64,000 bases of DNA from Thermomonas sp. (GTDB lineage Bacteria > Pseudomonadota > Gammaproteobacteria > Xanthomonadales > Xanthomonadaceae): contig NZ_JAMLIW010000004.1 of assembly GCF_023953935.1 (NCBI RefSeq), positions 203,867 to 267,866 on the forward strand, read 5' to 3'. The first letter of the stretch is position 1; each line of letters opens with the position of its first letter. The translations under genes and the position numbers were made by a program. The notes below the pieces were generated by a model. The model had not been told where the DNA came from. It searched no databases and saw nothing but the letters and a program-made list of their open reading frames with translations. This document shows positions 1 to 64,000 of this stretch, piece after piece.

Positions 1-910
1 GGGAATGGACGTCGACTTCATCGCCATCTCCTTTTGCCGCACCGCCGAAGACATGCACGAAGCGCGCCGGATCGCGCGCGGCCACGGCAGCAAGGCCGCG
101 CTGGTGGCGAAGATCGAGCGGGCCGAGGCGATCGACAACCTGGCCGAGATCATCGACGCCAGCGACGTGGTGATGGTCGCGCGCGGCGATCTGGGCGTGG
201 AAGTCGGCGATGCCGAACTGCCGGGCCTGCAGAAGAAGATCATCCGCGAGGCGGTGGCGCGCAACAAGGTGGTGATCACCGCCACCCAGATGCTGCAATC
301 GATGGTCGACAGCCCGATGCCGACCCGCGCCGAGGTGCTGGATGTGGCCAACGCGGTGATCGATGGCACCGACGCGGTGATGCTGTCGCAGGAATCGGCG
401 GCCGGCCATTGGCCGGTGCGGGCGGTGGAGACGATGGCGCGGATCTGCACCACTGCCGAGCGCCAGTTCATCGCCGATACCGATTTCGAGAAAGCCGAAC
501 GTGAACTCGAGCGCGCCGACCAGGCCATCGCGATGGCGACCATGTTCCTGTGCGAACACATCGGCATCCGCGCGGTGGTGGCGATGACCGAATCCGGCGG
601 CACCGCGCGCTACCTGTCGCGGTTCCGCTCCTCGGTGCCGATCTACGCGTTCTCGCATCATGCGGGTGCCCGACGGCGGATGGCCCTGATGCGCGACGTG
701 TTCCCGATGGACTACGACAGCCGCGGGCAGAGCCCGCGCGAAGCGGCACGCGGCGGCATCCAGCTGCTGGTCGCGGCCGGCTGGCTGGTGCCGGGCGACC
801 GCGTGGTGTTCACCAGCGGCGAGCACATGCAAACCCGCGGGGCGACCAATACCCTGCGGCTGCTGGAAGTCGGCCCGGACGGCGAAGCGACCGGGCTGGG
901 CGAACTCTGA
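1..910 (+). CDS. pyk: Pyruvate kinase, C-terminal part (5' end outside window)
   Basis: Converts phosphoenolpyruvate and ADP to pyruvate and ATP, the last step of glycolysis, in the cytosol. The reading frame is already open at the left edge, so the N-terminal third of the usual roughly 480 residues lies outside; about 302 residues remain. Visible family motifs are the barrel segment MVARGDLGVE, followed by ITATQMLQSM and DGTDAVMLSQESA, then a C-terminal alpha/beta domain containing the stretch TESGGTARYLSRFR. The stop is TGA. The neighbouring class I aldolase makes this a small glycolytic cluster, with one unrelated secreted protein gene between them. The identity is secure; only the missing start limits it. 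Confidence 0.96.
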   Translation, partial: GMDVDFIAISFCRTAEDMHEARRIARGHGSKAALVAKIERAEAIDNLAEIIDASDVVMVARGDLGVEVGDAELPGLQKKIIREAVARNKVVITATQMLQSMVDSPMPTRAEVLDVANAVIDGTDAVMLSQESAAGHWPVRAVETMARICTTAERQFIADTDFEKAERELERADQAIAMATMFLCEHIGIRAVVAMTESGGTARYLSRFRSSVPIYAFSHHAGARRRMALMRDVFPMDYDSRGQSPREAARGGIQLLVAAGWLVPGDRVVFTSGEHMQTRGATNTLRLLEVGPDGEATGLGEL

Positions 911-1095
911 ATGGGTGTGCTTTTCTGATGGCGAAGGTTGTCATACCCTAGCAGGACAAGTTGCAGCAGAGTCCCGGTGGCGAGTCCGAACAGGCCGTGT
1001 TTGGCTTCCAAGGTTCTTCGTGCTGGTTGCATGCGGGGTGTGCGTACGATCGGGCTGTGCTGACGGGCTTCAAAATTTCGTCGAGGAGATTCACG

Positions 1096-1728
1096 ATGTC
1101 CAAGCGTCTGTTCTTTTGCTCCCTGGCACTTGCACTGAGTACCAGCGCATGGGCGGCCGACAAGATTCCGGTGGTCAATGAAGGCGGGATTGCCCGGCAG
1201 TGGACCTTGGCGCCGGGCGCCAGCCTGCCGGTGCCGGCCTACCCGGAAATCTACAAGTCCAGTGGCGCAGAGGTCTGCGTTGCGATTGGCTATTTGCTCA
1301 ACGCCGATGGCACCACTTCCGATTTTTCCCTGCTCAAGTCCTGGAGCTCGGATGAATCAGCGCAGTCGCAAGATGGCTATTGGGCGCTGTTTGCCCAGGA
1401 TGCCTCAAATGCGCTTGCACGCTGGAAGTTTGCCCCGCGCCCGGAGGTGGTTGAGGCCAAGCCGGTTTATACGGTGGCCACTTTCCTGTTTGGTGCCAAG
1501 GATGTTGCACAGTTGCGCAACCAGTGCAGCATTCCGGATCTTCCTTACCATCTCGTCGAGTTGCGCAACAACAAGAAAGTCGCGCGCAGGATGGTCAACG
1601 ATGACCTTTTCTCGCGTCTTCAGGTCGATCCACTGCTGCAGCAGCGCTATGAGCTCCAGCAGCGGCAACAGGGGGAGGCATCCAGAAGGCTGGAGAACCC
1701 GGCTCCCGCGGCGCGATCGTCACGCTGA
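1096..1728 (+). CDS. Secreted protein with TonB C-terminal-like fold
   Basis: A 210-residue protein with a clear signal peptide (hydrophobic core LFFCSLALALS, likely cut after SAWA). The start at 1096 is chosen because GAGGAG sits about 8 bases upstream and the signal peptide follows directly; a longer frame exists upstream but is unlikely. The body has the pattern of TonB C-terminal or energy-transducer-like domains: a YPE segment, VAIGYLLNADGTT, then ALARWKFAPRPEV, where a Tyr-Pro start, a conserved Gly-Thr turn and a Trp-Lys-Phe-x-Pro end are typical. No membrane anchor or proline linker is present, so it is not a full TonB. It probably acts in the periplasm; its partner is unknown. The C-terminal 50 residues are Gln/Arg-rich and uninformative. 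Confidence 0.75.
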   Translation: MSKRLFFCSLALALSTSAWAADKIPVVNEGGIARQWTLAPGASLPVPAYPEIYKSSGAEVCVAIGYLLNADGTTSDFSLLKSWSSDESAQSQDGYWALFAQDASNALARWKFAPRPEVVEAKPVYTVATFLFGAKDVAQLRNQCSIPDLPYHLVELRNNKKVARRMVNDDLFSRLQVDPLLQQRYELQQRQQGEASRRLENPAPAARSSR

Positions 1729-1770
1729 TTGACGTCGGCGCACGGCGGGGCCGCGGAGCGGAAAGCCAGC

Positions 1771-1776
1771 TATAAT
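1771..1776 (+). promoter_or_regulatory. Candidate -10 element (TATAAT) of the aldolase gene
   Basis: A perfect TATAAT lies 27 bases before the aldolase ATG, giving a predicted transcription start near 1783 and a leader of about 20 bases. The -35 region is GC-rich and poor, so strength rests on the -10 alone. Seen in sequence; function is inferred. Confidence 0.5.
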
Positions 1777-1803
1777 GCCGGATTCAGCAATCGAGGCCCC
1801 ACC

Positions 1804-2808
1804 ATGAGCATCGAACAACTCGCCGAAACCGCCCGCGCCATGGTGGCGCCGGGCAAGGGCATCATCGCGATTGACGAGTCCGCCGGCACCTGCAAGAAGC
1901 GTTTCGACGGCGTCGGCATCGAAAGCACCGAAGAGAATCGGCGCGCCTACCGCGAGCTGCTGCTGACTGCGCCCAACGCCAACCAGTACCTGTCCGGCGC
2001 GATCCTGTTCGATGAGACGATCCGCCAGTCCACGCGGGACGGTGTGCCGTTTGCCAAGTACATGGCCGACAACGGGATGATCCCCGGCATCAAGGTCGAC
2101 AAGGGCACCCACCCGCTGGCGGGTTTTCCCGGTGAGGTCGTCACCGAGGGCCTGGACGGCCTGCGCGATCGCCTCAAGGAGTATTACCAGCTCGGCGCGC
2201 GTTTCGCCAAGTGGCGCGCGGTGATCACGATTGGTGACGAGACGCCTTCCGGCACCTGCATCGAAGCCAACAGCCACGCGCTGGCGCGCTATGCCGCGTT
2301 GTGCCAGGAACAGGGGCTGGTGCCGATGGTGGAGCCCGAAGTGCTGATGGACGGCGACCACGACATCGAGACCTGCTACGAGGTGACGGAAGTGGTGCTG
2401 CGCTCGCTGTTCGACGCGCTCTACAACAACAACGTGATGCTGGAAGGCACCATTCTGAAGGCGTCGATGGTCCTGCCAGGAAAGAACTGCGCAGAGCAGG
2501 CCAGCGTCGAGGAAGTGGCCGAAGCCACCCTGATGTGCCTGAAGTCGTCGGTGCCGGCGATCCTGCCGGGCATCGTGTTCCTCTCCGGTGGCCAAAGCGA
2601 CGAGGCGGCTACTGCGCATCTGGACGCGATGAACCGGATGGGCCCGAACCCGTGGCCGCTGTCCTTCAGCTATGGCCGCGCGATGCAGCAGGCGGCGCTG
2701 AAGCTGTGGGCGGCCGACATGACCGGCAACTACGCCAAGGCGCAGGCCACCGTGTTCGAGCGTGCCAAGGCCAATGGGCTGGCGGCGCTGGGGCAGTGGG
2801 AAGGCTGA
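1804..2808 (+). CDS. fba: Fructose-bisphosphate aldolase, class I
   Basis: Cleaves fructose-1,6-bisphosphate to dihydroxyacetone phosphate and glyceraldehyde-3-phosphate through a Schiff base, without metal. The protein has 334 residues. Class I hallmarks are GIIAIDESAGTCKKRF near the N-terminus, FAKWRAVI in the middle, EPEVLMDGDHD, and the Schiff-base lysine in GTILKASMVLPGK (about residue 219). Near the C-terminus FLSGGQSDEAAT and SFSYGRAMQQAALK complete the phosphate-binding part. The start at 1804 follows a TATAAT box; an in-frame upstream extension to 1729 would run through that promoter. It is followed by a strong intrinsic terminator. The animal-type class I enzyme beside pyk is an arrangement I associate with xanthomonads. 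Confidence 0.97.
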   Translation: MSIEQLAETARAMVAPGKGIIAIDESAGTCKKRFDGVGIESTEENRRAYRELLLTAPNANQYLSGAILFDETIRQSTRDGVPFAKYMADNGMIPGIKVDKGTHPLAGFPGEVVTEGLDGLRDRLKEYYQLGARFAKWRAVITIGDETPSGTCIEANSHALARYAALCQEQGLVPMVEPEVLMDGDHDIETCYEVTEVVLRSLFDALYNNNVMLEGTILKASMVLPGKNCAEQASVEEVAEATLMCLKSSVPAILPGIVFLSGGQSDEAATAHLDAMNRMGPNPWPLSFSYGRAMQQAALKLWAADMTGNYAKAQATVFERAKANGLAALGQWEG

Positions 2809-2833
2809 GCCGTCTTCGTTTTCGCAGCAGCAG

Positions 2834-2864
2834 AACGCCGGCCACGTGCCGGCGTTCCTGTTTT
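2834..2864 (+). terminator. Intrinsic terminator after aldolase
   Basis: A 9-bp perfect stem (AACGCCGGC / GCCGGCGTT) with a 5-base loop is followed by CCTGTTTT. It lies 25 bases after the aldolase stop and before the next gene, so the aldolase is probably monocistronic. Confidence 0.85.
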
Positions 2865-2910
2865 GGGCTACCGTGACAGCAGAACGGGCGTGGATCCGGA
2901 AGGTGGAGCG

Positions 2911-3276
2911 ATGGCCGCAACTTCGGCGCTGGTACAGCAGATCGTGGAAGCACTGGCGCGCGGCGACAAGATCACCGCGATCAAGCTGGCACGGCAGGCC
3001 CGCGGCGGTAGCTTGAAAGAAGCTGTCGAGTTGCTGGAATCAATGTCCGGCAACGATGCCAAGGGCATCCAGCTGCGGGTCCAGAAAGCGGTCGGTGCGG
3101 CCAGGGAGGTTGCAGGGCAGCACCATCAACAATCTCACGCCCAGACCATGCAGGCCGCGCGGCAGGCCAACAACCGCAAACCGACCGTGGTGATGGGAGA
3201 TTCGCCCGGCAGCATGCGCTGGGTGATGATTGTCCTGGGCCTGCTGGCCCTGGCGGTCTGGCTCATGCTGGGTTAG
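2911..3276 (+). CDS. Small membrane-anchored protein with ribosomal L7/L12 C-terminal-like domain
   Basis: A 121-residue protein. Residues about 8-50 resemble the C-terminal fold of ribosomal protein L7/L12: VQQIVEALARGDKITAIKL, then GGSLKEAVELLES, matching the helix-turn pattern in which a loop links two helices and ends in a Lys-Glu-Ala motif. A hydrophilic Gln/His/Ala linker follows, and the protein ends in one hydrophobic segment (WVMIVLGLLALAVWLMLG) that would be a C-terminal tail anchor. The start at 2911 has GGTGGAG just upstream. The true L7/L12 lies in the rplJL operon, so this is a repurposed domain, probably for protein-protein contact at the inner membrane. The function is unknown. 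It lies between a terminator and the efflux operon and may have its own promoter. Confidence 0.7.
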   Translation: MAATSALVQQIVEALARGDKITAIKLARQARGGSLKEAVELLESMSGNDAKGIQLRVQKAVGAAREVAGQHHQQSHAQTMQAARQANNRKPTVVMGDSPGSMRWVMIVLGLLALAVWLMLG

Positions 3277-3382
3277 TGCCCGAGATGGGGCGTTCCGAAT
3301 CCTGGTGCCGATCCAAACCGATGGCACGGGAAGGATTCACCTCGGACCCGTAGAATCGGCGGCTTCCCGGACGGGTTGGATC

Positions 3383-4453
3383 ATGGCGTTGCGTTCCGTA
3401 CATCTTGTTTATGCCGCGCTGCTGTTCGGCAGTCTCGGACTGGTCGCCTGTGGAAAGGACACCGGGGGTGGCCCCGGTGGACGCGGCAATACGCCGACGG
3501 CCGTCGCTGCCCAAGTGGTGCAGGAAGAGGACTGGACCGACACCCTGCAGGCATTGGGCACGGTGCGCGCGCATGAGGCGGTGACGGTGACCGCCAAGGT
3601 CAGCGAAACCGTGGATCGGGTGCATTTCACCAGCGGCCAGGAGGTCGCGCGCGGGGCGCCGCTGGTGACCCTGAGTGGCCAGCAGCAGCAGGCGCTGCTG
3701 GCGTCGGCGCAGGCGCAGCAGGCCGATGCGCAGCAGCAGTACCAGCGCATGAGCCAGTTGGCCGGGCAGCAGCTGGTGGCACGTTCGGCGCTGGACAGTG
3801 CGCGCGCCAGTCGCGATGCCGCCAGTGCCCAGGTCGCGCAGATCCGCGCCAACCTGTCGGATCGGGTGATCCGGGCGCCGTTTGCCGGCGTATTGGGAAT
3901 CCGCCAGGTCAGCCCGGGCGCGCTGGTGACGCCCGGCACGGTGATTGCGACCCTTGACGCCATCGCGCGCGTCTACGTCGATTTCCCGGTGCCGGAAACC
4001 GAATTGGCCGAAGTTGCACCCGGGCAGGCCGTCACCGGGAGGGTCGGCGCCTGGCCGGACCGAAGCTTCGCCGGCAGCGTCGAAACCGTCTCGGCGCGGC
4101 TGGACAGTGCCACCCGCGCCGCCACCGTCCGCGCGGACTTCCCCAACCCCGAGCGTCTGCTCAAGCCCGGCATGCTGGTCAACGTCAGCCTGGTTCGCGC
4201 CACCCGCCGGGCGATTGTCGTTCCGGAAATCGCGGTCCAGCAGGTCGGCGGTGAAACCTTCGTCTGGCGGCTCAAGAGTGACGGGACGGTCGAGAAGGCC
4301 GACGTGGTGGTGGGCGGTCGGGTTCCCGGCAAGGTCATGCTGCAATCAGGCGTCAAGCCGGGCGAGCGGATCGTGGTGGAAGGCACCGGCAAGCTGCAGC
4401 CGGGGATGGCGGTGGCAACCGACGCCAAGCCGGCCGCCGAGGCGGCGCGTTAG
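3383..4453 (+). CDS. RND efflux periplasmic adaptor lipoprotein (AcrA/MexA family)
   Basis: Membrane-fusion protein that links an RND pump to an outer-membrane channel. It has 356 residues. The N-terminus is a lipoprotein signal ending LGLVACGKD, so Cys23 would be lipidated. After a Gly-rich linker come the barrel-sandwich half motif ALGTVRAHEAVTVTAKVSE, a Gln/Ala-rich coiled-coil hairpin (about residues 100-165) and the second half with IRAPFAGVLGIRQVSPGALV. A beta-barrel and membrane-proximal domain complete it. The start at 3383 begins the signal peptide directly. The gene ends 3 bases before the pump gene, so the two form one transcript. No TolC-type gene is nearby; the outer channel must be encoded elsewhere. 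The substrate cannot be read from the sequence. Confidence 0.93.
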   Translation: MALRSVHLVYAALLFGSLGLVACGKDTGGGPGGRGNTPTAVAAQVVQEEDWTDTLQALGTVRAHEAVTVTAKVSETVDRVHFTSGQEVARGAPLVTLSGQQQQALLASAQAQQADAQQQYQRMSQLAGQQLVARSALDSARASRDAASAQVAQIRANLSDRVIRAPFAGVLGIRQVSPGALVTPGTVIATLDAIARVYVDFPVPETELAEVAPGQAVTGRVGAWPDRSFAGSVETVSARLDSATRAATVRADFPNPERLLKPGMLVNVSLVRATRRAIVVPEIAVQQVGGETFVWRLKSDGTVEKADVVVGGRVPGKVMLQSGVKPGERIVVEGTGKLQPGMAVATDAKPAAEAAR

Positions 4454-4456
4454 GCC

Positions 4457-7400
4457 ATGCGGCTGTCCGATCTTTCGATCAAACGGCCGGTGCTGGCCGT
4501 GGTGATGAGCCTGCTGCTGGTCGTGCTGGGATTGATGTCGTTCCTGCGGCTGACCCTGCGCGAGCTGCCGGCGATCGATCCGCCGATCGTCTCGGTGCAG
4601 GTGGATTATCCGGGCGCCTCCGCCGGCGTGGTCGAAACCCGCGTCACCAAACCGCTGGAGGATGTGTTGGCGGGAATCGAGGGCATCAACACCATCGATT
4701 CCAACAGTCGCAACGGCAGTTCCCGCATCAGCATCGAGTTTTACGCCAGCCGCGACATCGAAGCGGCGGCCAATGACGTGCGCAATGCCGTCAGCCGGGT
4801 CGCCGACCGCATGCCAGACGAGGCGCGCGCGCCCGAGATCACCAAGGTCGAAGCCGATTCCGACGCGATCATCTGGTTCAACCTGCGTTCGAGCAGCATG
4901 GACCAGATGCAGATGTCGGACTATGCGCAGCGCTACCTCGTCGATCGTTTCTCCAGCCTGCAGGGCGTGGCCCGGGTCTTCCTCGGCGGCAGCCAGCGCT
5001 ATGCCATGCGGATCTGGCTGGACGGCAATCGACTCGCCGCCCGCGGGCTGACGCCGGCGGACGTCGAACGCGCGCTGCGGGCGGAAAACGTCGAACTGGG
5101 CGCGGGCCGGATCGAGTCCACCGACCGCGATTTCATCCTGCGGGTGGCGCGTGACTACACCACGCCGGAGGCGTTCGCGCAGATGCCGCTGGGCAAGGGC
5201 AGCGACGGCTACGTGGTGCGGCTGGGCGACGTGGCGCGGGTGGCGCTGGAATCGGCCGAGCGCCGCGCCTATTACCGCAGCAACGGCGAACCGGCGATGG
5301 GCATCGGCATCGTCAAGACCTCGACCGCCAACAGCCTCGAAGTAGCCGAAGAAGCCAAGGCCGCGGCCGATCGGATCCGCCCGACCCTGCCGGCCGGCAC
5401 CGACATCTACGTCGCCTACGACAGCACCACCTTCATCTCCGCCTCCGTCGAGCGCGTCTACGAAACCCTGCTGGAAGCCATCGCGCTGGTGCTGCTGGTG
5501 ATCTGGCTGTTCCTCGGCAGCGTGCGCGCCGCGCTGATTCCGGCGGTCACGGTGCCGGTGTGCGTGATCGCGTCCTTCATCGCCCTGTATGCGTTCGGCT
5601 TCTCGATCAACCTGCTGACCTTGCTGGCGCTGGTGCTGTGCATCGGGCTGGTGGTGGATGACGCCATCGTGGTGGTCGAAAACATCCAGCGCCGCGTCGA
5701 TCTGGGCGAGCCGGCGCTGGTCGCCGCGCGGCGCGGCACCCACCAGGTCGGGTTCGCGGTGCTGGTCACGACCGCGGTGCTGATCGCGGTGTTCCTGCCG
5801 GTCGGGTTCCTGCAGGGCAATACCGGGCGGCTGTTCCGCGAGCTGTCGGTGGCGCTGGCCGCGGCGGTGGCGATTTCCGCCTTCGTCGCGCTGACCCTGA
5901 CCCCCATGCTGGCCTCCAAGCTGCTGCGCCCGCACGCCGGCCCGCATGCGGTCCATGAGAATCGCGCCAGCGTCTGGCTCAACGTCCGCTTCCAGCGCCT
6001 GGCCGACGGCTATCGGCGGGTGCTGGATCGCCACGTCCATCGGGTCTGGCTTTTCGGCGCCTTGATGCTGATGGCGCTGGTCGGCCTGCTGGCCCTGTTC
6101 AAGACCCTGCCCAGCGAACTGGCGCCGGCCGAGGACCGTGGTTCCTTCATGCTCAGCATGGAAGGGCCCGAAGGTGCCGGGTTTGATTACACCGTGGCGC
6201 AGATGAAGCAGGTCGAGGCGATCCTCGCCACCCAGACCGGACCGGGCAAACCGATCCTGCGCGCCAACCCGCGCGTGCCAGGCAGCTTCGGTGCCAGTGA
6301 GGAGATGCACACCGGGCGCGGCATGATTTTCCTGCAGCCTTGGGACAAACGCGACAAGAGCACCGCCGAACTGGCCAGCGAGCTGGAGCGCAAGTTTTCG
6401 GGCCTGACCGGCGTGCGCGTGCGCACCATGGTCGGTGGTGGGCTGGTACGCACCCGCGGCCAACCGTTCCAGCTGGTGCTGGGTGGGCCCGACTACAAGG
6501 AATTGGCGCAGTGGCGCGACATCATGCTGGCGAAGATGGCCGGGAATCCCGGCTTCGTCGGCCCGGATTCCGATTACAAGGAAACCCGTCCGCAGATGCG
6601 CGTGGTGATCGATCGCCAGCGCGCCGCCGATCTTGGCGTGTCCGCATCCGATATCGGGCTCGCGCTGCAAACGATGATGGGCGGGATTCGCGCCACCACC
6701 TTCGTCGACAACGGCGAGGAATACGACGTCATGCTGCAATCCGACCGCGCCGGGCGCGATTCGGTGGCCGCGCTGGATGCCTTGCAGGTGCATGGTCGCG
6801 ATGGCCTGGTGCCGCTGGCCAACCTGGTCAGCCTGCATGAAATCGCCGAGCCGGGCACGCTCAACCGCTTCAACCGGCTGCGTTCGATCACCCTGAGCGC
6901 GCGGCTGGCGGAAGGGTATCCCCTCGGCGACGCGGTGGCGTGGGCGCAGCAGACCGCGCGCGCCAGCCTGCCCGACTATGCGCAGATCAGCTGGAAGGGC
7001 GAATCCCGCGAGATGCAGCAGTCGGGTGGCGAGGTGCTGGTGACCTTTGCGCTGGCGCTGCTGATCGTGTATCTGGCGCTGGCGGCGCAGTTCGAGAGCT
7101 TCCTGCATCCGCTGGTGATCATGCTCACCGTGCCGCTGGGCGTGCTGGGTGCCTTGCTCGGGCTGTGGCTGACCCAAGGCACGCTCAACCTGTTCTCGCA
7201 GATCGGCATCGTGATGCTGGTGGGCCTGGCCGCCAAGAACGGCATCCTGATCGTGGAATTCGCCAACCAGTTGCGCGATGCCGGCCGCAGCATCCATGAG
7301 GCCATCATCGAGGCTTCCACCATTCGCCTGCGGCCGATCCTGATGACCTCGATCGCCACCGTGATGGGCGCCCTGCCGCTGGTGATCTTCGGTGGCCCGG

Positions 7401-7588
7401 GTGCGGCCAGCCGCGCCACGATCGGGATCGTGATCGTGTTCGGCGTGTCGTTCTCGACCCTGCTGTCGCTGTTCGTGGTACCGGCCTTCTACGCCTTGCT
7501 GGCCAAGTACACGCATTCGCCGGAGGCGCTGGCGCACGAACTGGAGACACTGGAAGCGCAGACGCCGCAGGCGGGCGGGCACGCCTAG
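4457..7588 (+). CDS. RND multidrug efflux transporter, inner-membrane subunit
   Basis: Proton-driven pump of the AcrB/MexB/MdtC superfamily, 1043 residues, the usual length. The N-terminus MRLSDLSIKRPVLAVVMSLL begins the first membrane helix. Helix 4 contains the proton-relay aspartates in GLVVDDAIVVVEN (about Asp401/Asp402). The C-terminal half has the matching VGLAAKNGILIVEFANQ segment with the essential lysine. Two large periplasmic loops (about residues 40-330 and 555-860) form the porter and docking domains. The gene starts 3 bases after the adaptor. Loop spacing and the FINxxR-like VETRVTKPLEDVL entry resemble the CzcA-like/MexF group, but substrate assignment would be a guess. Large antisense reading frames across this gene are compositional shadows. 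Confidence 0.95.
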   Translation: MRLSDLSIKRPVLAVVMSLLLVVLGLMSFLRLTLRELPAIDPPIVSVQVDYPGASAGVVETRVTKPLEDVLAGIEGINTIDSNSRNGSSRISIEFYASRDIEAAANDVRNAVSRVADRMPDEARAPEITKVEADSDAIIWFNLRSSSMDQMQMSDYAQRYLVDRFSSLQGVARVFLGGSQRYAMRIWLDGNRLAARGLTPADVERALRAENVELGAGRIESTDRDFILRVARDYTTPEAFAQMPLGKGSDGYVVRLGDVARVALESAERRAYYRSNGEPAMGIGIVKTSTANSLEVAEEAKAAADRIRPTLPAGTDIYVAYDSTTFISASVERVYETLLEAIALVLLVIWLFLGSVRAALIPAVTVPVCVIASFIALYAFGFSINLLTLLALVLCIGLVVDDAIVVVENIQRRVDLGEPALVAARRGTHQVGFAVLVTTAVLIAVFLPVGFLQGNTGRLFRELSVALAAAVAISAFVALTLTPMLASKLLRPHAGPHAVHENRASVWLNVRFQRLADGYRRVLDRHVHRVWLFGALMLMALVGLLALFKTLPSELAPAEDRGSFMLSMEGPEGAGFDYTVAQMKQVEAILATQTGPGKPILRANPRVPGSFGASEEMHTGRGMIFLQPWDKRDKSTAELASELERKFSGLTGVRVRTMVGGGLVRTRGQPFQLVLGGPDYKELAQWRDIMLAKMAGNPGFVGPDSDYKETRPQMRVVIDRQRAADLGVSASDIGLALQTMMGGIRATTFVDNGEEYDVMLQSDRAGRDSVAALDALQVHGRDGLVPLANLVSLHEIAEPGTLNRFNRLRSITLSARLAEGYPLGDAVAWAQQTARASLPDYAQISWKGESREMQQSGGEVLVTFALALLIVYLALAAQFESFLHPLVIMLTVPLGVLGALLGLWLTQGTLNLFSQIGIVMLVGLAAKNGILIVEFANQLRDAGRSIHEAIIEASTIRLRPILMTSIATVMGALPLVIFGGPGAASRATIGIVIVFGVSFSTLLSLFVVPAFYALLAKYTHSPEALAHELETLEAQTPQAGGHA

Positions 7589-7896
7589 ACCACGAGGGCG
7601 TGGATGCGTGCGGGCTGTACGCCTGCTGCGAGGTGATCGCGATGCAGGGCAGGCGGTTCGGGCAGCCGTGCCCGCGGCGATGATGGCCAGGGTGTCCGGC
7701 GCCGCCTGGCTTGCGTGCCCTGATTTCCTCCAGCTGATCTTCGCCTGGGTGTCCTGATCCGGCTCCCCAGATGCCCGATCGGGATTCCTGAACGATGGCT
7801 GACTGAATCACCCCAAATTCGGGGGGCATGACTTTCGGCAGGTTCGTTCTTGATTTGGTGTGCTACATTACTACCACACCACTAACGGAGAACACC
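7589..7896. other. Intergenic region, 308 bases, candidate extended -10 at its end
   Basis: No protein or RNA gene is recognisable. The last 60 bases are less GC-rich than the rest and hold TGCTACATT (7861-7869), an extended -10 element about 28 bases before the small gene that follows, with GGAG at 7887-7890 as its ribosome-binding site. Confidence 0.35.
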
Positions 7897-8103
7897 ATGA
7901 ACGCCCAAGCCAAACCCCGCAACCGCGCCCGCAACGTCCTGACCCAGCGCCAGGTCCGTACCCAGGTCAGCGCCCTGATCGCCTCCTTCATCCCCGACCT
8001 CGACAGCGATCGCGGCTTCGGTCTCGGCTACGGCCGCAGCAGCAGCTACGGCGTCACCAGCAGCTACGTCCCGAACGTCCGCCCGCTGTTCCGGTTTCGT
8101 TGA
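7897..8103 (+). CDS. Small basic Gly/Ser/Tyr-rich protein of unknown function
   Basis: A 68-residue protein, not recognised. The first 20 residues are Arg/Lys/Asn-rich (NAQAKPRNRARNVLTQRQVR). A short helix-like stretch follows (QVSALIASFIPDLDSD), and the tail is built of Gly, Ser, Tyr and Arg (RGFGLGYGRSSSYG) and ends RPLFRFR. There is no signal peptide or membrane segment. The start at 7897 has GGAG 7 bases upstream and a candidate extended -10 before that. The last 50 bases overlap the 3' end of acpH on the other strand. The composition suggests nucleic-acid binding or a structural role, but that is inference only. It could be spurious, though its ribosome-binding site and promoter argue for a real gene. 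Confidence 0.5.
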   Translation: MNAQAKPRNRARNVLTQRQVRTQVSALIASFIPDLDSDRGFGLGYGRSSSYGVTSSYVPNVRPLFRFR

Positions 8104-8680
8104 GCTGTGTGGTCCCGGATGCGGTCACCAGGTCCGGGAAGAGTGTCAGGAAGGCAGTTTCCAGCGCCGGTCGCTCGCGATGCAGGACCTCCAGGCAGGC
8201 CACCAGCCGATCGCCATTGCGCGACAGCCGGGTGGCGATGCCCCGCACCGCGCGATCGACGCTGTGGCGCTGGCGATAGGAGCCCAGCCAATCCTGCGCG
8301 GCCATGCGCGGCGCCATCGCCGCCAGGCGTGGTGGCAGCTCGGCTTGCCGTGCCGCCAGCACGCGATAGACCCGCGCAGTGAAGGCGTCCAGCGGCGACG
8401 CGTTCCAGCGTTCCCAATCGCGCGCGAGGCAGTGGTCGAAATACACGTCGAGCGCAATCCCGGCATACCGGCGCAGTGGCCCGAAACGCGAGCGCGCTTC
8501 GACCACGGCCGGATGGGCATCGGTAAATCGATCAATCCAGCGATGGCGCACGATCTCGCTGCGCACCGGCAGCGGCCAATCCAGCAACGCTTGCTGCCCG
8601 TGCACGAAATCCCCGAGCAGCTGCCCGAGGATGGCGTCATCCGAATGCCGCGCCAGCCATGCGTGGGCGAGGTAGTTCAT
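8054..8680 (-). CDS. acpH: Acyl carrier protein phosphodiesterase (AcpH, DUF479)
   Basis: Removes the 4'-phosphopantetheine arm from holo-acyl carrier protein, giving apo-ACP, in the cytosol. The protein has 208 residues against about 193 in E. coli. The family N-terminus is present as MNYLAHAWLARHSDDAILGQ followed by LLGDFVHG, where the His and Asp residues are expected metal ligands. IRHRWIDRFTDAHP-like and LDVYFDHCLARDW segments follow, as in the HD-like fold of the family. The extra C-terminal residues (from about 185) are Gly/Ser/Thr-rich and cover the overlap with the small plus-strand gene, so the ancestral stop may have lain earlier. Its upstream flank has no obvious partner gene. Confidence 0.85.
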   Translation of the reverse strand: MNYLAHAWLARHSDDAILGQLLGDFVHGQQALLDWPLPVRSEIVRHRWIDRFTDAHPAVVEARSRFGPLRRYAGIALDVYFDHCLARDWERWNASPLDAFTARVYRVLAARQAELPPRLAAMAPRMAAQDWLGSYRQRHSVDRAVRGIATRLSRNGDRLVACLEVLHRERPALETAFLTLFPDLVTASGTTQLNETGTAGGRSGRSCW

Positions 8681-8782
8681 GGGGTCACTGTAATCGATGG
8701 GGTCAGAGTCATTGATCCTGTGTCCATTCCTTTCCCGTTCGGCTTACCGAATTGATTCGCATCCTGACCGCCCATAACGCCC

Positions 8783-8806
8783 AAGGCCCGCATCGCTGCG
8801 GGCCTT
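8783..8806. terminator. Perfect 10-bp hairpin, probable terminator
   Basis: AAGGCCCGCA and its exact complement TGCGGGCCTT flank a TCGC loop. It lies between acpH and the lipoprotein gene on the minus strand, 47 bases after the latter's stop. The plus side is followed by GCTGTTTG; the minus side lacks a T-run. It is probably the end of the lipoprotein/two-component transcript, acting by stem strength. Confidence 0.6.
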
Positions 8807-8853
8807 GCTGTTTGTAGTGCCGGTGATGCGCTTATCGCGCTCACTTGATCTGC

Positions 8854-9225
8854 TCAGCGCGCCGGCTCCCGTGCAACCATCGGCTGGCAGTCCGGCCCCA
8901 GCGCGGTGTCGTCGAGGCTCACGCAGAGCTTGAAGTCGCGCAGGCCGGCGATCTGACGGCTCTCGCCGCGCGCGACGGCAAAACGTTGCAGCGGTGCCAG
9001 TGCGCAGTCCCTGCCGCCGCCGCAGGCCTCGGGGTAGACGGTGTAGTGGCACCAGCCGCTGTCGCTGGCCTTGCAGTCAAAGCGGGCCACGCCGTCCTGC
9101 ACCTGGGCCTTGCTGATCAGCACGTCACGCAGGCCGTTGGAGATGTGGCTGCTGTACTGGGTGGCGCCCAGCGAACAGCCGCCGAGTGCGAGCAGGAACT
9201 GCAGGAGAGCGATGAGCTTGGTCAT
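8854..9225 (-). CDS. Small cysteine-rich lipoprotein, unknown function
   Basis: A 123-residue protein with a lipoprotein signal: MTKLIALLQFLLALGGCSL, so Cys17 would be acylated. The mature part has six further cysteines (in FDCKAS, GWCHY, EACGGG, RDCAL, LCVSL and PDCQP), consistent with three disulfides in the periplasm. Start 9225 is preferred over 9252 because it begins exactly at the signal peptide and leaves 23 bases after the response-regulator stop. It is the last gene after the histidine kinase and response regulator on the same strand, so it may be co-transcribed with them and could be a target or accessory of that system. I do not recognise the family. Confidence 0.65.
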   Translation of the reverse strand: MTKLIALLQFLLALGGCSLGATQYSSHISNGLRDVLISKAQVQDGVARFDCKASDSGWCHYTVYPEACGGGRDCALAPLQRFAVARGESRQIAGLRDFKLCVSLDDTALGPDCQPMVAREPAR

Positions 9226-9248
9226 GCCGAGGTCGATCACGGGCTGCC

Positions 9249-10022
9249 TCACATGTGCTTGAACAGGGTCATGAAGGGTTGGCTGACGGTTAGGGTCTCG
9301 GGCCGTTGCTTGAGCCGCACCGTGCCGCGGCCGGTGTCGTCGCGGGTGATGCCGGCAATGGCCTTGAGATTGACGATCGTGGAGCGATGGATCTGTTTGA
9401 AGATGTTGCCGTCCAGTCGGGGCAGCAATTCGCGCAGGGAGGTGCGCAGCAGGGACTCGCCTTCGGCGGTGACCACGGTGGTGTATTTCTGGTCAGCGCG
9501 GAAATAGGCGACGTCGTCGATCAGGATCAGGCGGGTTTCGCGGCCGGCGCTGGCGGTCAACCAGGTCAGCGGTTCCGTCGCCTCGGCCGGCTTCGACAGC
9601 GCGCCCAGCTTGTCCAGCAGCGCAGCCAATGCCGCCGCGTCGGGCAAGCTGTCCTGCGCTTGCAGGCGGGCGACGGTGGCGTCCAGCCGTTCCGGTTTGA
9701 CCGGCTTGAGCAGGTAATCAATCGCGCCGCGGTCGAAGGCATCGATGGCGTACTGGTCGTAGGCGGTGACGAAGACGATGCGCGTGCGCGGGCTGGCTTC
9801 GGCGGCGGCGGCGGCAACTTCCAGGCCGGTCAGGCCGGGCATGCGGATGTCGAGGAAGGCGACGTCGGGCTGGTGTTCGGCCAGTGCGTCGATCGCGCTG
9901 GCACCGTCTTCGCATTCGGCGAGGATGCGCAGGGCCGGCCAGGCGCGCGCCAGTTCGCTCACCAGCGCTTGGCGCAGCAAGGCTTCGTCTTCGGCCACGA
10001 TGCAGCTGGGGGCGTCATGCAT
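9249..10022 (-). CDS. Response regulator with LytTR DNA-binding domain
   Basis: A 257-residue cytosolic transcription regulator. The receiver domain (about 5-120) has the acidic pair ED at residues 11-12, the phospho-acceptor Asp58 in VAFLDIRMPG, the Thr in VFVTAYDQYAI and the Lys in YLLKPVKPE. After a linker the LytTR domain (about 150-257) shows YFRADQKYTTVVT, then FKQIHRSTIVNLKAI and the end VSQPFMTLFKHM. Start 10022 overlaps the kinase stop by 8 bases, which indicates translational coupling; the longer start at 10064 would lie inside the kinase gene. Family members include AlgR, LytR and YehT. Target promoters cannot be read here. Confidence 0.92.
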   Translation of the reverse strand: MHDAPSCIVAEDEALLRQALVSELARAWPALRILAECEDGASAIDALAEHQPDVAFLDIRMPGLTGLEVAAAAAEASPRTRIVFVTAYDQYAIDAFDRGAIDYLLKPVKPERLDATVARLQAQDSLPDAAALAALLDKLGALSKPAEATEPLTWLTASAGRETRLILIDDVAYFRADQKYTTVVTAEGESLLRTSLRELLPRLDGNIFKQIHRSTIVNLKAIAGITRDDTGRGTVRLKQRPETLTVSQPFMTLFKHM

Positions 10023-11262
10023 GGGAGGCTGCTCCGGAAGCGGGAACCGTGAGGGTGGCGGCAACGCCGCGCGGGAAATTGGCGGCGACCGACAGATTGG
10101 CCGCGCCGTTGTAGCGCAGGCGCAGGCGTTCGCGCACGTTCTTCAGGCCGATCCCGGTGCCACTGGTCTTGCTGTTGAAACCATCGCCATCGTCGGCCAC
10201 CGTCACCGCCACCCCGGCATCGTCGCGGCGGGCGCGCAGCCACACCGTACCGCCGCCGGTGCGCGGTTCCAGGCCGTGCTTGATCGCATTCTCCACCAGG
10301 GTTTGCAGCATCATCGCCGGCAGCGGCGTCGCGCGCAGCTCGTCGGGGATGTCGGTCTGCACATTGAGGCGCTCGCCCATGCGGATCTTCAGGATTTCGA
10401 GGTAGGCCAGCGCGCGCTCCAACTCGGTGCCGAGGGTGGACATCTCGTCCTCGGCATTGGGCAGCGAGCGGCGCAGGTACTGGATCAGATGGCCGAGCAT
10501 GGCCTCGGCGCGGGCCGGATCGCTGCGGGTCAGCAGTTGCGCGCTGGCGAGGGTGTTGTAGAGGAAGTGCGGCTCGACCTGCGCGTGCAGCAGGTGCAGC
10601 CTGGCCTCGCTGAGTTCCTTCTCGGTGGCGGTCTGCGTGGCGCTGGCCTGTTCGCTGCGGCGGCGCTCGCCGATGCGGCGGGTGATGGCGCGCGAGATGG
10701 CTTCGGCGTTCTCGTAATTGATGCCGTCATCGACCAGGAACCAGTCGCGCCAGGCCGGGCTTTCCGGTTCGCAGATCAGGGTCACGCGGCCACTGTCGCC
10801 AGCGGGCAGCACGGTGGCCTGCAACTGGTTGTGCTCCGGCGCGAACCACAGCAACGGGTTCCAGCGCCGCAGCGGCGGCTCGCCGTACAGCTGCGGGCGC
10901 GCCACCTTGGCGCGCACTTGCAGGCTGTCGCGGGCGCTGCGCACGTCCGACACGCCCGGCAGTTCGCGGATCGCGGCATCGACCAGATCGAAGGCCTCAC
11001 CGGCTTCCAGCGGGATTTCGATCAGCCGCTTCTGGCGGTTGTCGAGCGTCTCGTTGTCGATCCGGCCGGCTACCAACTTGACGCGATGCAGATGCGAGAA
11101 CGCGCCGGCGATCACCAGGCCCATGGTGCCGAAGCCGAACAGCACCGCCGGCAGTTCGAAATTGCCGATCAGCGGCAGGCTGGAATACATGCCAACGACC
11201 AGCGAGACCGCCAAGCCCCAGGTGATGGTGATGCGCAGGAGGAAGAACAGGCGCTTGAACAT
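10015..11262 (-). CDS. Sensor histidine kinase, LytS/YehU-type (His_kinase + HATPase)
   Basis: A 415-residue membrane kinase paired with the overlapping LytTR regulator. Two hydrophobic segments lie near the N-terminus (about residues 11-28 and 36-56). A cytoplasmic region of roughly 150 residues follows that I do not recognise; it is not a PAS, GAF or HAMP domain by eye. A coiled-coil stretch (about 195-222) leads to the His_kinase motif HAQVEPHFLYNTLAS with phospho-acceptor His232. The ATPase N-box reads LVENAIKHGLEPR, with G-boxes DDGDGF and GIGLKNVRERL. Start 11262 is chosen because it opens the first membrane helix; the far longer upstream frame has the composition of a shadow and would cross the divergent diguanylate cyclase gene. 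Confidence 0.92.
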   Translation of the reverse strand: MFKRLFFLLRITITWGLAVSLVVGMYSSLPLIGNFELPAVLFGFGTMGLVIAGAFSHLHRVKLVAGRIDNETLDNRQKRLIEIPLEAGEAFDLVDAAIRELPGVSDVRSARDSLQVRAKVARPQLYGEPPLRRWNPLLWFAPEHNQLQATVLPAGDSGRVTLICEPESPAWRDWFLVDDGINYENAEAISRAITRRIGERRRSEQASATQTATEKELSEARLHLLHAQVEPHFLYNTLASAQLLTRSDPARAEAMLGHLIQYLRRSLPNAEDEMSTLGTELERALAYLEILKIRMGERLNVQTDIPDELRATPLPAMMLQTLVENAIKHGLEPRTGGGTVWLRARRDDAGVAVTVADDGDGFNSKTSGTGIGLKNVRERLRLRYNGAANLSVAANFPRGVAATLTVPASGAASHA

Positions 11263-11398
11263 GCGGGCAGTGTCGCTGGGAAGATGGTTGCGAGCATAGT
11301 CATGCTGGCGCAGGGTGAAAGGGGATTGCGACGGAACCGGCGCCGGCGGCGACGAAGGCGGCCCGGCCGGGGGTAGACTGCGGCGGAGGGGACGACGC

Positions 11399-12505
11399 AT
11401 GGGCCAGGGTGCGGCAGACAAGCAGGCCGGAGAGAGCGCTCCCGTCCCGTGGGAAGGACGGGACGCGATCACGCGCAGCGCCGTCCTCAATCGCATCCTC
11501 GTGCGTATCGCCCGCGAGGCCTTGCAGGGCGACAACCTCGACGCGCTGATGCGCGGGATCTGCGAATGCCTGGTGGCCGAGCTGCCGGTGGCGATCGCCA
11601 GCGTGATCCTGCTGGATGACGCCGGTACCCACTTCGTCAACGAGGTCTATGCCGGCGAGTTCACCCTGTCGCCGCTGCCTTCGGAGGGCGCCTGGCCGGT
11701 GTCGCGCGGCTGTGCCGGCCGCTGCGCGCGCACTGGTGCTGTTCAGTTGATCGATGATGTCGATCGTGATCCTGATTACGTGGCGGGGAATGCCGAGGTG
11801 CGCAGCGAATATCTGGTGCCGATCCGCCATCGCCAGCGCATGCACGGCGTGCTCAACCTCGAATCGACCCAGCATGATTTCTTCGACGCCGAGGTCTGCC
11901 GGGTGTTCGATGCCGTCGCCGATCTGGTGGCCGGGGCGATCCACTTCGCGCGCCTGGCCGATGCCTTGCAGGTCGCCAACGGCAAGCTGGAGCAGTTGTC
12001 GATGATCGATGGATTGACTGGCATTGCCAATCGCCGCCACTTCGACGCGGAGTTGCAGCGGCAATGGCAGCAGCTGGGGAAAGCACGACAGCCGCTGGCC
12101 TTGCTGATGATCGACGTCGATGCGTTCAAGGCCCTGAACGATGCCTGCGGCCATTTGTACGGCGATGAATGCCTGCGCGAGTTGGCCAGCCTCTGCCAAC
12201 GGCATGCCGAAGCCCGCGGCTTGGCGGCCCGTTTCGGCGGTGAGGAATTGGTGCTGCTGCTGCCGGGGAAAGGTGTGCAGGCGGCGCTTGCTTCTGCGGA
12301 AGGCTTGCGGGCTGCCGTCGAACAATTGGCGCGTCCGCACCCCGCATCTCCGGTCGGGCCGCACCTGACCGTCAGCGTTGGCGTTGCCAGCCGGATTCCG
12401 GATCCGATGCAGGCGCCGGAGCAGCTGTTGGCCGAAGCCGACCGCGCCTTGTATGTTGCCAAGGCGCAGGGTCGCAATCAGGTTCGACTTCTGCGCGGAG
12501 CGTGA
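11399..12505 (+). CDS. GAF-GGDEF diguanylate cyclase
   Basis: Makes the second messenger cyclic di-GMP from two GTP. It has 368 residues, no membrane segment and is probably cytosolic. The N-terminal GAF domain (about 28-185) has the typical ASVILLDDAG, EYLVPIRHRQRMHGVLNLES and FFDAEVCRVFDAVADLVA pattern. A short helix leads into the GGDEF domain (about 200-365): DGLTGIANRRHFD, LLMIDVDAFKALND and the active-site loop RFGGEELVLLLP at about 278-289. GGEEL is a catalytically competent variant. The RxxD inhibitory site expected five residues before the active site is absent, so product inhibition may be missing. The start at 11399 follows GGAGGGGAC. It is divergent from the histidine kinase gene. 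Confidence 0.92.
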   Translation: MGQGAADKQAGESAPVPWEGRDAITRSAVLNRILVRIAREALQGDNLDALMRGICECLVAELPVAIASVILLDDAGTHFVNEVYAGEFTLSPLPSEGAWPVSRGCAGRCARTGAVQLIDDVDRDPDYVAGNAEVRSEYLVPIRHRQRMHGVLNLESTQHDFFDAEVCRVFDAVADLVAGAIHFARLADALQVANGKLEQLSMIDGLTGIANRRHFDAELQRQWQQLGKARQPLALLMIDVDAFKALNDACGHLYGDECLRELASLCQRHAEARGLAARFGGEELVLLLPGKGVQAALASAEGLRAAVEQLARPHPASPVGPHLTVSVGVASRIPDPMQAPEQLLAEADRALYVAKAQGRNQVRLLRGA

Positions 12506-12591
12506 GTTCGGTTCACGCTCGTGAGGACCATCTCGAACAAGTTCCGCGACAGGCGGCGGCTGCGGGTTGGCGTTCGGGCCAGCAAGACAAC

Positions 12592-12613
12592 GAAGCCGCC
12601 CGCATGCGGCTTC
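12592..12613 (-). terminator. Probable terminator of the DUF3016 gene
   Basis: An 8-bp stem GAAGCCGC / GCGGCTTC with a 6-base loop lies 23 bases past the DUF3016 stop. Read on the minus strand it is followed by a T-rich stretch (GTTGTCTTGC), which fits an intrinsic terminator in that direction. Confidence 0.55.
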
Positions 12614-12635
12614 ATCCATACGGCAAACGGCGGGT

Positions 12636-13196
12636 TCAACGTGCCGCGACGGTCTCCGGGAATTCCCGACGCAGCCAGCTGTCGATCATGCGCTTTTCGT
12701 AGCGCAGCGGGTCACCGTTGTTGAGCGTGCCGGAGCCGACCAGGAAAGCCGGGTCGGTGATCCTGCGTTCGCCTTCGGCCACCACGCTCCCGCTGGCATC
12801 CAGCTCGCGGAATTTCACCACCATGAATGGCGCATAGTTGCTGCGGATCACCCGCGTGTCCTGACTGGACAGTCCGCGCCAAGGTTCGTAGCGGCCGGCG
12901 CGCTGGATGTCGAGGATGGTCAGTTCGAGGCGGTTGCCGGGCGCGATCCGCTGGTCGGCACGCTTGCGCAGGTAGGTTGCCAGCTGGACCAGCCAATCGC
13001 CGCGTGCGGCGGCGTTGCGATTGCCGCTGGAAGTAATCTCGCTGAATTTGGCCGGATCCGACCAGGCGACCGAGACCGGGCCGGAGACCGGCAAGGCGCG
13101 CGGAGCATCTTTGGCGAGCATGTCGCCGCCGGCGGCGAACGCCGCGCCGGAAGCGAGGGTCAGAGCGAGGAACAGGGAAGCGATGCGCGGGGACAT
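12636..13196 (-). CDS. DUF3016 family secreted protein
   Basis: A 186-residue protein with a signal peptide (IASLFLALTLASGAAFA). The mature part follows the DUF3016 layout: GPVSVAWSDPAKFSEI, an Arg/Leu-rich helix, LELTILDIQRAGRYEPW, the VIRSNYAPFMVVKF strand, then DPAFLVGSG, LRYEKRMIDSWLRREF at the end. In family members the DIDLAG-like turn and the C-terminal YEKxMLxxW motif are conserved, as here. The start at 13196 is the one that begins the signal peptide. The domain has no known function; members are periplasmic proteins of gammaproteobacteria. It has its own likely terminator and lies alone between oppositely oriented genes. Confidence 0.8.
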   Translation of the reverse strand: MSPRIASLFLALTLASGAAFAAGGDMLAKDAPRALPVSGPVSVAWSDPAKFSEITSSGNRNAAARGDWLVQLATYLRKRADQRIAPGNRLELTILDIQRAGRYEPWRGLSSQDTRVIRSNYAPFMVVKFRELDASGSVVAEGERRITDPAFLVGSGTLNNGDPLRYEKRMIDSWLRREFPETVAAR

Positions 13197-13267
13197 GGGT
13201 GTGCTCTGTCCAGAACTGCGGCCAGTCTGCCGCAGCATCACGCGCTGCATGCTGAACGCCGCGCGGC

Positions 13268-13543
13268 TCAGTCAGCTGCGGTTTCGTCTTCCCCGGCTTC
13301 GTCCTTGAACCAGGCCTCGACCTTGCCCTTCACCTTCAGCGTCATCGGCATGCCGTGGCGGTCCAGCGAACGCCCGGCTTGCACCCGGATCCAGCCTTCG
13401 CTGATGCAGTATTCCTCGACATTGGTGCGTTCGCTGCCGTTGAAGCGGATGCCGATGCCGCGCTCCAGCAGGGCTTCGTCGTGGAACTTGCTGCGCGGAT
13501 CGTTGGAAAGGCGGTCGGGCGGGGTGGCGTGGCTGTCGGTCAT
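13268..13543 (-). CDS. DUF3297 family small protein
   Basis: A 91-residue cytosolic protein matching the short DUF3297 family: DRLSNDPRSKFHDEALLERG, IGIRFNGSERTNVEEYCISE, GWIRVQAGR and LTLKVKGKVEAWF-like end. The protein is nearly all one domain and ends in an acidic tail. The start at 13543 begins MTDSHA; the longer alternative adds eight residues only. The family is widespread in proteobacteria and has no assigned role; its compact charged fold suggests a binding protein, but I infer nothing further. It lies 71 bases before the DUF3016 start on the same strand, so the two might share a transcript. Confidence 0.82.
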   Translation of the reverse strand: MTDSHATPPDRLSNDPRSKFHDEALLERGIGIRFNGSERTNVEEYCISEGWIRVQAGRSLDRHGMPMTLKVKGKVEAWFKDEAGEDETAAD

Positions 13544-13607
13544 CGGAGCGTGCTGACGTGGGAACAAGGTTGACAGGATACCCGCTTGTGCCGACTAGAC
13601 TGTGCCG

Positions 13608-14648
13608 ATGCCTACGCCCACGCACGATCCCGTCCTTGCCGCCCTGCTGCATCCCTTCGCCAACGGCCTGTTGCCGTGGTCGTCGCAGGCCTTGCTCCTG
13701 CGCGCGCGCGCCGGGGTGGCCGGGCATGGGCGCGGCTTCGTCGCCAGCCAGCCGTTCCGGCCCGAGGCGGAGAGTTTGCAGCGGGCGGGAATCGAACTGC
13801 TCGATGAGGATGCCTTGCCGGAGGCTACCTTCCCGTTGGTGCTGGTGTTGCCGCCGCGTCAGCGCGAGGAGGCGCGGGCGCTGCTGGCCAAGGCCTGCGC
13901 GGCGGTCGCGCCGGGTGGTCGCGTCGTCGCTGCCGTCGCCAATGACGAAGGGGCGAAGTCGCGCGAGGCCGATCTGGAACAGCTGGTCGGCAGCGTCGCC
14001 ACGCTGGGCAAGCACCATTGCCGAGTCTTCTGGACGTCGTCTGACAGTACGTTCAATGCGGCGCTGTTGGAACAATGGCGATTGCTGGATGCGCCGCGCA
14101 AGATCCTGACGCAAGACGTGCCGGGCGGAGGTTTCCTCAGTCGCCCCGGCATCTTCGCCTGGGATCGCATCGATCCGGCCTCCGCCTTGCTCGCGGCCGC
14201 CTTGCCGGACACGCTGCGCGGCCGTGTCGCCGATTTCGGCGCGGGCTGGGGCTATCTGTCCTTGCAGGTGCTGGCGCGTTGCCCGCAGGTGCAGTCGCTG
14301 GATATGTACGAAGCCGATGCGCGGGCATTGGCGCTGGCGCAGCGCAATCTCGCCACCGCCAGGGTGCCGGTGCATGCGCATTGGCAGGACGTCGCCGCCG
14401 GCGTCGATGCGCGTTTCGATACCATCGTCTGCAATCCGCCCTTCCATGCTCTGGGTCGCGGCGAACGGCCGGACATCGGTCGCGCCTTCATCGCCGCCGC
14501 CGCCGCGGCACTGAATCCCGGCGGCAGCCTGTGGCTGGTCGCCAATCGACATCTGCCCTACGAAGAGGCGTTGGCGAACGGGTTTGCCAGCGTGCGGGCC
14601 GTGCAGCAGCAGGGTGGCTTCAAGATCGTGCAGGCGCTGAAGGCATGA
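13608..14648 (+). CDS. rsmC: Class I SAM-dependent rRNA methyltransferase, RsmC-like
   Basis: A 346-residue protein with the two-domain layout of RsmC/RlmG guanine-N2 methyltransferases: a degenerate N-terminal methyltransferase-like domain (1-165) and a catalytic domain (about 170-346). Catalytic motifs are VADFGAGWGYLSLQVL (SAM motif I), LDMYEADARALALAQ (acidic loop) and the active-site NPPF in TIVCNPPFHALGRG. RsmC modifies G1207 of 16S rRNA and RlmG G1835 of 23S; the length (E. coli RsmC 343) favours RsmC. ATG 13608 is chosen; a GTG lies two codons earlier. A perfect TTGACA at 13570-13575 and a weak -10 near 13593 would start transcription almost at the ATG. The last bases overlap rsuA (ATGA). 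Confidence 0.82.
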   Translation: MPTPTHDPVLAALLHPFANGLLPWSSQALLLRARAGVAGHGRGFVASQPFRPEAESLQRAGIELLDEDALPEATFPLVLVLPPRQREEARALLAKACAAVAPGGRVVAAVANDEGAKSREADLEQLVGSVATLGKHHCRVFWTSSDSTFNAALLEQWRLLDAPRKILTQDVPGGGFLSRPGIFAWDRIDPASALLAAALPDTLRGRVADFGAGWGYLSLQVLARCPQVQSLDMYEADARALALAQRNLATARVPVHAHWQDVAAGVDARFDTIVCNPPFHALGRGERPDIGRAFIAAAAAALNPGGSLWLVANRHLPYEEALANGFASVRAVQQQGGFKIVQALKA

Positions 14649-15364
14649 GGCTGGTCAAGCACATCGCCAATCTCGGCTACGGCAGCCGCAAGCAGGTGCA
14701 ATGGCTGTTTCGCGAAGGCCGCATCACCGACGCCGCCGGCGAGGTGCTGTATGCCGACGACAAAGCCGAGCACGCCGACATCCGCATCGATGGCGAGCCG
14801 CTGGATCCGCCGCCCGGACTGCTGCTGATGCTGCACAAGCCCACCGGCTACACCTGTTCGACCAAGGACCAGGGGCGCGTGGTGTTCGACTTGTTGCCGC
14901 CGCGCTACCGCCTGCGGGAGCCGCAGCTGTCGACGGTGGGACGCCTGGACCGCGACACCTCCGGCCTGTTGCTGCTGACCGATGACGGCCAGTTGCTGCA
15001 CAGGATCATCGCGCCGAAGTCGAAGCTGCCGAAGGTCTACCTGGCCACGCTGGCGCAGAACCTGCGCGGCGATGAGGCGGCCGTGTTCGCCAGCGGCACG
15101 CTGCTGCTGGATGGCGAAAAGACGCCGCTGCTGCCGGCGGAGCTTGAGGTGATGGCACCATGCCGCGCGCGTCTGACCTTGCACGAAGGCCGCTACCACC
15201 AGGTGCGGCGGATGTTCGCGGCGCTCGGCAACCATGTGGCGGAGCTGCATCGGGAGCGGATCGGCGGGCTGGCGCTGGATGATCTGCCGCAAGGGCAGTG
15301 GCTCGCGCTGGACGCCGCGGCACGCGCAAGGCTGCTTGCGACGGACGCGGTGCTCAATCCCTGA
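14645..15364 (+). CDS. rsuA: 16S rRNA pseudouridine(516) synthase RsuA
   Basis: A 239-residue pseudouridine synthase of the RsuA/RluB/E/F family. An N-terminal S4-like RNA-binding part (1-55) reads MRLVKHIANLGYGSRKQVQW. The catalytic domain contains MLHKPTGYTCST, then GRLDRDTSGLLLLTDDG with the catalytic Asp102, the same number as in E. coli RsuA, and the end motif LTLHEGRYHQVRRMFAALGN. RsuA acts on U516 of 16S rRNA during assembly. The ATG overlaps the methyltransferase stop in an ATGA, so both 16S-modifying enzymes are translationally coupled. Its 3' end overlaps yajQ on the opposite strand by 11 bases. Confidence 0.9.
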   Translation: MRLVKHIANLGYGSRKQVQWLFREGRITDAAGEVLYADDKAEHADIRIDGEPLDPPPGLLLMLHKPTGYTCSTKDQGRVVFDLLPPRYRLREPQLSTVGRLDRDTSGLLLLTDDGQLLHRIIAPKSKLPKVYLATLAQNLRGDEAAVFASGTLLLDGEKTPLLPAELEVMAPCRARLTLHEGRYHQVRRMFAALGNHVAELHRERIGGLALDDLPQGQWLALDAAARARLLATDAVLNP

Positions 15365-15836
15365 AGTTGTCGAACTGCAACGGCAGTTCGAAGGTTTGCC
15401 CGCGCAGCAGCGCCATCACCGCTTGCAGGTCATCGCGTTTCTTGCCGGTGACGCGCAGCTTGTCGCCGTTGATCTGGGAATCCACCTTCAGCTTTGCGTC
15501 CTTGATCGCGGCCTGGATCTTCTTCGCCAGCTCGCGTTCGATGCCCTGCTTGACGGTGATCTTCTGGCGCGCACCGGCGAGGTTGGTCTCGATGTCGCCG
15601 AACTCCAGGCAGCGCACGTCGATTTTCCGTGCGATCAGGCGCGCGCGCAGGATCTCGGTCATCTGCTGCAGCTGGAAATCGCTGGGCGCGGACTGGGTGA
15701 TGAGGTTGTCCTCGCGCACGAACTTCGCGTCCACGCCCTTGAAATCAAAGCGCGTGGTCAGCTCGCGGCTGGCCTGATCCACGGCATTGGTCAGCTCGTG
15801 GATATCCACTTCGGAAACGATGTCGAAGGAAGGCAT
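15354..15836 (-). CDS. yajQ: YajQ family nucleotide-binding protein
   Basis: A 160-residue cytosolic protein, the usual YajQ length. Family signatures are the start MPSFDIVSEVDIHELTNAVD, FDFKGVDAKF, then KQGIERELAKKIQAAIKD and the C-terminal TGKKRDDLQAVMALL with LPLQFDNFRD. YajQ has two ferredoxin-like folds and, in Xanthomonas, has been described as a cyclic-di-GMP-binding partner of a LysR-type regulator; whether this protein binds cyclic-di-GMP cannot be read from sequence. It is a single gene, convergent with rsuA. The diguanylate cyclase 3 kb away is a suggestive but unproven functional neighbour. Confidence 0.93.
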   Translation of the reverse strand: MPSFDIVSEVDIHELTNAVDQASRELTTRFDFKGVDAKFVREDNLITQSAPSDFQLQQMTEILRARLIARKIDVRCLEFGDIETNLAGARQKITVKQGIERELAKKIQAAIKDAKLKVDSQINGDKLRVTGKKRDDLQAVMALLRGQTFELPLQFDNFRD

Positions 15837-15985
15837 GGCGCAGCACCTGGAAAATTGGGTCGGTGCTCAGGATACCCGCGCCGGCCCTGCGGTTCCTGAT
15901 CGGAAGGCAGTGGCGGGCGCGGAATCCCGGGTTCGAAATGGGCTTCGGGTCCGGTGTTTGGCCGGGCCCGAAGCATGCGGAACGA

Positions 15986-17785
15986 TTACCTGCCTGGCCG
16001 ACGCGGCGCGGCTCTGCCCGCTGCGCGAACGCTGCGCAGGGCCGGGGCGACCCCCTGCGGGCAGACGTTCTGGTAGATGCAGGCGATCCATTCCGGATGA
16101 TCGACGAACGGATTGCGGTTGCCCTGATAGGTCTGCACGGCGTCATTGCGCATCCGCTCGTAGTCATCCACCGGGTCTTCCTGGCTCCACTGCAGCAGCA
16201 CCGACAGCAGGCCCATGTAGGCCACCGAGGCGTTGCCGTTGGTGTTGACGATCAGCGAGGCGTTGTCGGTCAGCCGCAGGTCGGGTTCGGCGTAGCCGGT
16301 ATCGGCATTGGTGCCGCCTTCGTAGCGGATGTCCATGTACAGCACGGCGCGCGCCACGTTGCCCTTCATCCCCTTCCAGGTTTGCCAGATCGAATTGTTG
16401 GTCCAGTTGGAATTGCCCGGGAACACGCCGCTGCCGCCACCGCGGCCGTTGTGGGCGGCGGTCGGATACTCGACGCAGCTGGCGTTGCAGTTGCCGTACG
16501 GCTTGTTGCCGCGGGCGCTGTTGTAGCCGATGTCGGAGGCCATCAGCATGTGCAGGTCGGTGTAGGCGAAGTTGCTGGGGCCATCGACCGAGAAGCCGTA
16601 GGAGTTCGGCCAGGTGTGTTCGCGGTTGTAGTAATTGTTGCCGCCGCCGGCCTTCGGATAGGCCGTGTTCTTGTAGACGTCGAGAATCCTGCTGGAATCG
16701 AGCGGGTCCTCGTCGGCAAAATCCAAGGCGTTCCAGGTGTCGGTGGTGCTGGCCGAATACGGGATCTTGGTGCTGTGGGCGATCAGGGCGTGCAGGCCGG
16801 AACGCAGCGATGCGGCGCTGGAGCTGTCGATGCCGTTGTAATACGTGCCACCGCTGCCACCACCCGTTCCGCCGCCACCGCCACCGCCGCTGGGCGCGGT
16901 GAAGCTGCCGGTCAGGCTGGTGCCGGAGAATGCGGCATAGGCGCGCAGCATGACGTACCAGGTGCCGGCCTGCGGCGTGGCAAAGCTGCAACTCTCGTTG
17001 TTGCCGGTCTTGTAGGGACGGCAGTCGTAGCTGCTGGTGGTCGGGGCGCTGCCGAAACGCACGTACAGGTCGGCATCACCGCTGCCGCCGCTGCTGGTGA
17101 AGTTCAGGTTGCTGGCGCCGGCGGGGACGGCCAGGGTCCAGGTCAGGCTCTTGCCGGTGGCCGCAGACAGGCCGGTGACCGGCACGCCGTTCTGCAGCAC
17201 GTTGCCACCCCCGCCGCCGCCGCCACCGCTGCCGCCGCCGGTGGGCGTTTGCCCGCTGTTGCAGGCGCCGAAGGAACTGGCGCGCGACGCCTGCCAGGTG
17301 AAGTCCGCATAGCGGCTGCCGCTGCCGGCCAGCTGCAGCGAGGTGCCCGAGGCGGTGGACGAAGTTTCCGACTGCGGGATCGCGGTGCTGGCGTGGCCGC
17401 TGGCCGGACCATCGGTGGCGGTGAAGATGCCTTCATAGCTCAACAGCTGGACCAAGGCGCCGCTGGCATCGACCAGGGCGAAGCCATCAGGCGCGCCGTT
17501 CTGGATCCCGGTCGCCGCCACTGCCACCGTGCCGTAACCGTTGCATTGGTTGGCGACGGTGCCGGACAGCGGCAGCGTTGCGTAGCGTTTGCCATCCGTG
17601 CCGTTGTAGAGCACGACGCTCCAGCCGGAAAGATTGGTGCCCGCGGGCGCCATGACCTCGATCTTCTCGGAGGCATCACTGCCGGCGTTGTCGTAATGGA
17701 ATTCGTTGATGAACACATCGGCACGCGCGGGACTGGCGGTGACCAGGCCGAGCACGGCAAGCAAGGAAAAACAGGCAAGACGCAT
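15986..17785 (-). CDS. Secreted endonuclease I-type nuclease with lamin-tail and PPC domains
   Basis: A 599-residue exported protein. A signal peptide (LACFSLLAVLGLVTASPARA) is followed by a lamin-tail-like beta-sandwich (about 23-165; VFINEFHYDNAG and GWSVVLYNGT). A poly-Gly linker leads to a bacterial pre-peptidase C-terminal (PPC) domain (about 195-300; GDADLYVRFGSAP and AGTWYVMLRAYAAFSG). A second poly-Gly linker leads to an endonuclease I domain (about 320-575) with the catalytic NREHTWPNS at about residue 388-396, DLHMLMASD and GNKPYGN. The family cuts DNA and RNA outside the cell, probably for nutrient or phosphate scavenging or biofilm DNA degradation. The C-terminal Ala/Arg tail is odd and possibly read-through. 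It follows yajQ on the same strand after a 150-base gap. Confidence 0.9.
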   Translation of the reverse strand: MRLACFSLLAVLGLVTASPARADVFINEFHYDNAGSDASEKIEVMAPAGTNLSGWSVVLYNGTDGKRYATLPLSGTVANQCNGYGTVAVAATGIQNGAPDGFALVDASGALVQLLSYEGIFTATDGPASGHASTAIPQSETSSTASGTSLQLAGSGSRYADFTWQASRASSFGACNSGQTPTGGGSGGGGGGGGNVLQNGVPVTGLSAATGKSLTWTLAVPAGASNLNFTSSGGSGDADLYVRFGSAPTTSSYDCRPYKTGNNESCSFATPQAGTWYVMLRAYAAFSGTSLTGSFTAPSGGGGGGGTGGGSGGTYYNGIDSSSAASLRSGLHALIAHSTKIPYSASTTDTWNALDFADEDPLDSSRILDVYKNTAYPKAGGGNNYYNREHTWPNSYGFSVDGPSNFAYTDLHMLMASDIGYNSARGNKPYGNCNASCVEYPTAAHNGRGGGSGVFPGNSNWTNNSIWQTWKGMKGNVARAVLYMDIRYEGGTNADTGYAEPDLRLTDNASLIVNTNGNASVAYMGLLSVLLQWSQEDPVDDYERMRNDAVQTYQGNRNPFVDHPEWIACIYQNVCPQGVAPALRSVRAAGRAAPRRPGR

Positions 17786-18043
17786 GACGCAACCTCACGG
17801 ATGGGTTGATTGGAAGGAATGGCATGGCGTCGCGGGGGAGGGCAGGCCCGGGTCGAATCATTCCCCGATCGTCCGGTCTGCGCCGTAATTGTGACAGAGT
17901 TTGCAAAATTCATGTGGTGGTGAAGTCGTCAGCTGCGCTTGGGCGCGGCGATGTCGCGCAAGCCGAATCGAAATCGCATCATGGAGTTTTTCTGCGATGT
18001 CCTGTTTTGCCGGGGATAAAACCACCTTCACAAGCGTGATATC

Positions 18044-18061
18044 CATTGTTTTTCGACAATG
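18044..18061. promoter_or_regulatory. Palindrome CATTGT-N6-ACAATG upstream of aceF promoter
   Basis: Two perfect 6-base half-sites spaced by six bases lie 6 bases before the candidate -35 box of aceF. The spacing and position fit a dimeric regulator site. It could instead be chance in AT-rich DNA. No regulator can be named from the sequence. Confidence 0.35.
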
Positions 18062-18067
18062 ATTGAG

Positions 18068-18096
18068 TTGTTTATTGATTTACCCGGATGAATTAT
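18068..18096 (+). promoter_or_regulatory. Candidate sigma-70 promoter of aceF-lpdA
   Basis: TTGTTT (18068-18073) and AATTAT (18091-18096) are separated by 17 bases. This would start transcription near 18103, about 70 bases before the aceF ATG. It is the best-looking promoter in the AT-rich spacer. Confidence 0.4.
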
Positions 18097-18172
18097 TGGA
18101 ATTGTTGCGTTGCAGTTTGTGCCTGCTCCCGGTCGGCGAGACAATGGCGCGGATGACTTCGAGGAGCTCCTC

Positions 18173-19549
18173 ATGGCTGAACTGAAAGAAGTGCGCGTCC
18201 CCGACATTGGCGGACATGGCGATGTGCCGATCATCGAACTGTTGGTGAAACCGGGTGATGCGGTCTCCAAGGATCAGGGTCTGGTCACCATGGAGTCCGA
18301 CAAGGCGACGATGGAAGTGCCGGCGCCGTTCGACGGCGTGGTCAAGGAACTCAAGGTCAAGGTGGACGACACCGTTTCCGAAGGGACCCTGGTGGCGATC
18401 ATCGAAGTGACCGAAGCAGCCGCTGCCGCAGCGCCGGTGGCGGCTCCGGCTCTCGCGCCCGCGGCAGTCGCAGCGCCGGCCCCGACGCCTGCCGCTCCGG
18501 TTCCACCGGTGGTGATGGTGGAAAGTGGTGCCCCGGTACCGGCGCTGGCACCGGTGGCCGAGCCCGGCCAGCCCGGCATCCCGCCGATGCGGTTTGAAGC
18601 CGATGCCGTGCTGCCGGCCAAGGTGCCTTACGCCAGCCCGGCGGTGCGCCTGTTCGCCCGCGAGCTGGGCGTGGATCTGGCCCAGGTCAAGGGCAGTGCC
18701 CGCGGCGGTCGCATCAGCAAGGAAGACGTCCAAATTTTCGTCAAGACGGCGCTGGCCGGTGGCGGCGCTCCGGTTCAGGCGACGGGCGGTGGCGTGGGCG
18801 GGCTCAACCTGCTGCCTTGGCCAAAGGTGGATTTCGCCAAATTCGGTGCGGTCGAAAGCAAGCCGCTGTCGCGGATCCAGAAAATTTCCGGGGCCAACCT
18901 GGCGCGCAACTGGGCGATGATCCCGCACGTCACCCAGTTCGACGAAGCCGACATCACCGCGCTGGAAGACTTGCGCGTGGCGGTGAACGAGGAGAACGCG
19001 AAAGCCATCGCCGCGGGCAAGGCCGGCAAGCTGACGATGCTGGCGTTCCTGATCAAGGCCAGCGTCGCGGCGTTGCAGAAATTCCCGACCTTCAATGCCT
19101 CGCTCGACGGCGACAACCTGGTCCTCAAGCAGTACTTCCATATCGGCTTCGCTGCCGACACCCCGAACGGGCTGGTGGTGCCGGTGCTGCGCGATGCCGA
19201 CCGGAAGGGCGTGGCGCAGATTGCACGCGAAATGGGCGAGCTGGCGGCGCTGGCGCGCGACGGCAAGCTCAAGCCCGAGCAAATGCAGGGCGGCTGCTTC
19301 ACCATCAGCTCGCTGGGCGGGATCGGCGGCACCAAGTTCACCCCGATTATCAATGCGCCGGAAGTGGCGATCCTCGGCGTGTCCAAATCCGAGATCAAAC
19401 CCGTCTGGAACGGCGAGAAATTCAAGCCCCGCCTGCTGCTGCCGTTGTCACTGTCCTACGACCACCGCGTGATCGACGGCGCCGCGGCGGCGCGCTTCAC
19501 CACCTACCTGGGGCAACTGCTGGCCGACCTGCGTCGGGCCATGCTGTAA
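18173..19549 (+). CDS. aceF: Pyruvate dehydrogenase E2, dihydrolipoamide acetyltransferase
   Basis: Core of the pyruvate dehydrogenase complex; moves the acetyl group from lipoyl-lysine to CoA. It has 458 residues: one N-terminal lipoyl domain (about 1-78) with the lipoylated Lys44 in ESDKATMEVP, an Ala/Pro-rich swinging linker (about 80-130), a small E1/E3-binding domain (about 146-190; ASPAVRLFARELGVDL) and the acetyltransferase domain (about 225-458) ending with SLSYDHRVIDGAAAARF, where His431 is catalytic. The start at 18173 has GAGGAG 7 bases upstream. E. coli E2 has three lipoyl domains; one is common in this family. The E1 gene (aceE) is not beside it. lpdA follows after 143 bases. Confidence 0.95.
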   Translation: MAELKEVRVPDIGGHGDVPIIELLVKPGDAVSKDQGLVTMESDKATMEVPAPFDGVVKELKVKVDDTVSEGTLVAIIEVTEAAAAAAPVAAPALAPAAVAAPAPTPAAPVPPVVMVESGAPVPALAPVAEPGQPGIPPMRFEADAVLPAKVPYASPAVRLFARELGVDLAQVKGSARGGRISKEDVQIFVKTALAGGGAPVQATGGGVGGLNLLPWPKVDFAKFGAVESKPLSRIQKISGANLARNWAMIPHVTQFDEADITALEDLRVAVNEENAKAIAAGKAGKLTMLAFLIKASVAALQKFPTFNASLDGDNLVLKQYFHIGFAADTPNGLVVPVLRDADRKGVAQIAREMGELAALARDGKLKPEQMQGGCFTISSLGGIGGTKFTPIINAPEVAILGVSKSEIKPVWNGEKFKPRLLLPLSLSYDHRVIDGAAAARFTTYLGQLLADLRRAML

Positions 19550-19555
19550 GGGCGA

Positions 19556-19622
19556 ACCGGAGCGTGCGTTGCGCGGCACTGCCGCGCAGCTCCGGTGAGC
19601 GCCCGGCCACGGATGGCCGGGC
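19556..19622 (+). other. Two strong hairpins between aceF and lpdA
   Basis: The first hairpin pairs ACCGGAGC with GCTCCGGT around an inner 8-bp stem (TGCGCGGC / GCCGCGCA) with a 6-base bulge on one side (19556-19596). The second is a perfect 9-bp stem GCCCGGCCA / TGGCCGGGC with a CGGA loop (19601-19622). Neither is followed by a T-run, so they look more like RNA stability or processing elements than intrinsic terminators. They begin 7 bases after the aceF stop. Confidence 0.6.
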
Positions 19623-19692
19623 AGGACGATCCGAAGCCGGCATGGCTGCGCCATGGACGGCCACATGAAAGCCTACGAATGAGGGTCCAGAA

Positions 19693-21528
19693 ATGGCAGA
19701 CATCGAAAGCAAGGTCCCGGACATCGGCGGACACGACAATGTGCCGGTGATCGAGCTATTGGTCGCGGTGGGCGATACGGTCAAGAAAGATCAAGGTTTG
19801 GTGACACTGGAATCAGACAAGGCCACCATGGAAGTGCCGGCGGTGGCTGATGGCGTGATCAAGGCGCTGAAGGTCAAGCTGGGCGATAGCGTGTCGGAAG
19901 GCAGCGTGATCGCGGTGATCGATGCCGTGCTCCCCTCTCCCTCCGGGCAAGTGGCGACCGAAGCTGTTCTCCCCTCTCCCTCCGGGAGAGTGGCCGGGGG
20001 TGAGGGCGCGGCCGAGTCTTCACGCCCAACCCAGCCCTCACCCCAACCCTCTCCCGGAGGGAGAGGGAGTGAAACCACCGCGCCGCAGGCGGCTGCCGGC
20101 AGCGGACGCAAGGCCGATATCGAATGCGGCATGGTAGTGATCGGCGCCGGCCCCGGCGGCTATACCGCCGCCTTCCGCAGTGCCGACCTCGGCCTCGATA
20201 CCGTGCTGATCGAGCGCTACGCCACCCTGGGCGGGGTCTGCTTGAACGTCGGCTGCATCCCGTCCAAGGCGCTGCTGCATGCGGCGGACGTGATCGAGCA
20301 GGCGGCGCATGCAGGCGACTATGGCGTCGATTTCGGCAAGCCAAAAATCAGCATCGACAAACTGCGCGGCTACAAGGACGGCGTGGTCGGCCAGCTGACC
20401 AAGGGCCTGGCCGGCATGGCCAAGCAGCGCAAGGTGCGCACGGTGCAGGGCGTGGCGAAATTCATTTCAGCGAATGAGCTCGAAATCACCGGCAGCGACG
20501 GCAAGACCCAGCTGCTGCGCTTTGCCCATTGCATCATCGCGGCGGGCAGCCAGCCGGTGAAATTGCCGGCGTTCCCGTGGGACGACCCGCGCATCATGGA
20601 TTCCACCGATGCGCTGAATCTGGCCGAGGTGCCGAAGAAACTGCTGGTGGTCGGCGGCGGCATCATCGGGCTGGAAATGGCGACGGTGTACCGCGCGCTG
20701 GGTAGCGATGTCACCGTGGTCGAGTTCATGCCGCAGCTGATGCCGGGTGCCGATGCTGATCTGGTCAAGCCGCTGGCCGACCGCTTGAAGAAGCAGGGCG
20801 TGGCGGTGCATCTGAAGACCAAGGTGGTCGATGCCAAGGCGCAGAAAAACGGCATTGCCTGTTCGTTTGAAGGCGAATCGATTCCAGACGGCAAGATTTA
20901 CGACCGGGTGCTGGTCTCGGTGGGGCGCAGCGCCAACGGCGGCAAGCTGGATGCCGACAAGGCCGGTGTCGCGGTGGGCGAGCGCGGCCTGATCCCGGTG
21001 GATGCGCAGATGCGCACCAATGTGCCGCATATCTTCGCGATTGGTGATTTGGTCGGCCAGCCGATGCTGGCGCACAAGGCCACCCACGAAGGCAAGCTGG
21101 CGGCGGAAGTGGCGGCTGGCGAAAAGAAGGAATGGGTGGCGCGGGTCATCCCGTCCGTGGCCTATACCGACCCGGAAATCGCCTGGGTCGGCGTGACGGA
21201 AACCGAAGCCAAGGCCAAGGGACTGAAGGTCGGCGTGGGCAAGTTCCCGTGGGCGGCGTCAGGGCGTGCGATTGGGTTGGCGCGCACCGAAGGTTTCACC
21301 AAACTCATCTTCGATGAAGACAGTCATCGCGTGATCGGTGGCGGGATTGTAGGTGTCCACGCCGGCGAGTTGATCTCGGAAGTCGCGCTGGCCATCGAAA
21401 TGGGCTGCGAAGTCCATGACATCGGCCATACCATCCACCCGCACCCGACCCTGGGCGAGTCGGTGGGGATGGCGGCCGAGGTCTACGACGGCTCGATCAC
21501 CGACCTGTATATCCCCAAGAAGCGCTGA
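19693..21528 (+). CDS. lpdA: Dihydrolipoamide dehydrogenase (E3) with N-terminal lipoyl domain
   Basis: FAD flavoprotein that reoxidises dihydrolipoamide and reduces NAD+, the E3 of pyruvate dehydrogenase. It has 611 residues, about 135 more than plain E3, because of a lipoyl domain (1-77; lipoyl Lys43 in ESDKATMEVP) nearly identical in layout to that of AceF. The catalytic part starts at about residue 145: VIGAGPGGYTAAFRSAD (FAD), GGVCLNVGCIPSKALL with redox Cys183/Cys188, VVGGGIIGLEMATVY (NAD) and the C-terminal His-Glu in GHTIHPHPTLGESVG. Residues about 79-126 (repeated VLPSPSG, then QPSPQPSPGGRG) are encoded by REP-like palindromes inserted in frame. Lipoyl-E3 fusions are known, for example Neisseria P64k; the REP-coded linker is the oddity. 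AGGGTCCAG precedes the ATG. Confidence 0.96.
   Translation: MADIESKVPDIGGHDNVPVIELLVAVGDTVKKDQGLVTLESDKATMEVPAVADGVIKALKVKLGDSVSEGSVIAVIDAVLPSPSGQVATEAVLPSPSGRVAGGEGAAESSRPTQPSPQPSPGGRGSETTAPQAAAGSGRKADIECGMVVIGAGPGGYTAAFRSADLGLDTVLIERYATLGGVCLNVGCIPSKALLHAADVIEQAAHAGDYGVDFGKPKISIDKLRGYKDGVVGQLTKGLAGMAKQRKVRTVQGVAKFISANELEITGSDGKTQLLRFAHCIIAAGSQPVKLPAFPWDDPRIMDSTDALNLAEVPKKLLVVGGGIIGLEMATVYRALGSDVTVVEFMPQLMPGADADLVKPLADRLKKQGVAVHLKTKVVDAKAQKNGIACSFEGESIPDGKIYDRVLVSVGRSANGGKLDADKAGVAVGERGLIPVDAQMRTNVPHIFAIGDLVGQPMLAHKATHEGKLAAEVAAGEKKEWVARVIPSVAYTDPEIAWVGVTETEAKAKGLKVGVGKFPWAASGRAIGLARTEGFTKLIFDEDSHRVIGGGIVGVHAGELISEVALAIEMGCEVHDIGHTIHPHPTLGESVGMAAEVYDGSITDLYIPKKR
19930..20068. repeat. REP-like palindromic element cluster inside lpdA coding sequence
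   Basis: Three related units lie within 139 bases. A truncated unit is at 19930-19953, a full unit at 19969-20006 (CCCTCTCCCTCCGGGAGAG followed by GGGGGTGAGGG) and an inverted full unit at 20035-20068 (CCCTCACCCCAACC followed by CTCTCCCGGAGGGAGAG). Each contains a self-complementary core (CTCTCCC / GGGAGAG). The opposed full pair can fold into one long stem. The same family occurs at 54926 inside yheS. Such elements are normally intergenic. Confidence 0.85.
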
Positions 21529-21618
21529 GCACGCTGCGTTTCAGCCCGTGAATGCCCCGCGGGCGCCGAATGCAATGGCGGCTCGCGGTCGCGCGTGGCG
21601 CGGTTGAGGCGGATGCGG

Positions 21619-21837
21619 TCAGGCCGTGCGCTTCTGCGGGCGCGCTGGCAGGGCCAGGGTTTGTCGACGCGCCTCGATCCGCTTCCACATCTTTTCATGG
21701 AAGTGGAAAACCACGGTATTGCAGGCCGGCTCGATCACGGCCAAGGCGCCACCCACCAGCCAACTGCCGGTCAGCAGCCAGCCCAGCGAGAACGCCACCG
21801 AGAAGTGCAGCGCCGCAAAGCTCAAAGTCTTGGCCAT
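21619..21837 (-). CDS. DUF2061 family small membrane protein
   Basis: A 72-residue inner-membrane protein. DUF2061 features are KTLSFAALHFSVAFSLGWLL (first helix), LTGSWLVGGALAVIEPACNT (second helix) and VVFHFHEKMW, with the conserved Glu-Pro and His-Glu-Lys-x-Trp. The family has no established function. A promoter with a perfect TATAAT ends 5 bases before the ATG, so the message should start at or next to the start codon (leaderless). It lies alone on the minus strand, facing lpdA tail to tail, upstream of the atp operon. The small size and Lys/Arg tail are normal for the family. Confidence 0.82.
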   Translation of the reverse strand: MAKTLSFAALHFSVAFSLGWLLTGSWLVGGALAVIEPACNTVVFHFHEKMWKRIEARRQTLALPARPQKRTA

Positions 21838-21842
21838 GCGCG

Positions 21843-21872
21843 ATTATAAACGCGAATGATTCGTGTTTGCAA
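21843..21872 (-). promoter_or_regulatory. Sigma-70 promoter of the DUF2061 gene, leaderless spacing
   Basis: On the minus strand TTGCAA (21872-21867) and TATAAT (21848-21843) are separated by 18 bases. The expected transcription start falls at 21836-21837, that is, on the ATG itself. Both boxes are good matches. Confidence 0.6.
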
Positions 21873-21987
21873 CAATGACTGAACGGCCCGGTCCGCGTCT
21901 CACCATGCCCTGCGCTTGCTCGCGGCGGGGCCCGACGGCAGGGCTGCGGATCGGCTGTGCGGGCCGCCGGGTTCGACCCAGCCAAGA

Positions 21988-22015
21988 AAGCCCCGGCCGA
22001 TCAAGGCCGGGGCTT
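21988..22015. other. Perfect 11-bp GC-rich hairpin upstream of atp operon
   Basis: AAGCCCCGGCC and GGCCGGGGCTT flank a 6-base loop. No annotated gene reads into it: the atp promoter lies downstream and the DUF2061 gene is transcribed away from it. On the minus strand it is followed by TCTTGG, which is weakly terminator-like. The surrounding 395 bases (21838-22232) contain no protein gene. Confidence 0.5.
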
Positions 22016-22141
22016 GCTGGGGCCACCGCGGAGCTGACGAGGAATGAAGCGGCCCCAACTCGGGTTGACCGACGATTTCGGAAAAGGTTCCGCAAGCGCG
22101 GGCGTCCCCATTCACTTTTCCGTCCCGGCGCGTCGGCGCAG

Positions 22142-22171
22142 TTGCCGCATTGGCGTGTTCGCTGCTAGAAT
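22142..22171 (+). promoter_or_regulatory. Candidate promoter of the atp operon
   Basis: TTGCCG (22142-22147) and TAGAAT (22166-22171) are 18 bases apart, and TGC directly before the -10 makes it an extended -10. The predicted start near 22178 leaves a leader of about 55 bases before atpI. Confidence 0.55.
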
Positions 22172-22232
22172 CCTCGGGCTAGGCGGTCGATTTTCGGCTG
22201 CTTGGCCCAACTCCACGAACAACGACCTGCGC

Positions 22233-23884
<1,652 letters not shown>

Positions 23885-23956
23885 TCTGCGGTCACGCGAA
23901 ACGAATCGGTTTAGGCAAATCCCGGCGGCAGCGGTCGCCGGATGCAGGAGCAACCC

Positions 23957-24427
23957 ATGCTACCCAACCTCACCCTCATCGTTCAGGGCATCGCGTTCTT
24001 CGCGGTGGCTTGGCTGGTGATGAAGTTCGGCTGGCCGCACATCATCCGCGCGATCGAAGAGCGCCAGCAGAAGATTGCCGAAGGTCTGGCGGCGGCCGAC
24101 AACGCCCGCAAGGACCTCGCGCAGGCGCAGGACAAGGCCGGCGAAGAGCTCAAGGCCGCCCGCGTGAAGGCCAACGAGATCATCGACCAGGCCAGTGCCC
24201 GTGCCAGCCAGCTGATCGAAGCCGCCAAGCTCGAGGCGATCGCCGAAGGCAACCGCCAGAAGGCCCAGGCCGACGCCGAGATCGAAGCCACCGCCAACCG
24301 GGCCCGCGAGGAACTGCGCCGGCAGGTGTCGGCGCTGGCCGTGTCGGGCGCGGAGAAATTGCTGCGTCGCGAAATCAATGCCGCCGATCACAAGGAACTG
24401 ATCGACGAGCTGGCGACCCAGCTCTGA
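23957..24427 (+). CDS. atpF: ATP synthase Fo subunit b
   Basis: Peripheral stalk subunit. At 156 residues it matches the E. coli length. One N-terminal membrane helix ([20 protein letters not shown]) is followed by a long charged helix (about 30-145) rich in Ala, Glu, Lys and Arg that would dimerise as a coiled coil and reach F1; [20 protein letters not shown] is typical. The start at 23957 has AGGAG about 8 bases upstream; the in-frame ATG at 23942 adds five residues and lacks such a site. It ends 10 bases before atpH. Confidence 0.95.
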
Positions 24428-24437
24428 GGGCCGGTCG

Positions 24438-24962
24438 ATGACCCAGGCAACCCTCGCCCGCCCCTACGCCCGCGCCGCCTTTGCGGTGGCACGCGAGCAG
24501 TCCGCGCTGCCGGCGTGGTCCCAGGCCCTGGCGTTCGCCGCCCGCGTCGCCGCCGACCCGCAGGTTGGCGTGCTGCTGGGTGACCCTCGGCTGACCGCGG
24601 AGGCCGCCGTCAGCCTGCTCGTGCCGGAGTCGGCGCCGCAGAACTTCGACGGCCTGCTGCAATTGCTGTTCGAAAACCATCGGCTGGCGCTGCTGCCTGA
24701 AATCAGCGGCTTGTACGACGCGCTGCGTTTCGAAGCCGAGCAGGTCGTCAAGGCCCGGATCACTTCGGCCGAGGCGCTGCCTGCGGCCGAGATCGAAACC
24801 CTCAAGGCGGCCTTGCGCCGTCGCTTCGGTCGCGCCGTCGAAGTCGATACCGACGTCGATCCGGCATTGATCGGCGGCGTTCTGATCGACGCCGGCGAGG
24901 TGGTGATCGACGGTTCGCTGCGCGGTCGCCTGGCGCGCCTGCACGACGCTTTGGTCCACTGA
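24438..24962 (+). CDS. atpH: ATP synthase F1 subunit delta
   Basis: Caps F1 and joins it to the b-subunit stalk; 174 residues. The N-terminal domain starts [20 protein letters not shown], the family hallmark, and the C-terminal domain shows [20 protein letters not shown], then the conserved [21 protein letters not shown] and a final LARLHDAL. It starts 10 bases after atpF, with GAGGGCC just upstream, and is followed by an 83-base gap before atpA that includes CAGGAAATCC near the next start. Confidence 0.95.
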
Positions 24963-25045
24963 ACTCCCATTGCCCGGCCGGGCCCAGCCCGACCGGCGCA
25001 TGCCGCAACGCAACGGCGGACTCGCGTCTGCCACAGGAAATCCAA

Positions 25046-26597
<1,552 letters not shown>

Positions 26598-26611
<14 letters not shown>

Positions 26612-26715
26612 ACCGGCGTGATTGGGAATTGGTGATTGGTGATTGGCAAGAGCGGTTGTTCGTTGGCGTGAGGTGATTCGGCTTTTTCGAATCACGAATC
26701 ACGAATCACGAATCC
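26598..26715 (+). repeat. Stop-codon hairpin and heptamer repeats, atpA-atpG spacer
   Basis: CCGGTTC / GAACCGG pairs across the atpA TGA (26598-26616). The left arm, copies of TGATTGG (26618-26646), faces a right arm of ATCACGA copies (26687-26715) that is nearly its reverse complement, with one mismatch per seven bases. RNA of the spacer would form a long imperfect stem with a loop of about 40 bases. The same design follows atpD. Confidence 0.8.
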
Positions 26716-26736
26716 CCGCGAGCGAAGCGAGCAGAC

Positions 26737-27603
26737 ATGGCCGGCGGACGCGAAATCAAAACCAAGATCAAGAGCGTGCAGAACACCCGCAAGGTGACCC
26801 GCGCGCTGGAGATGGTCTCGGCTTCCAAGATCCGCAAGGCGCAGGATCGGATGAAGCAGTCGCGCCCCTACGCCCGGGCGATGAAACAGTTGATCGGGCA
26901 CATGGCGCAGGCGCATTCCGAGTACCGGCATCCGTACCTGGTCGAGCGCGAGGCGGTCAGGCGCGTCGGCTATATCGTCATCTCGTCGGATCGCGGCCTG
27001 GCCGGCGGTTTGAACAACAACATGTTCCGCAAACTGCTGGTCGAGTTCCGCGCGCTGCAGGAGCAGGGCGTGGAAATCAGCCTGGTCACCATCGGCCAGA
27101 AGGCGTCGGCTTTCTTCCGCCACATCAAGGTGGAGATGCTGGCCTCGATCACCCACATCGGTGACACCCCGAAGGTCGAACAATTGGTCGGCGGCATCAA
27201 GGTCATGCTCGACGCCTACACGGCCGGCAAGGTCGATCGCGTGTTCATCGGCTACAACGACTTCGTCAACACGATGACCCAGAAGGCGACCTTCGACCAG
27301 CTGCTGCCGCTGCTGGCCACGGAGACCGAGGTCGACACGCGCCACGACTGGGACTACCTGTACGAGCCCGATGCCGAGAGCGTGCTCGACCATGTGCTGA
27401 CGCGCTACATCGAGTCGCTGGTCTACCAGGCGGTGATGGAGAACGTCGCCTCCGAACACGCTGCGCGCATGGTCGCGATGAAGGCGGCGTCGGACAATGC
27501 CACCAAGCTGATCGATACGCTCAACCTCGTCTACAACAAGGCGCGGCAGGCGGCGATCACCCAGGAAATCTCGGAAATCGTCGGCGGTGCCGCGGCGGTT
27601 TGA
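26737..27603 (+). CDS. atpG: ATP synthase F1 subunit gamma
   Basis: Central rotor shaft of F1, 288 residues, the normal length. The N-terminal helix contains [20 protein letters not shown], then [14 protein letters not shown]. The Rossmann-like middle has [17 protein letters not shown], and the C-terminal helix ends with [20 protein letters not shown] and [21 protein letters not shown]. The ATG follows GCGAGCGAAGCGAGC, not a classical ribosome-binding site. It is preceded by the repeat-rich spacer, so its expression may be set apart from atpA. The last 30 bases are duplicated just after the stop. Confidence 0.97.
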
Positions 27604-27646
27604 CAACAAGAACAGCGGAAATCGTCGGTGGTGCTGCGGCGGTTTG
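27573..27646 (+). repeat. Partial duplication of the atpG 3' end
   Basis: Bases 27573-27602 (end of atpG through the T and G of its stop) recur at 27617-27646 with two C-to-T differences, 44 bases apart. The second copy is non-coding and lies before the inserted lipoprotein gene, marking a local duplication or insertion scar. Confidence 0.9.
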
Positions 27647-27751
27647 GAGGATTGGGGCGTTGCCGCGCAGCGGCGTTCCGGTAATGGCAAGACAAGTACC
27701 ACTGCGCATTGTTCCAGTTCCATCCAATCGAAACCTCAGGGAGGGATAACC

Positions 27752-29700
<1,949 letters not shown>

Positions 29701-29701
29701 T

Positions 29702-29803
29702 GGTGATTGGTGATTGGTGATTGGTGATTCGAAAGAGCGCAGAGGCAACGGCGCCGCGAACAATCCGCTCTCACGAATCACGAATCACGAATCCCGAATC
29801 ACG
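29702..29803 (+). repeat. Heptamer repeat pair, atpD-atpC spacer
   Basis: Four tandem TGATTGG-type units (29702-29731) face ATCACGA-type units (29771-29803) across a 39-base loop, the same design as in the atpA-atpG spacer. The loop sequence differs between the two copies; the arms are nearly the same. Confidence 0.8.
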
Positions 29804-29819
29804 TTGAGCGAGCGAAACC

Positions 29820-30242
29820 ATGGCCACCATCCGTTGCGACATCGTCAGCGCCGAAGCCGAGATCTTCCACGGTGAGGCCGAGTTGGTCGTGGCCACCGGC
29901 GAAATGGGCGAGCTGGGCATTGCGCCCAAGCACGCGCCGCTGATCACCCGGCTCAAGCCCGGCAAGATCGTGGTTCACCAGCCGGGTGGCGAGACCGTCG
30001 ATATCGCCATCTCCGGTGGCATCCTCGAAGTTCAGCCGACCGTCGTCACGGTGCTGGCCGATACCGCGGTGCGTGCCCAGGACATCGACGAGGCGGCGGT
30101 GCGTGCGGCCAAGGAAGAAGCCGAGCGCATCCTCGCCCGTCGCGGCGAGGCGATGGAGATCGCCGAAGCCCAGCAGCGACTGGCCGAGGTGACGGCACAG
30201 CTCCAGGCCCTGGAGCGGCTGCGCAAGAATCTCAAGCATTGA
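29820..30242 (+). CDS. atpC: ATP synthase F1 subunit epsilon
   Basis: Regulatory subunit on the rotor, 140 residues. The N-terminal beta-sandwich has [40 protein letters not shown] and [21 protein letters not shown]. The C-terminal helical pair (about 88-138) is complete, with [20 protein letters not shown], so the inhibitory extended form is possible. GAGCGAGCG precedes the ATG. It is the last gene of the operon and is followed by an intrinsic terminator. Confidence 0.96.
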
Positions 30243-30295
30243 GCGCGCGCCGGTCCGATCCGACCGGATCGCGGCTGTTTCGAAGTGAGTGTACT

Positions 30296-30326
30296 GACGC
30301 CCCGCACTGCGGGGCGTCGGCGTTTT
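30296..30326 (+). terminator. Intrinsic terminator of the atp operon
   Basis: A perfect 10-bp stem GACGCCCCGC / GCGGGGCGTC with an ACT loop is followed by GGCGTTTT. It lies 53 bases after the atpC stop. Confidence 0.85.
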
Positions 30327-30437
30327 GGCGCCATGGCGGCGCGACCTTGGCCTTGAGGCGGCGGTCCACGGAAGACGTTCAGGCAGGGTCGTGGTTCGGG
30401 TGCGATGATTCGGGTAGCCAACCGCCGAGGCCGCACC

Positions 30438-31025
30438 ATGTCCCGCATCGCACGCTTCCTCGCAGGGTTCTTGCTCGTCGCCACGACGCTGGCGCTGTCG
30501 GCTTGTGTCACCGGGCCGACCGTTCGCACCGATGCCGATCCGACCGCGAATTTCGCCCAGTACCGGACCTGGGGGTTCTACCAGCCGATCGCCATGGAGC
30601 AGTCCGGCTATTCGTCCTGGGCGTCCGAACGCATCAAGGAAGACGTGCGCAAGGAGATGGAATCCCGCGGCTACCGCTATGCGGCAGAGGGGGCGGATCT
30701 GCTGGTGAATTTCCACGCTGACGTGCAGGATCGGACCAGCGTCTGGTCGGTGCCGCGCAGCGACGTGCAGTGGGTCTACAACTATCGGTCGCGCAACTAT
30801 GTCGCGATCCCGTTCTGGTATGACGAAACCGTGGCCAGCACCTGGCGCGAGGCGACCTTGACCGTGGATCTGGTGGATGGCGCGCGCAACCGGATGGTGT
30901 GGACGGGTTCGGCCAGCGCGCCGGAGGCGCGGCGGCGGACCCCCGAGGAGAAGCTGGCGACCCTGGATGCCGCGGTATCGGGCATCTTCGCCAAGTACCC
31001 GCATCGGGGCGACGGCCAGCCATAA
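30438..31025 (+). CDS. DUF4136 family lipoprotein
   Basis: A 195-residue predicted outer-membrane or periplasmic lipoprotein. The signal is FLAGFLLVATTLALSACVTG with the acylated Cys. The DUF4136 domain follows: DADPTANFAQYRTWGFYQP, ERIKEDVRKEMESRGYRY, GADLLVNFHADVQ, EATLTVDLVDGARNRMVWTG and a closing TLDAAVSGIFAKYP helix. The start at 30438 begins the signal peptide directly; an in-frame ATG at 30405 would add eleven unlikely residues. The family is common in proteobacteria and has no known function. It stands alone after the atp terminator and is convergent with ppa. Confidence 0.85.
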   Translation: MSRIARFLAGFLLVATTLALSACVTGPTVRTDADPTANFAQYRTWGFYQPIAMEQSGYSSWASERIKEDVRKEMESRGYRYAAEGADLLVNFHADVQDRTSVWSVPRSDVQWVYNYRSRNYVAIPFWYDETVASTWREATLTVDLVDGARNRMVWTGSASAPEARRRTPEEKLATLDAAVSGIFAKYPHRGDGQP

Positions 31026-31076
31026 GGCGTGGAGGGACTCCGGTTCTGACGGCGCCAGGCGCAGGCGAAGGGCGAA

Positions 31077-31625
31077 TCAGAACCGCGGCTTGTCCTCACT
31101 GTTCTGGTAGCGCTGCATCGATTCGATCAGGATTCGCCGCGCCTCGACGGCATCGCCCCAGCCGTCCAGCTTGACCCACTTGCCGTCTTCGAGATCCTTG
31201 TAGTGCTCGAAAAAATGGCCGATTCGCTGCAGCCAGTGTTTGCTGACCTGGGCGATGTCGTCGATGTGGGCGTAGCCGGCGAACACCTTGTCGATCGGCA
31301 CCCCCAGGATCTTTTCGTCGCCGCCGGCTTCGTCGCGCATCCTCAGCACGCCGACCGGGCGGCAGCGGATCACCGAGCCGGGCACCAGCGGCAGCGGCAG
31401 GATCACCAGCACGTCGGCCGGGTCGCCGTCGCCGCACAGGGTGTGCGGGACGTAGCCGTAGTTGCAGGGATAGCGCATCGGGGTGGACAGCACGCGATCC
31501 ACGAAGATCGCGCCGGATTCCTTGTCGACCTCGTACTTGACCGGATCGGCGTCTTTCTGGATTTCGATGATGACGTTGATTTCTTCCGGCGGATTGCGAC
31601 CGCTCGGGACGTGGTCCAGACCCAT
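31077..31625 (-). CDS. ppa: Inorganic pyrophosphatase
   Basis: Soluble family I enzyme that hydrolyses pyrophosphate and so pulls biosynthetic reactions forward. It has 182 residues. Motifs are NVIIEIQKDADPVKYEVDK, MRYPCNYGYVPHTLCGDGDP with the signature DGDPADVLV holding metal-binding aspartates, and DKVFAGYAHIDDIAQVSKHW. The start at 31625 gives the standard N-terminus MGLDHVPSG; the longer frame upstream is antisense to nadE. It is a single gene, convergent with the DUF4136 gene and divergent from nadE. Confidence 0.96.
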   Translation of the reverse strand: MGLDHVPSGRNPPEEINVIIEIQKDADPVKYEVDKESGAIFVDRVLSTPMRYPCNYGYVPHTLCGDGDPADVLVILPLPLVPGSVIRCRPVGVLRMRDEAGGDEKILGVPIDKVFAGYAHIDDIAQVSKHWLQRIGHFFEHYKDLEDGKWVKLDGWGDAVEARRILIESMQRYQNSEDKPRF

Positions 31626-31760
31626 GGCGTGCTCGAGGCAGGGCGGCGCTTGCGGTGGCCGCGGGAGCGCGATTTTACCGGAACCGGGCTGAATGCGGAT
31701 GACAGCGCCTGCCGTCCGCGCTGACAATGACGGTTTGCGGCAGGACTTCGGGGGCGATGG

Positions 31761-33395
31761 ATGGACGGCAAGCTGCGCTTGGCGATGGCGCAATTCGATT
31801 TCCCGGTGGGCGACGTGGCGGGGAATGCCGCCCGGATTGCCGGGCTGATCGCGTTCGCGCGCGACGAGTACGCCGCCGACGTCGTGCTGTTTCCCGAGCT
31901 GGCCGTGTCCGGCTATCCGCCGGAGGACCTGCTGTATCGGCCGGCGTTCCTGCGGGTCTGTGAGGCGGCGATCGCCGAACTGGCGAAGGCGGTCCATGGC
32001 ATCGTCGCCATCGTCGGCCACCCGCAGGCGGCCGGCAGCGTGGTCTACAACGCCGCCAGCGTGCTGCGCAATGGCGGCATCGAGAAGACCTGCCGCAAGC
32101 GTGAATTGCCCAACTATGCGGTGTTCGATGAGCGCCGCTGGTTCGAAACCGACCCCGACCGCGCCGATTGCCTCTTCGAAGTGAACGGGATCAAGGCCGG
32201 CGTGCTGGTCTGCGAGGACCTGTGGTTCCCGGAGCCGGCTGCGAGCACGGCCGCCGCGGGCGCGCAGCTTGTTCTCGTACCCAATGCCTCACCGTTCGAG
32301 CGCGACAAGCACGCCCAGCGCGACTCCCTGCTGGTCCAGCGCGCGCAGGAAACCGGCGCGGCGATTGCTTACCTCAACCTGGTCGGTGGCCAGGACGCGC
32401 TGGTGTTCGACGGCGCGTCGGTGGTGGCGGATGGAGACGGCGTGGTCCATCCGGCGGCCGTCGCCTTCGAGGACCAATGGCTGGTCGTCGACTTCGACGC
32501 CAAGTCGCGCCGTTTCACGCCGGTGCTGTGGAGGGAAGATGGCGACGAGAGCCGCGACGCGCTGGCCTGGCGCGGGGTGGTGCGGGGCACCCGCGACTAT
32601 TGCCGCAAGAACGGTTTCGACCGGGCGTGGGTGGGCTTGTCGGGAGGCATCGATTCGGCGGTGGTGCTGGCGATCGCCGCCGATGCGCTGGGGGCAGGGA
32701 ACGTGACGGCGGTGCGGATGCCGTCGCGCTACACCGCCGACCTGTCCAACGACCTGGCGCAGGAGCAGTGCGACGCGATGGGGATCCGGCTGTTGAACTT
32801 GCCGATCGAGCAGCCGTTCCAGGGATTCCTGGACACGCTGGCGACGGCGTTCGGTGGCAGGCCGGTCGATACCACCGAGGAGAACCTGCAATCGCGCACC
32901 CGCGGCGCGCTGCTGATGGCGCTGGCCAACAAGTTCGGCGGGCTGTTGCTCACCACCGGCAACAAGAGTGAGTACGCGGTGGGCTACGCGACGATCTATG
33001 GCGACATGTGCGGGGGCTATGCGCCGATCAAGGACCTGTACAAGACCGAGGTCTACGAGCTGGCGCGCTGGCGCAACACGGTCGGCGATCGGGTGATCCC
33101 GCAGGCGGTGATCGACCGCCCGCCTTCGGCGGAATTGCGGGCAAACCAGCTCGATCAGGATTCACTGCCGCCTTACGACGTGCTCGACGCCATCCTGCAG
33201 CGCCACGTCGACCAGGAGCAGTCGCTGGCCGAGATCGTCGCCGCCGGGTTTGACGCGAAGGTAGTCGAACGCGTGCTGCAGCTGGTCCGGATCAGCGAGT
33301 GGAAACGCCACCAGGCCGCGCCCGGGCCGAAGGTCAGCCGCCGCGCATTCGGCCGCGAGCGCCGCTATCCGATCAGCAGCGGCTGGCGCGAGTGA
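31761..33395 (+). CDS. nadE: Glutamine-dependent NAD+ synthetase
   Basis: Last step of NAD+ synthesis: amidates nicotinic acid adenine dinucleotide using glutamine. It has 544 residues in two domains. The N-terminal nitrilase-type glutaminase (about 1-250) has the catalytic triad Glu46 (FPELAVSG), Lys113 (CRKRELPNY) and Cys151 (VLVCEDLWFPEPA). The C-terminal synthetase domain has the ATP-binding SGGIDSAVVLAIAADALG at about 294 and LLTTGNKSEYAVGYATIYGD. The start at 31761 is the second of two close ATGs and the one in frame. It is convergent with bamD, whose stop lies 43 bases away on the other strand. Confidence 0.97.
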   Translation: MDGKLRLAMAQFDFPVGDVAGNAARIAGLIAFARDEYAADVVLFPELAVSGYPPEDLLYRPAFLRVCEAAIAELAKAVHGIVAIVGHPQAAGSVVYNAASVLRNGGIEKTCRKRELPNYAVFDERRWFETDPDRADCLFEVNGIKAGVLVCEDLWFPEPAASTAAAGAQLVLVPNASPFERDKHAQRDSLLVQRAQETGAAIAYLNLVGGQDALVFDGASVVADGDGVVHPAAVAFEDQWLVVDFDAKSRRFTPVLWREDGDESRDALAWRGVVRGTRDYCRKNGFDRAWVGLSGGIDSAVVLAIAADALGAGNVTAVRMPSRYTADLSNDLAQEQCDAMGIRLLNLPIEQPFQGFLDTLATAFGGRPVDTTEENLQSRTRGALLMALANKFGGLLLTTGNKSEYAVGYATIYGDMCGGYAPIKDLYKTEVYELARWRNTVGDRVIPQAVIDRPPSAELRANQLDQDSLPPYDVLDAILQRHVDQEQSLAEIVAAGFDAKVVERVLQLVRISEWKRHQAAPGPKVSRRAFGRERRYPISSGWRE

Positions 33396-33438
33396 CCGGT
33401 CTGGCGCGCCGCGTGACGGCTCGCGCCGAAACCGTTGT

Positions 33439-34287
33439 TCAGCGTGAATCGGCCCGGAACGGGTTGAGCCGCGAGAACGTGCTCGGCGGGTGCGGCCAGG
33501 CGCTGTCGGTCAGCCACGGGTGCTGCGGGTCGTTCTGCTGCAGGATCCGGCGGGCGTCCGCCGCCAGCGTCGCGTTGCCGAGCTTGGTATAAGCCGCGCC
33601 GAGCAGGGCCACCGCATCGTTCTGGTATTCGCTCTGCGGGTAGGTTTCCAGCAGGTAGGTCGCGCGGTCCACGGCCGACACCCAGGCGCCGCGGCGCAGG
33701 TAGTACATGCCGATGTTCAGCTCGAAGCGGGCGAAGGAATTGCGCAGGAACACCATGCGCTGGCGGGCGTCGCCGGCGTAGCGGCTGTTGGGATAGCGGG
33801 TGGCGACGGTGTTGAAGTCGGCGTAGGCCTGCAGCGGCGCATCGAGATCGCGGGTGCTGGTGTCGAGATTGAACGCCCGCGCCAGGAACACGGTGTTGCG
33901 GGCCATGTTGGACAGGCCGCGCAGGTAATACATGTAGGCGATGTTGCGGTGGGTCGGATAGGTGCGGATGAAGCGGTCGACGCTGGCTACCGCGTCCTCG
34001 TGCTTGCCGGCCTTGTACTGCGCGTAGGCCTGCTCCATCAGCGCCTGCTCGGTGTAGGGGCCGTAGGGGTACTGGGCAATGAGGCGGCCGAAGGTTTCGT
34101 TGGCGGTCTGCCAGTGGCTCTTGGTCATCGCATCGTGGGCGCGGTCGTACAGTTCGCTGACCGGCACGCCCTCGTTCTTGTCCTCATCCGTGAACATGCC
34201 CTTGATGCTGGAGCAGCCGGTGACGAGGAGAACCAGCGCAAGCACGAGGGTGGGGCGCAGCAGGGCGGAACGAGGCATCATGGGCAT
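33439..34287 (-). CDS. bamD: Outer-membrane protein assembly lipoprotein BamD
   Basis: Essential part of the BAM complex that folds beta-barrel proteins into the outer membrane. It has about 282 residues. The lipoprotein signal ends LLVTGCSSIKG, and the mature protein consists of TPR repeats: SELYDRAHDAMTKSHWQTAN, then YPYGPYTEQALMEQAYAQYK, YPTHRNIAYMYYLRGLSN and YPNSRYAGDARQRMVFLRNS. The C-terminal part has YLLETYPQSEYQNDAVALLG. Three close ATGs (34287, 34281, 34278) are possible starts, and none has a clear ribosome-binding site. It is divergent from rluD with a 90-base gap, a conserved arrangement in gammaproteobacteria. Confidence 0.95.
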   Translation of the reverse strand: MPMMPRSALLRPTLVLALVLLVTGCSSIKGMFTDEDKNEGVPVSELYDRAHDAMTKSHWQTANETFGRLIAQYPYGPYTEQALMEQAYAQYKAGKHEDAVASVDRFIRTYPTHRNIAYMYYLRGLSNMARNTVFLARAFNLDTSTRDLDAPLQAYADFNTVATRYPNSRYAGDARQRMVFLRNSFARFELNIGMYYLRRGAWVSAVDRATYLLETYPQSEYQNDAVALLGAAYTKLGNATLAADARRILQQNDPQHPWLTDSAWPHPPSTFSRLNPFRADSR

Positions 34288-34377
34288 AGAGCGGGCGCCG
34301 GGGGCGTGAACGCTGGATAATACCAGCACGCGGCCCGGTTCTGGGCCGTCCGCCGCCTTTCGCAGACACCATCCCGC

Positions 34378-35354
<977 letters not shown>

Positions 35355-35358
<4 letters not shown>

Positions 35359-36089
35359 ACGCCTTCCTGCACGCCGATTGGCCCGTGCCAGCCGGCGTGC
35401 AGGCGCTGACCACGCTGCGCCACGGGCTGGGCGTCTCGTCGCCACCTTTCGACTGTTTCAACCTCGGCTCGCGTTGTGGCGATGTGGCCGAAGCGGTCGC
35501 GGAGAACCGGCGGCAACTGGTCGCCAGCCTGGCCCTGCCGTCCGCGCCGCGTTGGCTGCGGCAAGTGCACGGCGTCGATGTTGCCATCGAGCCTGGTCCG
35601 GGCGAACCCGAAGCCGATGCCGCAGTGACGCGCAGGCCAGGCACCGTGCTCGCCATCCTCACCGCCGACTGCCTGCCGGTGGTGCTGGCAGCCCGCGATG
35701 GCGGGGAAGTCGCGTTGGCCCATGCCGGGTGGCGCGGACTGTGTGCGGGCGTGCTGGAGGCGACGGTGGCGGCGATGCGGACGCCAGCGCACGACGTGAT
35801 CGCCTGGCTGGGCCCGGCGGCAGGCGCATCGACGTATGAAATCGGGGCCGAGGTGTTCGACGCCTTCACCACCCGCGATGCGCGTGCACACCTGGCCTTC
35901 CTTCCGACCCGGCCGGGGCATTGGAAGGTCGACCTGCCGATGCTCGCGCGGCAACGCCTGCTCGATGCCGGCGTCACCGAGGTGCATGGCGGCGGCCAAT
36001 GCACGATCTCCGATCCGACGCGCTATTTTTCCCATCGTCGCGATGGTCGCAGCGGCCGCATGGCAACGCTGGTCTGGCGGCAGGGCTGA
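35355..36089 (+). CDS. pgeF: Purine nucleoside phosphorylase / peptidoglycan editing factor PgeF (YfiH)
   Basis: A 244-residue laccase-domain protein of the YfiH family. The catalytic metal ligands are His72 (WLRQVHGVD), Cys106 (LTADCLPVV) and His123 ([10 protein letters not shown]), in nearly the same numbering as E. coli YfiH (71/107/124). Family members act on purine nucleosides, and a role in keeping peptidoglycan stem peptides correct has been reported for E. coli. The GTG start at 35355 overlaps the rluD stop, the usual rluD-yfiH arrangement. The end has [20 protein letters not shown], also typical. The gene is followed by the DUF4166 gene after 32 bases. Confidence 0.93.
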
Positions 36090-36121
36090 CTGCATTCAAA
36101 CAGGGGTGTGCGGACCCCGCG

Positions 36122-36814
36122 ATGACGCAAACGCGCTGGATGCCATCCGGCGCAGGGTGTACCGTGGCCACGGAAGGCGCATTCTCGGCACCGGCAATCG
36201 GCTCGATGGATGCGGCAGGGGGCGTTTCACCGCAGGGGGTGGTCGAGACGATGCACGGAACCGTGCTGCCGACGTTGTTCCAGCAGGCGCTGGGCGCCGC
36301 TTTTTTCTGGACGGCGCCGTGCGTGCGGCGCCTGCATTCCGTGCGCGGCCAGGCCCGCTATCGCGGACTCTGTGACATCGAGTGCGGCACCAGCCCGTTG
36401 GCACGGCTGTGCGCGCGGGCGGCCGGTTTGCCGGCGGCAGGCGCGGCGGTGCCAACCACGGTGACCTTCGACGCCGGCCAGAAAGGCGAAACCTGGCGCC
36501 GCGACTTCGCCGGCAAACCGATGGTGTCGCGGCTGGAGTACCGCGATGGCCTGTTGTGCGAACGCCTTGGCCCGATGCAGTTCCGGTTCTTTTTGCACGC
36601 CAGCGAAGACGGTGGCTTGTGGTGGCAGGTGGCCGGCGTGCGGCTGTTCGGGCTGCTGCCGGTGCCGGTCAAGCTGTTTGACGGCGTGCGCTGCCGCGAA
36701 CGCGAGCACGATGGCCGCTATGAATTCCTGGTCGAGGCGGCCCTGCCGCTGGCGGGATTGATCGTGCGCTACGAAGGCTGGCTGGTGCCGGAGGCCGCAG
36801 ATGATGGCGTCTGA
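36122..36814 (+). CDS. DUF4166 domain protein
   Basis: A 230-residue protein whose last 185 residues match DUF4166: LPTLFQQALGAAFFWTAPCV, RLHSVRGQARYRGLCDIE, LARLCARAAGLPAAG, GETWRRDFAGKPMVSRLEY, GPMQFRFFLHASEDG and the ending LPLAGLIVRYEGWLVPE. The function is unknown; the domain is sometimes fused to dehydrogenases. The start is uncertain. ATG 36251 follows a better ribosome-binding site (AGGGGGT) and begins right at the domain, whereas the 43 extra residues from 36122 have weaker codon bias. It overlaps the next gene by 14 bases, so the two are coupled. Probably cytosolic. Confidence 0.75.
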   Translation: MTQTRWMPSGAGCTVATEGAFSAPAIGSMDAAGGVSPQGVVETMHGTVLPTLFQQALGAAFFWTAPCVRRLHSVRGQARYRGLCDIECGTSPLARLCARAAGLPAAGAAVPTTVTFDAGQKGETWRRDFAGKPMVSRLEYRDGLLCERLGPMQFRFFLHASEDGGLWWQVAGVRLFGLLPVPVKLFDGVRCREREHDGRYEFLVEAALPLAGLIVRYEGWLVPEAADDGV

Positions 36815-37229
36815 TGGCAAGGCGCACGCCATCGTCGTGTTCGATGGCGTGTGCGCGTTTTGCAACGGCTCGATCGGGTTCCTGCTCCGGCATGACAATA
36901 GGCAGCGCTATCACTTCGCCGCCATGCAGTCGGAACCGGGCCGCCGCCTGTTGCTGGACAACGGCCTGAATCCCGACGATCCGGCCTCGTTTCTGCTCGT
37001 GGAATACGATCAGGCCGGCGTTCCGCGGATCAGTTCCGACAGTGAAGCGGCTTTGCGCGTGCTCACTGGCCTGGGTGGCGTGTGGCGCTTGGCCGGCGTT
37101 CTGCGGGTGGTGCCGCGCGGCCTGCGCGACGGGATGTATCGGTGGTTTGCACGCAATCGCTATCGCTGGTTTGGCCGCCACGACAGCTGCACGATCCCGG
37201 CCCCAGAGGTGCGGCACCGGTTCTTGTAG
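36801..37229 (+). CDS. Thiol-disulfide oxidoreductase, DCC family (DUF393)
   Basis: A 142-residue thioredoxin-like protein with the DCC signature: VVFDGVCAFCNGSIGFLL, where Cys18 and Cys21 form the redox pair after the Asp-Gly. Further conserved parts are YHFAAMQSEPGRRLL and the Tyr/Arg-rich tail YRWFARNRYRWFG. There is no signal peptide, so it is probably cytosolic or membrane-peripheral. Its start overlaps the DUF4166 gene by 14 bases, which suggests joint synthesis and a shared process. The substrate of DCC proteins is not established. Confidence 0.85.
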   Translation: MMASDGKAHAIVVFDGVCAFCNGSIGFLLRHDNRQRYHFAAMQSEPGRRLLLDNGLNPDDPASFLLVEYDQAGVPRISSDSEAALRVLTGLGGVWRLAGVLRVVPRGLRDGMYRWFARNRYRWFGRHDSCTIPAPEVRHRFL

Positions 37230-37416
37230 GCATCGGGGCAGTATGGGGTTCCATCAAGCCAGCGGCGGCAAGGACAGCGGCACGATTTTCGACCCGTCCT
37301 GACGGGCGCCATCATCCGTCAGCAGGGCGGGCCGTCACCGGCGATGACACACGGTCACCCGGGCCTGCTGAATGCACCAGCGGCGCGGCTGCAAGCGCGC
37401 ATGTCGCCCGGTGGCG

Positions 37417-38187
37417 TCAGTGTGTTCGTGCCTCGCGGGCAGCTTGATGGCTCGCATCCAGGCAGCCGGCGTCACGCAACTGCGCCAGCGCTGCAAGTCG
37501 CGCTCGCCGCTGCTGCGGACGAGAGCGATCGTCGGGCTCCGCTTGGGATCGAATCCGACGCACGACCTCGCGGCAATGCGGTGATACCTCCTCGCGTTCG
37601 GCTCCGGTGCTTTCAATGCGCCGATGCCGGTCCGGCTGTTCTTCGCGCGCCGAGGATGCAGCGATGGGTTTTGCTGCCGCGACGGGTCGCGCTGGCGACA
37701 ATTGGGCCGCAAGCGCAGGGTTGGCTATCGGTGCTGGCGCCGTCGCGGGTGGCAGTGGTGGCGTCGCGGCAGGCGCGGCTGCGGGTTTCGGTGGGTCGAC
37801 GGTGGTGGCGGGTGCCGGTGCTGTCGCATTGGACTGCGCCATGGGTGCGGGCACCGCTGCCAACGGCGCCAGTTGCGGCGGCTTCCAGTAATACCAGCCA
37901 ATCGCGCCGGCGATGAGCAGCAGGACGATGACCGCCATCATCTCGTCACTCTTGCTGCGCGGGCTGGGCTGGATGCCCTCCGATGTGATGTCCAGCGCCC
38001 AACTCAGCATCACCGCCAGCGGGAACCCGAGCACGAACATCAGGATGAAGGCGCGCAGCGCCCATTCGGGGGCCCCGAATGCAGGCAAGGCAATCGATGC
38101 GGCCTGGATCGCGATCCACGCGGCCACCAGATAACCGGTCGCCACCCGCACCACCTTGCGCCGACGGAGTTCCTCGAAAAACGACAT
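37417..38187 (-). CDS. Membrane protein with FEELxRRKV-type module and Pro/Ala-rich tail
   Basis: A 256-residue protein. The N-terminal 95 residues are the two- or three-helix membrane module that often precedes TPR or adenylate cyclase domains in gammaproteobacterial regulators: SFFEELRRRKVVRVATGYLV, AAWIAIQAASIALPAFGAPE, then RAFILMFVLGFPLAVMLSWA and DITSEGIQ. A further helix (about 100-120) leads to a Pro/Ala linker of about 60 residues and a basic, Arg/Gln-rich C-terminus with two cysteines. No known effector domain follows, so the usual output domain is replaced or lost. GGGGAGG lies 6 bases before the ATG at 38187. It may be a truncated regulator. The FHA protein at 47553 carries the same module. 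Confidence 0.7.
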   Translation of the reverse strand: MSFFEELRRRKVVRVATGYLVAAWIAIQAASIALPAFGAPEWALRAFILMFVLGFPLAVMLSWALDITSEGIQPSPRSKSDEMMAVIVLLLIAGAIGWYYWKPPQLAPLAAVPAPMAQSNATAPAPATTVDPPKPAAAPAATPPLPPATAPAPIANPALAAQLSPARPVAAAKPIAASSAREEQPDRHRRIESTGAEREEVSPHCREVVRRIRSQAEPDDRSRPQQRRARLAALAQLRDAGCLDASHQAAREARTH

Positions 38188-38451
38188 GCCCGTCCTCCCC
38201 GATTTGCGTTGTAGCACCGTGCAATCGCCCTTGGCAATGCACCAGAGTCGAGGATGTCGGGGGGGGGCATGCACCTGCGGTCGCGGCACGTGCGCACCCA
38301 CCGATTTCCTGGGTTGGAAACGTGGTCGCAATGCTTGCGTTGACTTTGTCGAAACGGAAGCCGTGACGTGCGATGTTGCCGATGCAGACGAAAGAACACG
38401 TCGTTGCCAGGTGCGGCGGGCCTGTTCTGGGGGAATGCAACTGAACGGGAG

Positions 38452-39042
38452 TCAAAGCGCCCGCAGGATGTCTGCTTTCTTGGCCTCGAATTCGGCGGCG
38501 CTGATCAGCCCCTCATCGTGCAGTTTGCCGAGCACCCGCAGGCGCGATTCGATGCTGTCGTCGGCTTCATCCGAAAGTGCGTGGCCCATCAGGGCGGCAA
38601 AATCGAGACTGCCCGCGTCCACCTGCCTGCCATTGACGAAGACGGTGGGCTTGCCGCTGGTGTTGTGCGCGGCGGCTTGCAGTGCCTGTTGCAGAAATTC
38701 GCCTCCATTGGCACCAAGGAACTGCGAGACGATGGCACCCGCGGATTGATTGACCAGCACCTTTTGCCTGCCATCCTCGACGGTGACCACACTGCTGCTT
38801 GACCCGCCTGATTCGGGTGAAAGCAGGGCTTCGAGCCGGGCGAGGTCGGGGTTGCCGCCGCTGACGGTGGGTTGGAGCTTGCCGCGCAGGCTGGCGTTCA
38901 GTTTGTTCGTCCACAGGCGCTTCATCAGGTAAGCGGCGACAAAGAACAGGGCGATGAACGCGACGATCGCGACGGTCAGCAGCCGTCCGAGTTGCGCCTC
39001 GGGCAGGGAGAACATGGCGGAAAATGCGGCAGGGATATTCAT
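38452..39042 (-). CDS. Membrane protein with C-terminal SHOCT domain
   Basis: A 196-residue protein. One N-terminal membrane helix (VAIVAFIALFFVAAYLM) is followed by a basic, then Ser/Gly-rich segment and a middle region (about 85-155) of unknown fold. The last 35 residues are a SHOCT domain (RVLGKLHDEGLISAAEFEAK then KADILRAL), a short helical oligomerisation motif. It is the last gene of a minus-strand run of five, starting 18 bases after the small membrane gene. The role is unknown. Confidence 0.75.
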   Translation of the reverse strand: MNIPAAFSAMFSLPEAQLGRLLTVAIVAFIALFFVAAYLMKRLWTNKLNASLRGKLQPTVSGGNPDLARLEALLSPESGGSSSSVVTVEDGRQKVLVNQSAGAIVSQFLGANGGEFLQQALQAAAHNTSGKPTVFVNGRQVDAGSLDFAALMGHALSDEADDSIESRLRVLGKLHDEGLISAAEFEAKKADILRAL

Positions 39043-39060
39043 CGGGGGATCTTCAGTGCG

Positions 39061-39204
39061 TCAGCGCGCAGTGTCATCCTGCGGGATGTCGCCGACGAGT
39101 TTGCAGTCGAGTGTGCAGATATGGCTGCCGTACGGCATCAGCAGGCCGATTCCGGCGAATGTCGCAAACACGAACAGCAGGCCGGGAGGACTCGGAAGAT
39201 GCAT
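39061..39204 (-). CDS. Small single-helix membrane protein
   Basis: A 47-residue predicted protein: a short N-terminus, one membrane helix (GLLFVFATFAGIGLLMPYG) and a tail with two cysteines (HICTLDCKL). It fills the gap between the beta-propeller stop (39209) and the SHOCT gene start (39042) with only 4 and 18 spare bases, which argues for a real gene. It has no clear ribosome-binding site, so it would depend on coupling to the upstream gene. The function is unknown. Confidence 0.5.
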   Translation of the reverse strand: MHLPSPPGLLFVFATFAGIGLLMPYGSHICTLDCKLVGDIPQDDTAR

Positions 39205-39208
39205 CACG

Positions 39209-40135
39209 TCAGGGCAGGTTGAGGATGCAAAGCGCACGCGCGCCGGGTTGGGCCTTGCCGTCGCAGCCGCGGGTGCTGGTATAGGCGAGCTTGCGGCCGG
39301 CCGCCAGCCAGGCGACCGGACGGGCATCGGCGTGGGTGACGGTGACCCGGCGGGGCTGGCCGGCGTCGAGGTCGTACACGATGATGCCGTTGCGGCTGGG
39401 GTAGATCAGCCGCTTGGGATCGTATTGCAGCGAGGTCAGTTCCCAGCCGCCACGGCTCAGCTCGCGAATCGGGCCTTTGCCGGTGCGGGTGCGCAGGAAC
39501 ACGTTGTCGTTTGCGTCGTTGGAAATCCAGGCCAGGTGCTTGCCGATCCGGAAGACGCCGTCGGCCACCACGTCATTGTCGGTATCGGGCAGCACTTCTT
39601 CGACGGGGAAGCGGCCAAAGGGATGCTCGAACTTCGCCTTGACGGCGGCTGGAAGTTGCCGAAGCGCCTGCGGTGCCTGGCCGGGTTTTGCGCTGAAAAA
39701 CCGCTCGGCCCAATAGGTCGGGTCGCCCTTGCGCGCGCCGCGGGTTTCCATCGAGGTGGTGACGTACAGGGTCCCGCCGGACCACAGGACTTCGGTGCCG
39801 TCCTGGACGATGGTCTCGCCATTGGGGTCGCTGCCGCCCAGCGGCGGCGTGGCGGGCGAGGCGGCGTTGGCGGCGAGATCGATGATCCACACCCGCCGAC
39901 CGGCGCGGCTTTCACCGCAGTCCACGTTCAGCGCCAGGAATTTGCCGTCATCGGAGAATGCGGCCTTGCCCGGATTGCAGTCGTTGCTGGACAGGCCGAT
40001 CTGCCGGACGACGGCGCTGGACACGGCAACCGGGGCGGCCGGTGCGGAGTCGTGAGCAACCGCTGGCAGATTCAGGGTGGAGAGTGCGGCGCCTGCAGCG
40101 ACCAGAGCCAGCAGGGCGGTGGGATTCGTTTTCAC
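39209..40135 (-). CDS. Secreted WD40/TolB-like beta-propeller protein
   Basis: A 308-residue exported protein starting at GTG 40135, which overlaps the preceding gene's restored stop by 4 bases (GTGA). The signal peptide is TALLALVAAGAALSTLNLPAVA. The mature part is a run of beta-strand repeats: KAAFSDDGKFLALNVDCG, RRVWIIDLAAN, DGTEVLWSGGTLYVTTS, GKHLAWISNDANDNVFL, RNGIIVYDLDAGQPRRVTVT and GRKLAYTSTRGCDG, the pattern of PD40/WD40-like periplasmic propellers. Several Asn-Asp pairs and four cysteines are present. It probably binds a partner in the periplasm. No enzyme motif is visible. Confidence 0.75.
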   Translation of the reverse strand: MKTNPTALLALVAAGAALSTLNLPAVAHDSAPAAPVAVSSAVVRQIGLSSNDCNPGKAAFSDDGKFLALNVDCGESRAGRRVWIIDLAANAASPATPPLGGSDPNGETIVQDGTEVLWSGGTLYVTTSMETRGARKGDPTYWAERFFSAKPGQAPQALRQLPAAVKAKFEHPFGRFPVEEVLPDTDNDVVADGVFRIGKHLAWISNDANDNVFLRTRTGKGPIRELSRGGWELTSLQYDPKRLIYPSRNGIIVYDLDAGQPRRVTVTHADARPVAWLAAGRKLAYTSTRGCDGKAQPGARALCILNLP

Positions 40136-40535
40136 CAGATGTGTGCTCCACGCTTCAGGACGCCGGGGTCGTAACCGCCAGGGAACGCCAGTTTGAGGTT
40201 GTTGGCCCCGTATCGGCCGGTGAAGGCTTCCTGCGGGCATTCGTTGTCGGGATCGTCGTGGCGCGCGAACCGGATGTGCGTTTGTCTTCATCCACCTGCA
40301 CCGTGACGACGACCGGGCGGTCGAGGTTGCCGCCTGCGCACTGCAGGATGGCGTACCAGCCGCGATTCGAATAGCCGATCACCACGCGCATGCCGACATC
40401 GTCTTCGGATTCGGTGCGGACGAGACTGGAATACTGGCCAGCCGCGGTGATCTGCGGCGGGTCTTTGGCCGCAACGACCGTGCTGGCGGCAAGCAGTGCG
40501 GGGAAGAGGGCGGTGATCAGGGCAAGAGGCTTCAT
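40132..40535 (-). pseudogene. Secreted protein gene with apparent -1 frame break
   Basis: The N-terminal frame encodes a signal peptide (MKPLALITALFPALLAAS) and a domain with VGMRVVIGYSNRGWYAILQ and LDRPVVVTVQVDEDK. As written this frame runs on into low-quality sequence and stops at 40155. Adding one base near 40265-40295 restores a natural-looking end, HDDPDNECPQEAFTGRYGAN then LKLAFPGGYDPGVLK, stopping at 40132 in a GTGA overlap with the propeller gene. The 404-base span is one base short of a whole number of codons. The start overlaps the upstream gene (ATGA). It could be a true pseudogene, a programmed shift or a sequencing error. Intact product: 134 residues. Confidence 0.7.
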
Positions 40536-41522
40536 TTCGGCCACGCCACGGCAGCGCAGGTGGTGCTGCCGCGACGCAGCCGGACGGTCTCGGCCAGCTG
40601 CGAACTCTGGCCGCAGAATTGCGGGTGGTCGTAGCGCATGGGCTCCAGCGTGTAGTCATCGCCATTGCGCGACACGCGCATGTACGAAGCCTGGGACGGG
40701 TCCTCATTGTCGTCCCAGCGGATGTCGGTGACGTCCTTGCCCTGGCTGAGAGAGGCTTCGTCGCCCGCCAGACCGGCGCTGACCGTGCAGCTCGCGCCGC
40801 CTGGCATCGTCGCCGTGTACTCCATGCTGCGCACGCCGCCGTCGGTATTGAGGGCGAGCCTGAGCCAGGTATGGCCCTGCGGCGCATCCTGTTCGCACTT
40901 GCACCGACTCGGCGACCAAGCCATGCGCGGGCGTTGCCGGATCCGTCGCGGATGATTCCTGCAGGCGCACGCTGCCGTTGCGGTCGGTGACCACCACGGT
41001 GCCGTCCTTGAAGCCGACCTCCGCCGTGTCTTCGTCGCCGCTGGCGTAGGCCAGCGACGTCATCGCCAGCGCACCGTCCTTCAGGTTGCCGATCGCCAAC
41101 ACGCCGCCGCGCTCCTCGGCGAGGTTGACGATGAACACGCGGCCGTCGCAGACCTGCGCGTTTTGCTGCAATTCCCGGTCATCGAAGACGATCGCCGCCG
41201 GGTCCACCTCAGGCAGCGTGAGTTGGCCGGTGCTGGCCTTGCCGTCCACGGTGATCTTGAAGTTCACCGTGAACGGTCGGGCATCGGCCTCGTCCTGTTC
41301 CGGTGACGTGCCTGCGCTGGCAACGACAAATCCGCGTTTGCCCTCGGCCTGCCACTGCGCGAGCGGCAGGCAGGTGCCGGCGCCGAACACGGCAGGAGCT
41401 GGCGTGGACGCAGGCGTCGGGGCAGAGGCCGCTGGTGCCGCGGCCGTGGGCGCAGGTGAATTCGCGGCGGTGCAGCCTGCGAGCAGCAGGAGCACTGTAG
41501 CGGCAATACGAGGATGGGGCAC
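40532..41522 (-). pseudogene. Periplasmic lipoprotein gene with apparent +1 frame break
   Basis: Starts at GTG 41522 with CAGGGA about 6 bases upstream. The lipoprotein signal is RIAATVLLLLAGCTA, then a Pro/Ala/Thr stalk and a beta-rich domain (RPFTVNFKITVDGKAS, VFDDRELQQNAQVCDG, AEERGGVLAIGNL). Near 40890-40920 the good coding signal moves to another frame, which continues as CEQDAPQGHTWLRLALNTDG, MEYTATMPGGASCTVSAGLA and LEPMRYDHPQFCG and ends at 40532 in an ATGA overlap with the next gene. The 991-base span is one base over 330 codons, so removing one base restores a 329-residue protein. Not recognised; first gene of the envelope operon. Sequencing error is an alternative explanation. Confidence 0.72.
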
Positions 41523-41620
41523 GGTGATCCCTGCGCAGTAAGGCAAACGGACTGTACCGAAGTACACGACCAATCGGGTTGAAAGCGGACATCGGAAATG
41601 AACGGATACCGCCTGCGCCC

Positions 41621-41648
41621 CTTGGAACGGCGCGATTTGACCGCATTT
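41621..41648 (+). promoter_or_regulatory. Sigma-32-like heat-shock promoter of clpB
   Basis: CTTGGAA (41621-41627), a 13-base spacer and CCGCATTT (41641-41648) closely follow the RpoH consensus (CTTGAA, 13-15 bases, CCCCATnT). The predicted start near 41655 leaves a leader of about 43 bases before clpB, a classic RpoH target. Confidence 0.6.
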
Positions 41649-41697
41649 TCAGGACATTGCCGGCGCGATCGCCGGCTCCGATTCGGAGTATCCCGCC

Positions 41698-44280
41698 ATG
41701 CGCATGGACAAACTCACCTCGCGCTTCCAGCAGGCCCTCAGCGACGCGCAGTCGCTGGCGGTAGGCCGCGACCACAATTTCATCGAGCCCAGTCATTTGC
41801 TCCTGGCTCTGATCGACCAACAGGGCGGCGGCACCCGCCCGTTGCTGGCGCAGGCCGGGGTCAACGTGCCGGTGCTGCGCGAGCGGCTGACCGAGCTGCT
41901 GGACAAGCTGCCCAAGGTGACCGGGCAGGCCGGCAATGTGCAGGCCGGGAACGACCTGATCCGGCTGCTGAACGTGACCGACAAACTGGCGCAGCAGCGC
42001 GGTGATGCCTATATCGCCAGCGAGTTGTTCCTGCTGGCGGCGCTGGACGATGGCGGTGACGCCGGCAAGGCGCTGAAATCCAGCGGTGCGCAGCGTCCTG
42101 CGCTGGAGGCGGCGATCGACAAACTGCGCGGCGGCGAGTCGGTGCAGGACGAGAACGCCGAGGAGTCGCGACAGGCGCTGGAAAAATACACCATCGACCT
42201 GACCGCTCGCGCCGAATCCGGCAAGCTCGATCCGGTGGTGGGCCGCGATGAGGAAATCCGTCGCACGATTCAAGTCTTGCAGCGCCGCACCAAGAACAAT
42301 CCGGTGCTGATCGGCGAGCCCGGCGTGGGCAAGACCGCGATTGCCGAAGGTCTGGCCCAGCGCATCATCAACAACGAAGTGCCGGAAGGCCTGCGCGGCA
42401 AGCGCCTGCTGAGTCTGGACATGGGGGCGCTGATCGCCGGGGCGAAATTCCGCGGCGAGTTCGAAGAGCGCCTGAAAGCGGTGCTGAATGATCTTGCCAA
42501 GAATGAAGGCCAGATCATCCTGTTCATCGATGAGCTGCACACCATGGTAGGCGCCGGCAAGGCCGATGGCGCGATGGATGCCGGCAACATGCTCAAGCCG
42601 GCGCTGGCGCGCGGTGAGCTGCACTGCATCGGCGCGACCACGCTGGACGAATACCGCAAGTACATCGAAAAGGACGCCGCGCTGGAACGCCGCTTCCAGA
42701 AGGTGTTCGTCGGTGAGCCGACGGTGGAAGACACCATTGCCATCCTGCGCGGCCTGAAGGAACGCTACGCCGTGCACCACGGGGTGGAGATCACCGACCC
42801 GGCAATCGTGGCCGCCGCGACCTTGAGCAATCGCTACATCGCCGACCGGCAACTGCCGGACAAGGCGATCGACTTGATGGACGAAGCGGCTTCGCGCATC
42901 CGCATGGAGATCGATTCCAAACCGGAAGAGCTCGACCGCAAGGAGCGTCGGCTGATCCAGCTCAAGATCCAGCGCGAGGCCCTGAAGAAGGAAAAGGACA
43001 AGGAATCGAAACAGCGCCTGGCCGATCTGGAGGCCGAGATCGACGTGCTCGAACGCGAGTACAGCGATCTGGAAGAAATCTGGAAAGCCGAAAAGGCGAC
43101 GCTGCAAGGCGCGACCAGGATCAAGGAACAGATCGAGGCCGCCAAGCTCGAACTGGAAGCCGCGCAGCGCAAGCAGGACTTCGCCAAGATGAGCGAAATT
43201 CAATACGGACGCATCCCGGCGCTGGAAAAGCAGATGCTGGCCGCGCAGGAGGCCGAAACCAAAGGCTTCACCCTGCTGCAGGACAAGGTGACGGCAGAGG
43301 AAATCGCGCAGGTGGTGGCGCGCTGGACCGGCATCCCGGTGTCCAAGATGCTGGAAGGCGAGCGCGAAAAACTGCTGCAGATGGAAGCGGCCCTGCATAC
43401 CCGCGTGGTCGGGCAGGAGGAAGCGATCAAGGTCGTGTCCGATGCCGTGCGGCGTTCGCGCGCCGGACTGTCCGATCCCAACCGCCCGTCCGGCTCGTTC
43501 CTGTTCCTCGGCCTCACCGGCGTCGGCAAGACCGAGCTGTGCAAGGCGCTGGCGGAGTTTTTGTTCGACTCGCAAGACGCGATGGTGCGCATCGACATGA
43601 GCGAGTTCATGGAGAAGCACGCGGTCAGCCGCATGATCGGCGCGCCGCCGGGCTATGTCGGCTATGAGGAAGGCGGCTACCTCACCGAAGCCGTGCGCCG
43701 GCGCCCGTACAGCGTGATCCTGCTGGACGAGGTCGAGAAGGCGCATCCGGACGTGTTCAACATCCTGCTGCAAGTGCTCGACGATGGCCGCCTGACCGAT
43801 GGCCAGGGCCGCACCGTGGATTTCCGCAACACCGTGATCGTGATGACCAGCAACCTCGGCAGCCACCAGATCCAGGAGCTGGCCGGTGATGACTCAGCCG
43901 AAGCCTATGTGCAAATGAAAGCGGCGGTGATGGGCGTGGTGCAGGCGCACTTCCGCCCCGAGTTCATCAACCGGCTCGACGACCTGGTGGTGTTCCATCC
44001 GCTGAACAAGGTGCAGATCAAGCAGATCGCCCGGATCCAGTTGCGCGGTTTGGAAAAGCGCCTGGCCGAACGCGGCCTGAAGCTGGAGGTCAGCGATGCC
44101 GCCTTCGACCTGCTCGGCAATGTCGGCTTCGACCCGGTCTACGGCGCACGACCGCTGAAACGCGCGATCCAGCAGCAATTGGAAAACCCGCTGGCGCAGG
44201 AAATCCTGGCAGGACGGTTTGGCAATGGCGATGTGGTGAAGGTGGAGGCCGAGGGCGGGAAGCTGGTGTTTGCGACGTGA
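41698..44280 (+). CDS. clpB: ATP-dependent disaggregase ClpB
   Basis: Hsp100 chaperone that, with DnaK, pulls proteins out of aggregates. It has 860 residues (E. coli 857). The N-domain starts [20 protein letters not shown]; the first AAA+ domain has Walker A GEPGVGKT at about 205 and [20 protein letters not shown]. The coiled-coil middle domain spans about 410-525 ([20 protein letters not shown]). The second AAA+ domain has Walker A GLTGVGKT at about 606 and [20 protein letters not shown]. There is no ClpP-docking IGF/IGL loop, as expected for ClpB. A sigma-32-like promoter precedes it. It is convergent with the kinase gene, 82 bases away. Confidence 0.98.
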
Positions 44281-44362
44281 TGCGGGTTCATGGTGGCGAC
44301 GGGTGCGCCACGTTTGATTGGTCGCTCAATCGTTTGCTTCGCCGCATGCAAAATGGCCTCGG

Positions 44363-46780
44363 TCATTGGGGTCTTGGATGCTTGGTGCGACAAGCGGTTT
44401 GGTCTTCCCCCAATCCAAGAATGCAGGGATCTTGGGGTTGCCAGTCCCTGGGTGGGCGGCTGGGCAGGCCGTAGTGCGCCAGACGCTGTTCCAAAGCCTC
44501 AAGTTCGCCCAGCCGGATTTGATCTTCATACAACTTCAGGAACGGGTAGTCGCGAAGCTGGTTCGGGCTGAGCCGGTGGCTGGTTTCGAGCGTGTATGCA
44601 TAGCGGCGGCGTAGTTCGATTGCCTCCTGCTCCAGCGGTGTCCCTCTTGAAAGCCGGCGGACCACGTTGGAGCCGAACATTCGCGCCAGCAGGTCGACCT
44701 TGGCTCTCATCATCATCAACCCGACGGTTTTGCAGTCCGCGTAGGCCGAGTTGTCTTTGAAATAGCCGGTTGCCGGGTTACATCTCTGGTGGAAGACCTG
44801 CCATGCTGTCAGTCGGGTACCGCTGGACTCCACGGCTGCGATGGCAAGCTCAGGGGGCAGTTTTGGAAACAATGCACGCGCAGGTCCGGCCAGCAGTTCC
44901 GGTGCAGGGACCTGTGCTTTCTTGACTGCTTCGATGTAGCGAGCAAGGTCGGCGTTGAAATTGTCTCTGAAAACGGTAGCGCGCGCCGCTTCGTGCAGGG
45001 CTGTGCGGGCCTCGCCGCCTTCGGATTCCATCATCCTCAACAACCAGGGGAATGCATTGTCTCGGTCAAGGCGGACGAGGTTTCTTGTGGCGTCGGGGCG
45101 GCAGTGGACATAGCCGCTGGCGCAGTTGACTGCAGCGAACTCCCAGACAGCGGAACTGTCCGGCTGAGCTTTGATGGCCTGATCCAGCAGACCGGAAAAT
45201 CTGCTCGGCTCATCAGCAGTCGGTGAAGCGTCCTCGCCGCTCATGCGGGCCGCTATTTGTTCAGTGTTCAAAGCCAGCTGCGCAGCCAACAGATAGCGAT
45301 TGGGTTCTGTGCCCGCGACCAGTGCCGTAATCATCTGGTCGCGGTAGGCATTGCCCATCACGCCAACCACGGGCAGCAGAAGCGTTTCAACGCCGAATCC
45401 GTCGCCGTGTGAGTAAAGGCCGTTTGCGAAAGCGGTCAGAACCTGCTCTTGATGATGCTCGTCGTCAGGGTAGCGCTTGTCCAGCCATGCCAGCATGCGT
45501 TCACCGATGCTCTTGTCTTCCTGACGTGGCCTGTTTGCGCTGGCATTGGCATCGGCCAGCGCGGATTGCGTGTATAGCCATGCGCCAAGTTCCGCTATCC
45601 CTTGTGCCAGATCGCGCTGCTGTTCGGCGTCCTTGCGTGCGGCGTTGGCGAAGTTGCGCTGCGCCACGGCGACATCGCGTTGCGCACTGGCTTCGCGCCA
45701 TTGCCACGATGTGGCAGTGGCGCCAATCAGCAAGGCCAATGCCGCCGCGCTCGACGCAAACGCCAGCTTCGGCTCACGCTTGAACCAACGCTGTGCGCGT
45801 TCGGCCAGGCCGGCCCGTCGCACGCTCACCGGCAGCCCATCGCGCACGCGGCGCAGGTCGTCGGCCAGTGCGGTGACGCTGGCATAGCGGTCGGACGGTT
45901 GCAGTTCCAGGCACTTCATGCAGATCGCGTCGAGGTCGCGCGGGATCGCCGGATTGAGTTCGCGCGGTGGGCGCACGCGGCCGGCGGCGGCGCGGCGGAT
46001 CACGTCGTCGGGCTTGCCTTCGCCGTGCGGCGACACGCCGGTCAGGCAACGGTAGAGGATCGCGCCGAGCGCGTAGATGTCGGTGGCGGACGTGAGCCGG
46101 TATTGCTTGATGAGGATCTGTTCCGGCGCCATGAAGGCAGGTGTGCCTGAGACTTCCTGCGCGTCCACGCCGCCCTTGGCGTCCATGTGTCGGGCCAGGC
46201 CGAAGTCGGCGATCAGCGGTTCGTTGCGTTCGTCCAGCAGGATGTTCGCCGGCTTCAGGTCCAGATGCAGCAGGCCAAGACGATGCGCGTAATCGATCGC
46301 ATCGCATATCTTCAAAAGCAGCGCGGTGGCGACTGCGGATGCCAGCGGCCCGGATTCAAGTCGCGTCGCCAGCGAATCGCCGCGCACCAGTGGCATCGAG
46401 AAATAGTGCAGGCCGTCGAGTGAATCGACTTCATGCACCGGCACGATATTGGGGTGCATCAGCTTGGCCGCCGCGCGCGCCTCGGCAAGGAAGCGGGCAA
46501 CGTTGAAGCTGTCGGCGATGCCAGCGGCGATGAACTTGATTGCCACTTCGCGGTCCAGGCTGCGCTGGTGGGCGCGATAGACCACGCCCATGCCGCCGCG
46601 ACCGATTTCTTCCAACAACTCGTAGTCGCCGAATTCGCGCTGGGCGGGGTCGTTCAGGTCCAGCCGTGGCCAAGTGGTTTCCCCGGTGGCGACATCGGCC
46701 GCCATCGCGGTGCGGGCCAGGGTGTAGAGCACCGAGTCGGACGGGTTCGGGGCGGCGCGGGTTTGTTCGGAGTGGGTCAT
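44363..46780 (-). CDS. Transmembrane Ser/Thr protein kinase (non-RD type)
   Basis: A Hanks-type kinase of 805 residues. The kinase domain (about 53-315) has the glycine loop IGRGGMGVVYRA, Lys82 in VAIKF, catalytic loop LHLDLKPANILL with Asp174, IADFGLARHMD, and APE at 218-220. The residue before the catalytic Asp is Leu, not Arg, so this is a non-RD kinase, one not expected to need activation-loop phosphorylation. One membrane helix (about 339-358) leads to an extracytoplasmic region of about 440 residues with helical, TPR-like character; its C-terminal half has less biased codons. Start 46780 gives MTHSEQ; the longer upstream frame is antisense or shadow. The sigma factor gene lies 62 bases upstream on the same strand. 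Confidence 0.92.
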   Translation of the reverse strand: MTHSEQTRAAPNPSDSVLYTLARTAMAADVATGETTWPRLDLNDPAQREFGDYELLEEIGRGGMGVVYRAHQRSLDREVAIKFIAAGIADSFNVARFLAEARAAAKLMHPNIVPVHEVDSLDGLHYFSMPLVRGDSLATRLESGPLASAVATALLLKICDAIDYAHRLGLLHLDLKPANILLDERNEPLIADFGLARHMDAKGGVDAQEVSGTPAFMAPEQILIKQYRLTSATDIYALGAILYRCLTGVSPHGEGKPDDVIRRAAAGRVRPPRELNPAIPRDLDAICMKCLELQPSDRYASVTALADDLRRVRDGLPVSVRRAGLAERAQRWFKREPKLAFASSAAALALLIGATATSWQWREASAQRDVAVAQRNFANAARKDAEQQRDLAQGIAELGAWLYTQSALADANASANRPRQEDKSIGERMLAWLDKRYPDDEHHQEQVLTAFANGLYSHGDGFGVETLLLPVVGVMGNAYRDQMITALVAGTEPNRYLLAAQLALNTEQIAARMSGEDASPTADEPSRFSGLLDQAIKAQPDSSAVWEFAAVNCASGYVHCRPDATRNLVRLDRDNAFPWLLRMMESEGGEARTALHEAARATVFRDNFNADLARYIEAVKKAQVPAPELLAGPARALFPKLPPELAIAAVESSGTRLTAWQVFHQRCNPATGYFKDNSAYADCKTVGLMMMRAKVDLLARMFGSNVVRRLSRGTPLEQEAIELRRRYAYTLETSHRLSPNQLRDYPFLKLYEDQIRLGELEALEQRLAHYGLPSRPPRDWQPQDPCILGLGEDQTACRTKHPRPQ

Positions 46781-46842
46781 GGCGCAGCGTCCTTGGGCTG
46801 TTTCCATGGAATTACGCAGGGTGTGGCAAATGTGACAGCCGG

Positions 46843-47508
46843 CTATCCGGCTCCCAGCGTGGCTTGCAGTTCGTCCCATTCGGTGTCGAGCGCGGCTTCG
46901 TCCGCGCACAGCTGTCGCAGTTCCTCGCGCAGGGCGATGCGCAGCCGTTCGCGCAGGCGGCTGCGTTCCACCGTCAGGGTATTGGGCCGCAGCCCGAGCC
47001 GGGTGGCGATGTGCTGCAACTCCCCGTGCGCGGGCGGGGTGGCCAACAGCGGCAACAGGCCGTCGAACAGCGCTTCCCGGCCTTGCTGGCGATAGCGCAG
47101 GCGCAGACCGTCCAGCGCCTTGCCGGTAAGCAGCAGCAGGAAACGGGCGTCGAATTGGCGCTCGGCGTCCGGGGCGGGGTCGGCCAGCAGATCGGCATCC
47201 GCCAGCGGCTCGGTTGGGTCGCGGGCAGCGTACAGGTGGCCCAAATGCCGCCGCAGCAGCACCAACAGGAACCCTCGAAAGCTGCCGATGCGGGCGTCGG
47301 CGCGCGCCCACCAGCGGTGTTCGAAGCTGGCGGCTAGGAAGGATTGGGTGGCGTCCTCGGCATCCTCGGGGGGCAATCGGGCGCGGAAAAATGCGAGGAT
47401 GGCCGGGCGGTAGGCGCCCGCAAGGTCGGAGAACGCCGTATGGCGCGCAGAGGGACTTTCACCACTGCGGCGAATCATGCTCCACTGCGTGTCAGGGAAT
47501 CGAGCCAT
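46843..47508 (-). CDS. ECF-type RNA polymerase sigma factor (kinase-associated)
   Basis: A 221-residue protein of the ECF sigma-like group that sits beside Ser/Thr kinase genes. Region 2 reads FSDLAGAYRPAILAFFRARL then DAEDATQSFLAASF, the sequence SFRGFLLVLLRRHLG is typical of this group, and region 4 has GELQHIATRLGLRPNTLTVE then RSRLRERLRIALREEL as the DNA-binding helix-turn-helix. The start MARFPDTQWSMI is the group's standard N-terminus. It lies directly before the kinase gene on the same strand, and 44 bases from the divergent FHA gene. It is probably activated through the kinase; target promoters are unknown. Confidence 0.85.
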   Translation of the reverse strand: MARFPDTQWSMIRRSGESPSARHTAFSDLAGAYRPAILAFFRARLPPEDAEDATQSFLAASFEHRWWARADARIGSFRGFLLVLLRRHLGHLYAARDPTEPLADADLLADPAPDAERQFDARFLLLLTGKALDGLRLRYRQQGREALFDGLLPLLATPPAHGELQHIATRLGLRPNTLTVERSRLRERLRIALREELRQLCADEAALDTEWDELQATLGAG

Positions 47509-47552
47509 GCTGTGTTAGCGTTTTCGCGGACGGAGTTTGCAGGCGCGTCGGG

Positions 47553-48194
47553 ATGCCAGGACAGGTCAAGCGTATCGGATTGCTGATCGGTGAGTTCAAG
47601 CGCCGTGGCGTGTTCAAGGCGGTGGCCGCCTATGCCGTCATTGCCTGGGGCGCCTCGCTGGCTGCCACCGATCTGCTGCCGGCCTTCGGTGCACCGGGCT
47701 GGACGGTGCGCGCCTTCATCATCTGCGCCGCGCTGGGTTTGCCGGTGGTGGCGGTGCTGGCCTGGCTGTACGAGATCACCACGCGCGGCATCGTGCGCGA
47801 TACCGGAGTGTCGGAGATACCGGCGGCGGCGCAGGACGGCAATACCACGGTGGCGTTTGTCGGTGCCGGCGTGCGCGTGCGCTGGAAGGACGCCGGGGGC
47901 GAACACGAGCGCAGCTTCTTCCGCGATTTTGCCATCGGCCGCGAAGCGCCCTGCGAATTGATTCTGGACGATCCGCACATCAGCCGTCGGCACGTCGAAG
48001 TCCGCCATGAGCAGGGCCGCTGGTGGCTGGTGGATCCGGGCAGTCGCAACGGCACCCGGCTGGACGGCGAACTGGTGCAACGCGCGCCGCTTCCGGCTTC
48101 GGCCAGCGTGCGGTTGTACGATGCCGGGCCGGAGCTGCGAATGGAAACCACGGGCGAGACGGCGACCATCACGGCGTTCGGAATGCCGCAGTGA
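47553..48194 (+). CDS. Membrane protein with FHA phosphothreonine-binding domain
   Basis: A 213-residue protein. The N-terminal membrane module (about 10-95) reads LLIGEFKRRGVFKAVAAYAV then IAWGASLAATDLLPAFGAPG and WLYEITTRGIV, the same module as in the protein at 37417. The C-terminal FHA domain (about 105-205) is complete: FAIGREAPCELILDDPHISR then RHVEVRHEQG and WWLVDPGSRNGTRLDGELVQ, with the phosphopeptide-binding Arg, Ser, Arg-His and Asn-Gly. FHA domains read phosphothreonine, so the adjacent kinase is a natural partner. It is divergent from the sigma gene with 44 bases between them, so promoters must overlap or be shared. No strong ribosome-binding site is visible before ATG 47553. Confidence 0.88.
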   Translation: MPGQVKRIGLLIGEFKRRGVFKAVAAYAVIAWGASLAATDLLPAFGAPGWTVRAFIICAALGLPVVAVLAWLYEITTRGIVRDTGVSEIPAAAQDGNTTVAFVGAGVRVRWKDAGGEHERSFFRDFAIGREAPCELILDDPHISRRHVEVRHEQGRWWLVDPGSRNGTRLDGELVQRAPLPASASVRLYDAGPELRMETTGETATITAFGMPQ

Positions 48195-48214
48195 TCGAAC
48201 CTGAAGTTTGACGG

Positions 48215-48985
48215 ATGCGCATTTTTTCCCACACCTGTTCCAACACCGAAATCGTCTGCGCGTTGGGTTGTGCGTCGATGCTGGTAGGTGTGGACGCCGA
48301 TTCCGACTATCCGCCCGAGATGGTGGCTGCGCTGCCCAAGACCGGGCGCGATCTGGATCTGGATATCGATGCGGTGCTGGCACTGACGCCAGACTTGGTG
48401 TTGACCTCGCTGACCGTGCCGGGGCATGAGCAGGTGGTGGGGGCGCTGCGCGCGGCGGGCTTGCGGGTGCTGGTCTGCGATCCACGTTCGCTGGCCGACG
48501 TGTACGCCAACATCCTCGAAATCGCGGATGCCTTGGGCGTGCCGGAACGCGGCCACGCGCTGGTGGCGCAGATGGAGGCGGCGATGCCGGCGGTGGACGC
48601 TGTCGGCCCGCGCCCGAAGGTGTTGGTGGAGTGGTGGCCCAAGCCCGTCATCGCCCCGGCGCGGCAGTCGTGGGTGACCGACATCATCCGGCGTGCCGGT
48701 GGCAGTAATCCGTGGGCGCAGGTGGATGCCAAGAGCCTGCCGATGGAGCATGCGACCGCGCAGGAGGCGGCGCCCGACGTGGTCGTGATGAGTTGGTGCG
48801 GAGTCAAGGAAGCGAACTATCGCAGCGAGGTGGTGCGCCAGCGCGAGGGCTGGGACAGCGTGCCCGCTGTCGCCCACGGACGCATCCACGCCATTTCCGA
48901 GGCGTATCTGGGGCGGCCGGGGCCGCGTCTGGTGGAAGGCTACCGCCGGCTGCGCGGATGCATTGCGGCCGCCGGCGGGGTTTGA
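48215..48985 (+). CDS. Cobalamin-binding (BtuF/TroA-like) protein without signal peptide
   Basis: A 256-residue protein of the helical-backbone metal-receptor superfamily: MRIFSHTCSNTEIVCALGCA, LVGVDADSDYPPEM, LDIDAVLALTPDLVLTSL, VPGHEQVVGALRAAGLRVLV and a C-terminal VPAVAHGRIHAISEAYLGRP. This matches BtuF-type vitamin B12-binding proteins, which normally are exported. Here no signal peptide or lipoprotein motif precedes the fold, and no in-frame extension within the 20 bases after the FHA stop supplies one. It may therefore act in the cytosol, or be exported otherwise. No ABC permease or ATPase genes are adjacent. It is convergent with metY, 3 bases apart. Confidence 0.8.
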   Translation: MRIFSHTCSNTEIVCALGCASMLVGVDADSDYPPEMVAALPKTGRDLDLDIDAVLALTPDLVLTSLTVPGHEQVVGALRAAGLRVLVCDPRSLADVYANILEIADALGVPERGHALVAQMEAAMPAVDAVGPRPKVLVEWWPKPVIAPARQSWVTDIIRRAGGSNPWAQVDAKSLPMEHATAQEAAPDVVVMSWCGVKEANYRSEVVRQREGWDSVPAVAHGRIHAISEAYLGRPGPRLVEGYRRLRGCIAAAGGV

Positions 48986-48988
48986 GCC

Positions 48989-50260
48989 TCAGACTGCCGC
49001 CAGCGCCTGTTCGATGTCCGCGATCAGGTCGTCCACGTGTTCGATGCCGATGCACAGGCGCACCAGGTCCTTGCTCACGCCGGCGGTCTTGAGTTCTTCG
49101 TCGTTGAGTTGGCGGTGGGTGGTCGAGGCCGGGTGGCAGGCCAGCGACTTGGCGTCACCAATATTCACCAGCCGCTTGATGATCTGCAGCCGGTCCATGA
49201 AGCGGGCGCAGGCGGCCACGTCGCCCTTGATGCCGAAGTTGAACAGCGAGGAGGGAATGCCGCCGTCCATGTACTTTTGCGCCAGCGCGTGGTCGGGGTC
49301 GTCTTCCAGGCCGGCAAAGCGCACCCAGCCCACCTTGGGGTGGTTCTTGAGGTAGCGGGCGATCGCCAGCGCGTTGCTGCAATGGCGCTCCATGCGCAGG
49401 GTCAGGGTTTCGATGCCCTGCAGGATCAGGAAAGCGTTGAACGGCGAAATCGCCGCGCCGGTGTTGCGCAGCGCCACGGTGCGGGCGCGGGCGATGAAGG
49501 CCGCCGGGCCGAAGGCCTCGGTATAGACCACGCCGTGGTAGGCCGCTTCCGGGGTGGAAAACTGCGGGAAGCGCGGATTGTCCTGCCACTGGAACTTGCC
49601 GGAGTCGATCACGATGCCGCCGATGCTGTTGCCGTGGCCGCCGAGGTATTTGGTCAGCGCGTGCACCACGATGTCGGCGCCGTGTTCGATCGGCCGGCAC
49701 AGCGCGGGGCTGGGCACGGTGTTGTCCACCACCAGCGGCAGGCCGTGGGCGTGGGCGATCTTCGCCAATGCGGCGATGTCCACCACGTTGCCGGCCGGAT
49801 TGCCGACCGATTCGCAGTAGATCAAGCGGGTGTTGGCGTCGATGGCGCGGGCGAACGCCTCCGGGTCACGGGCATCGACCAGCCGCGCCTCGACGCCCTG
49901 TTCGCGCAGGGTGTGCTTGAAGAAGGTGTAGGTGCCGCCGTACACCTGCGCGGTGGCGACGATGTTTTCGCCGGCCTTGGCCAGCGTCTGCACGGTGGCG
50001 GTGATGGCCGCCATGCCCGAGGCAAACGCCAGCCCCGCCAGCCCGCCTTCGAGCTGGGCGACGCGCTGCTCCAGCACGTCGGTGGTCGGATTCATGATGC
50101 GGGTGTAGATGTTGCCCGGCACCTTGAGATCGAACAGGTCGGCGCCGTGCTGGGTGTCGTCGAAATAGAAGCTGGTGGTCTGGTAGATCGGCACCACCAC
50201 CGAGTGGGTCTGCGGATCGCCGGCAAAGCCGCCGTGGATGGCAATGGTTTCGCGTTTCAT
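48989..50260 (-). CDS. metY: O-acetylhomoserine sulfhydrylase / aminocarboxypropyltransferase
   Basis: PLP enzyme that makes homocysteine from O-acetylhomoserine and sulfide, for methionine synthesis. It has 423 residues. Motifs are KRETIAIHGGFAGDPQTHSV, VPIYQTTSFYFDDTQHGADL, LEGGLAGLAFASGMAAITAT, LVVDNTVPSPALCRPIEHGA and the PLP lysine Lys204 in VVHALTKYLGGHGNSIGG. Length and the first motif favour MetY over MetB or MetC. The start at 50260 is preferred; 50269 adds three residues (MPD). It lies 135 bases downstream of the KefB/YbaL-type antiporter on the same strand. Confidence 0.94.
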   Translation of the reverse strand: MKRETIAIHGGFAGDPQTHSVVVPIYQTTSFYFDDTQHGADLFDLKVPGNIYTRIMNPTTDVLEQRVAQLEGGLAGLAFASGMAAITATVQTLAKAGENIVATAQVYGGTYTFFKHTLREQGVEARLVDARDPEAFARAIDANTRLIYCESVGNPAGNVVDIAALAKIAHAHGLPLVVDNTVPSPALCRPIEHGADIVVHALTKYLGGHGNSIGGIVIDSGKFQWQDNPRFPQFSTPEAAYHGVVYTEAFGPAAFIARARTVALRNTGAAISPFNAFLILQGIETLTLRMERHCSNALAIARYLKNHPKVGWVRFAGLEDDPDHALAQKYMDGGIPSSLFNFGIKGDVAACARFMDRLQIIKRLVNIGDAKSLACHPASTTHRQLNDEELKTAGVSKDLVRLCIGIEHVDDLIADIEQALAAV

Positions 50261-50395
50261 GTCGGGCATTCCGTTGGGGAAGGTGGCGGGCCGGGGTGCG
50301 GCTGCGCCAAGCCATTCCACTCTATCGCGGCCCGCCACGGTTGCCGCAGGTCGTGCTGGTGAAAATCGGCCATGACGGCATGCCGCGGAAAGCGG

Positions 50396-52096
50396 TCAGA
50401 CCGGCTGCACCCCGGGTTGGGTGCGCAGCGCCCGCCACGGCGGCATCGCCAGCACCATGTCGCGCAGGGCATAGGCCAGCTCGCGCTCCGCCAGCACCGC
50501 GGCATCCGCGCCGTGCGCCAGCAGGTGCTTGACCTCGACTTCGCTGTGGGCGCGCGCCAGCACGCTCAGGGCGGGACTGATCGCCTTGAGTTTGGCGATC
50601 ACCTCGCCGGCTTCCAGTGCCTGCGGGATTGCAACGACGGCCAGATTGGCTGCGGCCGGGCGGGTGGCGGCGATCACCTGTTCGGCGGCGGCGTTGCCGC
50701 GGACCGTCAGCAGCCCGGTGGCGCGCGCCGCGATGACGCGGTCGGGATCGGTCTCCACCAGCACCAGCGGGATATCGCGTTCCTGCAGCAGGCGGCAGAG
50801 CTCGCGCCCTACGCGCCCATAACCAATGACAATGGCGTGTCCGGAAAAATCCGCCGGCACCTGCGAGTAGGGCTCCGGATCGGCGACCGGCGCGGCGGAG
50901 TTGCCTTCGCGCTGGCGCTTTTGCCAGGCGTCGATCCAGGCAAACAGGAATGGGTTGAGGATGATGGACAGCAGCGCCCCGCCAAGGACCAGTCCGTAGA
51001 CTTCAGCCGTGAGCATGCCGCGGCTGAGGCCAAGGCCGGCCAGGATGAAGGAAAACTCGCCGATCTGTGCCAAACAGGCGGCCAGCGTCAGCGCATTGCG
51101 CTTGCCGTTGCCGAACATCTTCATCAGGGCGAAACCGGCGCCGGCGTTGCCCAGCACGATCAGGCCCAGGGTGGCGAGCAGCCACAGCGGATGCTCGAGC
51201 AACACCACCGGGTTGAACAACATCCCCACCGACACGAAAAACAGCACCGCGAATGCGTCGCGCATCGGCAGCGAGTCGGCGGCCGCGCGGTGGCTGAGCT
51301 CGGATTCGTTGAGCAGCATGCCGGCGAAGAACGCGCCCAATGCAAAGCTGACGTCGAACAGGGCGGCCGCGCCGAAGGCCACGCCCAGCGCGATCGCCAG
51401 GACGCCCAAGGTGAACAATTCGCGCGAACCCAGACCGGCCACGTATTCGAGCAGCTTCGGGATCACGCGGCGCCCGACCAGCAACATCACGGCGACGAAG
51501 GCGGCCACCTTCAGCAGGGTCCAGGCCAATGCGCCTGCCAGCGATGCCAAGCCAGGCGCCGCGCCGCCAGCCGATGGCGCCGGCAGGGCGGGTACCAGCA
51601 CCAGCACCAGCACCATGACCAGGTCCTGCATGACCAGCCAGCCAATGGCGGTGCGGCCGCGGGCGCTGTCGATCAGCAAGCGCTCTTCCAGCGCGCGCAT
51701 CACCACCACCGTGCTGGCGGCCGACAGACAGATGCCGAACACCAGCGCCGTGATCAGCGACCAGCCGAGCACCAGCCCGAACCCGCAGCCGAGCGCACTG
51801 GTGAAGGCGATCTGCAGCAAGGCGCCGGGGATGACGGTGCGTTTGACCTCGAACAGGTCACGCAGCGAAAAATGCAGCCCCACCCCGAACATCAGCAGGA
51901 TCACCCCGATCTCGGCCAGCTGCGGTGCCAGCGTCTGGTCGCCGACGAAACCGGGGGTGAACGGCCCGGCAATCACCCCCGCCAGCAGATAGCCGACCAG
52001 CGGTGACAAGCGCAGCCGTTGCGCCAGCAGCCCCAGCAGGAAGGCCACCACGAAGCCCAGGCACAGCAGCACGAGGAGTGAGGTGTTGTGCGGCAT
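50396..52096 (-). CDS. CPA2 cation:proton antiporter with TrkA-N domain (YbaL/KefB-like)
   Basis: A 566-residue membrane antiporter. About 12 hydrophobic segments (1-385) include LLVLLCLGFVVAFLLGLLAQ, SPLVGYLLAGVIAGPFTPGF, LLMFGVGLHFSLRDLF, WLVMQDLVMVLVLVLVPALP and FSFILAGLGLSRGMLTAEVY. The cytoplasmic TrkA-N nucleotide-binding domain (about 415-540) has the Rossmann motif HAIVIGYGRVGRELCRLLQE and VLVETDPDRV. This domain order and size match YbaL and the glutathione-gated KefB/KefC. The exchanged ion (K+ or Na+) is not readable. No KefF/G ancillary gene is adjacent. It is divergent from the esterase gene. Confidence 0.9.
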   Translation of the reverse strand: MPHNTSLLVLLCLGFVVAFLLGLLAQRLRLSPLVGYLLAGVIAGPFTPGFVGDQTLAPQLAEIGVILLMFGVGLHFSLRDLFEVKRTVIPGALLQIAFTSALGCGFGLVLGWSLITALVFGICLSAASTVVVMRALEERLLIDSARGRTAIGWLVMQDLVMVLVLVLVPALPAPSAGGAAPGLASLAGALAWTLLKVAAFVAVMLLVGRRVIPKLLEYVAGLGSRELFTLGVLAIALGVAFGAAALFDVSFALGAFFAGMLLNESELSHRAAADSLPMRDAFAVLFFVSVGMLFNPVVLLEHPLWLLATLGLIVLGNAGAGFALMKMFGNGKRNALTLAACLAQIGEFSFILAGLGLSRGMLTAEVYGLVLGGALLSIILNPFLFAWIDAWQKRQREGNSAAPVADPEPYSQVPADFSGHAIVIGYGRVGRELCRLLQERDIPLVLVETDPDRVIAARATGLLTVRGNAAAEQVIAATRPAAANLAVVAIPQALEAGEVIAKLKAISPALSVLARAHSEVEVKHLLAHGADAAVLAERELAYALRDMVLAMPPWRALRTQPGVQPV

Positions 52097-52214
52097 GCAG
52101 GCTCCGGGTCAAGGAATCCCATCTTCGCATGACCGGCCGCGGCCGCCGTCGATTCAGCGGCGAAATGTGCCCCTAGCGATGCCATACTCGACGCTTTCCA
52201 TGGCAGAGCTCGTC

Positions 52215-53852
52215 ATGTCCAAGCCCTCCTTGCGCCACGCGTTGACGGTTGTCTTGCTGTGCGCCCTGCCGGCGCTGCAGGCCAGTGCCGACCAGGCGGC
52301 GACGCCATTGCGGGTTGAATTGCCGGCCGCTGGCACTGGCGCCTCGGGCCGATTGTTGATCAATCTGCAGCCGGCTGAACTGGCCGAAAAAAGCGCCCGC
52401 GACGGCGTGGTGCGCTCGGTCGCGATGAGCCCGTTCGGCGGTGTCACCGGCACCCTGATCGGCATGGACGTGGATTGGCTGGCGCCGGGGCAACCGCTGG
52501 CGGTCGATGATGCGGCGCAAAGCTATCCGACTGCGCTGTCGGCGCTGCCGGCGGGTGAGTATTACATCCAGGCGGTGCTCGACACCGCCCGCGACAACAA
52601 CTACGGCGGCAGCAGCGACGACATCTCCAGCAAGCCGGTGAAGATCACGCTCGGCGGCGGGCGCGGGCTGCCGCTGCTGGTGCTCGACCAGCGTTCGCCC
52701 GCGCCGGGTGACGTGTGGGACCTGCCAGCGGAGATGCCGGAAGCGGTGCGCGCGCAGTACGCGGCGGCAAAGCCCCATGTGCGCGCGATCGACCAAGTGA
52801 GCGGCAAACTGAGCGCGTTCTGGGGGCGTCCGATCCACATGCGCGGCTGGGTGGTGCTGCCGCCCGGATACGAGACGAGCAATGCGCGCTATCCGGTGGT
52901 CTACTGGACCCATGGATTTGGCGGTGATATTCGCCATGCGTTCCACACCGCGGTCAGCTATTGGAACGGCATGGCGAAGGGCGGCTTGCCGCCGATGATC
53001 TGGGTGATGCTGGATGAATCCAGCGCCACCGGCACCCACGAGTTTGCCGATTCGGTCAACAACGGACCTTGGGGGGCGGCGCTGACCGAGGAGCTGATTC
53101 CAAGGATTGACCGCGACTACCGCACCGACGGAACTGCGGCGTCGCGCTTCGTCACCGGTCATTCCTCCGGCGGCTGGGCGGCGCTGTGGCTGCAGGTGCG
53201 CTACCCGAAACTGTTTGGCGGCAGTTGGCCGACCGCGCCGGACTCCGGCGACTTCCGTGACTTCACCGGCGCCGACCTGTACGCGCCGAACGCCAATGTC
53301 TATCGACGTGCCGACGGCACCACAATTCCGCTGGTGCGCATGAACGGCAAGGTGGTGGCGAGCTTCGAGCAGTTCGCGAAGATCGAAGCCGTGACCGGCC
53401 CTTACGGCGGGCAGATGGCTTCGTTCGAATGGGTGTTCTCGCCGCGCGGCGCTGACGGCCGGCCGATGCCGCTGTTCGATCGCCGCACCGGCGCGGTGGA
53501 CCCGGCGGTGGCCAGCTACTGGCGTGACCACTACGACATTTCGCACATCATCACCCGCGACTGGAACACCCTGAAGCCGGATCTGGACGGCAAGATCCAC
53601 CTGATCATCGGCACCGCGGACACCTTTTATCTTGATGGTGGCGCACGCCGGCTGGAAGCGGCGATGCGCACGGTCGGGGCGAAAACCGGCTTCCGTTTCG
53701 TTCCCGGGCGCAGCCATTTCGACCTCGGGACCGTGGGCGAAGATCGGCGTGCGCTGACCCGTATCATCGCCTGGGAGATGTACAAGACCGCTAGGCCGGA
53801 GGCAGTGATGCCGGCCAACCTGCCAAAGCTCGAACTCGAACCCGGGCACTGA
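52215..53852 (+). CDS. Secreted esterase/alpha-beta hydrolase (esterase D-like)
   Basis: A 545-residue exported hydrolase. The signal peptide is RHALTVVLLCALPALQASA. The first half (about 30-220) is an Ig-like/beta-rich region (LPAGEYYIQAVLDTARDNN). The hydrolase half has GWVVLPPGYETSNARYPVVY, WTHGFGGDIRHAFHT, WVMLDESSATGTHEFADSVN and the nucleophile Ser317 in VTGHSSGGWAALWLQVRYP; the catalytic His is probably in VPGRSHFDLGT. This is the putative-esterase (Fes/EstD-like) family. The start at 52215 begins the signal peptide; ATGs at 52200 and 52179 are alternatives. The substrate is unknown. Confidence 0.8.
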   Translation: MSKPSLRHALTVVLLCALPALQASADQAATPLRVELPAAGTGASGRLLINLQPAELAEKSARDGVVRSVAMSPFGGVTGTLIGMDVDWLAPGQPLAVDDAAQSYPTALSALPAGEYYIQAVLDTARDNNYGGSSDDISSKPVKITLGGGRGLPLLVLDQRSPAPGDVWDLPAEMPEAVRAQYAAAKPHVRAIDQVSGKLSAFWGRPIHMRGWVVLPPGYETSNARYPVVYWTHGFGGDIRHAFHTAVSYWNGMAKGGLPPMIWVMLDESSATGTHEFADSVNNGPWGAALTEELIPRIDRDYRTDGTAASRFVTGHSSGGWAALWLQVRYPKLFGGSWPTAPDSGDFRDFTGADLYAPNANVYRRADGTTIPLVRMNGKVVASFEQFAKIEAVTGPYGGQMASFEWVFSPRGADGRPMPLFDRRTGAVDPAVASYWRDHYDISHIITRDWNTLKPDLDGKIHLIIGTADTFYLDGGARRLEAAMRTVGAKTGFRFVPGRSHFDLGTVGEDRRALTRIIAWEMYKTARPEAVMPANLPKLELEPGH

Positions 53853-53891
53853 ACCGGCGACGGGAGCCGACCACGGGTTAAAATTTGCGGG

Positions 53892-55934
53892 ATGATTTCC
53901 TTCCGCAATTTCGCCCTGCGGCGCGGCGAACGCCTGCTGCTGTCCGACGTCGACCTGACCCTGCACGCCGGCTGGCGGGTGGGCGTGATTGGCCGCAATG
54001 GTGCGGGCAAATCTTCGTTGTTTGCTGCCCTGATGGGTGAGATCGAACCCGACAAGGGCGATCTGGACTTGCCCGGCAAGGCGCGGATCGCCAGTGTGGC
54101 GCAGGAAACCCCGCACCTGCCGAATCCGGCGATCGATTTCGTGCTCTCCGGTGATGCCGCCGTGCATGAAGCCATCCAGATGGAAGCCAATGCCTTCGCC
54201 AATGAAGATTGGGAAGCGGTGGCGCAGGCGCATCACCGGCTGGAGGAAGTGAACGGCTACGACGGCACCGCGCGTGCCGGCCGCCTGCTGCACGGGCTGG
54301 GCTTTCCGGCGGAGACGCATGAAAAGCCGGTCGCGGATTTTTCCGGCGGCTGGCGGGTGCGTCTGAACGTGGCACGCGCGCTGATGACGCCATCGGACCT
54401 GCTGCTGCTCGATGAACCCACCAACCACCTGGATCTGGATGCGGTGGTGTGGCTGGAAGAATGGCTGAAGCGCTACGACGGCACCTTGCTGGTGATTTCG
54501 CACGACCGCGAATTCCTCGACAACGTGACGACCCACATCCTGCACCTGCACGAGGGCAGCGCGAAGCTGTATTCCGGCAACTACACCGACTTCGAGCGCC
54601 AGCGCGCCGAGCACTTGCGCCAGCAGCAGATCGCGCACGAGAAGGAGCAGGCCGAACGCGCCCACCTGCAAAGCTTCATCGACCGCTTCAAGGCCAAGGC
54701 CAGCAAGGCACGGCAGGCGCAGTCCAGAATCAAGCGGCTGGCCAAGCTGGCCGGCACCGAAGCGGTGCGCGCCGAGCGCGCCTTGCATATTTCCTTGCCG
54801 GAGCCGCTGAAGCTGCCGAATTCCTTGCTGTCGCTGCACGAGGTGGATTGCGGTTATCCGCCCCTCTTTCACAAGGAATCAAGCGGCAGCGAGGATGTGC
54901 GGCGCAGAACGATTGCGGATGACACACCCCTCTCCCTCCGGGAGAGGGGCAGGGGTGAGGGTTCGGCGAGCGAGACTATTGCAGCTGCCGACGTACCCTC
55001 ATCCGGCGCTGCGCGCCGCCTTCTTCCGAAGAGAGAAGGAAATGGCACCGTCATCCTCCACAACGCCAGCTTCGCCCTCGAAGCCGGCGACCGCATCGGC
55101 CTGCTCGGCCCGAATGGCGCGGGCAAATCGACCCTGGTGAAAACCCTGGTTGGCGAATTGGCGCCAATGTCCGGCGAACGCAAGGCGCACCCGGACCTGC
55201 GCATCGGCTACTTCGCCCAGCACACGGTGGAATCGCTGGTATTCGGCACCACTCCGCTGGATCACCTGCGCAAGCTCGACGCCGATGCGCCCAACCAGGT
55301 GCTGCGCGATTTTCTCGGCAAGTGGAACTTTCCCGGCGACCGTGCATTCGAGGTCATCGACACCTTCAGCGGCGGCGAGAAGGCGCGGCTGGCCTTGGCG
55401 CTGATCGCCTACCGTCGTCCGAATGTGCTGCTGCTCGACGAACCCACCAACCACCTCGATCTGGACATGCGCGAAGCGCTGGCCGAAGCCCTGAGTGATT
55501 TCGATGGCGCCATCGTGATGGTCAGTCACGACCGCCATCTGATCGGCCTGGTCTGCGACAGCTATTGGCGCGTGGCCGGCGGCAAGGTTGAGCCCTTCGA
55601 TGGCGATCTGGACGAATACGCGGCCTGGCTGCGCTCGCGGCCGGGCAGCGACACTCCAAAGACGCCGGCGCCCAAGCGCGAGCCCAGCGTGACCACGCCC
55701 GTGTCCGTGCCGGCGGCTACTGCGGGCAAGACCAGGATCAATCCGCACAAACTGCAGAAGGCCGAGGCCCGGGTCGCGCGGCTGGAGGAAAAGCTGGCCG
55801 AATGCAACGCGCTGATGGTCGATCCGGCGGTCTTTTCCGATGCGGGCAAAGTCGCCGACCTTGGCCGCCAGCAGATGCAGCTACGCAGTGAGCTGGATGC
55901 CGCAGAAGCCGAGTTGCTGGCGCTGTACGGCTAG
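53892..55934 (+). CDS. yheS: ABC-F family ATPase YheS with REP-derived insertion
   Basis: Soluble ABC-F protein with two ATPase domains; family members act on ribosomes. It has 680 residues (E. coli YheS 637). Domain 1 has the P-loop GRNGAGKSSLFA, signature FSGGWRVRLN and LLLDEPTNHLDLDAVVWLEE. A basic linker precedes domain 2, with GPNGAGKSTLVK and FSGGEKARLALAL. The C-terminus (about 600-680) is a coiled coil with RVARLEEKLAECNALM. Residues about 324-383 interrupt the first strands of domain 2 (between HEVDCGYPP and GTVILHNASFALEAGD) and are encoded largely by a REP-like repeat at 54926-55039. A TTAAAAT box ends only 7 bases before the ATG, so the message could be leaderless. Confidence 0.93.
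   Translation: MISFRNFALRRGERLLLSDVDLTLHAGWRVGVIGRNGAGKSSLFAALMGEIEPDKGDLDLPGKARIASVAQETPHLPNPAIDFVLSGDAAVHEAIQMEANAFANEDWEAVAQAHHRLEEVNGYDGTARAGRLLHGLGFPAETHEKPVADFSGGWRVRLNVARALMTPSDLLLLDEPTNHLDLDAVVWLEEWLKRYDGTLLVISHDREFLDNVTTHILHLHEGSAKLYSGNYTDFERQRAEHLRQQQIAHEKEQAERAHLQSFIDRFKAKASKARQAQSRIKRLAKLAGTEAVRAERALHISLPEPLKLPNSLLSLHEVDCGYPPLFHKESSGSEDVRRRTIADDTPLSLRERGRGEGSASETIAAADVPSSGAARRLLPKREGNGTVILHNASFALEAGDRIGLLGPNGAGKSTLVKTLVGELAPMSGERKAHPDLRIGYFAQHTVESLVFGTTPLDHLRKLDADAPNQVLRDFLGKWNFPGDRAFEVIDTFSGGEKARLALALIAYRRPNVLLLDEPTNHLDLDMREALAEALSDFDGAIVMVSHDRHLIGLVCDSYWRVAGGKVEPFDGDLDEYAAWLRSRPGSDTPKTPAPKREPSVTTPVSVPAATAGKTRINPHKLQKAEARVARLEEKLAECNALMVDPAVFSDAGKVADLGRQQMQLRSELDAAEAELLALYG
54926..55039. 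repeat. REP-like palindromic pair inside yheS coding sequence
   Basis: Unit 1 (54926-54961) has CCTCTCCCTCCGGGAGAGG then CAGGGGTGAGGG, the same family as in lpdA. Unit 2 (54994-55039) is an opposed, diverged unit: ACCCTCATCCGGCGCTGCGC, then CTTCTTCCGAAGAGAGAAGG. Both units end in self-complementary cores. The whole is read in frame as a Ser/Arg/Gly-rich segment. Confidence 0.82.
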
Positions 55935-56009
55935 ACGCGGTACGGCTGGGCGTCCCGGACAGTTCAGCAGCGCATCAACCACGGTCGCCGTGATTGTCGC
56001 GCGGACCCG

Positions 56010-58040
56010 TCAGCTATCTTGCGGATAGATGAGGATCTTGCTCGAACTGCGGAAGTGTTTCTCGAGCTTGACCGGCAGGTGCAACAGATACGGGTTGAAC
56101 GAAGCGGCGTGTTTTCGCGCCGACACCAGCACGATCAGCTCGGAATCACGCAGCGATCGGAACACGATGAAGAAATCTTCCCAATCGTCGAAAGCGGTGA
56201 ACGCGATCTCGATCTTGATGCCCTCGGCCTTGGCGATGAGGGTGAGCGCTTCGTGGGTCGCCGGGGTGCAGAACAGGCGGATGGAGGCGGACAGTTCGGT
56301 GGCAAGCCGCAGGAGTTTTTCGACCCAGATCGGAAAGCCCTCTTCCTGCTCGGCATGCGGCGGCGCGATCACGAGCAGGCCGTCGTGGTTGCCGATGGGC
56401 TGCTCGAAATCGCAGACGAAAACGGTTTTGTCGGAGTGGTGCAGGGTGCTCTCGTAGCCTTCTTTCACCAGGGTGTGAATGGCAGCGTCGCTGCGCGGCA
56501 GATTCAGGATGATCAGGTCGGTGGCGGTCTCCTTGGCCATGCGGGCAATGCCGCGAGCAGGATTGACGGCGATGGTGGCCTTCACCCTGACGTCCACCTC
56601 GGCGGCAGAGGCTTCGGAGATGACGCTTTCCAGCGCCTTGCGTGCCGTTGCGACCTCCGCTTCGGCGCGTTCCGAGTTGGACACGACGTTCAGTACCACG
56701 ATCGGATGGGTCGACTTGCGATCCTTGATCAGGATGGCCAGTTGCAGCGCCTGGTCGGCACGCGACACGTCCGAGACCGGCACCAGGATCTGCTCCATGT
56801 CGAGCTCGCGGGAGACGGCCGGGTCGGGCTGCTGTTCCAGGGTCCTGGCGATTTCCGCTGCGGCGCGTTCGGTGACGAAGGAGGCGATGATGCAAGAGGC
56901 GAGGATGATGACGATGATGCCGTTGAGGATGGCGTCATCGACGATGCCGGCGCGGTAGCCCACCATGACCACCGCCAACGTGGCAGCCGCGTGGGCCGAG
57001 CTCAGGCCGAAGATCAGCTGCCGCTGCGCACGACTGAAGCGAAATACCAGTTGGGTGAGCCAGGCGGCCAGGTATTTCCCGACCACGGCGACGAGCGTGA
57101 TGGCGATGGCGATGAGAATCGCGGAAAAGCCGCCGAAGATGACCCGCACGTCGACGATCATGCCGACGCTGATCAGGAAGAACGGGATGAACAGCGAATT
57201 GCCGACGAATTCGGTGCGGTTCATCAGCGCCGACGAATTCGGAATCAGCTTGTTCAGGGCAAGACCTGCGGCAAACGCGCCGATGATGCCTTCCAATCCG
57301 GCGATTTCAGCGAGGAATGCCGAAAAGAACATGACCGCCAGGATGAAGATGTAGTGCGCGTATTTCTGCTTTTCGAATTTCTGGAAAAACCAGTTCGCGA
57401 TGCGCGGCACCAGCAGGAACATGAAGGCGGAAAACAGCGCCAGCGAAATGCCGAGGCGGGTCCAGAATTCGCCGTTGATCGTGCCCTTGTTGCCCCCCAT
57501 GAGCACCGCCAGCAGGACAAGGACAGCGGTGTCGGTGATGATGGTGCCGCCGACGGTGATGGGTACGCTGACGTCCTTGGTGACGCCGTGGCGCCCGGCG
57601 ATCGGATAGGTCACCAGGGTGTGGGTGCCGAAGATGCTCGCCACCAGCAGGCTTGCTTGGACGTCGAAGCCGAGCAGGTAGTGGCATACGGGAAAACCGA
57701 TGCCAAGGGGGATGGCGAAGGTCAGGAATCCGAACACGAAGCTCTTGTTGCGATTGGCCGCGAATTCGATCAGGTTCAGCTCGGCACCGGCCAGAAACAT
57801 GATGTAGAGCAGGCCGATCGTCGAAAAGACGTTGACGAACAAGCTGGTGCCAAGCAGGTTGAAGCCATTGGGGCCGATCAGGATGCCGGCCACGATCAAG
57901 CCGATGATCCCGGGGATGCGCAGGCGCTCCATCAGGATCGGCACCAGCAGGATGATGAACAGGATCAGCGAAAAAACCAGGATCGGGCTGCGCAAAGGCA
58001 GCTGGAAATGGCTTAGCAGCAGGTCGATGGTGGGTTGCAT
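56010..58040 (-). CDS. CPA2 Na+(K+)/H+ antiporter with C-terminal USP-like domains
   Basis: A 676-residue protein. The N-terminal 400 residues have about 12 membrane segments: SPILVFSLILFIILLVPILM, IIGLIVAGILIGPNGFNLLG, LYIMFLAGAELNLIEF, FGTHTLVTYPIAGRHGV and LIFGLSSAHAAATLAVVMVG. The Gly-Thr-His-Thr-Leu and Gly-Leu-Ser-Ser-Ala-His-Ala segments belong to the CPA2 core. The C-terminal 265 residues contain two universal-stress-protein-like domains (MEQILVPVSDVSRADQALQL and GNHDGLLVIAPPHAEQE), not a TrkA-N domain. The second USP part ends RSSSKILIYPQDS. It is an isolated gene on the minus strand, next to yheS tail to tail. Confidence 0.88.
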   Translation of the reverse strand: MQPTIDLLLSHFQLPLRSPILVFSLILFIILLVPILMERLRIPGIIGLIVAGILIGPNGFNLLGTSLFVNVFSTIGLLYIMFLAGAELNLIEFAANRNKSFVFGFLTFAIPLGIGFPVCHYLLGFDVQASLLVASIFGTHTLVTYPIAGRHGVTKDVSVPITVGGTIITDTAVLVLLAVLMGGNKGTINGEFWTRLGISLALFSAFMFLLVPRIANWFFQKFEKQKYAHYIFILAVMFFSAFLAEIAGLEGIIGAFAAGLALNKLIPNSSALMNRTEFVGNSLFIPFFLISVGMIVDVRVIFGGFSAILIAIAITLVAVVGKYLAAWLTQLVFRFSRAQRQLIFGLSSAHAAATLAVVMVGYRAGIVDDAILNGIIVIILASCIIASFVTERAAAEIARTLEQQPDPAVSRELDMEQILVPVSDVSRADQALQLAILIKDRKSTHPIVVLNVVSNSERAEAEVATARKALESVISEASAAEVDVRVKATIAVNPARGIARMAKETATDLIILNLPRSDAAIHTLVKEGYESTLHHSDKTVFVCDFEQPIGNHDGLLVIAPPHAEQEEGFPIWVEKLLRLATELSASIRLFCTPATHEALTLIAKAEGIKIEIAFTAFDDWEDFFIVFRSLRDSELIVLVSARKHAASFNPYLLHLPVKLEKHFRSSSKILIYPQDS

Positions 58041-58179
58041 TCAGGTGTCCGTGTGTTGGGCCCGCGCGGCGGACACATCGGGGTGTGCGCGTTCGGTCGG
58101 CGTTCGGGTCGCCGGCGCACCGTTGCCGCGCTGGATCGGGAGGGGCATCAGCGCCATGTCCATCGCGGCGTGATGCTAA

Positions 58180-58199
58180 CACCCGCGTCGCAGCGGGTG
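58180..58199. other. 7-bp hairpin upstream of the FmdB gene
   Basis: CACCCGC and GCGGGTG flank a 6-base loop in the 231-base gap between the antiporter start and the FmdB-type gene. No T-run follows directly (ACCCTTGCATTTT comes next on the plus strand). It could be a weak terminator or chance. Confidence 0.35.
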
Positions 58200-58271
58200 A
58201 CCCTTGCATTTTGCCGCCATCGTCCCCATGCAGGGCGACGTCATCAGATTGGATCGAGGCGGGTTGTTGCC

Positions 58272-58580
58272 ATGCCGATTTACGTGTTCGCGTGCCGGTC
58301 CTGCGGCCATCATTTCGATCATCTGCAGCGGCTTTCGGATGCCGATCCGGATGTCTGCCCGCACTGCGGCGAGCAAGGACAATTGCACCGCGCGCTGACC
58401 GCGCCGCAGTTCCGCCTGGCCGGTTCGGGCTGGTACGAAACCGATTTCAAGTCCAAGTCGGAACACCGCCACAATCTGGCGGGTGATGCCTCGGGGCCGG
58501 TGGGGACCAAGGTCGAGACCGCGACGGAAACCAAGGCCGCGAAAACCGGTCCGGCGCCCAGCGCTGCTTCGGACGGATGA
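58272..58580 (+). CDS. FmdB family zinc-ribbon regulatory protein
   Basis: A 102-residue protein. The N-terminal zinc ribbon is MPIYVFACRSCGHHFDHLQR then DPDVCPHCGEQG, two CxxC pairs that bind zinc. The middle has LTAPQFRLAGSGWYETDFK, the conserved Ser-Gly-Trp-Tyr-x-Thr-Asp-Phe of FmdB proteins, and the tail is Lys/Thr/Ala-rich and disordered. It is directly upstream of aspS (81 bases) on the same strand, the usual position in Xanthomonadaceae and pseudomonads. Its exact role is not established. The start at 58272 is the only one that gives the family N-terminus. Confidence 0.9.
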   Translation: MPIYVFACRSCGHHFDHLQRLSDADPDVCPHCGEQGQLHRALTAPQFRLAGSGWYETDFKSKSEHRHNLAGDASGPVGTKVETATETKAAKTGPAPSAASDG

Positions 58581-58661
58581 CGGCGCTACTCGCTTCCGGC
58601 GGCAACTCGGTAAAATGACCGGCTCGCCGACAGATCGCCGGCCTGCTTTTCCGGAGTCCAC

Positions 58662-60422
58662 ATGCGCAGCCATTTCTGCGGTCTGATCGATGCCAACTTG
58701 ATCGGCCAAACCGTCACCCTGTGCGGTTGGGCCGACGTGGCCCGCAACATGGGCCAGATCGTGTTCATCGACCTGCGCGACCACGAGGGCATCGTGCAGA
58801 TCGTGGCCGAGCCTTCGGCCATTGCGGGCAATGCCGAAGTGTTGGCGGCCGCGGCCAAAGTCGGCTACGAGGACTGCCTGCGCATCACCGGCACGGTACG
58901 CCGCCGCCAGTCGGTCAACGACAAGATCAAGACCGGCCAGGTGGAAGTGGTGGCCGAGAAGATCGAGCTGCTCAACAAGGCCGAGCCGCTGCCGTTCCAC
59001 CACCACGAGAACCCGGGCGAAGACGTGCGCCTGAAGTATCGTTATCTGGACCTGCGCAGCCCGGACATGCAGCGCAAGCTGCGCACGCGGACGAAGCTCG
59101 TATCGGCGCTGCGGCACTATCTGGATGCACGCGGGTTCCAGGACATCGAAACGCCGATCCTGACCAAGGCCACCCCGGAAGGCGCGCGCGACTTCCTGGT
59201 GCCGGCACGCATGCATCCGGGCGAGTTCTACGCGCTGCCGCAGAGCCCGCAGCTGTTCAAGCAGATCCTGATGATCGCCGGCTTCGACCGCTATTACCAG
59301 ATCGCCCGCTGCTTCCGCGATGAAGCGCTGCGCGCCGATCGCCAGCTCGAATTCACCCAGCTCGACATGGAGTTCGCGTGGGTGTCCGAGCGCGATGTGC
59401 AGGACCTCACCGAGGACATGGTCCGCCATGTGTTCCGCGAGGTGGTCGGGGTCGAGTTGGCCGCCGAATTCCCGCGCATGCCCTATGCCGAGGCGATGCG
59501 CCGCTTCGGGTCCGATAAACCCGACCTGCGCATCGCGTTGGAGCTGGTGGATGTGGCCGAGCTGGTCAAGGATTGCGAGTTCGCCGTGTTCAGCGCTGCT
59601 GCCAATGATGCCGATGGACGCGTGGCCGCGCTGCGCATCCCCGGCGGCGCAACCCTGTCACGTAAACAGATCGACGAGTACGCTGCACACGCCGCGAAAT
59701 TCGGTGCCAAAGGTCTGGCCTACGCCAAGCTCGACGAGGCGGGCGCGGTCAATTCGCCGGTCGCCAAGTTCTTCAGTGAAGCCGCCTTCGCCGCACTACT
59801 CAAGCACGTCGGTGCTGAAAATGGCGACATCGTGTTCTTCGGTGCCGGTGCCTGGAGCAAGGTATCCGACTTCATGGGCGCGGTGCGCTTGAAGGCCGGC
59901 AAGGATTTCAACCTCGTGCAGGACGGCTGGGCGCCGCTGTGGGTCACCGACTTCCCGATGTTCGAGTGGGACGCCGAGGAAAACCGCTATGTGGCCCTGC
60001 ATCACCCGTTCACCGCGCCGGCAGTGGATTCCATCGACGACCTGCGCGCCAATGCCAGAACCGCAGTCAGCCGCGGCTACGACATGGTGCTGAACGGCAA
60101 CGAGATCGGCGGCGGTTCGATCCGTATCCACAACTCGCAGATGCAGAGCGCGGTGTTCGAGCTGCTGGGCATCGGCGAGGACGAGCAGCGCGGTAAGTTC
60201 GGCTTCCTGCTCGACGCGCTGAAATACGGCGCACCGCCGCACGGTGGTATTGCGTTTGGCATCGACCGCATCGCCGCGCTGATGGCCGGCTGCGACTCGA
60301 TCCGCGACGTGATCGCCTTCCCCAAGACCACCAGCGCGCAGTGCCTGATGACCGACGCGCCCTCACCCATCGCCGACGCGCAGCTGGCCGAGGTGCATGT
60401 GCAGGTCCGCGAAAAGAATTGA
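58662..60422 (+). CDS. aspS: Aspartyl-tRNA synthetase
   Basis: Class II synthetase that charges tRNA-Asp. It has 586 residues (E. coli 590). The N-terminal OB fold (about 1-105) has [20 protein letters not shown] and [15 protein letters not shown]. Class II motif 2 is [20 protein letters not shown] followed by DMEFAWVSE. The bacterial GAD insertion (about 285-420) has [20 protein letters not shown], and motif 3 is [17 protein letters not shown] near the end. The active-site [11 protein letters not shown] is present. Whether it is discriminating or also charges tRNA-Asn cannot be told by eye. It follows the FmdB-type gene. Confidence 0.97.
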
Positions 60423-60539
60423 AGGGACGATGTGGCGTTGCTGCGTAAAGTGCGCCATGGATGGCGCACGGCGGCGCGTCGAACAGGATGTTCGCCCGCG
60501 CCGGGGAGCAGCAATGCCGCATCGGCCTAGCGAGGCACC

Positions 60540-61064
60540 ATGACGACCAGCATCCGCCGCGCCTTTCCTGTCGACGCCGACGCGCTCGCCGAGCTCGGCG
60601 CGACCACCTTCATCGAAACCTTCGGCCACCTGTACACGTCGGAAGACTTGCAGGCCTTCCTCGACGAGAGCCACACCGAAGCAGCCTATGCCAAGGTGCT
60701 GACCGACGGTTCGCCGTATGCGCTGTGGCTGGCCGAGCGCGATGGCCGCGCGATTGGTTATGCGCAGGCCGGCCCGTGCGGGCTGCCGCATGCCGACGTG
60801 CGTGCCGAGGATGGCGAGATCAAGCGCTTGTACCTGCGCGGTGATGCACAAAACTGCGGCGCCGGGCGCATATTGATGGACGCGATGCTGGCTTGGCTGC
60901 TGCGCGACGGCCCGCGCACGCTATGGCTATCCGTGTATTCGGAAAACTACGGTGCGCAGCGTTTCTACGCGCGTTACGGATTTGAATTCGCCGGCGAGTA
61001 CGCCTTCATCGTCGGTGCGCAGCGTGATCGCGAGTTCATTTACCGACGCCCCGCGCAGGCTTGA
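60540..61064 (+). CDS. GNAT family N-acetyltransferase
   Basis: A 174-residue acetyl-CoA-dependent acetyltransferase. The N-terminal strand and helix are IRRAFPVDADALAELGATTF; the substrate part has LYTSEDLQAFLDESHTEAAY; the core strand is IKRLYLRGDAQNCGAGRILM, where Gly-Ala-Gly-Arg is the acetyl-CoA pyrophosphate loop (Q/RxxGxG/A pattern); and the end has LWLSVYSENYGAQRFYARYG then FEFAGEYAF. This order matches the RimI-like GNAT group. The substrate is unknown. It is separated from aspS by 117 bases and is convergent with the phosphoesterase gene, 6 bases away. Confidence 0.88.
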   Translation: MTTSIRRAFPVDADALAELGATTFIETFGHLYTSEDLQAFLDESHTEAAYAKVLTDGSPYALWLAERDGRAIGYAQAGPCGLPHADVRAEDGEIKRLYLRGDAQNCGAGRILMDAMLAWLLRDGPRTLWLSVYSENYGAQRFYARYGFEFAGEYAFIVGAQRDREFIYRRPAQA

Positions 61065-61070
61065 TCGGTT

Positions 61071-62204
61071 TCAATCCGGATCGTCCGGAACCGCCGTGAG
61101 CGCCGGCAACGGTTGACGCGAGCCATCCATCAAGCCACGGCTGAGCTGGTCGCCTTCGATGAACAGCAATTGTCCGGCCTTGCCGCGCTTGATGCCGCTG
61201 TCGATGGCGATCACCTTGCCGTCGTGGAAACTCGCGACCTCGCCGATGGTGGTGTGGCCGACCACGATCCGCGTCACGCCCAATTGCGCCACCAATGCCT
61301 TCACCTGTTCGGTCGTCAGCGCGCCATTGAAATAGCCGCGGTACCAGATCGGGCTGGTCTTGCCGTTGTAGAGGCGATTCAGCGCGGGGTCGGCCTTGAC
61401 CTGCGCCTTTGGCGTGCCCAGTGAATGATCGTAGGCGGCATTGGTGGCGGCCAGGTCCCTCACCAGGTCGATGTTCTCCGGCGCGATGCCGCCGTGCAGG
61501 AACAAGGTGTCGCCGAGTTTCAGCATGACCGGACGGGTGCGCAGCCAGCCGCCGAGGATGCTGTCGCTACCGTAGAGCGCTGGATAGGGCCGTCCCAGCA
61601 GGCCGGCCACGTTGGCGTAGTTCGGATTCAGGTAGCGCAGGTCGTCATATAGCTCCATCGTCTCGTGGTTGCCGAGCAGGAAGTGCACCGCGCCGCCGGC
61701 AGCGCGGGCCTGTTGTTGCAGTGAAAACAGCAGCCAGAACGCTTCCGTCACCTGCGGGCCGCGATCGAACACGTCGCCCGCAATCACCAGATGATCGTGT
61801 CCGGCCGCCCAGCGATCCTGTGCGTCGATCACGCCATTGGCACGCAGCAGCCGTTGCATCACGCCGTATTGGCCGTGGATGTCGGACAGCGCGATGATCC
61901 GTGCGCCCGGCGCCAATGCGGGCGCATCGGCATCAAGAGTGCGCGGAATGCGCAGCGGATGCGGGTATCCACAGCGCGGAGCCACCGTGGTCACGGCGCG
62001 TTCGCGCAGCACCTCCCGGACCGGCTTGCCCGCGCACACCCAGAGCGCTTCCAGCCGATGGTTGTCGACCCGGAACACGTAAGGACCATCGTCCTGCACG
62101 GCGGGCGGGGCGGCAGCAGGCGCTGCGGGAAGGCTGGCCTGCGCGAAGCAATGGAAGGCCAGCAGCAAAGGGAGCAGGCCAAGCAGGCGTGGCAGGCAGC
62201 GCAT
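61071..62204 (-). CDS. Secreted calcineurin-like metallophosphoesterase
   Basis: A 377-residue exported protein. Signal peptide: RLLGLLPLLLAFHCFAQA. Phosphoesterase motifs are in order: IIALSDIHGQYGVMQRLLRA (Asp108, His110), LVIAGDVFDRGPQVTE (Asp144, Asp148), FLLGNHETMELYDDLRYLN (Asn179, His180), FLHGGIAPENIDLV and IVVGHTTIGEVASFHDGKVI (His317). The set and spacing resemble PPP-type Ser/Thr phosphatases such as Shewanella-like bacterial ones, placed in the periplasm. It starts at 62204; the in-frame continuation upstream is antisense to the hydrolase and is not coding. It is divergent from the lipase-like hydrolase. Confidence 0.9.
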   Translation of the reverse strand: MRCLPRLLGLLPLLLAFHCFAQASLPAAPAAAPPAVQDDGPYVFRVDNHRLEALWVCAGKPVREVLRERAVTTVAPRCGYPHPLRIPRTLDADAPALAPGARIIALSDIHGQYGVMQRLLRANGVIDAQDRWAAGHDHLVIAGDVFDRGPQVTEAFWLLFSLQQQARAAGGAVHFLLGNHETMELYDDLRYLNPNYANVAGLLGRPYPALYGSDSILGGWLRTRPVMLKLGDTLFLHGGIAPENIDLVRDLAATNAAYDHSLGTPKAQVKADPALNRLYNGKTSPIWYRGYFNGALTTEQVKALVAQLGVTRIVVGHTTIGEVASFHDGKVIAIDSGIKRGKAGQLLFIEGDQLSRGLMDGSRQPLPALTAVPDDPD

Positions 62205-62288
62205 CGAGCAGGGTTCCGGGTCGAGGTGGAGGCTGGCGCTCATGCCGCGTCGCAGCAGACAGGCGAGCTGTTCGATTATCCTGCCAGC

Positions 62289-62906
62289 ATGGGCTCCCGC
62301 GTCGTGATCGTGCACGGATTGTTGAATGCCAAGAGCTGGCTGTGGCCGATGGCGGCGCGCCTGCGCGGGCAGGGCTTTGCGGTCGAGCTGTTCGGCTATT
62401 CCAGCCTGTGGGAAGGTCCGCAGGGTGCCGTCCCACGGCTGATCGAGCGCATTCGTGACGTGCGGGCGGACGCCGTGGTCGGCCACAGCCTCGGCGGTTT
62501 GCTGGCGCTGGAGGCCTTGCAGCAGGCCCCGGACCTGCCGGTGGTGCGCGTGGTCTGCCTCGGCTCGCCGCTGCGCGGCAGCGAGACCGCGCGCCGGGTG
62601 GCGGCCCTGCCGTGGGCGCGGCCCCTGCTGGGGCGCAGCGCGGGCTTGCTGCAATCCGGGGTGGCGGCGTGGCGTGGCGAGGCCGAAGTCGGCGTGGTGG
62701 CCGGCATCGCGCCGCGCGGAATGGGCTGCCTGTTCGCGAAGTTCAAGGAGCGATCGGACGGCACCGTGGCGCTGGCAGAGACCCGGCTGCCCTGGCTGGC
62801 CGACCACGTGGTGCTGCCGTGCAGCCATTCCGGGTTGGTGTTCTCGCGCGCCGCCGCGCGCCAAGCCGCCAGTTTCCTGCGCGATGGTCGGTTTGAACTG
62901 GCCTGA
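62289..62906 (+). CDS. Alpha/beta hydrolase, lipase/esterase-like
   Basis: A 205-residue cytosolic hydrolase. Motifs: VVIVHGLLNAKSWLWPMAAR (oxyanion strand), FGYSSLWEGPQGAVPRLIER, nucleophile Ser67 in DAVVGHSLGGLLALEALQQA, and a probable catalytic His in HVVLPCSHSGLVFS. It is compact, with little cap domain, and resembles PGAP1/triacylglycerol-lipase-like esterases. It starts at 62289, which gives a family-like N-terminus; the long frame before it is antisense to the phosphoesterase gene. It is divergent from the phosphoesterase, and purL follows on the same strand after 153 bases. Confidence 0.82.
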   Translation: MGSRVVIVHGLLNAKSWLWPMAARLRGQGFAVELFGYSSLWEGPQGAVPRLIERIRDVRADAVVGHSLGGLLALEALQQAPDLPVVRVVCLGSPLRGSETARRVAALPWARPLLGRSAGLLQSGVAAWRGEAEVGVVAGIAPRGMGCLFAKFKERSDGTVALAETRLPWLADHVVLPCSHSGLVFSRAAARQAASFLRDGRFELA

Positions 62907-63026
62907 GTGCCTGATTCCCGTCGGCAAAAGACCAGCGGTGACATGCGGCCCGCCGGGTTCCGTCTGGCTGACGTCCGGGACCAGGGCCGTGGTGCTGCCG
63001 ATCCAGCAGGATGCAGGCGGCTCGGC

Positions 63027-63032
63027 TACAAT
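63027..63032 (+). promoter_or_regulatory. Candidate -10 element of purL
   Basis: TACAAT lies 27 bases before the purL ATG, so transcription could start near 63039. No good -35 is present 17 bases upstream, and no clear PurR-type palindrome is seen. Weak evidence. Confidence 0.35.
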
Positions 63033-63059
63033 CTGGGCCCGCCCCAAGCCAAGTCGGAC

Positions 63060-64000
63060 ATGATCGCCCTCGAGGGCGCGCCTGCCCTGTCGCCATTCCG
63101 CCGCGACCGCCTGCAGGCCCGCCTGCAGACCCTCGTCCCAGAACTGCGGATTCTCGGCAGCTGGCACGGATACTGGATCGAACCCGAACCCGGCAGCGCG
63201 CCGGGCGTGGCGGCGCTGTGCCGCATCCTGCAGGCGGACGATCGCTTCGCGGCGCCCGCGCCCGAAACCGTCACCCGCTTCATCGTGCCCCGGCTGGGCA
63301 CGCTTTCGCCCTGGGCCAGCAAGGCCACCGAGCTGCTGCGCGGGGCCGGTCTGCCGGTGCGTCGGGTCGAGCGCGGCACCCGCGTCGATCTGCGCGGCTG
63401 GCCGGAGCAGGAGGCGCTGCGTGCGGCGCTGGGCAAGATCCTGATCGATCCGATGACGCAGTCCCTGCTCGACAGCCGGGATGCCGGTGCGGCGCTGTTC
63501 ACTGCGCTGCCTTCCGGCGCGGTTGAAGTCATCCCGCTGGCGCAGTTGGAAGCCGCCAACGCGCGCCTGGGGCTGGCGCTGGCCGACGACGAAATCGCCT
63601 ACCTGCGCGAACGCTATGCCGAGTTGGGGCGCGACCCCCACGATGTCGAATTGATGATGTTCGCGCAGGCCAATTCCGAGCACTGCCGGCACAAGATCTT
63701 CAACGCCAGCTGGACCATCGACGGCCAGGCGCAGCCGCTGTCGCTGTTCAAGATGATCAAGAACACCCAGGCCAGCACGCCCGATCACGTGCTGTCGGCC
63801 TACAGCGACAACGCGGCCGTGGTGGAAGGCTACGCCGCCTCACGCTGGCGCCCGGATCCGGCCAGCCAGCGGTACCGCAGCGAGCCGGTGACGGATTCGG
63901 CGTTCTGCATCAAGGTCGAAACCCACAACCACCCGACCGCGATCGCGCCGTTTCCCGGCGCGTCCACGGGCGCTGGCGGCGAGATTCGCGATGAAGGCGC
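63060..64000 (+). CDS. purL: Phosphoribosylformylglycinamidine synthase, N-terminal part (3' end outside window)
   Basis: Fourth step of purine synthesis; makes FGAM from FGAR, glutamine and ATP. The gene runs off the right edge, so about 313 of roughly 1300 residues are seen. The large-type PurL N-terminal domain (1-150) is present: [20 protein letters not shown] and [20 protein letters not shown]. The linker has [20 protein letters not shown], a PurL signature, and the first synthetase domain begins with [20 protein letters not shown] then [11 protein letters not shown], the ATP and substrate loop. The start at 63060 (MIALEG) has no clear ribosome-binding site. The identity is secure. Confidence 0.96.

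Follow-up and report, generated by a model that had tools for sequence, protein, structure and literature searches.

Palindromic repeats read in frame within genes are described from Rickettsia and other bacteria, among them the RPE, repeats of about 150 bp that lie in frame in unrelated Rickettsia genes (PMC10969869, PMC3733652). One of these sources also reports that recB of Xanthomonas campestris and that of X. oryzae carry different REPs at roughly one site, and ties the GTAG REPs to RAYTs (PMC3733652). For Xanthomonas, GGGAATC G-quadruplex repeats are described as well (excerpts of PMC4692102). The DUF559 domain is often found in Vsr-like nucleases, and the Caulobacter protein VsrA (CCNA_02930), which carries a DUF559 domain, is held responsible for the SOS response without ScmA (excerpts of PMC12907096). 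A search of titles and abstract openings in the open-licence literature found no paper linking DUF559 to palindromic repeats and none describing inserts in YheS.

Here, we describe a C-rich palindrome family in a Thermomonas genome, based on a contiguous stretch of 64,000 nucleotides (the window) in which the family lies in frame in two genes, yheS and lpdA (Table 1). The product of yheS, an ABC-F translation-factor ATPase by sequence, has two ABC domains, and its top PDB matches, 9vvi and 9nlh, are both chains named YheS; on these two grounds we assign it to YheS. Its match to PRK10636, the nearest NCBIfam equivalog, which we take to stand for YheS, reached 610 bits, below the cut-off of 917. 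The alignment to 9vvi spans both halves of the protein and omits residues 323-382, which have no counterpart in the best matches from other Thermomonas genomes either. The initial annotation, made from the sequence alone, had estimated an insertion of about 60 residues, and tblastn against the Thermomonas genomes gave exactly 60 codons. It had also named disruption of the gene as a possible objection; the frame runs unbroken through all 680 codons. An assembly error or a pseudogene is hardly conceivable as the source of the insert, given the intact frame, the position in the contig interior, flanks that match, and the recurrence of such inserts across many genomes.

Table 1. Features of the window discussed in the text (position 1 is the first nucleotide of the window).
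Feature	Position	Strand	Remarks
lpdA (lipoyl domain, linker, dihydrolipoyl dehydrogenase)	19693..21528	+	Besides yheS, the other gene of the window in which the family is in frame
Opposed palindrome pair in the lpdA linker	19971..20067	+	Units 19971-20012 and 20067-20035
yheS (ABC-F ATPase)	53892..55934	+	680 codons, single intact open frame; best PDB matches are chains named YheS
Tyr322 codon, ABC domain 2	54855..54857	+	Insertion point directly 3′ of Tyr322
yheS insert (60 codons, residues 323-382)	54858..55037	+	Part unmatched in the best tblastn matches to other Thermomonas genomes
5′ part of the yheS insert (about 69 bp)	54858-54926	+	Upstream of the repeat-derived part, which begins near 54926
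First palindrome, C-rich family, with G-rich flank	54926..54961	+	Encodes PLSLRERGRGEG
Second palindrome, opposed and diverged	54994..55039	-	Encodes VPSSGAARRLLPKREG

The 17-mer CTCTCCCTCCGGGAGAG, previously noticed in yheS, lies at 54930-54946 within the first palindrome. The genome contains eight copies of it and none of its reversed pattern, which served as a control. The opposed and diverged second unit was likewise recovered, the segment 54996-55041 matching another genomic copy at 93% over 46 bp. Both lpdA units belong to the family of the yheS insert, with 88% over 42 bp (19971-20012) and 91% over 34 bp in opposed orientation (20067-20035), so that one family is indeed present in frame in two unrelated proteins, as had been proposed. 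For the 5′ part of the insert, no convincing repeat match was found among the loci examined, the best covering 22 bp at an E value of 0.017; the boundaries of the yheS inserts are blurred through later change. As RNA, the first palindrome (54922-54962) is predicted to form a hairpin of -23.4 kcal/mol. Rfam at gathering thresholds gave no match within the window, and ARAGORN no tRNA.

G321 and Y322 are invariant in the 42 aligned YheS sequences, and we take Tyr322 to be the nucleotide-binding A-loop tyrosine of ABC domain 2. An AlphaFold model of the window's YheS, made with 42 rows, keeps both ABC domains and gives residues 326-383 pLDDT values below 50, with averages of 89 for the blocks 311-320 and 391-400. 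Its pTM is 0.42, so the placement of the domains in it is not to be trusted. The insert falls between the modeled strands 313-322 and 386-396, consistent with the earlier view that it splits beta-strands of ABC domain 2 and might form a surface loop: it is modeled as a low-confidence loop at a beta-hairpin turn, next to the nucleotide-binding tyrosine.

A genome search with the yheS palindrome pair returned 82 matches, which were merged by hand into at least 34 sites at E values of 0.01 or better, a lower bound for the family, as 40 of 106 first-look candidates were scored. Thirteen of the 34 detected sites lie in frame within 11 genes, namely, yheS, lpdA, mpl, mfd, hrpB, murL, icmF, and those for an RND permease, pyruvate dehydrogenase E2, a tviB-like protein, and an MmeI-type methylase, the last with three sites. 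Eleven of the in-frame sites come from a coding-score script trained on four window frames only, which makes the split between sites inside and outside genes approximate, and two more lie in the methylase frame with Pfam domains on both sides. One further candidate host gene, miaA, was dropped, the element lying beyond the matched domain. By eye, palindrome-like peptides may also be present in the lipoyl-E3 linkers of LpdA in several genera (L193, L198, L203, and L204); these were left uncounted because natural Ala/Pro linkers blur them. The initial annotation had called for a count of copies inside and outside genes and had suggested that reading through such repeats is a recurring source of protein segments. 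The 13 in-frame sites, together with the repeated filling of the yheS site across the family described below, support this suggestion.

We compared YheS across 25 Thermomonas genomes, 24 of which have an orthologue (G022 gave a paralogue-level match only). In 22 of the 23 orthologues other than that of the window, there is no insert, and five residues separate the tyrosine from the next strand; the one exception, G015, carries an inverted-repeat insert of another kind at that codon. We then included the 80 best of 566 loci found in named records and removed nine duplicates, which gave a family sample of 95 yheS genes. The extra length of the window's protein relative to its relatives turned out to be part of a wider pattern: 59 of the 95 aligned genes have inserts of at least three residues directly after the tyrosine, with a net extra length of 3 to 62 residues, and none of the 95 orthologues has an insert of that size elsewhere in reference residues 1-530. 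No conserved domain, which the initial annotation had considered as an alternative occupant of the site, was seen in these orthologues.

The 59 inserts were sorted into 25 C-rich ones (sub-classes F1, F2, F3, and F7), 7 GTAG-type REPs, 8 G-rich heptamer-like repeats, 2 of sub-class F6, and 17 unclassified, the sub-classes being assigned by hand. BLAST linkage alone joined the C-rich inserts, together with that of L073, into one group of 26, the GTAG and F6 inserts into one group of 9, and the G-rich inserts into a group of 8, leaving nine further inserts single. Class F1 is present at the site in both orientations, in different lineages. Seven inserts were searched for in their own genomes and all had further copies (at least 8, 6, over 30, about 41, 8, 1, and 6), the single further copy being that of the F6 insert of L136 among the matches listed. 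All 46 inserts of at least 60 bases are, necessarily, open in the frame used; any one of the remaining five frames is open as well in 26 to 36 of them, so such elements are easily read through. In L102, the insert appears by eye to consist of a GTAG-type REP pair plus a second repeat, F6, suggestive of two inserts having built up at the site. The matched yheS stretch of L089 (Rehaibacterium terrae record, 2501-4528) contains one stop codon.

To count how often the content of the site has changed, we used a YheS tree built without the insert by a quick method, in which 33 of 119 inner branches are poorly supported. On 96 classified rows, with 26 unclassified of the 122 labeled rows set aside, at least 21 class changes are needed with coarse classes and 26 with the hand-assigned sub-classes; including the unclassified inserts raises the counts to 32 and 35, respectively. 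At the level of the order, 18 of 27 parsed rows have a turn of six residues or fewer, and nine have longer, unclassified turns. The codon after the tyrosine holds repeats of several classes and, by these comparisons, has been filled many times in the family. A single insertion in an ancestor of the family, later decayed, replaced, or lost, would fit the mere 11 changes in presence or absence of an insert on the tree (122 rows) and the peptide pieces, such as GEG, common to many inserts. We consider it very improbable, however, since the two Thermomonas inserts are nested in a clade otherwise having the exact five-residue turn, and the inserts differ in class and, within one class, in orientation, to the extent that the classes need at least 21 changes.

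The concentration of inserts at one turn could also mean that they were selected for a function. They might, for instance, act as a tether or sensor close to the nucleotide site of ABC domain 2, or form a hairpin in the mRNA that tunes YheS translation. The insert adjoins the A-loop, inserts are found in as many as 59 of 95 genes, and the palindrome pair is predicted to fold strongly as RNA (-67.9 kcal/mol over 124 bases, a single value with no shuffled comparison). Nevertheless, no sequence or length is common to the inserts, and whole clades have none, which makes selection for such a role improbable. In the reading that we favor, elements arrive repeatedly at a tolerant turn: the turn would hold tens of disordered residues with the fold unbroken, so that selection would keep in-frame inserts there and remove them elsewhere in YheS. 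Tolerance, and not target choice, would then probably be behind the single site.

The C-rich palindromes are not confined to gene-less copies. The window's genome has two DUF559 genes, each with family palindromes on both sides, and DUF559 genes were found in 4 of the 25 Thermomonas genomes, including both with yheS inserts; in the family sample, 50 of 79 genomes have DUF559. Searches of the genus and the family yielded 35 DUF559 loci, ranked by domain score with the flanks playing no part, 34 of which had at least 300 bp on each side for a flank test. A palindrome from the library of yheS inserts was present on at least one side in 32 of the 34 loci and on both sides in 26. Left-right inverted repeats, with a median of 43 bp and 90% identity, were present in 28 of 34, giving these loci the layout of an insertion sequence, with one gene between terminal inverted repeats. 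None of the 34 loci lacked both the palindrome and the inverted repeat. As controls, the palindrome was found in 1 of 296 windows of 500 bp near yheS, and inverted repeats in 0 of 74 loci around yheS; mismatched left-right pairs of DUF559 loci passed in 48 of 204 cases, as end classes are common to several genomes. In a second set of 24 DUF559 loci, from genomes with known yheS inserts, 23 had a palindrome on at least one side, 16 had it on both, 18 had inverted repeats, and one had neither.

In 28 of 32 loci, the end class agrees with that of the closest relative by DUF559 sequence (shuffled mean, 14.2; maximum, 24), a correspondence that may partly reflect host kinship. The alignment columns D46, E57, D59, and H63 are invariant in all 53 DUF559 sequences, and these residues presumably have a catalytic role. 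Taken together, the C-rich palindromes appear to be the termini of a little-known mobile element centered on a gene for DUF559 (PF04480), a Vsr-like nuclease. This link, like the recurrence at a single site in YheS, goes beyond what the initial annotation had observed.

Alternatively, the palindromes may have been spread passively by another enzyme, such as a RAYT-type transposase, or by replication errors, with DUF559 being a passenger or a favored landing place and the insert in YheS doing little harm. The window's genome does contain one Y1_Tnp gene (PF01797; L149, G000:C9:70728-71054), and GTAG-type REPs, which are tied to RAYTs (PMC3733652), occupy the same yheS codon. However, no family copy was seen by eye in the flanks of the PF01797 gene, and the detected sites, at least 34 in number, are all more than 5 kb away from it; each of the two DUF559 genes of this genome, by contrast, has family copies on both sides. 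The inverted repeats at both ends in 28 of 34 loci and the kinship-following end classes also speak against a mere passenger, and we regard passive spread as unlikely.

The yheS inserts were also compared with the ends of DUF559 loci from their own genomes. Across 17 genomes, C-rich yheS inserts matched own-genome DUF559 ends with a mean of 52.5 bits, compared with 34.4 in permuted pairings, and 0 of 5,000 permutations scored as high. The own genome ranked first in 5 of the 17, and L137 and L144 had no match, part of the DUF559 loci of those genomes having been compared; the DUF559 locus of L137 lies at a contig end. In G015, the insert arms match the ends of its DUF559 unit L223 at 95% over 43 bp and 94% over 50 bp, and show no match to its other unit, L221. 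The insert of the window's genome (G000) matches its unit L219 at 93% over 46 bp. A MITE is recognized by ends that match those of a gene-bearing element of the same genome, and such ends were found in G015, in G000, and in the 17-genome permutation; judged by these alignments, the G015 insert is to L223 what a MITE is to its parent element. Of 16 genomes with C-rich inserts, 15 have DUF559, but so do 7 of 10 genomes whose inserts are of other types (in one of the seven, as a weak fragment), which speaks against a simple picture. A GTAG or G-rich repeat was the best match for none of 32 classified DUF559 flanks. Since the yheS codon also holds GTAG and G-rich repeats, as well as F6 and 17 unclassified inserts of the 59, the site is not a target of DUF559 as such.

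We therefore propose, with a probability of roughly 0.7, that the yheS insert is a putatively translated, gene-less, MITE-like derivative of a DUF559 element that landed in a turn tolerating inserts. The full element would consist of a DUF559 gene framed by terminal inverted repeats, some 40 bp long and each with a C-rich palindrome, and the derivative of the two element ends with a short spacer between them, in the manner of a MITE or BIME. One such derivative would have inserted, with the reading frame kept, into the tight turn that follows the A-loop tyrosine in ABC domain 2 of YheS. Inserts at this turn would decay over time while others of different classes arrive. DUF559 probably cuts DNA to move the element; our guess for this step is that the nuclease cut is repaired with element DNA, as in homing. 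The insert-bearing YheS is presumably made and working.

DUF559 genes themselves also reside in frame inside other genes. We collected 14 DUF559 loci in long open frames and scanned ten of them with Pfam. In G000 and G197, DUF559 separates the target-recognition domain of an MmeI-type methylase from the C-terminal domain; L255 shows this placement in another genus than that of G000. A second frame of G197 has DUF559 in another MmeI-type gene. The G000 frame (L253, G000:C11:59300-65600, minus strand 2095-5223) has its DUF559 between palindromes and is the methylase with three in-frame sites. In G165, G203, G163, and G115 (L262, L264, L265, and L266), DUF559 occupies a single position close to the beginning of a Mur-ligase-like (cyanophycin-synthetase-like) gene, which in a 12-genome sample has DUF559 in three genomes and lacks it in nine, including the window's. 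The seven in-frame copies from methylase and Mur-ligase genes group together in the DUF559 tree as a single supported clade (SH-aLRT, 97). No splicing domain of the intein type was found in the ten scanned frames, in which Pfam at E values of 1e-6 or lower gave host domains and the nuclease models PF04480 and PF18741 only. Three other long DUF559 frames, with SpoU, TilS, and EpmA domains, fall outside the in-frame clade and may be fusions at the gene start or chance read-through.

Similar arrangements extend beyond the family. Among the 38 plasmid records with DUF559 relatives, we examined ten. Left-right inverted repeats with E values below 1e-5 were present in six of the ten (Sinorhizobium, Azospirillum lipoferum, two Deinococcus, Sphingomonas, and Novosphingobium), a count made with no separate control; the Picosynechococcus locus had a weak inverted repeat, and those of Azospirillum brasilense, Azospirillum TSH58, and Synechocystis had none. 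A viral collection contained one DUF559 locus, which also has inverted repeats. The repeats around these plasmid and viral genes (L319-L329) contain hairpins and differ in sequence.

We lean slightly toward a more general reading, in which DUF559 genes with palindromic terminal inverted repeats would be a widespread mobile class unrelated to RAYTs, with its gene-less copies accounting for the C-rich palindromes found in Lysobacteraceae and perhaps in bacteria beyond them. Its ends, readable as disordered peptide, would allow life inside coding genes; one nuclease clade would have specialized in in-frame residence without a splicing domain, in the MmeI-type methylase and the Mur-ligase-like gene, and the YheS turn would be a recurrent docking site. 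To our knowledge, no mover is established for short bacterial palindromes outside the RAYT group, and a nuclease gene between matching palindromes offers a testable candidate for this large orphan group. If DUF559 is shown to move the palindromes, it would be justified to call this class of elements new. The YheS site, for its part, is a natural experiment on segment gain, with one turn, many insertions, known donors, and empty sister sites. The findings also call for caution with annotated proteins, in which a DUF559 domain or a low-complexity segment rich in GEG can be mobile DNA that is translated.

The yheS insert resembles the RPE in being a palindromic repeat in frame in an intact gene. 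It differs in that one codon is refilled by different repeat classes and in that the C-rich palindromes are also the ends of a gene-bearing unit, whereas the accessible parts of the RPE sources name no mobilizing gene (PMC10969869, PMC3733652). With the REPs of Xanthomonas recB, it shares the reuse of about one intragenic site, which concerns two species there, but 59 of 95 genes and several repeat classes in yheS. The GGGAATC repeats, as excerpted (PMC4692102), resemble the G-rich inserts in 8 of the 95 genes, but differ from the window's own insert family. Caulobacter VsrA has the same DUF559 domain; its predicted role, however, is in mismatch repair, and the excerpts describing it do not mention palindromic ends (PMC12907096). 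The REP/RAYT systems (REPtrons, GTAG REPs) are alike in that short palindromes, often in opposed pairs, flank and match a nuclease gene and spread gene-less. Nevertheless, the combination of a GTAG foot and a neighboring Y1 transposase gene that marks RAYT-associated REPs was not found for the yheS palindromes: by eye, the C-rich palindromes are without a GTAG foot, and the gene between them encodes DUF559, where that of the REP systems encodes a Y1 transposase.
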